From a virus, in IMG/VR virus record IMGVR_UViG_3300046170_000064, positions 1 to 31,782 of that record: a DNA stretch of 31,782 bases. One strand, written 5' to 3'. Of the stretch, positions 1 to 31,782 are shown piece after piece (the first letter of the stretch is position 1; each line of letters opens with the position of its first letter). The notes under the pieces are model-generated. The model ran no database searches, had not been told where the DNA came from, and saw only the letters and a list, made by a program, of their open reading frames with translations. The position numbers and the translations under genes are program-made.

Positions 1-11
1 AAATTTACTAA

Positions 12-1196
12 TTATATAACAAAAAAATCGGAACGCTTTGAGTATTGAGAATAAGTACAATATCTTAGGCTATCCATCAAATGATTTAGGCGGTCTTTGG
101 GTTTATTTATAATAGTTCCGTCCTTGAGTTGCTCCCAATAATACCCAGCATATTCTTTAGAAAAATTCTTGGATTCTTGAGAAATAAATACATCAAATTC
201 TTTAAGTAAGGAAATACCAGCATTAATTGAGCCTTGTCCTTTTATAGCCGCCTTTGCAAATATACCCATCCGTCTTAGCTCTTCACCACTCTTAGGCTCA
301 GCACTATCGTAAAACGTTAGCGTCCTATCGTAGCCATTGTCTTTAAAAAAGTTTGCTAGGTCTTGATTAGTCATGCCAGTTTTATATAGTATTTCATGAA
401 CGTAAAGACTAGAGCCTTTTTTAAAAACTAAACAAGCCGCCGCTGGGTCTGAGCTAAATCCGAAATCTAAGCCTATTACCGCCTCGCTTTCTAAGTCAAA
501 CTCTGGGAACTCATTATAAGGAATGAAAGACCAGTTACTAAATATTTGTCTAGCTGAATAAACCGCTCTCTGACCCTCTCCATAGACTCGCCAATAGTCT
601 GGGTCTTTTTCTCTCATTCTCTCAATCTCTTTTACAATTTCTGGCGCTAAAAATTTATTGTCTTTGTAGGTTGTTATAAAAGTTTCGCAGTCATCTCTAG
701 GAATTATATCTTCATAAATCCAATGTATAGGGTCGGACGGATTAAAATCTATTATAATCTTTTCGCTACATCTAAAGGCAACTTGTACTAGGTCTTCTTT
801 GTCTAGCTCGTTACCCTCGTTTAATACTGCTATATGGCGCTTAGAGCCTCTGATTTTCTGCGGCTGGTCAATAGATAAGAATCTAACTAAATGCTTACCA
901 TATTGAAATGTATTTTCTGCTTTATTATGTATCCCATCAAAGTAAACGCCAGTAGATTCAGCAATACTAAAAAAGTCTCTCATTATAGAAGCTTTTAAAG
1001 CTGGTAAAGTTTTCCTTATAATATCAATAACTATTGGGTCTTCTCTAGTTGTAAGTAGATATATAAGCCATTGACAAATAGCGTAGGTCTTACCGCTACG
1101 AGTTCCGCCTTGACTTACAAAGTACCTAGCATCTGAATTAATAAGGTCGTAGAATTGTCTATTACAGAGCTGCTCTACTTTTTGGCTGGCGCCCAT
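12..1196 (-). CDS. terL: Terminase large subunit (DNA-packaging ATPase/nuclease)
   Basis: This is the motor protein that pumps phage DNA into the prohead and cuts it. The 394-residue length fits the family. The ATPase half shows a Walker A motif GGTRSGKT at residues 30-37 and a Walker B-like IAVLNEGNE at 122-130. The RNase H-like nuclease half shows GLDFG at 242-246, an acidic residue in FYDSAEP near 297 and HLMDSLRY near the C-terminus. The start overlaps the end of the small-terminase gene by 22 bases, a normal terS-terL coupling. The gene ends 27 bases before the portal start if the window is joined end to end. The packaging type (cos or pac) cannot be told. Confidence 0.95.
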   Translation of the reverse strand: MGASQKVEQLCNRQFYDLINSDARYFVSQGGTRSGKTYAICQWLIYLLTTREDPIVIDIIRKTLPALKASIMRDFFSIAESTGVYFDGIHNKAENTFQYGKHLVRFLSIDQPQKIRGSKRHIAVLNEGNELDKEDLVQVAFRCSEKIIIDFNPSDPIHWIYEDIIPRDDCETFITTYKDNKFLAPEIVKEIERMREKDPDYWRVYGEGQRAVYSARQIFSNWSFIPYNEFPEFDLESEAVIGLDFGFSSDPAAACLVFKKGSSLYVHEILYKTGMTNQDLANFFKDNGYDRTLTFYDSAEPKSGEELRRMGIFAKAAIKGQGSINAGISLLKEFDVFISQESKNFSKEYAGYYWEQLKDGTIINKPKDRLNHLMDSLRYCTYSQYSKRSDFFVI

Positions 1197-1531
1197 TCTA
1201 TTAGAGTAGATTTAATTCCGCCTTCATGTTTGACCTCTTGACGAGTTCCGTTTAGCCTATGAGCCTCGTGTTCTTCGCTTATCATTTTCATAGCTGCAAT
1301 CTGTAGGCTGGGAGTTTCTGAATTTATCCAGTTGGATAACATCTTAGTTTTTTTTCCTATTCTCATTTCTTCTACTGCCTTTTTTATAGCGTTCGATTCG
1401 TGCATTTTTAAATCATAAAAAGTAGTTTTAGAACAAGGTAAAAATGCCACAATATGCTCCATAAACATTAATTTATTTTTATTAATTGCAGCCAGAGCTT
1501 TTTTTTCTAAGTCTTTAATATTATATGCCAT
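1175..1531 (-). CDS. terS: Probable terminase small subunit
   Basis: This is a 118-residue protein directly upstream of terL and probably recognises phage DNA for packaging. It has an N-terminal helix-turn-helix-like stretch (residues about 20-50, with CSKTTFYDLK), a helical middle, and a charged tail, as in small terminases of Bacteroidota phages. I prefer the ATG at 1531 over the one at 1540 because it forms a TAATG overlap with the stop of the 44-residue gene upstream, which implies translational coupling. The assignment rests mainly on position and the helix-turn-helix; no strong sequence signature is visible. Confidence 0.75.
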   Translation of the reverse strand: MAYNIKDLEKKALAAINKNKLMFMEHIVAFLPCSKTTFYDLKMHESNAIKKAVEEMRIGKKTKMLSNWINSETPSLQIAAMKMISEEHEAHRLNGTRQEVKHEGGIKSTLIEWAPAKK

Positions 1532-1665
1532 TAGTTCCATCTAAAAGATATGCCAACGACAAATAGGTAAACATCTATTGACTTCATAGTATCTAATTCA
1601 AATGAGTCTAAGTATTCAACTCCAATACAAACGCCCATTAAAGGGTAAATTTGGATTTCAGTCAT
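1531..1665 (-). CDS. Small hypothetical protein (44 aa)
   Basis: This short open frame fills the gap between the 68-residue gene and the small terminase. It overlaps the upstream gene's end by 8 bases and ends in TAATG with the terS start, so it fits the operon exactly. The product is mixed in character, with a hydrophobic stretch (VYLFVVGISF) near the C-terminus. Function is unknown. The coupling at both ends is the main reason to call it real. Confidence 0.55.
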   Translation of the reverse strand: MTEIQIYPLMGVCIGVEYLDSFELDTMKSIDVYLFVVGISFRWN

Positions 1666-1864
1666 CTTTGGCTTTATTGTACAAATTTAGGTAAAATTCC
1701 CAGATAATATTCTGGTATTCTTTTTTAGGGTAAATTTTTCCAGAGGTTTCTGTTTTACCATCTCTCTCTAAAATAAGAACAAATCCCTTATCTTTTATTT
1801 TAGGGTAAATTCTTATCTCGTTTTCCGTTGCCCATTTAAAGGCGTCATAATGTTGGTCTGTCAT
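1658..1864 (-). CDS. Hypothetical protein (68 aa)
   Basis: This small charged protein is rich in Lys, Glu and aromatic residues (for example KWATENEIRIYPKIKDKG) with no signal peptide or membrane segment. Its ATG overlaps the stop of the primase-helicase gene in a TAATG arrangement, so it is translated as part of the replication-packaging operon. I do not recognise the family. Confidence 0.7.
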   Translation of the reverse strand: MTDQHYDAFKWATENEIRIYPKIKDKGFVLILERDGKTETSGKIYPKKEYQNIIWEFYLNLYNKAKDD

Positions 1865-3537
1865 TAAAAAGGTAGTTTATCGTTAATACTGGTGAGTCTT
1901 TGTTTTTCTTTGTCTATAGAGCAGTAGTGTCCGCCATTCTTAAAGTCTGGAGCTACCATAAAAGAGCCTTGCTGTCCGTTTTCTTTACGCTTAACTTTTT
2001 GTACATGGATTTCTACAGCGTCAGTTCCAAACTTTGTTATCTCGCCTAATTTTCTATAAACCGTTAAGCAGTTATAAGCCTTATTAAAGAAGTCACTAGA
2101 GCCAGATATATCGTATGGAGTTGGCACTTTATAAGCCTCGCCATTGACTTCCATTTTTCTAGGGTGAGCTATTAAAAATAAATGCGTATTTGTTTGCTGT
2201 ACAAATTGGGTAATTTGTGAAAGCATAGCACCTATGTAGCTGTGGTCTCTTTGTGCTGAATGGTCTAACATATTCCAAGGGTCAATTACTAAAATATTTA
2301 CTCCCTTTTGAAATACAAGCTCTTTAAACTTATCTAGTATAGACTTAAGAGTTAAGTTTTCTAGGTCAATCTTTATAAAGTAAAAATTATCTTCTATAAA
2401 ATTTTTAGTATTATTTAAATCCTCGTTAGAACAATTTTTTTTATTTAGTTTATTTGCTATCCTTTTAATATGTCCCTCATAAGGAAAGGATTCTGGAGCA
2501 AAGAAAGCAGTCCTAAAATTATATTTTAAAGCTAAATTAGTAGCAATCTGGTCAAATACGTCCGATTTACCAGCGTTTGGTATTCCAGTAACTACCGACC
2601 ACTCGCCAAAAGAAACATTAAAAAATGAGTCTGAGTCGCTTAGTCCGATTGAATAATTTTTAACGCCTTTTTCATTATATAATAAAACATTGTCCCAAAT
2701 ATCACTTATGTTAATCACTCCATCCAAAGGAAACGTTTTAGCGCCGTTTAAAATATTGCGTAGTGTCTCAGCACCTTTAGCAATTAAAACCTCGTTAGCG
2801 TCTTTGTATTCGTTAAAATCTACATACTTACAGCGGTACTTTCCAATTCTTCTAGCTAATTCGTTTCGAAGATTTAAACCAGCGTCATCATTGTCTGTAC
2901 ATAAAATAATTTCTTTTTTATCTTCAAAGTAATTAAAACAGTTATCTAAATAATCTAGCCTTTGGTTCCCTTTAGAAGCTCCATTAGGAACAGAAACAAC
3001 TGAATAAAGACCAGCCTCAAATAAACTTAAAGCGTCCATTTCGCCCTCAACTATATAAGCCCTATCTGAATTTTTAATATTATCTAAACCATAAAATACA
3101 AGCTCAGCTCCAGAAACCATTTTAAAGTTTTTTTCTGCATCTCTATATTTTACATTTATTAAATCATTATCTCTATAATAATTAAAATTAATTGCCTTTC
3201 TGTTTTTTGAAATCTGAGGGAAATATTCTTGGCTTTCAGTTATTTTCCAATTAACTACGGTCGCCTCAGAAATACCTCTTTTCTGAAACCAGCTTAAAGT
3301 ACGGTCTCCTAATTTAGATTTTACTACAACTGGCTTAACATATTCTTTTTTTGGTTTGAATTTTACATTCCCACCCCAGCCGCAGTTATGGCAGTTATAA
3401 AGACCCTCTTGGATATTTACACTGAGGCAAAGGTCTTTTTTATTTCTTCTAGTATGTGAGCATTTTGGGCATTTTGTTTTTTGGTTGTTAGCGTTAGATT
3501 TAAGCTCTATTCCTAACGCTAGAAATTCTGTTATCAT
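1864..3537 (-). CDS. Bifunctional DNA primase-helicase (T7 gp4/Twinkle type)
   Basis: This 557-residue protein should unwind phage DNA and lay primers at the fork. An N-terminal zinc finger has Cys at 23, 26, 49 and 52 (CPKC and CHNC). A Toprim domain follows, with VEGEMDA at 163-169 and TDNDDAG at 214-220. The C-terminal half is a RecA-like DnaB-family helicase with Walker A GIPNAGKS at 318-325 and Walker B ILVIDPWN at 415-422, then LIAHPRK. The last residues are NDKLPF, resembling the SSB C-terminal tail. The start overlaps the upstream nuclease-like gene by an ATGA. Confidence 0.93.
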   Translation of the reverse strand: MITEFLALGIELKSNANNQKTKCPKCSHTRRNKKDLCLSVNIQEGLYNCHNCGWGGNVKFKPKKEYVKPVVVKSKLGDRTLSWFQKRGISEATVVNWKITESQEYFPQISKNRKAINFNYYRDNDLINVKYRDAEKNFKMVSGAELVFYGLDNIKNSDRAYIVEGEMDALSLFEAGLYSVVSVPNGASKGNQRLDYLDNCFNYFEDKKEIILCTDNDDAGLNLRNELARRIGKYRCKYVDFNEYKDANEVLIAKGAETLRNILNGAKTFPLDGVINISDIWDNVLLYNEKGVKNYSIGLSDSDSFFNVSFGEWSVVTGIPNAGKSDVFDQIATNLALKYNFRTAFFAPESFPYEGHIKRIANKLNKKNCSNEDLNNTKNFIEDNFYFIKIDLENLTLKSILDKFKELVFQKGVNILVIDPWNMLDHSAQRDHSYIGAMLSQITQFVQQTNTHLFLIAHPRKMEVNGEAYKVPTPYDISGSSDFFNKAYNCLTVYRKLGEITKFGTDAVEIHVQKVKRKENGQQGSFMVAPDFKNGGHYCSIDKEKQRLTSINDKLPF

Positions 3538-3926
3538 AAAGATTTTTTTAGTTTGGTTATTTTATAATGGTCGGCTAATTTATGTAAACATTCTTTTAGG
3601 TTTTGATTTCTTTTATAATTTACGCCTCCAGAATATATTCTATGAACAGTTGTATTTTCCATAGAAACAATCTCTTGAGGGTCTGTTTCATGCTCGCAGT
3701 ATAAAACAAAAGCGTTACCGTTGGTTTTTTCCCAACAATCGGCGAGCCTTTTTAATACAAGCTCTTGACCTATAGAATTAGAAACGCCTTTTAATTTTAT
3801 TTCAAATAGGATTAAAAATTTATTGTCAAATTCTAAAACAGCGTCTATATCTGTAGGGTGAATTTTTGAATTACCTACGCCTCTAAAGTCTAAAACTTGC
3901 TTTATTCTTTTTTCGTGTTTTATCAT
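3534..3926 (-). CDS. PD-(D/E)XK nuclease-like protein
   Basis: This 130-residue protein has the core pattern of the PD-(D/E)XK nuclease fold: TDIDAVLEF around residues 25-33, then LILFEIKLKG at 38-47, giving Asp-28, Glu-42 and Lys-44 as candidate catalytic residues. It sits between the replication initiator and the primase-helicase with ATGA overlaps on both sides, so a role in replication-intermediate or junction processing is plausible. Which subfamily it belongs to cannot be settled by eye. Confidence 0.7.
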   Translation of the reverse strand: MIKHEKRIKQVLDFRGVGNSKIHPTDIDAVLEFDNKFLILFEIKLKGVSNSIGQELVLKRLADCWEKTNGNAFVLYCEHETDPQEIVSMENTTVHRIYSGGVNYKRNQNLKECLHKLADHYKITKLKKSL

Positions 3927-4591
3927 TTTGTAATTTGTTTGAAATCTTTGTCTGCGAAATTATTTAAAAACCTATCTAATTTTCTAACGCCATTTTTAGA
4001 AAGCCTAAGAGTTGTAATTGAGAAAAAATTTTTATTCCAGAATTCGTCTTTGCGAACTTTAGCAAGTAAATAATAAAGCTGTCTTGGATTTATATTGTCT
4101 ACAGTATCGCAAAGTCTAATAATATCCAGCCAGTCTTTTTTTTGTTTTTCGTTTTTAGGTCTGTTTCTCTCTGGAAATAATTCTACAATATGATTATAAG
4201 ACTTTAAAATTTGTTCGCTGAAAGCGTTGTTACTATTATTATTTATATTATTATTATTAGTATATATATTATCCTTATCATTTTTGAGTATAGGGTATAC
4301 TTTATTTTGAGTATAGGTATGCACAAAAATGAAACGCTTCTCTACTTGTTTATTTTTATTTCTTATAAGCTTAGTTTTTATAAAGCCATTTTTTTCTAGC
4401 TCAGAAATCCATCTGGAAATAGTTCCTTTTGATACATTATAAAGCTCAGCGAAATATAAATTTTGCGCAAAACATTTGCCGCTTTTATTAGTTAAGGCGC
4501 TAATTTCAGCATATAATATTTTCGCATTAGGCGTCAAAGTGTCCGAGTACCTTACCTCTGCTGGTAAGATAGCGTAATAGTTTGGTTTCAT
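3923..4591 (-). CDS. Helix-turn-helix replication initiator-like protein
   Basis: This 222-residue protein resembles phage replication proteins of the lambda O/DnaD kind. A winged-helix N-terminus (about residues 1-90) contains PAEVRYSDTLTPNAKILYAE and a recognition region with NVSKGTISRWISELEKNG. An Asn-rich linker (NNNNINNNSNN) follows, then a helical C-terminal domain that may contact the helicase. I prefer the ATG at 4591 to the one at 4633 because it lies 5 bases after the upstream stop, while the longer form overlaps that gene. The DNA for the linker holds an AT-rich tract next to a direct repeat, listed separately as a possible origin. Confidence 0.75.
   Translation of the reverse strand: MKPNYYAILPAEVRYSDTLTPNAKILYAEISALTNKSGKCFAQNLYFAELYNVSKGTISRWISELEKNGFIKTKLIRNKNKQVEKRFIFVHTYTQNKVYPILKNDKDNIYTNNNNINNNSNNAFSEQILKSYNHIVELFPERNRPKNEKQKKDWLDIIRLCDTVDNINPRQLYYLLAKVRKDEFWNKNFFSITTLRLSKNGVRKLDRFLNNFADKDFKQITK
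4230..4317. other. Candidate phage replication origin (two iterons plus AT-rich tract)
   Basis: Inside the initiator gene the 13-base sequence TTTTGAGTATAGG occurs at 4282-4294 and 4305-4317, spaced 23 bases start to start, about two helical turns. Beside it, 4230-4272 is almost pure A/T with AAT trinucleotide repeats. The two copies are read in different codon phases, so the repeat is conserved as DNA rather than as protein. Iterons beside an AT-rich segment within the initiator gene is the layout of the lambda origin. Function is inferred. Confidence 0.5.
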
Positions 4592-4596
4592 TTTAA

Positions 4597-4851
4597 TTAA
4601 GTGTTGTCTACTAATTTTTTTATATGGTCGCAAAATGTTCGAATGTCTCCGAATATCCTAGCAAAAGCATCTAAAGAAATATTATTTTCCTCGTAGAGTT
4701 CAAATAAAGTTTCGATTAAAAGCTCATACTCTGCCAGAGTCATAGTGCCGACATACTCGTAACTTACATTCTGCTCTACAGCTGTCGTATTAGTGCGCCA
4801 CGCCTTTTGGCTTAACTCATTATAAAAAACTTTTTTGTAATCGCTATACAT
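4597..4851 (-). CDS. Hypothetical protein (84 aa)
   Basis: This is a small acidic, mostly helical protein with a C-terminal stretch LFELYEENNISLDAFARIFG and no membrane segment. It overlaps the DnaA/VRR-NUC gene by 8 bases and ends 5 bases before the preferred initiator start, so it belongs to the replication operon. I do not recognise the family. Confidence 0.7.
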   Translation of the reverse strand: MYSDYKKVFYNELSQKAWRTNTTAVEQNVSYEYVGTMTLAEYELLIETLFELYEENNISLDAFARIFGDIRTFCDHIKKLVDNT

Positions 4852-5509
4852 TTAAATCAATTCTTTTATCAAAATAATTATCTATAACCTCTTTGGCTTT
4901 GTCAAAAGAACTACACCAGTGAGCGCTCCAGTTTCCATCCTCAAGCATTTTAAGGCATTCTAATTGACTTTCTGTTGGCTTGTTATATCCGACCTTCAAT
5001 TCTATAGCTAAACCGCTAAAACCGCCTCTATTTTCAAAACATAGTACATCTGGTATTCCAGACTTACCGCCTAAATATTTAAACTTAAAGCGTTCAAAAG
5101 GAGTTCTGCGCCCTTCATTGGGTACATGAATAGTCAAAACTTTAGGATGTTGTAGACTAATGTAGCTCATAACAGCATTTTGAAGCTTGTCTTCTTTTCC
5201 TAGAAATTTTTCAAAGTTGTTACCGCTCAATTGTGAAAATTTATCTTCTAAATTATAAAATTTATCTCTAAAGTCTTGGTCATAAAGTAAAAATTCTTTA
5301 GCTCGCCTAATAGAATGTAGAACGCTAGTATGGTCTCTGTCTATTTCTTTAGCTATAGTTGCTAGAGAGAGTTTTGTATGTTTTCTAAGAATGTAACAAA
5401 AAAGATGCCGACCCTCTACTAAATCTCTACGCCTTGACTTTGTGTTTATTTTACCGCCTATTTCAGCTTCAACTAATCTTCTGATGTGTATTGGTTTTAG
5501 TGTAATCAT
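4844..5509 (-). CDS. DnaA domain IV - VRR-NUC nuclease fusion protein
   Basis: This 221-residue protein joins two recognisable parts. Residues about 1-95 look like the DNA-binding domain IV of DnaA: basic SRRRDLVEGR at 25-34, TKLSLATIAKEI at 45-56, and RDHTSVLHSIRRA at 58-70, close to the DnaA signature RDHTTVLHA. Residues about 105-221 look like a VRR-NUC (PD-(D/E)XK) nuclease: NEGRR at 131-135, LGGKSGIPD at 146-154, LAIELK at 167-172 and a Gln at 182. The DnaA ATPase domain is absent. It overlaps the exonuclease gene by ATGA. It may place a nuclease at specific DNA sites; this is inference. Confidence 0.85.
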   Translation of the reverse strand: MITLKPIHIRRLVEAEIGGKINTKSRRRDLVEGRHLFCYILRKHTKLSLATIAKEIDRDHTSVLHSIRRAKEFLLYDQDFRDKFYNLEDKFSQLSGNNFEKFLGKEDKLQNAVMSYISLQHPKVLTIHVPNEGRRTPFERFKFKYLGGKSGIPDVLCFENRGGFSGLAIELKVGYNKPTESQLECLKMLEDGNWSAHWCSSFDKAKEVIDNYFDKRIDLNV

Positions 5510-6273
5510 AATATTATAGAACCGTCTTTATTTAATTCATCGCTGTAAAATCCAAGAGCCTCTCCAGTATCTAAGTAATGTTTCCACTCCCTTAAAGCCT
5601 TTTCGTATTTATATCGTCCCCTAGAAATTTGGTCTTCATTTAAAGAATAAACGCCATTATCGAAAGGGTAAGTATTTCTAATTGCTATAAATCTAAAATG
5701 CTTTGGGTCATATCCTAAGCAATCAGAATAAAAACAAGCTTGTAAATCGTAATTTCTAAAATTAACCTCTCTCTTAAAATCAAATTTATTAGGCTCTCTA
5801 GTTGTTTTAATATCTGAAATCCAAGTATCAGAATGGCAGTCTGGTCTTACTCTAACTGGTACGCCTTCAAACTCTAAATAATGAGACTGCTCTATTATAC
5901 CAGTTGCATAATGTACAGCTAATTTATTTTTTAAAAAGTTGTCTAATATCCAGAAGAGGTCTCGACCTTGTTGAGAGTCAAAAACAACTCTATCTTTTGC
6001 TATTTTTAAATGTTCTGCTTTTACCTCTTTGCCAGCTTTAGTTCTTAAGTCTAGTTTAGGCATAAAATAATAACGCCGAAGAAATTCTTTTTTACCCTCT
6101 TGCAGTAAATCATGTACAGCGGTACCAAAACGCATAGCGTCTGTCTCTTTATTTTTTCTGGTTAATTTATAGTTAACTGACTGGCTAAATATATCTTTTA
6201 AACCAGAGGCGGAAATATCTTTACTAGAATGATAAACCGCATTAGATTCAAATACTTTTTTCATCTTTGACAT
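5506..6273 (-). CDS. RecE-like exonuclease (PD-(D/E)XK, exodeoxyribonuclease VIII type)
   Basis: This 255-residue protein probably resects double-stranded DNA ends to feed the ERF annealing protein encoded upstream. Visible motifs are SASGLKDIF near residue 21, MRFGTAVHDLL at 47-57, and the catalytic strand pair VRVRPDC (Asp-145) and WISDIKTT (Asp-154, Lys-156). A glutamine-containing NYDLQACFYSD helix follows. The order fits phage exonucleases of the RecE C-terminal family. Its start overlaps the 79-residue coiled-coil gene by 26 bases; Met-4 is an alternative start. Confidence 0.88.
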   Translation of the reverse strand: MSKMKKVFESNAVYHSSKDISASGLKDIFSQSVNYKLTRKNKETDAMRFGTAVHDLLQEGKKEFLRRYYFMPKLDLRTKAGKEVKAEHLKIAKDRVVFDSQQGRDLFWILDNFLKNKLAVHYATGIIEQSHYLEFEGVPVRVRPDCHSDTWISDIKTTREPNKFDFKREVNFRNYDLQACFYSDCLGYDPKHFRFIAIRNTYPFDNGVYSLNEDQISRGRYKYEKALREWKHYLDTGEALGFYSDELNKDGSIIL

Positions 6274-6487
6274 TTTTATTTATTAAAACATAATATTTAT
6301 TTTTCCAGCTTTTAAGCTTTTTATCTTTATAATTTAAAGCAGCTTGAGCTATTTCTAAATCTTCTTTATTTTTTCTTAAACTTTTTTCTAATATTTTAAG
6401 ATGATTTTTTAAATGACCAATTTGAGCTTTTTCAAATATTGGGTCATTCTCTTCTATTTCGTCTATAATTGTTTTTTTGTTTGCCAT
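6248..6487 (-). CDS. Coiled-coil hypothetical protein (79 aa)
   Basis: This short, very charged protein is predicted by eye to be one long helix: residues about 20-55 have heptad-like spacing of Leu and Ile among Lys and Glu (NHLKILEKSLRKNKEDLEI). It follows a hairpin terminator and lies just before the exonuclease gene with a 26-base overlap. A partner role in recombination is possible but nothing proves it. Confidence 0.65.
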   Translation of the reverse strand: MANKKTIIDEIEENDPIFEKAQIGHLKNHLKILEKSLRKNKEDLEIAQAALNYKDKKLKSWKNKYYVLINKNVKDEKSI

Positions 6488-6490
6488 ATT

Positions 6491-6523
6491 ATAAAAAATA
6501 AGGCGACCCCCTTAAGAGCCGCC
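6491..6523 (-). terminator. Hairpin terminator or attenuator after the SSB-like gene
   Basis: On the minus strand GGCGGCTCT and GGGGTCGCC can pair over 9 positions (three G-U pairs) with loop TAAG, followed by TTATTTTTTAT. It follows the SSB-like stop and precedes the next start within a continuous early operon, so it may reduce downstream expression rather than end it. Confidence 0.65.
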
Positions 6524-6537
6524 AGTTAATAAATAAA

Positions 6538-6792
6538 TTAAAAAGGTAAGTCGTCGTTTGCCTTAGCACTTGGAGGAGTTACTGGTTTAGTTTGAACTGG
6601 TTGCATTTCTGAAATTAGTCCGCCTAAATATTTTTTACCAGTTGACTTAGCCTCATTAACCCATGCGGATATTCTAAACTGCTTGCCTTTTTCGTCTGTC
6701 ATTGTACCAGAATAGTCTGGCTGCTTGTCCTCTGTTTTTTGTTCGTTTTTAAATAAACTAAAGGAGTTTGGTTTTTGTTCGTATGTACTCAT
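6538..6792 (-). CDS. Single-strand DNA binding-like protein with DDLPF tail
   Basis: The 84-residue product ends in NDDLPF, the acidic tip that bacterial SSB proteins use to recruit repair enzymes. The middle (YSGTMTDEKGKQFRISAWVN) looks like a short beta-rich strand set, smaller than a full OB fold. It sits directly after the ERF annealing gene with an ATGA overlap and before the exonuclease, so a single-strand DNA role fits. Identity as a true SSB is not certain because of its size. Confidence 0.65.
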   Translation of the reverse strand: MSTYEQKPNSFSLFKNEQKTEDKQPDYSGTMTDEKGKQFRISAWVNEAKSTGKKYLGGLISEMQPVQTKPVTPPSAKANDDLPF

Positions 6793-7211
6793 AATTCGAA
6801 ATTTTTATTATTATTATTAGATTTAATTGGTTTATTAATTTGTCGGCTAACTGTTGTATTAGCGTCGTCGTCTTCAGCCTCAAGCCCTAAAAGAGCCAGC
6901 AAGCCATAACGTCTATAATAGGTTATCTCTGAGCCACGCTCTTGAGGTTTTACAGATTGTATTGCCAAACCTTCTGGCTTATCTGGAAAAATACTCCCAG
7001 TATCAGAGTCTATTATTAAAGTAAGTACTTCATTTTTTATAATAGGCTGACTTAAAAATAACTTCTCACTTTTTAAAATTGGTTTTATAACTCTTAAAAT
7101 TGAGTTAATATCAGTGTAGTAGCTTTTATAAAAAGGGTTTGATTTATCTTTTTTTATAGCTTCTACTTTATGGAAGACGTTAAACATCTTTTTCGCTAAA
7201 TCTGGCGTCAT
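6789..7211 (-). CDS. erf: ERF-family single-strand annealing protein
   Basis: This 140-residue recombinase should anneal complementary single strands. Family features are visible in order: VEAIKKDKSNPFYKSYYTDI near residues 12-31, SILRVIKPIL near 32-41, GSEITYYRRYGLLALLGL near 92-109, and EDDDAN just after. An Asn-rich tail (NNNNKNFEL) ends the protein, which is shorter than P22 Erf. With the RecE-like exonuclease and SSB-like protein it forms a complete exonuclease-annealase set. Its start overlaps the Cro-like gene by 32 bases. Confidence 0.88.
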   Translation of the reverse strand: MTPDLAKKMFNVFHKVEAIKKDKSNPFYKSYYTDINSILRVIKPILKSEKLFLSQPIIKNEVLTLIIDSDTGSIFPDKPEGLAIQSVKPQERGSEITYYRRYGLLALLGLEAEDDDANTTVSRQINKPIKSNNNNKNFEL

Positions 7212-7404
7212 AAAATAATTCTAGTTTTAGGTTAATTCCTAGCTCTGCTAGTGTTTTTAAATCTCCAAAAGTAAAACGATTTGGGTCGTCTACTTTAGTC
7301 TTTAGAGAGGGGTAACTCATACCCAACTCTCTAGCTACATCATAACGCTTAAGTCCTAAGCGCTTGAGTTCTGTTTTAAAAATTATGTTCACTGTTTCTG
7401 TCAT
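7180..7404 (-). CDS. Small Cro/XRE-like helix-turn-helix regulator
   Basis: The 74-residue protein has a helix-turn-helix pattern: LKRYDVARELGMSYPSLKTK around residues 18-37, then FGDLKTLAELG. It is the only classical regulator seen in the genome. There is no divergently transcribed CI-type gene, so it probably tunes early transcription rather than a lysogeny switch. It overlaps the start of erf. Confidence 0.75.
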   Translation of the reverse strand: MTETVNIIFKTELKRLGLKRYDVARELGMSYPSLKTKVDDPNRFTFGDLKTLAELGINLKLELFYDARFSEKDV

Positions 7405-7413
7405 ATATTTAAA

Positions 7414-7491
7414 TTAAATTAATCCTCTTAAAAATTGTAATATTATAAATACCAGAAAAAACATCTGGAAAATTGATATAAATGCTTTCAT
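7414..7491 (-). CDS. Possible tiny membrane peptide (25 aa)
   Basis: This 25-residue frame is almost entirely one hydrophobic helix (FQMFFLVFIILQFL). It starts two bases after the stop of the 50-residue gene upstream and lies 10 bases before the regulator gene. Its size makes chance a real possibility; operon fit is the only support. Confidence 0.35.
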   Translation of the reverse strand: MKAFISIFQMFFLVFIILQFLRGLI

Positions 7492-7493
7492 AA

Positions 7494-7646
7494 TTAGTCT
7501 TTTTTAGGATACATTAATAATCTCATGGCGTATTGTATGCGCTCTTTACATATTACACCGCCGTTATACCTATCCGCATCGGACAAGGCTTGACCGAGTT
7601 GGTCAATAGCGCATTCTACTATAGCATATTCTATTTTATCTGGCAT
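7494..7646 (-). CDS. Small hypothetical protein (50 aa)
   Basis: This 50-residue frame begins 14 bases after the first early gene's stop. The product is helical, with three Cys and a basic end (AMRLLMYPKKD). Codon use looks like its neighbours, and without it there would be an empty stretch of over 250 bases in a genome otherwise fully packed. Function unknown. Confidence 0.55.
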   Translation of the reverse strand: MPDKIEYAIVECAIDQLGQALSDADRYNGGVICKERIQYAMRLLMYPKKD

Positions 7647-7659
7647 CTTTTCTGATTTT

Positions 7660-7869
7660 TTAAAAGTTTCTTTTTTGTTTTATAAGGTCTTCATAAGTTC
7701 CCCACTCAGCATCTATAAGAGAATCTAAAATATTTTTAGTGTCTTCTGTTAAAAAATCTCTTTCAACTAGTGAAGTTAATTTATCTAGCTTCATTAAAGA
7801 CTCAGCTATTTTACCCTCTAAAGTGTCAAATTCTTGCTGTCTTTTTGTTGGTGTATCATTATAAGTCAT
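7660..7869 (-). CDS. First early-operon gene, hypothetical protein (69 aa)
   Basis: This 69-residue, acidic, helical protein (for example TLEGKIAESLMKLDKLTSLV) is the first gene after the late-region terminator, so its upstream sequence should hold the early promoter. No membrane segment or known motif is visible. The position suggests an early function such as host takeover, but that is a guess. Confidence 0.7.
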   Translation of the reverse strand: MTYNDTPTKRQQEFDTLEGKIAESLMKLDKLTSLVERDFLTEDTKNILDSLIDAEWGTYEDLIKQKRNF

Positions 7870-7889
7870 AATTTTTAATTTTAATTTGT

Positions 7890-7935
7890 TGTTAATTATA
7901 CCGCAATTTAAAAAATACTTTTAATTCTACAAAAT
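7890..7935 (-). promoter_or_regulatory. Possible early promoter region
   Basis: The space between the late terminator and the first early gene must start early transcription. It contains a perfect TATAAT (plus-strand 7895-7900) 26 bases before the start codon, but no good -35 partner and no TAnnTTTG box. In such AT-rich DNA a TATAAT may be chance. Confidence 0.3.
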
Positions 7936-7948
7936 ATTTTAAAGAAAA

Positions 7949-7989
7949 TTTTAAAAAAAAATCCCCTCCAGTTAAAAAACCTTTGGGGA
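7949..7989 (-). terminator. Terminator of the late (structural) region
   Basis: On the minus strand TCCCC (7985-7989) can pair with GGGGA (7962-7966), with an inner GTT/AAC pair closing a T-rich loop, followed directly by a run of nine T. It lies just past the last tail gene and before the early genes, the natural place to end the late transcript. Confidence 0.75.
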
Positions 7990-8012
7990 AAGCAAACAAA
8001 AAAAGATTTGTT

Positions 8013-9263
8013 TTACTCGTATTTTATTTTAAAAGTTGAGGCTAAGTCGTCGTCTTGGTTTGGAATATGGCTTACAATATTGTAAGTATTACCCTTGACG
8101 TTGTAACTCATCGAGTCAATATAACCGCTAACGTTTTCAGTTAAAGTATTATTAGCAAAATTAAACCATATTTTATTATGAAGTGCCACTGGTATTGGGT
8201 CGGTGTTATTGTTAAAAAACTCACCCTCGTAGCGTTTAACAAATTCTCTGTAATCGTTAATGATTTCTTGAGTTATAAATGAATCTAAAGTACCAGTATT
8301 ATTAGTATCTATTAGACGCTCAAAAGTGCCATCAAACCCTCCATCAAATAAACTATCTCCTAACTCATTAGATAGTATCAAGTCTTCTGTTTCATGTATT
8401 CCAGTAATCGTATTAGAAGAATCTGAAGTTCTTTCTACTAAAAACTTATTAGATTCGTCCCAGATTTGGTCAATAAAAAAATTGTCTATGTAATAAACAG
8501 TATGACCATTAAAAGCAGTTGAGTTTCTATAATTAGGCTGGCTTATTGAAACGGTTATATTAGCATTTTCTGCATCTATTTCAGTTATTGCGTTTAATTC
8601 TGCGCTGACGTTATTCCAAACGTTTTTATTAGTGTCTTTAAATAATTTATAATGTTTTTTGTCTGGCGTACTGTCTTCATCAAACTCATTAGATTTAAAA
8701 TCATAATAAAATATTTTAGAATCCGCTTCTAATTTTACCCTTATTGCAAAATAATAATCTAAGTCACTACCAGAAACTGTATTTTCTATATAATAACTAA
8801 AGCCTATTTGGTATTTATTTCCAACCCTAACGGTTGTTAAACTTCCGAGATTTTCTATTGAAACTTGGCTAGAGGTTGCGTCTATATTACCAGAATCAGT
8901 TTCAGCATATAACCCTTTTATAAGTCTTTCACCGCTTAAAGATTTTGAATTAGTTTCAACTATAGCTCTAGTCAAACCATTATTAAAAAAATCCATTCTA
9001 TAACCGCCATAATTACTCATTGGGTCATTGTTGACTATATTTATTTTTTTTAATACAGTTTCTCTAATAACTTTTTTAACTGGTCTTAAATATTCGACTG
9101 TTAAAGACTGTTTAATAGGTCTTAAAATAACTGGAGCTTTTAGTAGTACGTCTTGCTCATAGGTATCTATAAAAGTGCCATCCTTATCGTATACATTATA
9201 ATCTATCAACTCCTTTCCAGTAGTCGTTAAAAGTGCTTTCTGTGCTGTTGTTCTAATTCCCAT
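8013..9263 (-). CDS. Tail-tip/host-interaction protein, C-terminal piece
   Basis: The 416-residue product is last in the tail block. Residues about 90-290 look beta-rich, as in a jelly-roll or carbohydrate-binding module (IGFSYYIENTVSG, VYYIDNFFIDQIW). The C-terminus (LHNKIWFNFANNTLTENVSG, then YIDSMSYNVKGNTYNI) has the look of the end of a baseplate-hub protein. Its ATG is in the same frame as the gene upstream, separated by one TAA and one codon, so it may be the last third of one long tail-tip protein. The function is inferred from position. Confidence 0.65.
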   Translation of the reverse strand: MGIRTTAQKALLTTTGKELIDYNVYDKDGTFIDTYEQDVLLKAPVILRPIKQSLTVEYLRPVKKVIRETVLKKINIVNNDPMSNYGGYRMDFFNNGLTRAIVETNSKSLSGERLIKGLYAETDSGNIDATSSQVSIENLGSLTTVRVGNKYQIGFSYYIENTVSGSDLDYYFAIRVKLEADSKIFYYDFKSNEFDEDSTPDKKHYKLFKDTNKNVWNNVSAELNAITEIDAENANITVSISQPNYRNSTAFNGHTVYYIDNFFIDQIWDESNKFLVERTSDSSNTITGIHETEDLILSNELGDSLFDGGFDGTFERLIDTNNTGTLDSFITQEIINDYREFVKRYEGEFFNNNTDPIPVALHNKIWFNFANNTLTENVSGYIDSMSYNVKGNTYNIVSHIPNQDDDLASTFKIKYE

Positions 9264-9266
9264 AAT

Positions 9267-9938
9267 TTATATTTGGCTTAAATCAAAATTTGGTGGAAAT
9301 ACATGGCGCTCTAAAATTATACCATTTGCAACCCTTAAAATATATGCGTCATTTTTTAATGGTACATCTAAGCCAGTTATATCTCTAACAATATACTGTA
9401 AATCTGTTTGGCTTTTTGTTGCTAAATATCCGCTAAATAAACTAGAGTGCGGTACTGCTATTGATTGACTTGGCTCTACAAAGAAATGATTAATTTCAAA
9501 CCATCGAGTCTGCGCTAAAGTCGTTCTTTGGTCGTCTAATCTATTAACGTATCTAGTGCTCACAGAAATAGCGTTTGGATTATTAGCTATAGCGTTAGCC
9601 ATAGCCTCTATTAAAGTTTCACCAGTGAAAAATTTACCTGCGAAAGTTCCATTTGTTAAAGTGCCACCAGCTGGCGCTACGGTTATCGAAACAGTAGCAT
9701 TTTCAGCTGAGTCATTAGAGCCATTATTAGCCTTGTATGTAAATAAATCAGTACCAACATAGCTAGAGGTAGGAGTATAAGTAAAGTCTGCGCCAGATAT
9801 ACCGCTTACAGCTCCATTCGTTGGGCTAGTTACAGTTGAAAAGGTGAGCGTTAAATTACTTGGGTCGTTACCTACAAATTGAGCAGTTACTGCGGTGTCC
9901 TCTAAGGTTGCAATAGATATATTTTCTACAGACGGCAC
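9267..9938 (-). CDS. Tail protein piece with cadherin/Ig-like repeat domain
   Basis: The first 90 residues form a recognisable bacterial Ig/cadherin-like (Big_9 type) domain: SVENISIATLEDTAVTAQF, GNDP, FTYTPTSSYVGTDLFTYKAN and ATVSITV. Such domains decorate phage tips and bind cell-surface sugars. The only start in frame is a GTG at 9938, and the frame is open further back to about 9962, overlapping the end of the gene upstream. This suggests it is continued from that gene by a frame change rather than started separately. It ends in a TAA four bases before the next ATG, in frame. Confidence 0.6.
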   Translation of the reverse strand: MPSVENISIATLEDTAVTAQFVGNDPSNLTLTFSTVTSPTNGAVSGISGADFTYTPTSSYVGTDLFTYKANNGSNDSAENATVSITVAPAGGTLTNGTFAGKFFTGETLIEAMANAIANNPNAISVSTRYVNRLDDQRTTLAQTRWFEINHFFVEPSQSIAVPHSSLFSGYLATKSQTDLQYIVRDITGLDVPLKNDAYILRVANGIILERHVFPPNFDLSQI

Positions 9939-10791
9939 GCCTATATTTAAAAGTCCTTTTGTCTACTATATTAGAATTACTTATAACATACCAGCTCCCA
10001 TTAGCTTGAAATATTCTTGAATTTGTTATTTTTAAAATATGAGCTAGTAACTCTTTAGCTGTATATGTTTGAAAATTGTTTTTTAATAATCCAAATTCAT
10101 AAGCGGTAATATCGTGAAAAATAGTTTCATTGCTAGCGCCATTTAATTTTCTAATATTGTTAGCTATTCTTATATCGAAATCTAAACCAGTTAGCTTTAG
10201 TATTTCTGTCAAATAATAAAATAAATTATCAAAATTAGATTGATTAGCGTTAGGGTCTGGAGTTGTCGAATTAGATATATTAATAACTTTAGAATGAGGA
10301 GCATCAAAGCCGTCTAAAGTACCTAAGCCGTCAGAGGCAACTAATTTAATTGGAAAGGGTTTGCTTTGTATAGCTTCTTGGTATCTGTCAACAACTAGAA
10401 AACCTTCCCAGTAAAACTCTAGCCCAGCATTTTCGTCGTCTCCTTCAGCGTTCCAAAGGAAATTAGCGTCTTGCCATTGGTCTTCTTGTAAATCCCATTC
10501 CTTTCCGCCAATACTTGAACCAGTTGAAATCTGAACTTTATATTCTCTTTCGTCTGCCTCATACCAATTATCATAGTTAGTATCGTCAGTTATAAATAAA
10601 TTAAGTTCACAGCTTGAGCCAATTAAAGGATTATAAAAATCGTCTTCAGAGTCCCATTTTATAACTACTGGGTTAGCTGTCCCAGTTAAAGGGTAAACAG
10701 TACCAGAATAATTTTTTTTTAAAATAGATAATTTTCTCGCATTACCTCTAACGTCAGCAAAGGATAAACTAAATTTTTCTCCGTAACTCAT
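9868..10791 (-). CDS. Tail-tip/baseplate hub-like protein, N-terminal piece
   Basis: The product follows the tape measure, where distal-tail and hub proteins lie. The N-terminus (FSLSFADVRGNARKLSILKK) and acidic beta-rich body, with Trp-rich WDLQEDQWQDANFLW, resemble large tail-tip proteins of Bacteroidota phages. After about residue 281 the sequence turns unusual, with several Cys and Arg (RAVCRKYIYC), which looks like out-of-frame translation. The true reading probably moves +1 between 9938 and 9962 into the next gene. Tail-tip identity is an inference. Confidence 0.65.
   Translation of the reverse strand: MSYGEKFSLSFADVRGNARKLSILKKNYSGTVYPLTGTANPVVIKWDSEDDFYNPLIGSSCELNLFITDDTNYDNWYEADEREYKVQISTGSSIGGKEWDLQEDQWQDANFLWNAEGDDENAGLEFYWEGFLVVDRYQEAIQSKPFPIKLVASDGLGTLDGFDAPHSKVINISNSTTPDPNANQSNFDNLFYYLTEILKLTGLDFDIRIANNIRKLNGASNETIFHDITAYEFGLLKNNFQTYTAKELLAHILKITNSRIFQANGSWYVISNSNIVDKRTFKYRRAVCRKYIYCNLRGHRSNCSICR
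9938..9962 (-). other. Probable frame change joining two tail-tip pieces
   Basis: Reading the upstream gene and removing one base in the TTTT at 9949-9952 gives a smooth join, TLNIGVPSVENISI. The downstream frame is open only after a TAG at 9963-9965, which limits the site. It could be a programmed +1 shift, a real mutation, or an assembly indel in a homopolymer. Confidence 0.5.
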
Positions 10792-10794
10792 TTT

Positions 10795-13164
10795 TTATAA
10801 AAGTCTTGAGCGGTTTCTATCAGCTCTTTGTAAAGCTACGACTAAGTCTTGACCTTCAAGCCTAAATCCGCCAGTTACATTAACAGAGTTTTCTTTTTGT
10901 CCTATCATACCCTTTAATTTATCTAATGGCGCTATAACTTCTGGGTTACTTCTAGCTCCAGAATACTCTCCCATGAGTCCAAGAGTAGGCGCTGAAACTA
11001 TACCCCCATTAGCAAATTTTGGAACATTAGAAGAAAAAGCCGACTTTACTAATGCAACGCCTCCAGCTATCAATGCTGGTAGCACAATAGGCGCTAAAGG
11101 CCCTGCTAAAAAAGACCCTTCTGCGGCTCCTTTTATTGCTGCCGCTGTAGCCACAGCTAAAGAGGCGCCTATAGCATCCACCGCAGCGGTTAAAAAAGCA
11201 GCTCCAAACGAACCTAATGCGCCCTCTCCTAATCCTAAAGACTGTACCATTGTTTGTCCTAAAGAACTAAAAGCGCCAGATAATTGACCGCCTACAACTT
11301 GCGAGAGTTCCCCTAGCCTTTGCTGCGTCATTTGTCTGGTCTCTTCCATTTTTTCAAATTGGCTAGTATTTTCAATAATAGAAGAGCTTATGGCTGCAAA
11401 GCTTGAAGTAGATTTTTTTCCAAATTCCTCTACTCCTTTGGTAGCCTTACCAAATGGGTTTCCTTGCACTGAAAATATACTTCCTAGGTCTTGGGTTTTA
11501 GGAGCCTCTACCTCTGGCATTGGTATTTTAGGCGCTCTAATTCCAGAGCCAGACAATAAGCCTCCAAATAACTCTTTAGCTTTTTTAGCAATAACCTCCA
11601 TAGTAGGCGGTAGGTCGTTATATTTTTTAATAATCTTAGCGCCGTCTAAATTGTCAGAAATTTCTTTTCCAGCTTTTAAAGAAATGTCAGCTAGTTTATT
11701 AGTTTGCTCTTGGAATATTGAAGTAAAATCAGCGTCAAATCCATCTTTAAGAAATCTTTTTATTAAAGAAGTTGCTGTTTCAACCCTAACCATAAACTTT
11801 TCAAATCCAGCTTGAATTTTAACTAAGGCGTTTAATAATCCTACTTTTAAGTCTACAGTAAAATCATTAATTATATTACTTATTTCATTAAAATTAGCAG
11901 CTAATAAAGCCACAGCTATGACTACACCGCCAATAGGAGTTAATAAACTTCCAAAAAGAGTTAGAAGTGAACCCCCTACCATTAAAATAGTAGGCAATAC
12001 AGCTGCAAAAGCTGCGAAGCCTATAGCCATCTGTTGGACGACTGGGTCTAGTTTACCAAAAGCTTTGAATAATTTAGATGCAAAACTTAAAACGTCAGTT
12101 ATTACTGGCAAAAGGCTTTCCATTAAAATACCGCCTAAATCAGTGAACTGGTTACCTAGCTCTTTCAATCCTATTGTTAGCTGACCAGATGTAGACTCTT
12201 TAAATTTACCAAAAGCCTCGTCTGTAATACCTACAGTATTATTCATAGACTTAAATATTTGCTCCGTAGAGCCTAGGTTTTTACCCATTAAATCTAATAC
12301 TCCAGATAAAGCTCTAGTATTTGCAAATACTTTACCTTGAGCCTCCTCATTATCTCCAAAGGTTTCGGTTAAAGTTTTAAGAGTTGACAGTAAACCCTTT
12401 TCTTTTATTTGCTGTCTTAGTCCAGCGGCGCTTAATCCAAACTCTTCTAAAGTGTCATTAGCTTGTTTTGATGGCTTTAATAAAGAAAATAAGATTCCTC
12501 TTATTTGAGTAGCCGCCATAGCTGCATCTGTCCCAGTTCTACTCATCGCTGCAAACGTAGCTCCTACCTCATTAAACTCAACGCCTAACTGTGAGGCTAC
12601 TGGTAAAACAGTACCCATTGACTGGGCTAAGGTGTCGGCTGATAGTTTACCTTCTCTAACGGCTCCAGTTAAAACGTCTGTAGCTTGACTTGCTGATAAG
12701 TTTTCTACGCCATAAGCATTAAGAGCTGAAGTTGCTAAATCTGCAATAACTTTAGTTTCTCCTAAACCTATAGCGGCTGCTTTTGTTGATTGCTCTAATA
12801 CAGCCATAGCCTCAGCACCTCTAAGACCAGCTGAAGTAATAAAAAAGAGCGCTTCTGCCGCTTCTCCAGAGCTTATGCCAGCCTCAGTAGCTAGTCTTTT
12901 AACGCTAACGCTCATTTGGTCAACTGTATTTCCAGCAACCCCTACGAGCGTTTTAATTTGTGTCATTGACTTATCAAAGTCTGCCGCCATTTTCATAGAG
13001 GCTCCTCCAGCCATTACTAACGGAAGCGTTAACCTAGTCTGAAGCGATGAGCCTAGATTACTTACTTTTTTGCCAAAATTTCTAAGATTTCTGCTCGCCT
13101 TACCTAGAGAGCTGTTTAAGTGTTTAGCATCCCCTTTTAAAATTACTTCTAATATATTTGCCAT
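10795..13164 (-). CDS. Tail tape measure protein
   Basis: This 789-residue protein sets tail length and is ejected with the DNA. It has the TP901/PhiMHKE-type tape-measure N-terminus (MAADFDKSMTQIKTLVGVAG, then SSGEAAEALFFITSAGLRG), long helical and Ala-rich stretches, hydrophobic segments around residues 375-425 and 665-710, and a C-terminal FANGGIVSAPTLGLMGE typical of the family. Length points to a fairly short siphovirus tail. A TAAATTTG promoter box stands four bases before its ATG. Confidence 0.93.
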   Translation of the reverse strand: MANILEVILKGDAKHLNSSLGKASRNLRNFGKKVSNLGSSLQTRLTLPLVMAGGASMKMAADFDKSMTQIKTLVGVAGNTVDQMSVSVKRLATEAGISSGEAAEALFFITSAGLRGAEAMAVLEQSTKAAAIGLGETKVIADLATSALNAYGVENLSASQATDVLTGAVREGKLSADTLAQSMGTVLPVASQLGVEFNEVGATFAAMSRTGTDAAMAATQIRGILFSLLKPSKQANDTLEEFGLSAAGLRQQIKEKGLLSTLKTLTETFGDNEEAQGKVFANTRALSGVLDLMGKNLGSTEQIFKSMNNTVGITDEAFGKFKESTSGQLTIGLKELGNQFTDLGGILMESLLPVITDVLSFASKLFKAFGKLDPVVQQMAIGFAAFAAVLPTILMVGGSLLTLFGSLLTPIGGVVIAVALLAANFNEISNIINDFTVDLKVGLLNALVKIQAGFEKFMVRVETATSLIKRFLKDGFDADFTSIFQEQTNKLADISLKAGKEISDNLDGAKIIKKYNDLPPTMEVIAKKAKELFGGLLSGSGIRAPKIPMPEVEAPKTQDLGSIFSVQGNPFGKATKGVEEFGKKSTSSFAAISSSIIENTSQFEKMEETRQMTQQRLGELSQVVGGQLSGAFSSLGQTMVQSLGLGEGALGSFGAAFLTAAVDAIGASLAVATAAAIKGAAEGSFLAGPLAPIVLPALIAGGVALVKSAFSSNVPKFANGGIVSAPTLGLMGEYSGARSNPEVIAPLDKLKGMIGQKENSVNVTGGFRLEGQDLVVALQRADRNRSRLL

Positions 13165-13168
13165 AATG

Positions 13169-13196
13169 CAAATTTACTAAATTTTAAACTCTCCAA
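13169..13196 (-). promoter_or_regulatory. Late promoter for the tape measure gene
   Basis: On the minus strand TTG (13194-13196) is followed after 17 bases by TAAATTTG (13169-13176), matching the Bacteroidota -33/-7 pattern. Only four bases separate the box from the ATG, so transcripts would be leaderless or nearly so. Confidence 0.7.
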
Positions 13197-13889
13197 CTGG
13201 CTTAGAATTTTCAAGCTGTTTTAAGAATTTTTCCAAATCCTCTGGAGTTGACTTAGGCTCAAACTTTTTCTTTTTTAAGAGTTCGTCTTGAGGTAAAAAA
13301 AACAAGTCTTGAGGTTTTATAGTCTGACTTCTTTTTGAACAGTTTACGTTATGTATTAAAGTAGATAAATATCTAAGGCGCTCCCATTCTAGGTTTTGCT
13401 TAAGATTATATGACTCGCTTAAAAGTTGATTCTCGACCCAAGAATTAACCCAAAATTCGTTGGGATTTATGCCGACTTGACCTATATAATAGTCGAGTAA
13501 ATTATTCCAGCTTAAGGAGTCGGCGGATTCTTTCCCTCTGGTGTTCGGTTTATACCTACGTTTAAATCGTTGCCTAAAATCCTAGATTCCATCATAACGC
13601 TAACCATTTTCTCTAATTCGTCAGCCTCTAGGTCTTCTAGCCATGCGCCTACCTTAAACTCATTATAATTTATTTCGTTGCCCTCTTCTTGGTCGTATGC
13701 TAAAAGCCCAGAATAAACTAGAGCTCTAATACCGCTAATAGACAAACCCCCAGAAAAAATCTCTCCAATTTTATCTAAGGGCGTTTTTAATATGTCTGTA
13801 AAGTTTGCCCAGAAGTTCATAGAAAAATGTAATGTTCTCTTTGAACCGCCTAGGGTTAGGGTATAATACCCTCGTTTTTTGTTTGCCAT
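13177..13889 (-). CDS. Tail assembly chaperone, -1 frameshift product (gpGT-like)
   Basis: A 237-residue fusion is predicted when ribosomes slip back one base on GGGAAAG at 13530-13536. The first 120 residues match the short chaperone; the following 117 come from an open frame with no start codon of its own that runs to a TAG at 13177-13179. That extension has protein-like composition (SWNNLLDYYIGQVGINPNEF, then a Lys-rich helical end). In lambda, gpG and gpGT chaperone the tape measure before tube assembly, and this gene sits in the same place between tube and tape measure. Confidence 0.85.
13512..13889 (-). CDS. Tail assembly chaperone, short form (gpG-like)
   Basis: The 125-residue protein lies between the tail tube and the tape measure genes. 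It starts with the beta-strand-like YYTLTLGGSKRTLHFSMNFW, which I recognise from tail chaperones of Bacteroidota phages, followed by a helical acidic part (AWLEDLEADELEKMVSVMME). The final few residues (NPPTP) lie beyond the slippery site and are present only in the unshifted form. It likely coats the tape measure with gpGT. Confidence 0.85.
   Translation of the reverse strand: MANKKRGYYTLTLGGSKRTLHFSMNFWANFTDILKTPLDKIGEIFSGGLSISGIRALVYSGLLAYDQEEGNEINYNEFKVGAWLEDLEADELEKMVSVMMESRILGNDLNVGINRTPEGKNPPTP
13530..13536 (-). promoter_or_regulatory. -1 programmed frameshift site GGGAAAG
   Basis: The heptamer is in the required phase (G GGA AAG) near the end of the gpG-like frame, and the -1 frame is open for 117 codons afterwards. 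It is identical to the lambda G-GT slippery sequence. Confidence 0.85.
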
Positions 13890-13912
13890 AATGTTTTAAC
13901 TTTCGTTAACTC

Positions 13913-14344
13913 TTAGTTTGTAGCTTGAGTAATTGCACCAGTAACGGTAATACTACCAGAGTAAGTCGCTGGGCTTTCCATTTCAGCCGATTGCTCTAAT
14001 GTAGAGATAAATCCTTCACCAGTAAAAAGCGTGTCACCACTAACCGCAGTTCCAAAAGACCAGTCGATTTTATTTCTTCCAGTAATTAAGGTTGCAATAG
14101 TGTCAGCGTTTTTTAAATTGTTAGCATTGTCAGTATAGTCTATTAAACCGTCAAAAGAAATCTCAGCGCTTCTAAGTCCAGAAATATGCTCAGCAAAACC
14201 AGCACTATCTTTAGTTGTTGCCTCTGGTAAGTCTTGAGAAATTGTCATAGAGCAACTAGTAGAATGCCCAAGAGCTTCTAAAGAGCCGCCGTCAGTTTGA
14301 AACTTTAAAACTAAATTAGTTCCATTAAATACAGTTGAAGCCAT
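13913..14344 (-). CDS. Major tail tube protein
   Basis: This 143-residue protein most likely forms the hexameric rings of the tail tube. It is beta-rich throughout with the tube-family features SCSMTISQDLPEATTKDSAG, a middle AEISFDGLIDYTDNANNL, and a strand pair SGSITVTGAI at the end. It lies directly before the chaperone pair, as expected. It has no Ig-like extra domain. A TATATTTG promoter box lies about 30 bases upstream. Confidence 0.88.
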   Translation of the reverse strand: MASTVFNGTNLVLKFQTDGGSLEALGHSTSCSMTISQDLPEATTKDSAGFAEHISGLRSAEISFDGLIDYTDNANNLKNADTIATLITGRNKIDWSFGTAVSGDTLFTGEGFISTLEQSAEMESPATYSGSITVTGAITQATN

Positions 14345-14374
14345 TTTTTATTTTTTTAAATTTTAAATTTAATA

Positions 14375-14382
14375 CAAATATA
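14375..14382 (-). promoter_or_regulatory. Candidate late promoter -7 box (tail tube)
   Basis: TATATTTG on the minus strand matches TAnnTTTG and lies 30 bases before the tail tube ATG, in the 91-base gap after the fibre genes. No clear -33 TTG is present at the expected distance. Confidence 0.5.
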
Positions 14383-14435
14383 AGTATTTTATATTTTAGT
14401 TTTTTTTAAAAACAAACCTATCTTCAACTCTTCCA

Positions 14436-15464
14436 TTATGCTATTGCTAAATAGATGTATTTGCCTCCTGCTTCATTCATACCTGCCCATAATCCTGACG
14501 CAATGGTAAATCCTGTAGATGTCGCATTTACTACTAAAGAAGAATTCGCATATTCAGCAGAGTTACTATTTGGTATTAAATAATCATCCATAGAAGTACC
14601 GCCACTTCTAACAGTATCATACAGAATCCAATCATTACCTCCATTGCTTCTTTTAATAATAAGAAATCTTGGCTGAAAACCTGTAGTTATAGTAACTGTT
14701 GAACTTGAACCATTGTAAAAACCGACTTTCTGATAATCTGGTACTGAATGGAAGCAGTAGGCGATATAAGGCGAACCATTATTGTTTGTTTGAACTGGCT
14801 GAAAACCGCTAATACTTGTCCCTACGCTAAATACTGTATTAGTTGGGTTTGTGCTGTTCCATTGTAGCGCACCTGCATTTTGTTCACCATAATTATTGTT
14901 TATAGATAAATAACCGTCATAACCGTTAGATTTTAAATCTTTATGATAAACAATCCAATCTGTTCCAAAATTTAACCTCTTTATAATTATCAACTCTGGT
15001 GTAGAAATTCCGTGTCCTACTGTAGCTGCTGACCCCGTTCCTGTATATTTCACAACACTAAACCCTGCCTCTGTATTAGCTGATACTTGACTTGTTATTG
15101 AACCGCTTCCGTTTGATGCTGCTGCTCCTCCTCCTTTAAAACAATAAGCAACTAAATTACCTGTATTATGTACTCCCCCTGTTGCATTTACCACAAAACC
15201 ATCAGAGTTTGGTGTTGTATATTGAAAACTTATTTCTGCATCTGCTAGGTTTAAAAATAAAGATTTACCAGACCTTGCGACATCATTAACCCACCAATGT
15301 TCTGCAGAATCCCGCCTTTTACCTATTATTAAATCTGGTTGAAACCCTACGCCAGAAATAACTTGTCCTGCACTTCCTCCAGAATAAAGTTTTGGTGCAA
15401 AATTATCAGTAGGAGTAACCCCACTAGCACCTTGAGAAAGTATTTTCTTTTTTCCTAAACCCAT
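14436..15464 (-). CDS. Tail fibre/receptor-binding protein with three internal repeats
   Basis: This 342-residue protein contains three copies of a unit starting GFQPDLIIGKRR, STPELIIIKRL and GFQPRFLIIKRS, each followed by a Trp motif (HWWVNDVARSG, DWIVYHKDLKS, DWILYDTVRSG) and by a segment ending near AYCF or at the C-terminus. This layout is common in fibre proteins of marine phages. It has Gly/Ser/Asn/Thr-rich beta composition and no signal peptide. Its ATG overlaps the upstream stop as TAATG. A role in surface recognition is inferred from position and composition. Confidence 0.75.
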   Translation of the reverse strand: MGLGKKKILSQGASGVTPTDNFAPKLYSGGSAGQVISGVGFQPDLIIGKRRDSAEHWWVNDVARSGKSLFLNLADAEISFQYTTPNSDGFVVNATGGVHNTGNLVAYCFKGGGAAASNGSGSITSQVSANTEAGFSVVKYTGTGSAATVGHGISTPELIIIKRLNFGTDWIVYHKDLKSNGYDGYLSINNNYGEQNAGALQWNSTNPTNTVFSVGTSISGFQPVQTNNNGSPYIAYCFHSVPDYQKVGFYNGSSSTVTITTGFQPRFLIIKRSNGGNDWILYDTVRSGGTSMDDYLIPNSNSAEYANSSLVVNATSTGFTIASGLWAGMNEAGGKYIYLAIA

Positions 15465-15925
15465 TAGTTAAAACTTGGAATTTGATAATCTACAATAGAA
15501 CTTTTTGTACTTAAAGCATTTATTTCTGCTTCTTTAGTAGCGCATTCAGTTCTTAAATCATCTCGTTCTGTAGTTATATCACTAGGTATTGCTGTGCCAC
15601 CTTCAGATGCTCTTACAGCGTACCAATCAGTTTTACCTAACTTACTTCCGTAAATATGTTTTAGGTTTTCTATTTTTTGTGTTTTAAGTTCAGCTACTGT
15701 TTGGCTATAAGTTTTATTTTGTACAGAATAAGTAAAAACACTATTATCTGCATCCCACTCAATAGCACCTAATTTTTGGCTTTCTTTAGTTGTTGGTATT
15801 ACTACATCGTAAAAACCAAGTGCTTCTAAATCGCTATCACTAGAATATTGTAAACCTAAAGCACCTCCAAAAGATTTTAGGTTACTATAAATTTTTATCG
15901 TTCCATTTATATTAATTGCTTTCAT
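15464..15925 (-). CDS. Tail fibre assembly-like protein
   Basis: The C-terminal half of this 153-residue product resembles tail fibre assembly chaperones: LGKTDWYAVRASEGGTAIPS followed by a helix with TTERDDLRTECATKEAEI. The N-terminal half is beta-rich. It lies among fibre genes and is directly followed by the three-repeat fibre gene, which might be its client. The leader is the same 16-base sequence as that of the next gene upstream. Confidence 0.65.
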   Translation of the reverse strand: MKAININGTIKIYSNLKSFGGALGLQYSSDSDLEALGFYDVVIPTTKESQKLGAIEWDADNSVFTYSVQNKTYSQTVAELKTQKIENLKHIYGSKLGKTDWYAVRASEGGTAIPSDITTERDDLRTECATKEAEINALSTKSSIVDYQIPSFN

Positions 15926-15935
15926 ATCTTATTTT

Positions 15936-16349
15936 TTAGCTTGGTGTTGTATCACTTACATAGGTTAATACTGAATAGTTGAAAACAGCATTTGCTGAAT
16001 CACTAATACATTCTATCATTAAAGCGTTTGTTGCTGAACCATCATAATCATTACCACCTAGCTTGTTAAAGGTTTCACTTGTTGCAGCGTCAGAATCTAA
16101 AGTAATTGTCTGCGCTCCAGTCAAATTATGAATGGTCAAAACTTGTCCAGTTTTATAGTTTGTGAAATCAAACTCAATAGCACCAGTTAAGCTTGAACCC
16201 ATGACAAAATTTGTAGCACTAGACCAATCTACGGAAACAGCGCCAGTATAGGTCGTAATGCTTCCAGTAGCTGTATATCTATTTTCTAAGTGGTTATGTT
16301 TAACGGTATCGTCTGTTAAAACGTCTCCAGTTACTTTTGTTATTGCCAT
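15936..16349 (-). CDS. Small tail fibre-associated structural protein
   Basis: This 137-residue, Thr/Asp/Ser-rich beta protein begins AITKVTGDVLTDDTVKHNHL, like the N-terminal pieces of marine phage fibres. The rest (FDFTNYKTGQVLTIHNLTGA) looks like a compact beta domain. It has no cysteine pair, membrane segment or enzymatic motif. Placement in the fibre cluster suggests a virion component; the precise role is unknown. Confidence 0.65.
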   Translation of the reverse strand: MAITKVTGDVLTDDTVKHNHLENRYTATGSITTYTGAVSVDWSSATNFVMGSSLTGAIEFDFTNYKTGQVLTIHNLTGAQTITLDSDAATSETFNKLGGNDYDGSATNALMIECISDSANAVFNYSVLTYVSDTTPS

Positions 16350-16362
16350 ATCTTATTTTTTA

Positions 16363-16370
16363 CAAATTTA
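16363..16370 (-). promoter_or_regulatory. Candidate late promoter -7 box (fibre genes)
   Basis: TAAATTTG on the minus strand lies 13 bases before the ATG at 16349. No good -33 TTG is seen at 17-20 bases upstream, so strength is doubtful, but the same box recurs at other late genes. Confidence 0.5.
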
Positions 16371-16375
16371 CAAAA

Positions 16376-16723
16376 TTAAGGTTTATTAGGTTTTGTTGCG
16401 GGAAAGTCATCTGTAGCTGTCCAGTCTCTTAATGTTTGTCTGTATGTTATCCAAGTATCTCTGTTTGGGTAGTCGCTTAGAGGTATAATAAAATCTGTAT
16501 CTTTCAGTTCATTGTTTCTCCACCCCCTACCATCAGCTTCGAGTTCTTCGGTTGTAGGTACATAAACGCTAAAGCCATCGTCTTGACTATATAAATCACC
16601 AATGCCAAAATTGCCTTGTATTTCAACCCAATTACCTTTAAATCCACCGATATGGGTTTCTTCCATATTTTGCAAAGCGACTATTACTCCGTCTTGTACT
16701 CTTCCGTATAAATTAATTGCCAT
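16376..16723 (-). CDS. Tail fibre/tail assembly chaperone-like protein (APC type)
   Basis: The C-terminus of this 115-residue protein (TWITYRQTLRDWTATDDFPA, then TKPNKP) matches the pattern of phage tail assembly chaperones that accompany fibre genes, where WxxYRQxLRD is typical. The N-terminus (AINLYGRVQDGVIVALQNME) is similar to marine phage fibre-associated proteins. It probably assists folding of an adjacent fibre protein, such as the glycine-rich adhesin encoded next to it. Confidence 0.7.
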   Translation of the reverse strand: MAINLYGRVQDGVIVALQNMEETHIGGFKGNWVEIQGNFGIGDLYSQDDGFSVYVPTTEELEADGRGWRNNELKDTDFIIPLSDYPNRDTWITYRQTLRDWTATDDFPATKPNKP

Positions 16724-16732
16724 AATTGTTTT

Positions 16733-17767
16733 TTAAAAATATAATAAAATTGCTCCATCACTTCCTAGAAATCCGTTGCTTACGCCTGTACCTCCGTGTC
16801 CATATCCGTGAACTGCAGATGTATTTCCTCCACCCCACTGATAGCCATAACCAGAATACGAATTTCTAAAAGAATTATTTGACGCACCTACTCCATATCC
16901 ATTCACACCTGTTCCTGCAGGTACATAGGGGCTATGTCCCCAAGCTCCATATCCTGCTGAGTTGCTTCCATCTGCAGTAGTTAAAGATAATCCTCCCGAA
17001 ATCGTTGACTGCCTATCTGCGCCTGTCGCTTCATTATCATATCCAGACCCACCATCTGAACCAATATAAGGTGCGCCTGTTCCGATTGTCAATATTAAAT
17101 CTGTTGAAGCATTTGAAATAATTGCAGTTCCTTGTATTATTTTCCCACCTCTAGCAGAACCATTGCTAGCATTGGTCATTCCTCCACCACCTATCATAAA
17201 GAAACCAATTGAATCCCCATCGGACAATCCTAAATCAGTTGCAGGGTTTACTGTGAAACTAGTACTTGTAAATAGAGGAATTGCATCACCAGTTCCTAAG
17301 TTATTTATAGCACCCGCTGAAAACGCACCTTGTGGGTTAGTTGAATAACTAAAAACTAAAGAGCTATTTGAATCAGCGTATGTAAACTCTGGATGTGAGG
17401 ATATTACAGAGGGTACCTGCATTTGATTATTATTAATACCACCAGCAGAAAACCTAACCTTCCCACCAGCATAAAAATTTGCTGGTATTACAGCACCTAC
17501 ATTTAAAGCAGTTGAAGAATTAAATCTTAGATTCTTAATAGTATAAGTTGAGGGAGCGGCAGAAATAGATTGAGCTGGTTGGTCATAAATTAAATCAAAA
17601 ACAGTACCAGCACTACCGTCTGTAACTAAACTACCACTATTATTACTTAAAGCATTTAATTTGTGTGTTGAGTCATTTAAAGCCCTAGAAGTTGAATATT
17701 TATTCATCTTAGTAAAACCTCCTCCTCCAGAAGCTGGTGCTGGAAAAAAACTTGAAAAATTAGCCAT
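16733..17767 (-). CDS. Glycine-rich tail fibre tip/adhesin-like protein
   Basis: The C-terminal half of this 344-residue protein is extremely rich in Gly, Ser, Asn and Tyr (GYGAWGHSPYVPAGTGVNGY, later YGYQWGGGN and GYGHGGTGVSNG) and ends in GSDGAILLYF, a common ending of phage tip proteins. Glycine-rich loops of this kind form receptor-contact surfaces in adhesins such as gp38 of Salmonella phage S16. The N-terminus begins FFPAPASGGGGFTKMN. It is a good candidate for the host-range determinant, but this is inferred from composition and context. Confidence 0.7.
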   Translation of the reverse strand: MANFSSFFPAPASGGGGFTKMNKYSTSRALNDSTHKLNALSNNSGSLVTDGSAGTVFDLIYDQPAQSISAAPSTYTIKNLRFNSSTALNVGAVIPANFYAGGKVRFSAGGINNNQMQVPSVISSHPEFTYADSNSSLVFSYSTNPQGAFSAGAINNLGTGDAIPLFTSTSFTVNPATDLGLSDGDSIGFFMIGGGGMTNASNGSARGGKIIQGTAIISNASTDLILTIGTGAPYIGSDGGSGYDNEATGADRQSTISGGLSLTTADGSNSAGYGAWGHSPYVPAGTGVNGYGVGASNNSFRNSYSGYGYQWGGGNTSAVHGYGHGGTGVSNGFLGSDGAILLYF

Positions 17768-17787
17768 ATTATTTTATTTATTTATTA

Positions 17788-20367
17788 TTATGCTGCCGTC
17801 CCTTCGACGCCTATTAAAATCCATCCTTGAGCTGCACCCGAGTAAATCATCTCAAAACCAGCGTTTAATTTATCTAGCGTCAAGTCTGCTGTTGCTCCCA
17901 TAATTTTTTCACTATTTCTAGCAATAGTTGCAGTTGCCACTCCAGACCTATTTGAAACTTTTACACTATCGCCAGCACTCGGTGAGGCTGGTAAGGTTAA
18001 AGTTAGCGTAGCGGTTAATACATATAAATTATTAGCTACGGCTGTAGTATTTGAAGAAATAACAGAAACCGAATAGCTTGTACTTACAGTTGAAGCTATT
18101 GTTATATTATCTCCGCTAGGCGTTACTGTTATATTACTGCCAGCTACTAGCTTAACGTCGTCAGTAAAACCATTAGTTCCAGATAGTCTTATAATAGCAT
18201 CGTTTCCGCTATCTACTGCGCCGATAGTAAAATCCCCAGAGGGTAAAAAATGCACCACCTCAATAGCTACACTATTAGCTGGAGCTGTACTAAATGTTAT
18301 CGTAGCGCCAGAAATAGAATAATTGCCTTTTGATTGATAAACGCCATTTAAAAATACTTGAGTATTATTTTCAGCACTAATATTATTTGATAAATCAAAA
18401 GTAACGTCTGACCCATCCCCAGTAAATGCATCAACCTCGACAGAGCCAGCCATGCTTGTTATATGTATAACCTCAATATTTGCAGTTCCAGAAGCTGGAG
18501 CTGTGCTAAAGGTTAAAGTAGTTCCGCTTACAGAAAAATTACCTTTAGACTGATAAACCCCATCTATATAAATCTGTAAATTATTTTCAGAGGCGCAAGT
18601 AGTGCTAAGAGTAAAAGCTGTGGTCGAATTATTACCGTTAAAAGTTTGTTGTTCTACAGCTAAAGTACCTCCACCACCGCCTCCAATTTCTCCCCATTCA
18701 CTGGTATAACCTTCAAACTTTCCGTCTGTAGAATTATATCTAAACATCCCAGCCGCTGGGCTACTAGGTCTTTGCCCAGTTGTACCAGCTGGCACCCCTA
18801 ACGATTCAGTACCGTCTAATTGAATATTATCTACAATTTTAGCAGCCGTAACTTGGTTATCCCCTATGTGAGCGGTATCTATTGAGCCATCTACATAATT
18901 GTCTGAGTTAACAGAGTTTATAGCTAAATGTTCATTGTCAATACTACCAGCTGCATAATGTTCGGAGTTAATAGAGTCGTCGGCTATCTTTGTGCCATCA
19001 ACTGCATCCGCTGCTAGTTGAGCAGTGCCTACTCCTCCATTTGTAATCTGTACATCGTTAGCGTTTACAGTTATACCAGTTCCAGCCCCTACTGCTAAGG
19101 AAGCGTCTCCAGAAGTAGCGTCGCCAGTTAATCCAGCTCCAGCTACTATTCCAGTAATATCACCGTCAAATTTTTCCTCCCAAGTAAACCCAGTACTAGA
19201 TGAGTCGTAAGTTAAAACATAGCCGTCAGTTGGAGTATTTGTAGCATTTAAATGAGGCTCGTCTATTGAGGCGTCAGCTAAATGCTCAGAATCTACAGCG
19301 TCGTCTGCAATCTTAGAGCTATTGATAGCATCTGCGGCAATTTTAGCAGTTGTTACTTGATTATCCGCTATATGTTCGGTATCTATTGCGCCAGCCGCTA
19401 AATGTTCAGAGTTTATAACGTCATCGGCTATCTTAGCCGCAGTAACCGAATCCGCTGCAAGCATTCCAGTCTCAACCGCTCCAGAGCCTATTGTAGTAGC
19501 TCCAGCGCTTGAAATAGTAATGTCTCCAGTTACAGTAACATTATCAAAATCAGTACCGTTAGAAACTAAAATATCTCCAGCGTTGGCAGCGGTTAAATTG
19601 TCGTCAAATTGAGCCATTTTGATAGCAGTTACTGCATCCGATTGAATGGCTCCAGTACCTACTAAATTACTTAAATCAGTTGCTATAGTTGTACCAGAAA
19701 TAGTTATACCAGTTCCAGCGGTTAGCTCGTCTTGTTTTGCGTTTATTTGTGTCTGTATTGCTGAGGTAACTCCATCAACAAAATTAAGTTCAGCTGTCGA
19801 TAATGTAGCGCCATCTAAAATATTTAATTCGGCTGGGTCTGCGGTAACTCCTAAATTAGTTAAGCCGTTTGTTTTTTGTGTCGATGTTAGACCTTGACTA
19901 TTAACGTCAATTCTAAGGCGGTTACCTAAAGCGGTGTTTACCGTAGTTGAAAAGTTAGCGTCGTCTCCTAAAGCTGCAGCTAATTCGTTAAGCGTATCTA
20001 AAGCAGTTGGGCTTGAGTCTATTAAGTTAGTTATTTGAGTATCTACATAATCTTTTACAGCTGCATTACTGGGTACTTTAGTATCTGAGTCATTTGAACC
20101 AATGCCAGAATTTTCTAAAGTCAAAGTAACTACAGCGCCATTAGCTAAAAGTAATTGTGTCGAAGTTCCGCCAGTTTTTATAATACTAGCTCCAGTAATA
20201 TTACCGTCAGCGGTTAAAGCTCCAGTATTATTAATTGAAATATTTATGTCATTACCAACTCCATCAGTAAGCTCTATATTCGAAGAGCCTACAGCTGCAT
20301 TATTAGACGTTTTTATTAGACCGTCGTAGGTATCTTTTATTTTAGTTCCGCTTAAAGTAGTACCCAT
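17788..20367 (-). CDS. Long tail fibre protein with tandem repeats
   Basis: This 859-residue fibre starts with MGTTLSGTKIKDTYDGLIKT, a frequent start of marine phage fibres. The middle (about 300-550) has many short repeats of the form xIADDxINSEHLAAGxID and xVTxAKIAADAINSSKIADD. Residues about 572-712 hold two tandem 65-70 residue units that share IDGVYQSKGNFSVSG or LNGVYQSKGNYSISG followed by FSTAPA. The C-terminus is another beta domain (TLTLPASPSAGDSVKVSNRS). It probably forms a trimeric shaft with a binding tip. Confidence 0.8.
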   Translation of the reverse strand: MGTTLSGTKIKDTYDGLIKTSNNAAVGSSNIELTDGVGNDINISINNTGALTADGNITGASIIKTGGTSTQLLLANGAVVTLTLENSGIGSNDSDTKVPSNAAVKDYVDTQITNLIDSSPTALDTLNELAAALGDDANFSTTVNTALGNRLRIDVNSQGLTSTQKTNGLTNLGVTADPAELNILDGATLSTAELNFVDGVTSAIQTQINAKQDELTAGTGITISGTTIATDLSNLVGTGAIQSDAVTAIKMAQFDDNLTAANAGDILVSNGTDFDNVTVTGDITISSAGATTIGSGAVETGMLAADSVTAAKIADDVINSEHLAAGAIDTEHIADNQVTTAKIAADAINSSKIADDAVDSEHLADASIDEPHLNATNTPTDGYVLTYDSSSTGFTWEEKFDGDITGIVAGAGLTGDATSGDASLAVGAGTGITVNANDVQITNGGVGTAQLAADAVDGTKIADDSINSEHYAAGSIDNEHLAINSVNSDNYVDGSIDTAHIGDNQVTAAKIVDNIQLDGTESLGVPAGTTGQRPSSPAAGMFRYNSTDGKFEGYTSEWGEIGGGGGGTLAVEQQTFNGNNSTTAFTLSTTCASENNLQIYIDGVYQSKGNFSVSGTTLTFSTAPASGTANIEVIHITSMAGSVEVDAFTGDGSDVTFDLSNNISAENNTQVFLNGVYQSKGNYSISGATITFSTAPANSVAIEVVHFLPSGDFTIGAVDSGNDAIIRLSGTNGFTDDVKLVAGSNITVTPSGDNITIASTVSTSYSVSVISSNTTAVANNLYVLTATLTLTLPASPSAGDSVKVSNRSGVATATIARNSEKIMGATADLTLDKLNAGFEMIYSGAAQGWILIGVEGTAA

Positions 20368-20381
20368 ATTTAAATTTTATA

Positions 20382-20409
20382 CAAATTTACAAATTAAATT
20401 TCGTTCCAA
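20382..20409 (-). promoter_or_regulatory. Late promoter for the long tail fibre gene
   Basis: On the minus strand TTG (20407-20409), a 17-base spacer and TAAATTTG (20382-20389) fit the Bacteroidota -33/-7 promoter. The box is 14 bases before the ATG at 20367. Confidence 0.7.
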
Positions 20410-20528
20410 TTATCGTTAGCGCCATTCCAATTTTTGTCGGTTTCATTCCAAAGGGCATCTATAAATTTTTTAATCCTATTTCTTGCTTTTTGAATTTGTT
20501 TTACAACGTTTGTGCCTATAGAAATCAT
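20394..20528 (-). CDS. Small hypothetical protein with Trp-Asn repeats (44 aa)
   Basis: This frame fills the gap before the long fibre gene. Its ATG overlaps the upstream stop as ATGA, and its end overlaps the fibre promoter. The N-terminal half is a basic helix (VVKQIQKARNRIKKFIDALW); the second half has a triple WNxxxxNW-like repeat (LWNETDKNWNGANDNWNEI). The function is unknown; the repeat and coupling suggest it is a real gene. Confidence 0.6.
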   Translation of the reverse strand: MISIGTNVVKQIQKARNRIKKFIDALWNETDKNWNGANDNWNEI

Positions 20529-20812
20529 TTTCTAATATAACAAATGACTTTTCCTTTGCTTATTGATATAGTTGTAAAGTCACCTACTAGAGTATGACCT
20601 TCAGAAACATCTATATTAGTTAATCCACTATCACCACCAGAGGCGTTAGAAGTTAATGTTATTGTAGTATTTTCTAATACGCTTATAGCTCCAAATTTTT
20701 CATTAGATGGCACGCTAGCAGTCCCATGATTATAGTCTAAAATTCTAAACCCATAATCTCCAAAGCTCATTCTTTGGTAAATATTTGAACTAAATAGATT
20801 TGCTGTCGGCAT
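20525..20812 (-). CDS. Small structural protein of the fibre region (95 aa)
   Basis: The product is beta-rich and Thr/Ser/Gly-rich (ISVLENTTITLTSNASGGDS and SEGHTLVGDFTTISISKGKV), typical of virion components. It is the first gene after the holin and a 29-residue basic frame, and starts the fibre block. No catalytic motif or signal peptide is seen. It may be a fibre or baseplate accessory protein. Confidence 0.6.
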   Translation of the reverse strand: MPTANLFSSNIYQRMSFGDYGFRILDYNHGTASVPSNEKFGAISVLENTTITLTSNASGGDSGLTNIDVSEGHTLVGDFTTISISKGKVICYIRK

Positions 20813-20814
20813 AA

Positions 20815-20904
20815 TTATTTCTTTTTTGCTGGTTTATTTTTCCCTTTTTTTTGCGCTCTAGTGCAATGGCTATATTTTCCTCTACGATTTAGTGCTTTAC
20901 CCAT
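20815..20904 (-). CDS. Tiny very basic protein (29 aa)
   Basis: A 29-residue frame starts in TAATG overlap with the holin stop and ends two bases before the next start. About half the residues are Lys or Arg (KKGKNKPAKKK at the end), with a single Cys-His pair in the middle. Such small basic peptides may bind nucleic acid, but no family is recognised. The overlap at the start supports it being translated. Confidence 0.5.
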   Translation of the reverse strand: MGKALNRRGKYSHCTRAQKKGKNKPAKKK

Positions 20905-21278
20905 TACTTAGATTTATCTTTTAATTTTTCAAAAGTTCTAAGTCCTCCTAGTCCTAACATACCCATTAAAACAGTAAAAAGCGAGTTAGTGTCAAACTCT
21001 ATAACCTTTATATCAGTATAAGATAAAAGCAAAGGCATTACTATATAATGAAATGCAAAAGCTATTCCACAAACCCAACCAATAAAAGGACGCCAGCCAG
21101 CCACAAACATACTCCTATGTTGAGCCTCAACCTTGTTAATCTCTGCTTGAAGTTCTATAAGTCTCTGAGGGTCTAACTCTTTGCCTTTAATAGCTTCTCT
21201 AATATCTAGCGCTAAGCCTCCTATATTAGAATTACCATTACTTCCTTTTCCTATTAAACCCAGTAAAAACTTAATCAT
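20904..21278 (-). CDS. Holin of the 3-TM gene-transfer-agent type
   Basis: This 124-residue protein has the family hallmark AGWRPFIGWVC at residues 60-70, preceded by an amphipathic helix with LIELQAEINKVEAQHRS and followed by two hydrophobic segments (about 66-88 and 96-115). It would form the inner-membrane lesion that frees the endolysin. It follows the M15 peptidase gene. Identification rests on the WRPFIG motif and topology. Confidence 0.8.
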   Translation of the reverse strand: MIKFLLGLIGKGSNGNSNIGGLALDIREAIKGKELDPQRLIELQAEINKVEAQHRSMFVAGWRPFIGWVCGIAFAFHYIVMPLLLSYTDIKVIEFDTNSLFTVLMGMLGLGGLRTFEKLKDKSK

Positions 21279-21304
21279 ATTTTAAAGTATTTCCAACCGT
21301 TCCG

Positions 21305-21664
21305 CTAACTATAGAGCCAAATAACATTTGGGTCTTTATTTTCTGAGGTGTCGCAATGTATAAAAGTCCGTCCGATTCCAATCCTATGTATCCCAGCGTC
21401 AAGCAATGCCTTTGTAATAATAAAGCGCTCTCTGGAATTTGTGCAATGTATGTCTGCCGCTTTCCCTTCAATATGAGCTGAGTCTGGTTTTGAGTTAGGT
21501 AGTGAGTCGTTATGGGCTTGAGTTCTAAAGCCAGAATTAATTTTAAAACTAATGCCAGCATAACCACGAGCCAAATCAAGTTTCTCCAAAAAATCCTTAT
21601 CCATTTTGGAGCCAGAGCCTTTTTCAGAGGGACAGTCAAACTCATTTAAAGTAAAAAAATTCAT
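21305..21664 (-). CDS. M15-family peptidase endolysin
   Basis: This 119-residue protein should cut peptidoglycan cross-bridges at lysis. It has the M15 zinc-site motifs SAHIEGKAADIH at 62-73 (His-64, Asp-71) and FIHCDTSE at 101-108 (His-103), plus SGFRTQAHND at 44-53. No signal peptide is present, so release depends on a holin. Its ATG overlaps the upstream small membrane protein as ATGA. A second open frame of 124 codons lies nested in the same DNA. Confidence 0.9.
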   Translation of the reverse strand: MNFFTLNEFDCPSEKGSGSKMDKDFLEKLDLARGYAGISFKINSGFRTQAHNDSLPNSKPDSAHIEGKAADIHCTNSRERFIITKALLDAGIHRIGIGRTFIHCDTSENKDPNVIWLYS

Positions 21665-21840
21665 TTCTTAATTTTCTTAATTTCTGTTTTTATATCGGTT
21701 ACAACTTCTTTAAACTTATTTTCTAATGCGTCTGGAATACCGTCCTTATCCTTGTCGGTAAATATTCCGTAAACAGTTAACGCCATCATTAAGGCAGTTA
21801 AAAACATTACTATCGAGATTATAATTATAAAAGTTTCCAT
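21661..21840 (-). CDS. Small membrane protein with acidic DxDxDG motif (59 aa)
   Basis: The N-terminal 27 residues form one transmembrane helix (FIIIISIVMFLTALMMALTV). It is followed by FTDKDKDGIPDALE, a calcium-binding-like loop as in thrombospondin type 3 repeats, then a Lys-rich helix ending in TEIKKIKK. It overlaps the endolysin start by ATGA. Position between membrane proteins and the endolysin suggests a lysis role such as an accessory holin or inner-membrane spanin-like protein; this is not proven. Confidence 0.65.
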   Translation of the reverse strand: METFIIIISIVMFLTALMMALTVYGIFTDKDKDGIPDALENKFKEVVTDIKTEIKKIKK

Positions 21841-21857
21841 ATTTATTTATTTATTTA

Positions 21858-22265
21858 TTATTTATTATTTGGCTGATTACGATTGTCGTCGAAATCCATG
21901 GCGGCCTTAAGGATTATTTTATCCATCATATTATCCTGGTTTTGTAGCATTTCTCTTTGTAGATTTATAACCATTTCTTCTAGCCTATCTTTAGCATCTA
22001 CAAGCATCTGTATTTGATGCTCTTTTTTTTCTAATGTAGATTTTAAAGCGTTTACATCGTCTGGGATTGTGCCACTGATAGCGCTTATTAAAACTGGTAT
22101 TGAAGCAGCTATTGAACCAATTAACATAAGTACGATTTCTTTATTAGATTCTAATACTGGAAACTGTATTAATGTGATTATAATACCGACTATAAATAGA
22201 AACACAAATAAACTACCTGCATAGCTTCTTATTGATTTAGCCGCTCCATTAGATGGTAGTTTCAT
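21858..22265 (-). CDS. Membrane protein with coiled-coil tail, lysis cassette (135 aa)
   Basis: Two transmembrane segments (about residues 16-36 and 44-66) are followed by a coiled coil (ALKSTLEKKEHQIQMLVDAK, then RLEEMVINLQREML). This could be a holin or an inner-membrane spanin-like protein; coiled coils after a membrane anchor are common in spanins. Gene position next to the endolysin supports a lysis link. The leader to the following gene carries TAAA tandem repeats. No specific family recognised. Confidence 0.65.
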   Translation of the reverse strand: MKLPSNGAAKSIRSYAGSLFVFLFIVGIIITLIQFPVLESNKEIVLMLIGSIAASIPVLISAISGTIPDDVNALKSTLEKKEHQIQMLVDAKDRLEEMVINLQREMLQNQDNMMDKIILKAAMDFDDNRNQPNNK

Positions 22266-22270
22266 AATTT

Positions 22271-22417
22271 CTATTTTTTTAATTTATCTTTTATTTGTAA
22301 TAGAGTCCATACTAATGAAGCTATTAATACTAATGTACTTAAAACCATATTTATATTTATTAGACTAAAGCTTACAGCGCCCACATTAATCAACCAAAGT
22401 CTAATATTTTCTCCCAT
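22271..22417 (-). CDS. Small membrane protein (48 aa)
   Basis: This 48-residue product has one hydrophobic helix (MVLSTLVLIASLVWTLLQI) before a short basic tail (KDKLKK). It lies in the 152-base gap between the tail-completion gene and the two-TM protein, with 2 and 5 bases of spacing to its neighbours. It joins the set of small membrane proteins of the lysis cassette, but has no recognisable motif. Confidence 0.55.
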   Translation of the reverse strand: MGENIRLWLINVGAVSFSLININMVLSTLVLIASLVWTLLQIKDKLKK

Positions 22418-22419
22418 TT

Positions 22420-22857
22420 TTATATTTTTTCCACTCTGTTAGATATTTCAATAATAGCTCTGAAATAGGTTTTGTCTTGTAGGTCATCTTCAAAATAAGT
22501 AGTATTCTCATTCACGCAAGTTATAACCTTAAAATTATCTGAGCTTAAGTCATAATATCCAGAGGCTCTAGTTCTTATTAAATTTAAAATACTTGAGACG
22601 ATTTGATTAGTCTGCAACTCTCCGCCGTCGTCAGCATCAAAAGAATTTACTACCTCTATTTTTGTAATACATTCACTAATAAAACTGGTAGTATTCTGAT
22701 TTATCTCGTTATTACTTAATGAGCTGACTTTTATATAAGGCTCTGAAGCGCTAGACGGCACTCTATTATAAATTGGTACCACAGAGCCATTCAAACTAAT
22801 TTGATTCGTTAGACGGCTTATAATTGCCTTTCTAATAAAATGTAACGCCTCAATCAT
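22420..22857 (-). CDS. Tail completion/terminator-like protein
   Basis: This 145-residue protein occupies the tail-terminator position after the gp10-like gene. The start (IEALHFIRKAIISRLTNQI), the strand PYIKVSSLSN in the middle, and a late segment with FRAIIEISNRVEKI resemble the DUF3168/gpU-like tail completion fold that caps the tube. The identification is by position and secondary-structure pattern, not by a diagnostic motif. Its ATG overlaps the upstream stop by ATGA. Confidence 0.65.
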   Translation of the reverse strand: MIEALHFIRKAIISRLTNQISLNGSVVPIYNRVPSSASEPYIKVSSLSNNEINQNTTSFISECITKIEVVNSFDADDGGELQTNQIVSSILNLIRTRASGYYDLSSDNFKVITCVNENTTYFEDDLQDKTYFRAIIEISNRVEKI

Positions 22858-23303
22858 TTAGTAGTTTTTTTAATTGTTTTATCTAGTCGGTCTAGTAATT
22901 TTTTTAATTCAATTCTAACAGAGCTAAAGAAAAAGGGTCGAGCTGGTAAGTTAACCTCTTTAATGCCTTTGCCTTTAAATTGCATTGCATAAGAAGCTGG
23001 TAAACCTAAATCTGTTAAATCTTCTAAATCCACGAGCCGACCAGTTCCAAATTCTACATAAGGCGCATAATTAGCCTTAGCTTTTATAAAACCTTTTTTA
23101 TTTGACGCTCCAGCTACTATACTCTGCTTCAGCGTACCTCCAAACTTTTGACCAACCACGACGCTTGACTTCATTCTCTCAGCGCCTTTAAAAATAGTTT
23201 TACCTATTTCATTAGATAGCTCTTGACTAGATAATTTTTTTAATTTATTTAATTTTCTAGTTAACCTATTAAGGTCGCTTTTATTTAATTTTACGTTAAC
23301 CAA
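22854..23303 (-). CDS. HK97 gp10-like tail-completion protein
   Basis: Family features in this 149-residue protein are a helical N-terminus (LNRLTRKLNKLKKLSSQELS), KGAERMKSSV, YAPYVEFGTGRL and LPARPFFFSSV near the end. It joins the head connector to the tail. The order connector, adaptor, gp10, tail completion is the normal HK97-type arrangement. Confidence 0.85.
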   Translation of the reverse strand: MVNVKLNKSDLNRLTRKLNKLKKLSSQELSNEIGKTIFKGAERMKSSVVVGQKFGGTLKQSIVAGASNKKGFIKAKANYAPYVEFGTGRLVDLEDLTDLGLPASYAMQFKGKGIKEVNLPARPFFFSSVRIELKKLLDRLDKTIKKTTK

Positions 23304-23622
23304 TTTTAGTAGCTTTTATAGTTGTATAATATTTATGTACTGAATCGAAAATATTATTTATTCTATAGTCACCAGTCACGCCATTGACTGCTAAAATATC
23401 TGTGTTTAAAATAGTGTCAGCTGTTTTTTTTCTAACAGTCAATTCAATTTCTAAATACTGTTGGCGCTTTCCATTCTCTTGAACTATTTCGCCTTTTGTT
23501 TCAGATTTATGCGCCCATATAGTTGAGTTTACAGCAACCGTTGAGGTTGTTCCGCCATAAGAATCTGAGCTTTTTGTTAGGCGTTTAACGTCTATTCTAG
23601 TATTTAATCTTCCAGAATTCAT
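23296..23622 (-). CDS. Head-tail adaptor/stopper (SPP1 gp16-like)
   Basis: The product has the typical opening GRLNTRIDVKRLTKSSDSYG, GGTTSTVAVNSTIWAHKSET, and a middle with QYLEIELTVRKKT, as in the Phage_H_T_join family. It stacks under the connector and helps keep DNA inside the filled head. It overlaps gp10 by 8 bases and the connector gene by one base. Confidence 0.85.
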   Translation of the reverse strand: MNSGRLNTRIDVKRLTKSSDSYGGTTSTVAVNSTIWAHKSETKGEIVQENGKRQQYLEIELTVRKKTADTILNTDILAVNGVTGDYRINNIFDSVHKYYTTIKATKIG

Positions 23623-24179
23623 TAAATAAACATAGTTTTATAACCAGACAAAGTATTTTTAACGCCCATAGGAACCTCATTAATTTGATTTCCTACAACA
23701 AACTCAGCTCTGTTATCATAAAAAGTAGATACTAGCCTTAGAATAGCTTGTTTTAGTAAACTGTCATCTAGTCCAGCTGTCGTGTAAGAAACCTTAATTT
23801 CTTTTGCTGGCAACTCGTTTAATTCTATTATTTCATTATCTAAGCCCTTCACTTCATGAGTTGCAGCTGTACCGTCTACAGTTACAGAAGTAATAGAAGC
23901 AACTGGCGCAAATGGTATATTAAAACGCTCCTTTTGAAAAGGCGTGTAATAAGTTCTAGTCTTGGCGACAATATCCTTTCCTATATAATTTTCGCACCAT
24001 ATTCTAGCCTCTGTAATCATTTGCCCTATAATAGTGTCATCTGCGGCAGTATCAACTCTAATAAAGTCTTTAGCGTTTGCAGTTGTTACTATCTCGCTGC
24101 CAGTCGTAGAGTTTATTTTTACTTGACTATGATAGTCGGTCGGCGTTTCACTATAATATAAGCTTCTATAGTATGCCAT
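23622..24179 (-). CDS. Head-tail connector protein (HK97 gp6-like)
   Basis: This 185-residue protein contains DFIRVDTAADDTIIGQMITE followed by ARIWCENYIGKD, the hallmark of gp6/gp15-like connectors, and ends with a helix including LLKQAILRLVSTFYDNRAEF. It forms the ring below the portal. The start overlaps the small gene upstream in TAATG. Confidence 0.88.
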   Translation of the reverse strand: MAYYRSLYYSETPTDYHSQVKINSTTGSEIVTTANAKDFIRVDTAADDTIIGQMITEARIWCENYIGKDIVAKTRTYYTPFQKERFNIPFAPVASITSVTVDGTAATHEVKGLDNEIIELNELPAKEIKVSYTTAGLDDSLLKQAILRLVSTFYDNRAEFVVGNQINEVPMGVKNTLSGYKTMFI

Positions 24180-24388
24180 TATTTATCTTTTTTTGTAGCT
24201 CTTTTTTTTGGAGCCTTAGCTTCTTTAGTTTCGACCTTAGCTTTTTCTTCTTTAACTTCTTCAGCTAGTACGCCAATACCTCTTTTTATATAATGATTAG
24301 CTAGTTTTGGCTCTAAGTCATGTACTTCGCCTTCTCTTCTCCAGCCTTCTTGCCCAGAGATTACGTCCTTTAATATTCTAATTTTCAT
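24179..24388 (-). CDS. Small head-region protein with Lys-rich tail (69 aa)
   Basis: The first 40 residues (KIRILKDVISGQEGWRREGE) look like a small beta domain, followed by a Lys/Glu/Ala-rich tail ending in KKRATKKDK. I choose the ATG at 24388 rather than 24424 because a terminator and a TATCTTTG promoter box lie between them, so transcripts begin after the longer form's start. It precedes the connector gene and is probably a minor structural protein. The family is unknown. Confidence 0.65.
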   Translation of the reverse strand: MKIRILKDVISGQEGWRREGEVHDLEPKLANHYIKRGIGVLAEEVKEEKAKVETKEAKAPKKRATKKDK

Positions 24389-24402
24389 AATGTATATTTT
24401 TA

Positions 24403-24410
24403 CAAAGATA
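24403..24410 (-). promoter_or_regulatory. Late promoter -7 box restarting head-completion genes
   Basis: TATCTTTG lies directly downstream of a terminator hairpin and 14 bases before the ATG at 24388. A TTTA at the -33 distance (17 bases) is a weak partner. It would restart transcription of the connector genes. Confidence 0.55.
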
Positions 24411-24441
24411 AAAAAAAGCGCCATAACTAAATACAGCGCTT
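24411..24441 (-). terminator. Terminator after the PD-(D/E)XK gene
   Basis: Minus-strand AAGCGC and GCGCTT form a 6-bp stem with a 14-base loop, followed by a run of T. It ends the nuclease-like gene and is followed at once by a promoter box. Confidence 0.65.
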
Positions 24442-24469
24442 ACAACCAAACTAAAATTTGAATAAAGAA

Positions 24470-24844
24470 TTATTCGAAAGCAAAGTTATTAAAAAATTTT
24501 TTGTTTTTACCAGTTAACGATACCCTAATTGATTGCATACCTCCAGAATTAGGAAAAATAAACCAGCCTTTAAAATAATCTGACCAGACAGCAAAAAAAT
24601 CAATCTTATCTTTAGAGTAATTTCTTTTATTATTTTGTAAAGGTATATGAACGCTGTTATGCCTATCTTTTTCTGGAACTTTAATAGAGGATTTTATTTG
24701 TACCCTTACAAGTCGCTTTCCATTATCTATAATGCAATCATAAAGAGAGGAGTCCATTAAAGGCATAGAAACCTCAAATTCTCTTTTCATGCACTCAGTC
24801 GCAAATAAATACTCTGCTAGACAGCCCCTTTTATTGTTGTCCAT
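24470..24844 (-). CDS. PD-(D/E)XK endonuclease-like protein in the head cluster
   Basis: This 124-residue protein resembles the PDDEXK_5 family: RGCLAEYLFATECMKREFEV near residues 6-25 with Glu-11, then LYDCIIDNGKRLVRVQIKSS with Asp-36, Gln-49 and Lys-51 as the core. Such proteins include group I intron-type and resolvase-like nucleases. It has terminators on both sides and does not share the tight overlaps of the surrounding head genes, so it looks like a separately inserted cargo gene (moron). The role is unknown. Confidence 0.72.
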   Translation of the reverse strand: MDNNKRGCLAEYLFATECMKREFEVSMPLMDSSLYDCIIDNGKRLVRVQIKSSIKVPEKDRHNSVHIPLQNNKRNYSKDKIDFFAVWSDYFKGWFIFPNSGGMQSIRVSLTGKNKKFFNNFAFE

Positions 24845-24857
24845 AGGTAAAGTTATG

Positions 24858-24884
24858 AAAAAACCCCCAACAAGTTGTTGAGGG
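24858..24884 (-). terminator. Terminator before the PD-(D/E)XK gene
   Basis: On the minus strand CCC and CAACA pair with TGTTG and GGG around a short loop, with one mismatch, followed by TTTTTT. It ends the small-gene patch upstream. A weak -7-like TAACTTTA at 24848-24855 lies three bases before the next ATG. Confidence 0.7.
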
Positions 24885-24917
24885 CTTTTTACTTACTAAA
24901 AACAAATCAAAAAAAAA

Positions 24918-25028
24918 CTATTTATTCTTCTTTATATTTACCAAATATTTATTTAAAGATATAATTTTTTCTATACTCTTGTCTATTAGTTTTATACTTT
25001 TTTTAAAAGTGTCCTTGTTTTCTGCCAT
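24918..25028 (-). CDS. Small basic helical protein (36 aa)
   Basis: This 36-residue frame overlaps the end of the two-TM protein by 26 bases and ends before the terminator at 24884. The product is a Lys- and Ile-rich amphipathic helix (FKKSIKLIDKSIEKIISLNK). It fits the end of the small operon, but its size leaves room for doubt. The function is unknown. Confidence 0.5.
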   Translation of the reverse strand: MAENKDTFKKSIKLIDKSIEKIISLNKYLVNIKKNK

Positions 25029-25155
25029 ATTGATAAACTGCTAAAGAAATTAAAACCATAAAAATTGAATCATATTGAGCGTTGAATCTATATGTTAATC
25101 TTATAGCCCACGCCATAAAAAATAACATCAGAATAATATTTACTATCCTCTCCAT
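25003..25155 (-). CDS. Small two-TM membrane protein (50 aa)
   Basis: This product has two hydrophobic segments (IVNIILMLFFMAWAIRL and SIFMVLISLAVYQYG). I take the ATG at 25155 because it lies two bases after the upstream stop; the longer frame from 25194 would overlap that gene. It is the second of a row of small membrane proteins between capsid and connector genes. Possibly it affects the host membrane, but no motif shows this. Confidence 0.55.
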   Translation of the reverse strand: MERIVNIILMLFFMAWAIRLTYRFNAQYDSIFMVLISLAVYQYGRKQGHF

Positions 25156-25157
25156 AT

Positions 25158-25298
25158 CTAAGAGGTAAACATTAAAACCGCTAAAACTATACAAGCCATA
25201 AAAATTAAAAATTCTTTTGTCATGTACCAGAAAAACCCCAATAAACCTTTAAGTCCATCTGGGTTTTTTTTGATTTCTATTGTAATGTATTTTTTCAT
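25158..25298 (-). CDS. Small membrane protein (46 aa)
   Basis: The 46-residue product has a basic N-terminus (KKYITIEIKKNPDG) and one C-terminal membrane helix (FLIFMACIVLAVLMF). It starts after a hairpin terminator and precedes the two-TM gene by two bases. TAAATTTT, one base from the -7 consensus, lies at 25303-25310, just before its start. The function is unknown. Confidence 0.55.
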   Translation of the reverse strand: MKKYITIEIKKNPDGLKGLLGFFWYMTKEFLIFMACIVLAVLMFTS

Positions 25299-25322
25299 AT
25301 ATAAAATTTAGTTAAACAATAA

Positions 25323-25340
25323 GAGGGCTTTGCAGCCCTC
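25323..25340 (-). terminator. Hairpin terminator after the 52-aa gene
   Basis: A perfect 7-bp stem (GAGGGCT/AGCCCTC) with a 4-base loop follows the 52-residue gene. On the minus strand it is followed by TTATTGTTT, a mediocre T tract. Confidence 0.6.
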
Positions 25341-25357
25341 CGTTTGGTTGTTTTTAT

Positions 25358-25516
25358 TTATTTATATAATTCGTTTTCAAAAGCACTTACTAAAAAGTCT
25401 AATCTTAACTGTAAAGTTAAATGTCTGTCAGTTGCTGTGTTTCCATTAGAATAAGATAATTCTTTTTCTGCTTCAGTTATTTTGATAAGTTTTAATATTC
25501 TGTCTGTAATTCTCAT
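25358..25516 (-). CDS. Small hypothetical protein (52 aa)
   Basis: The 52-residue product is a charged helical protein (RITDRILKLIKITEAEKELS, then RLDFLVSAFENELYK). I choose the ATG at 25516 over one at 25579, whose extra 21 residues are a low-complexity Lys/Thr/Leu run translated from AT-rich leader DNA. It lies between the capsid terminator and another hairpin, as an independent small unit. The function is unknown. Confidence 0.55.
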   Translation of the reverse strand: MRITDRILKLIKITEAEKELSYSNGNTATDRHLTLQLRLDFLVSAFENELYK

Positions 25517-25624
25517 TTTGTTTGTTTTAGTTGTTATTGTTTTACTTTGTAAATTTAAAAGAATTTTTTTAATTAACAAACCTTTTTAAAAGTTTTTTTT
25601 AAATTTTTTTATTATTACAGCATA

Positions 25625-25656
25625 AAAAAGGGTAACCCATAAAAGTTACCCTTTTT
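25625..25656. terminator. Strong terminator after the major capsid gene
   Basis: AAAAAGGGTAAC at 25625-25636 pairs perfectly with GTTACCCTTTTT at 25645-25656 around an 8-base loop. The A and T flanks make it work in either direction. It follows the capsid stop at 25683 by 27 bases. Confidence 0.85.
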
Positions 25657-25682
25657 AAAATTACTTACTTTATACCTTAGTA

Positions 25683-26900
25683 TTAAGAAGTCTCAAGTGC
25701 AGTTTTAGCTGTGCTAAACGTTCCTTGTACAATCGCATTAGGCTGATAGTTAGTCAAACCAACTCTCTCCTGCGCTCTAACAGTTACAAAACCATCTCTG
25801 AAGTTTGTAGAATCTTCTCTTGAAAACTCAACTCCAAGACCGTCTCTTATCCATAATTGAGTAGCGACGCCTAAATTACCAACTAAGAACTTACCAGCTG
25901 TTACGGCTGTGTTAGTAGTAATTGGAACTCCCATAATAGCTGGCTGAACTCCTTGAATAATTTGATTTTTCAAGTATTCATTAGCTGTAGACTTTAACAA
26001 AATGATTTTGTGAAAATCAACTGGGTTTAATAGAATAGAATCAGCTTGGTAATTAGCTTTTGCTAACTGGTCAACTGCAGCTATTAAAACGTCGTATTCA
26101 TTAGCTGATTCAACAGCATGATAAAAATTACCAGAAGCTGCCGTTACAAAAGCAGCGCCATCAGTAAATAAACCATCTAGGTTAGGGCTTGAACCGTCAC
26201 CGTTTAAAATCTCAGCATCTTCTTTAGATAATACTTTAGAGGGAACTCTAGCTGATAAATAGCTAGTTAGCTGAGGCGTGTCAGCAAGCATCTCTTCAGT
26301 AATTCTCATAAACGTTCCAATTTTTTCAACGTTTACAGAAGTTGCAGTAATGTCAAAGTCAGACTGTCCAACAGCTGAACCCTGTGCAGTTGCAGCCGCT
26401 CCGTCATCATAAGCGCTCTCTTTTGGAAAACGAATAGTCTGAGCGTCAGTTGAACCGTTAGGAATTAATGAGCGAATATGCACCGCTCTACTAGGGTCAA
26501 ACTTAATATCTGGAATTACAGTTTCTCCAGCTACTACGCCAGTAAAAGCGTTAGCCATTGTCATATCAGCTGCTTTAATTTCAAAGCGAGCAGCATTAGT
26601 ATTTCCTTTAATCATTGCGTCAATAGCGCCATCTTTTATAGCAGTCATTAAAGACCCTTTAAAAGTTTTTGCAGTTGCACCGCTTAAAGTCTTTTTAGAC
26701 TCAATCTCGAAAGCGTCCATTCTTTTAGTAGCAGCTTCGAATTTTTCGTTATAGTTGTTAGTCAAATTAGAAATTTCAGACTTTAGAGAGCTTTCGACTT
26801 CGCCTTTAGCGTTGTCTTGAGCAGCGTTAAACGCTTTCTCTATTTTTTCGTCAACAATGTTTCCAATTTGGTCTAACTGATTTTTTACTTCTTCAGTCAT
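25683..26900 (-). CDS. Major capsid protein (HK97 fold)
   Basis: This 405-residue protein forms the head shell. Residues about 1-75 are helical and charged (QLDQIGNIVDEKIEKAFNAA), like the HK97 delta scaffold domain removed by the protease. The rest has HK97-family features: VVAGETVIPDIKF, EKIGTFMRITEEMLADTPQL, LSKEDAEILNGDGSSPNLDG and FRDGFVTVRAQERVGLTNYQ near the end. Gene order protease-capsid is standard. A strong terminator follows, probably to limit readthrough after the most needed protein. Confidence 0.95.
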   Translation of the reverse strand: MTEEVKNQLDQIGNIVDEKIEKAFNAAQDNAKGEVESSLKSEISNLTNNYNEKFEAATKRMDAFEIESKKTLSGATAKTFKGSLMTAIKDGAIDAMIKGNTNAARFEIKAADMTMANAFTGVVAGETVIPDIKFDPSRAVHIRSLIPNGSTDAQTIRFPKESAYDDGAAATAQGSAVGQSDFDITATSVNVEKIGTFMRITEEMLADTPQLTSYLSARVPSKVLSKEDAEILNGDGSSPNLDGLFTDGAAFVTAASGNFYHAVESANEYDVLIAAVDQLAKANYQADSILLNPVDFHKIILLKSTANEYLKNQIIQGVQPAIMGVPITTNTAVTAGKFLVGNLGVATQLWIRDGLGVEFSREDSTNFRDGFVTVRAQERVGLTNYQPNAIVQGTFSTAKTALETS

Positions 26901-26906
26901 TTTAAA

Positions 26907-27596
26907 TTATTTTAACTTATTAAACAAATATTTATACATCTCACCAACCTCGTTTTTTACTTCTACTGGCTCAGTAACTTCTATATCAGTTGGCTGAGTA
27001 GTGATTTTAGTAAATAAGGATTTTAGTTTAAGTATTTCGGCTTCTAAAGCAAAACCTAATTCGTCGGTTATATTTCCTTTACGAATAAGCTTTGCTATAT
27101 TATCGTAGCGCTTAAGTACTTTGTTAGGGTCATAGTTCCCTTTTACATCCATAATAAGCGCTTGGTCGTTTGCTGCTAGAGTTACAGCTGAAACTTCATA
27201 AAGTTTCACTTCTGTAATATTTCTAACACCGTCGACCATGTCTTTTTGTATAGGCAAAATGCCCACTGAATTCTCAGTAATAACGCCAGATTTAATTAAT
27301 TCTATAACGTCATTTCCTAAAGTTGTTTTAGCTATTTTAGCCTCGAATACTAAACCTTTGCCATCCTCTTCGAGCATTGTCATTTTACCCAGAGGCTTAT
27401 CCATATCGTGCTGGTATAAGTATTTAACTCTTTTGCCGTTTTCGGCTATTGTTTTATTATAGGCGCCTTTCCTTATAATATCATTATCTGAGTCCTTATT
27501 ATCAAAGACTGAGGCGTACCCCTTGACGACTCCTGCCTTTTCATCGGCGTCGAGGAGTTCGCCCATTGGGGATTGTTTATATAAAATTGTTTCCAT
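26907..27596 (-). CDS. Prohead protease (S78/U35 family)
   Basis: This 229-residue serine protease should remove the scaffold portion of the capsid protein. It shows GYASVFDNKDSDNDIIRKGA near residues 26-45, the catalytic His-63 in YLYQHDMDKPLG, and Ser-110 in GVITENSVGILP. The protein has an additional C-terminal part (about 150-229) that may act as scaffold or linker. A TATCTTTG promoter box is four bases before its ATG. Confidence 0.92.
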   Translation of the reverse strand: METILYKQSPMGELLDADEKAGVVKGYASVFDNKDSDNDIIRKGAYNKTIAENGKRVKYLYQHDMDKPLGKMTMLEEDGKGLVFEAKIAKTTLGNDVIELIKSGVITENSVGILPIQKDMVDGVRNITEVKLYEVSAVTLAANDQALIMDVKGNYDPNKVLKRYDNIAKLIRKGNITDELGFALEAEILKLKSLFTKITTQPTDIEVTEPVEVKNEVGEMYKYLFNKLK

Positions 27597-27600
27597 AATG

Positions 27601-27629
27601 CAAAGATATTAATTTAAACGTAATCAAAA
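27601..27629 (-). promoter_or_regulatory. Late promoter for protease/capsid genes
   Basis: On the minus strand TTTTG (27625-27629), 16 bases, then TATCTTTG (27601-27608) resembles the Bacteroidota -33/-7 promoter. The box ends four bases before the ATG, predicting a leaderless transcript. The 12 bases TTTGCATTATGG are shared with the tape measure start. Confidence 0.6.
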
Positions 27630-27799
27630 TCTAACCAGTCTGGTCGATTTCTATCTCTTAATATTTTTATCTCTCTCCCTCTGCTTTGTTTTAATATTTC
27701 TAAGGTTGTTTCTTCTCCATAGAAAAATAAAAGCGAAGTTATAGGGTCAGCTTCTGGATAGTTTTCTGAGTATGTAAGCATTAATTGCCGTAGCATCAT
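27614..27799 (-). CDS. Small hypothetical protein after the MuF gene (61 aa)
   Basis: The 61-residue product has a credible globular composition (ADPITSLLFFYGEETTLEIL, then RDRNRPDWLDFDYV). It overlaps the last 53 bases of the MuF gene in another frame; a later Met at 27781 reduces this overlap. It ends just before the protease gene. I do not know the family. Overlap of this size is larger than is usual here, so the start is uncertain. Confidence 0.6.
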   Translation of the reverse strand: MMLRQLMLTYSENYPEADPITSLLFFYGEETTLEILKQSRGREIKILRDRNRPDWLDFDYV

Positions 27800-29450
27800 A
27801 TTTAGTATTTTTAAGTAATTCGTCCACTAATTTTATTAAGTCATCATATAGGTCTGGGAAATATTTTTTAAATATTGGATTTCCTACAAATCTATTTTCG
27901 TAAGCGTGCGCCATAAACTCTTCATATTGTAGGTGTTTAAATCTAAAATATCCACTCCATTCGTGACCCCAGCCTATTTTGCAATCTGAAACACTAGCTA
28001 GATAATCAGAAACTGCTCCAGCATTTTCTTCTAGTTCTAGCTGGCTCATATTTGGAAAATCTTTTCTTATTTTATTCTCTAAATATGGCTTATAATTATC
28101 CCAATAATTTCTATTTGCAGTTCTCGAAGTTTTACCTCCACCCCAGTTTTTTCTTAAAGCTTGTCCTTTATTTGTTAAACTTGCTGTATTTCTATCTATA
28201 AAAAGACTACTATGTTTTTTATGTAAAGCCTCTATTCTAGCGTCTGCTTTAAACCAAGAAATTAATTTTAAATCGGTATTAATAGCATGACCAAATTCGT
28301 GAGCTAATATTTGAGATTCGTAACCTTTATGTCTTTTTTTTGATATTTGAACAGTTCTAGTTTTTTTATTAAACCAAGCGCCATCCTCTACCATTTTACC
28401 TAATTTTCTACTATATACCATTGGCGCCTCTTGTAATTTTATTGGCTTTTTTAAATATTGTAAATAGGAATCGTCAAAATTCTCTAAGCCTTTAAAGTCA
28501 TCCCAATTATTAGGTCTAAATTCATATTTAGCAGCGTCTTCAGATATTTCCGTTACTATCTGAGGCTTTGGTTTTGGTTTTAAAATGTCATCTACTGCAT
28601 TAGCTGAGTCTAAACCTATAGCTCTGCCAGCACTTAATCCATAATCAAAGCCAGTCAATGGCGTTATAGTCTGAGCCTCTGCTTTAGGAAATGGCGCTAT
28701 AGCGCAGCGACAGTTTACTACATTAACAGCGGAAGCCGTTGGGTCTCCAGCTCGGTCTAATAATTCGCCTCCTACTTTAAATTTATCATTAAAGTCTACT
28801 ATTTGACCATTAGCCATAGCATGAGCTGAGCGCTCTCGCCCATCCATAGAAGTAATCCACTTTTTTTGTAAGCTATTTTTACCATAGACGTCAGTAGCTG
28901 ATTGCATAACTCCTAAATTAGCGGCATTTGTAGCCTCTGTTCTTACAATCCTCTCAGCTTGATAACGTCCTAGTTTATTAAACCTCTGCCTCAGAATACG
29001 CCCTTTTTCGGCAGCACCTCGACTCTGGAAGTCCACATCCGTCATTAATTTCTTTAATGTCTTCTCCAGTTCCTTTTTGGCAGTCCCTTGAACAGTTACA
29101 ACTCTCACCGCTGCAACCCTTTTTCCCTCTTTTGCAAATACCGATTCCCATGCGTCTCTATATTTATTTGTTTCTAATTGTTTTATTATATACTTGTCAA
29201 TATTATTAGCATACCAAGAAGCAAACCTAAGACCAATATTGATGTAAATAGATTTGTAAAGCTCATCAAACTTATTTTTTATAAACAACTGATTTAAGCC
29301 AGAAGTTTTACCAGTCTTTAAAAACTCTTCGACTCCTTTATTATATTGGTCTTTATAATAAGACCTAACGGCGCTTATTTCTTTTTTTTCTCCTATTCTA
29401 AGCTGCTTATCGTAGGCTCTTATATATTTGTCATCTTTGACGTCAGCCAT
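27747..29450 (-). CDS. MuF-type head morphogenesis protein fused to a zincin metalloprotease-like domain
   Basis: This 567-residue minor head protein has a MuF domain around residues 130-255: RYQAERIVRTEATNAANLGV, the SMDGRERSAH motif at 201-210, and VVNCRCAIAPFP at 244-255. The C-terminal part adds a zinc-protease-like domain with HEFGH at 384-388 and a candidate third ligand in YEEFMAHAYE near 509-518, plus a conserved-looking IGWGHEWSGYF. MuF proteins are packaged in the virion and some are fused to effectors, so the domain may enter the host cell with the DNA. The protease activity is inferred from the motif. Confidence 0.85.
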   Translation of the reverse strand: MADVKDDKYIRAYDKQLRIGEKKEISAVRSYYKDQYNKGVEEFLKTGKTSGLNQLFIKNKFDELYKSIYINIGLRFASWYANNIDKYIIKQLETNKYRDAWESVFAKEGKRVAAVRVVTVQGTAKKELEKTLKKLMTDVDFQSRGAAEKGRILRQRFNKLGRYQAERIVRTEATNAANLGVMQSATDVYGKNSLQKKWITSMDGRERSAHAMANGQIVDFNDKFKVGGELLDRAGDPTASAVNVVNCRCAIAPFPKAEAQTITPLTGFDYGLSAGRAIGLDSANAVDDILKPKPKPQIVTEISEDAAKYEFRPNNWDDFKGLENFDDSYLQYLKKPIKLQEAPMVYSRKLGKMVEDGAWFNKKTRTVQISKKRHKGYESQILAHEFGHAINTDLKLISWFKADARIEALHKKHSSLFIDRNTASLTNKGQALRKNWGGGKTSRTANRNYWDNYKPYLENKIRKDFPNMSQLELEENAGAVSDYLASVSDCKIGWGHEWSGYFRFKHLQYEEFMAHAYENRFVGNPIFKKYFPDLYDDLIKLVDELLKNTKYDATAINAYILRKLSRS

Positions 29451-29453
29451 AGC

Positions 29454-31766
29454 TTAAGCATTTTCTGAAATGCGTTTAGCCCAAGACACCATAGAGGCAC
29501 CTCCCCAAAGGTTGTAAGCTACGTAACCCTTATCTCTCCAAGGCTCATCTTTAAATTTAGGGTCTATCTTAGCATTTTCTTTATGGCGTGCTAAAAAGCT
29601 ATTTATTCTTTTTACAGTAGATAAACTCAAAGCCTCTCTTTTTGCTAACTGGTTTGCTCTTTGCCATCCCACACTAGTTCCGCCTTGAACTACGCTACGC
29701 CCATATTTCTCACGCCATTCTAGCATTCGCTTAGCGTTATTGGTAGCGCCTTGAGGATAACCGTCAAAGGTTTCGGCTTTATTTTTTTTAGAACTTAGGC
29801 TGTGCGCCTCTGGAAGTAAATCAGTATCGTATGGCTTTCTCTTAAATTTACCAGTTCTTAAAGCATATAATAAACCGTTTACTCTACCTAAAGCCCATTG
29901 CTGCTCATTGCTAACGTTAGGTCTAACCGAGCTAGGGTTAGTTCTAAATGCTCCAACTCCTCTAACGAATGACCTAGCAAGCATTGAATAAGTTGCTCGT
30001 TTAGCTGGGTCGTCTCCATATTTTTCGTTATGGTCTTCCACTTTGTTTTTTAAAGCTCTCTCCATTGTGTCGGAAATCTGTGGCGCCTTTGTTATTATTT
30101 CTAAATTTTCTGAGTCTGTATCGTCGTCGTTATCATATTCTGACTCAGTATCATAATAGCTAGAGTCTATTTCAAAATCATAGTTAAAAGCGTCAGCATC
30201 CATTTCTCCATAGTATTCGTCTAGCTTGTTATCTTTAGCAGCTTCATATTCCTCATGCGTTTCAAAAGGCATATATACTGTAAATCCGTCAAAAATATGC
30301 TGGTGATAACCTTCCCCTCCCATTTCACTAGCTCTAGCTCTAGCTTCTGCTATAGTAGTGTAAACGTCATTCATTCCAGAGACTAATCTCTTTTCTGTAG
30401 AATCTTCTTTTACTGGGTCTGGAGTCATGTCTGGCATATCTGAATTACCAATAGGCAGTAAATTAGCTGGTACATAATAGTCGTCCATTTCTGAGTTTTC
30501 CTCATCCTTACCAAAACTCATAGCCATTCGCTTCTCATTAGGAGTTAGCCACCAACTTTTAGACATCTGGTCAACTATTTTTTCGCTCTCTTCTTGTAGC
30601 TCTGGAATTACAGAGGTATCAAAATCTATAAATAATTTTTCTCCAAACTTAGGAGCTAGCCACCTATTAAGCTCGTCTCTAATTTTTAGAAGCTCTGGTA
30701 TAACCGTATTAGTATATAACATTTTACGAGCCTCTTTTATATTGTTATACGTTGCCGATTCTACATTATTAAGAAGTACAGCTGGAACGTTATAAATATT
30801 ACAAAGGTCTTTTATAGTTGTGTTATATTGCTCTATTAAAGATAAATCAGAAGCATTTAAGCCAAAGTTGACCCAGCTTAATTTCTTAGGCGTTATAATT
30901 ACGTCTCCAGCATTATTGGAGCCTTGGTATTGATTTCTAAATTTCTCTTTAAGTTGTCTGGCTTGAGTTTCGTTTAAGTCTCCCTCTTCACTCATCAAAA
31001 CACCTCTAGCGGTTTGGTTTTGTAAATACTTGACTCCAGTAGTAAGCGCTTCATTATTAGCATCCATAGACCTTAGCCCAGCCTTTAAGGGTGACATACC
31101 GTAAAGGTTTGCACCAGTTCCGTCAGCTAAAGGGTTAAAGTCTTTTATATGGCAAACGTCTAAAGCGTCCATTTTATAAGTGCCATTATATTCCATTGTA
31201 AAATAGTCAACTGGTTTCATTAATCCACCAGAATGAATCTCGATAGTTTGACTAGGTAAAACATAAAGCTCGCCATATTTACCAGCATTGCTACCGTTTT
31301 CTGGTGCTATACCATAGATATAACGGTTACCAGTTAATTTTCCGTATGCTATTAATTCAGTTATAAAGCTAGAATAGCTTTGTGCTGGGTTAGGTCTGTC
31401 TAAAAGTTCGTGTATTTCTGTGTCTTCTAATTCTACAAGAGCATTTTTTAAACTTATTTGCGCCCTTGGGTTTGTCAAGTTAGCAAAGTCTCCAGAGGTT
31501 AGTGCCTTATATCTTTTTAGCTCGTTAGTATTTTGCACCTCATAAACTTGAAAGGGAACAGTAGAGGCTGCTTTTGTAATTAAGTTAATTATTGAGTAAA
31601 CAGTAGAATTAAATCTGTAGCCTTTATTAATATAGCTGTCGTCGTTATCTTCTGAAGTTATAAGAGTCTCCCCTAAAAAATTGTACATAGCTCTATTAAA
31701 AGCTGGGTTGGTCTGTTGACCGTTTTTATTTATTAGGTTCTTAAACCTATCTAATATTGAAGCCAT
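29454..31766 (-). CDS. Portal protein with long C-terminal extension
   Basis: This 770-residue protein holds a normal HK97-type portal in the first 430 residues (NSTVYSIINLITKAASTVPF, IYNVPAVLLNNVESATYNNI, EARKMLYTNTVIPEL). After this come about 320 additional residues: a His-containing EGYHQHIFDGFTVYMPFETH near 487-506, a strongly acidic linker near 515-555, a helical domain with RSFVRGVGAFRTNPSSVRPN, and a final segment with LEWREKYGRS and NLWGGASMVSWAKR. The last segment is found attached to several phage proteins and has no settled function. The portal forms the DNA entry ring. Confidence 0.88.
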   Translation of the reverse strand: MASILDRFKNLINKNGQQTNPAFNRAMYNFLGETLITSEDNDDSYINKGYRFNSTVYSIINLITKAASTVPFQVYEVQNTNELKRYKALTSGDFANLTNPRAQISLKNALVELEDTEIHELLDRPNPAQSYSSFITELIAYGKLTGNRYIYGIAPENGSNAGKYGELYVLPSQTIEIHSGGLMKPVDYFTMEYNGTYKMDALDVCHIKDFNPLADGTGANLYGMSPLKAGLRSMDANNEALTTGVKYLQNQTARGVLMSEEGDLNETQARQLKEKFRNQYQGSNNAGDVIITPKKLSWVNFGLNASDLSLIEQYNTTIKDLCNIYNVPAVLLNNVESATYNNIKEARKMLYTNTVIPELLKIRDELNRWLAPKFGEKLFIDFDTSVIPELQEESEKIVDQMSKSWWLTPNEKRMAMSFGKDEENSEMDDYYVPANLLPIGNSDMPDMTPDPVKEDSTEKRLVSGMNDVYTTIAEARARASEMGGEGYHQHIFDGFTVYMPFETHEEYEAAKDNKLDEYYGEMDADAFNYDFEIDSSYYDTESEYDNDDDTDSENLEIITKAPQISDTMERALKNKVEDHNEKYGDDPAKRATYSMLARSFVRGVGAFRTNPSSVRPNVSNEQQWALGRVNGLLYALRTGKFKRKPYDTDLLPEAHSLSSKKNKAETFDGYPQGATNNAKRMLEWREKYGRSVVQGGTSVGWQRANQLAKREALSLSTVKRINSFLARHKENAKIDPKFKDEPWRDKGYVAYNLWGGASMVSWAKRISENA

Positions 31767-31782
31767 TAAAATTAATTTTTAC
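31767..31782 (-). promoter_or_regulatory. Late promoter -7 box spanning the window joint
   Basis: If the window is closed into a circle, the last base and bases 1-7 read TAAATTTG on the minus strand, 15 bases before the portal ATG. This matches the other late -7 boxes. No good -33 TTG was found at the expected distance. Confidence 0.55.

Follow-up and report, generated by a model that had tools for sequence, protein, structure and literature searches.

VRR-NUC nucleases are structure-selective rather than sequence-specific where tested, because psNUC, a dimer, cleaves four-way junctions symmetrically and leaves linear duplex uncut (PMC4103454) and the VRR-NUC toxin TseV3 acts preferentially on splayed arms, which are similar to forks and bubbles (PMC9635880). 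For Holliday-junction resolvases, guidance is normally provided by the shape of the DNA and not by its sequence. The initiator DnaA contacts bases through residue 399 and residues 432-435 (PMC5043019). A DnaA domain IV-like reader is also present in GafA and GafY, which are fused to their partner in one species and split from it in another, the split halves occurring in a complex (PMC9632790, PMC9638019).

Here, we analysed a 31.8-kb IMG/VR record of a marine phage (the window, i.e. the whole stretch of DNA under analysis), which carries a gene coupling a DnaA domain IV-like module to a VRR-NUC nuclease. The affiliation of the window to Bacteroidota phages was taken solely from its terminase and primase matches. 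Our preferred explanation, to which we assign a probability of about 0.5, is that the product of this gene is a junction resolvase or branch nuclease of a RecE/Erf/SSB module, tethered to particular sites by a DnaA-type reader. The gene and its parts, with the basis of each assignment, are the following:

4844-5509, minus strand: DnaA-IV/VRR-NUC fusion gene, 221 amino acids, ATG start
5225-5509, minus strand: DnaA domain IV-like N-terminal domain, residues 1-95 (Pfam, profile, Foldseek)
5303-5452, minus strand: Pfam core of the DnaA-like domain, residues 20-69 (Bac_DnaA_C)
5432-5434, minus strand: R26, equivalent to E. coli DnaA R399, the minor-groove arginine (1j1v alignment; invariant)
5408-5410, minus strand: R34, equivalent to E. 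coli DnaA R407 (1j1v alignment; invariant)
5330-5332, minus strand: H60, equivalent to E. coli DnaA H434, in the recognition helix (1j1v alignment; invariant)
5198-5224, minus strand: linker, residues 96-104 (lower AF2 confidence, blocks of pLDDT 63-76 around residues 91-110)
4868-5197, minus strand: VRR-NUC nuclease domain, residues 105-214 (Pfam, 4qbl profile match, Foldseek)
5192-5194, minus strand: E106, first catalytic acid of E-PD-EXK (aligned to the E of 4qbl 'EDEVQ'; invariant)
5048-5050, minus strand: D154, PD motif (aligned to the PD of 4qbl; invariant)
4994-5002, minus strand: E170-L171-K172, EXK motif (aligned to the EIK of 4qbl; invariant)
4964-4966, minus strand: Q182, VRR-NUC signature glutamine (invariant; role of the equivalent Q in psNUC/stNUC: PMC4103454)

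A sequence-only reading of this locus had described a single gene with a DnaA domain IV and a VRR-NUC nuclease, and this architecture is borne out by Pfam, by a family profile compared with the PDB and by AF2 combined with Foldseek. The structure-prediction check which that reading had proposed for both halves returned the DnaA domain IV fold for the N-terminus and the VRR-NUC fold for the C-terminus. The AF2 model of the fusion protein (pLDDT 84.5, pTM 0.55) consists of two well-predicted domains and the less certain linker. An ATPase domain is absent, as had been stated, since Pfam finds no AAA+ family in the fusion protein, and the DnaA model TIGR00362 scores 47.6 bits against a cut-off of 343.9, with a match in the C-terminal part only. 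The earlier residue calls were right (RDHTSVLHS at R58-S66, NEGRR at N131-R135, GIPD at G151-D154, IELK at I169-K172), as was the naming of K172 as the EXK lysine; its list of nuclease motifs stands as far as it went, but the first catalytic acid, E106 in the motif 'EDKLQ', had been overlooked. Both halves of the gene are under purifying selection, with a weaker constraint on the DnaA-like half (dN/dS about 0.06-0.30) than on the nuclease half (about 0.03-0.14). Screening with PADLOC for known anti-phage defence gave no family match for the fusion protein at E<=0.1.

Within the N-terminal half, Bac_DnaA_C (PF08299) matches residues 20-69 with E=1.2e-13 and 51.3 bits (Pfam cut-off 31.5), and a profile of 21 fused homologues matches 1j1v, the structure of DnaA domain IV with DnaA-box DNA, at 5e-9. 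Foldseek superposes the AF2 model on 3pvp and 1j1v with TM-scores of 0.90 and 0.88, respectively (normalised by target), at 1.3 A. In the 1j1v alignment, residues 22-88 of the query correspond to chain residues 22-89, of which residue 1 is, as we assume, residue 374 of E. coli DnaA. Read in this way, the equivalents of the DNA-contacting R399, D433, H434 and T435 are all present in the window protein as R26, D59, H60 and T61, next to S62 for T436 and to R34 for R407, which we presume to be a DNA-contact residue in DnaA as well. Among 21 divergent N-domains with a mean identity of 32%, R26, R34 and H60 are the only invariant positions, and they are invariant too in the alignment of the 21 fused homologues. 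Because the DnaA contact residues are conserved, the N-terminal half is likely to read DNA. The equivalent of D433 drifts among relatives between D, N, H and G and that of T435 between T, A, S and C, so that the specificity of this half has probably drifted as well.

The evidence for the nuclease half is of the same kind. VRR_NUC (PF08774) matches residues 132-201 with E=5.5e-5 and 23.6 bits, just below the Pfam cut-off of 23.8, whereas the profile of the 21 fused homologues matches the VRR-NUC structure 4qbl at 4e-15 over residues 105-214 and Foldseek aligns the AF2 model to 4qbl with E=2.5e-6 and a TM-score of 0.71 by target. The E-PD-EXK site with its signature glutamine is intact, E106, D154, E170, K172 and Q182 being invariant in the 21 fused homologues. 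The nearest solved and characterised nuclease to this half is psNUC (4qbl).

The fusion gene is embedded in an early operon whose order is common to the relatives and reads, in names taken from PHROGs and Pfam, repressor, Erf annealase, in some cases SSB, exonuclease, the DnaA domain where present, VRR-NUC, an 84-residue protein, initiator, primase/helicase and terminase. In the window, the following neighbours were identified:

6789-7211, minus strand: Erf single-strand annealing protein (PF04404, 5.2e-23; phrog_2324, 7e-31)
6538-6792, minus strand: SSB-like gene (phrog_18154, 6e-9)
5506-6273, minus strand: RecE/exonuclease VIII-like gene (phrog_412, 3.5e-51; PF12684, 4e-15; syntenic in relatives)
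4597-4851, minus strand: gene for an 84-residue protein, without Pfam or PHROG match
3923-4633, minus strand: replication initiation protein, HTH_36, O/DnaD-like (phrog_19658, 7e-24; PF13730, 5e-13)
1864-3537, minus strand: primase-helicase (phrog_239, 5.8e-86)

The RecE-like gene and the fusion gene overlap by 4 nt. As it stands, the operon is a recombination-dependent replication module that is complete but for a resolvase, a role which the VRR-NUC would fill. Some further observations were made on this region. In nearly every locus, also where the DnaA domain is missing, the 84-residue gene follows the nuclease gene directly on its 3' side, and it accompanies the nuclease more constantly than the DnaA domain does. 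Positions 3534-3926 encode a 130-residue protein without family match, whose homologue at L090:5582-5974 contains DIDAVLEF...LFEIKLKG and looks like another PD-(D/E)XK nuclease. A 416-residue ORF (8013-9263), flanked by the early operon and the tape-measure gene, has no Pfam match (E<=0.01) and no PHROG match (E<=0.001).

The sequence-only reading had suggested that the nuclease is aimed at DnaA boxes, either nicking at the phage origin or attacking host initiation sites. The motif TTWTNCACA, expected 3.3 times, does not occur in the window; in six contigs of close relatives it occurs one to three times each, eight times in total, against eight for the reversed control pattern, and over the 81 loci the DnaA box TTATNCACA was found 53 times against an expected 51.9. 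DnaA boxes are thus neither enriched nor depleted in these phage genomes. Together with the inability of psNUC to cut linear duplex, these chance-level counts leave a nuclease aimed at DnaA boxes unsupported, as do several lineages that keep the nuclease without a DnaA domain.

A role as replication initiator or as nickase at DnaA boxes of the phage origin is very unlikely. The fusion gene does precede the replication initiation gene by two genes, yet the latter encodes a dedicated HTH_36/O-like initiator and is accompanied by a primase-helicase, the boxes are missing from the window and at chance numbers in the relatives, and the VRR-NUC enzymes tested recognise structure rather than sequence. 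Moreover, the initiator gene itself often contains iterons, one set of which in the window marks a candidate origin:

4230-4332: candidate origin within the gene for the initiator, with AT-rich repeats of 21 nt, then two copies of TTTTGAGTATAGG and a near-copy in inverted orientation

The two copies of TTTTGAGTATAGG lie at 4282-4294 and 4305-4317, at a spacing of 23 nt. A codon-shuffle test with 60 shuffles (p=0.016, its lower limit) detected direct repeats within the gene in 26 of 57 initiator genes, in phages with and without the DnaA domain alike, and those of the relatives are similar in kind and unrelated in sequence, i.e. family-specific. Such in-gene repeats suggest that the phages have an origin of their own inside the initiator gene; the lambda origin lies inside gene O. 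Nicking of the phage origin by way of DnaA boxes, as had been proposed, is disfavoured by this initiator-like gene with its frequent internal iterons, which is present whether or not there is a DnaA domain.

An attack on the host would take another form. In such a take-over, the DnaA-like half would guide a nuclease specific for DNA structure to the host oriC or to another site bound by DnaA. There the nuclease would cleave the initiation complex, which is opened and branched, and so arrest host replication. The near-canonical recognition residues of the window protein (R26, D59, H60 and T61), the preference of TseV3 for splayed arms that resemble forks and bubbles (PMC9635880) and the phage genomes without a cluster of DnaA boxes are in line with it. 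However, boxes at chance level and not depleted in the phages give no sign of self-avoidance, among relatives the equivalents of D433 and T435 have drifted, to N/H/G and A/S/C, the domain is unattached to the nuclease in many sister phages and the gene sits within a recombination operon, which together make this reading improbable. In its more specific version, a site-addressed, structure-specific nuclease whose reader brings a resolvase to initiation complexes opened at the host oriC or other DnaA-bound sites and thereby has branched DNA cut at a defined address, we hold it to be a little more improbable still; if true, phages would be stopping the replication of their host by means of a part borrowed from its initiator.

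To get insight into the occurrence of the fusion, the window and the best 80 of 126 IMG/VR stretches encoding a relative were compared. A survey for the same fusion elsewhere had been proposed, and it does recur: 41 of the 81 loci, the window included, carry the fused gene; in 30 the two domains are encoded by neighbouring genes, again in this order, and in 10 the nuclease occurs alone. These counts are biased, and the constancy of the partner is inflated, by a search for relatives that was mostly nuclease-led. An assembly artefact was rejected, the fusion being one ORF in 41 of 81 contigs. A single-sequence search with the N-domain retrieved four close fused relatives only, and a PF08299 search of whole records gave exactly one match in 26 of 33 and none in the nuclease-only records. 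On the nuclease tree, parsimony places eight changes among the three states, of which well-supported branches force at least two for the fused and at least three for the absent state; because of these several changes, the fused and neighbouring states appear to interconvert. The nuclease-only genes L052:5893-6363 and L058:5893-6363 group with the fused clade and retain a linker-like piece (LLKEICITKLNNLANPF) before the nuclease, and so appear to have cleanly lost their DnaA part within that clade. The DnaA domain is also absent in L064-L069. Among the loci with adjacent genes, the split DnaA_C proteins L018:2146-2553, L034:5974-6408 and L055:5983-6399 have in common a C-terminal motif of the type HPxxxR...SLRxxLxxR, which is not seen in the fused forms and is perhaps an interaction tail. 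A search of genome contigs for prophage or host relatives yielded two matches, both in MAG contigs. L082 and L083 encode nuclease relatives and were binned into MAGs labelled Gammaproteobacteria and Woesearchaeota; both resemble contigs of phages, and the host may be another than the bin labels indicate. INPHARED phages gave no match covering 80% of the fusion protein.

This mobility of the DnaA part bears on the main rival explanation, in which the DnaA-like half is an autonomous transcriptional or copy-control regulator of the early operon that became fused by adjacency and leaves the nuclease undirected. GafY and GafA, as DnaA domain IV homologues in phage-derived elements, are promoter-binding activators (PMC9632790, PMC9638019) and likewise come in a fused or a split form, depending on the species; Flavobacterium, Olleya and Pelagibacter phages have stand-alone DnaA_C genes in their early regions and no VRR-NUC with them; and the DnaA-like domain evolves faster than the nuclease and can be lost. 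Against such a regulator, no partner other than this nuclease is seen, always next to the domain and in constant order, over more than one fusion or fission event, although the nuclease-led sampling inflates this constancy, and the fusion family keeps the equivalents of R399, R407 and H434 without exception while GafA has E8 for R399. We regard an autonomous regulator as possible, but as less probable than a tethered resolvase.

Under our preferred reading of a tethered resolvase, the product of the fusion gene would be the nuclease that processes branches in the RecE/Erf/SSB recombination module, most likely as a dimeric Holliday-junction resolvase. Its nuclease half would cut the branched DNA arising from recombination-dependent replication. 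The DnaA-like half would read duplex DNA in the manner of DnaA, with an arginine in the minor groove and a helix-turn-helix in the major groove, and as such could tether the resolvase to particular sites, which may lie on phage DNA more probably than at canonical clusters of DnaA boxes. In sister phages, the separate neighbouring parts may act as a complex. Some observations argue against tethering: no binding site was found, there being no enrichment of boxes and no apparent cluster of 10-mers (at least three copies in 350 bp, one mismatch) at a common place in the window and its close relatives L001, L003 and L090; the DnaA part is dispensable, given its apparent loss in L052/L058 and its absence from L064-L069; and cultured phages carry stand-alone DnaA_C proteins without adjoining VRR-NUC, so that the domain has nuclease-independent uses. 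The recurrent fusion nevertheless suggests that some phages aim a resolvase-type enzyme at chosen sites. Alternatively, the DnaA reader is a phage DNA-binding module which is used more widely than the gene transfer agent case shows.

In comparison with known systems, neither part is new, and no characterisation of their combination was found in the literature searched; the earlier statement that it is not known as a characterised system stands for these papers. The fusion is already present in BFVD as the unnamed entry A0A516L0Z0 (218 amino acids), a full-length structural match with 43% identity over 215 columns, of which, as far as found, the literature searched holds no description. The short DnaA_C proteins of Flavobacterium phage tooticki (gp026), Olleya phage Harreka_1 (gp24) and Pelagibacter phage Skadi-4 (gp30) are encoded in early regions as well, a few kb at most from genes of the RecE or annealase type in the case of Harreka_1 and Skadi-4, but have no VRR-NUC fused or adjoining in the annotated regions shown.

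The nuclease half resembles psNUC (4qbl; Pennell et al. 2014, PMC4103454), a small phage-type VRR-NUC, in its E-PD-EXK site with glutamine, at about 30% identity and a TM-score of 0.71. However, psNUC stands alone whereas the fusion protein has a DNA-reading domain, and the junction cleavage and dimer of psNUC were seen biochemically whereas the fusion protein is compared by sequence and predicted monomer structure. The N-terminal half shares with DnaA domain IV (1j1v, 3pvp) the fold (TM about 0.9, 1.3 A), the helix-turn-helix signature and the equivalents of R399, R407 and H434; it differs from DnaA in lacking the AAA+ domain III and domains I-II, in the replacement of T436 by S and of P423 by A, and in occurring in phages without DnaA-box clusters. 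GafY and GafA, the gene transfer agent activators of Caulobacter and Rhodobacter, resemble the fusion in that a DnaA domain IV-like reader is re-used by a phage-like element, fused to or split from its partner. Their architecture is nonetheless another one, since the partner of GafA is sigma-like and interacts with RNA polymerase whereas that of the fusion family is a VRR-NUC, and the position of R399, which is E8 in GafA, is an arginine in the fusion family.
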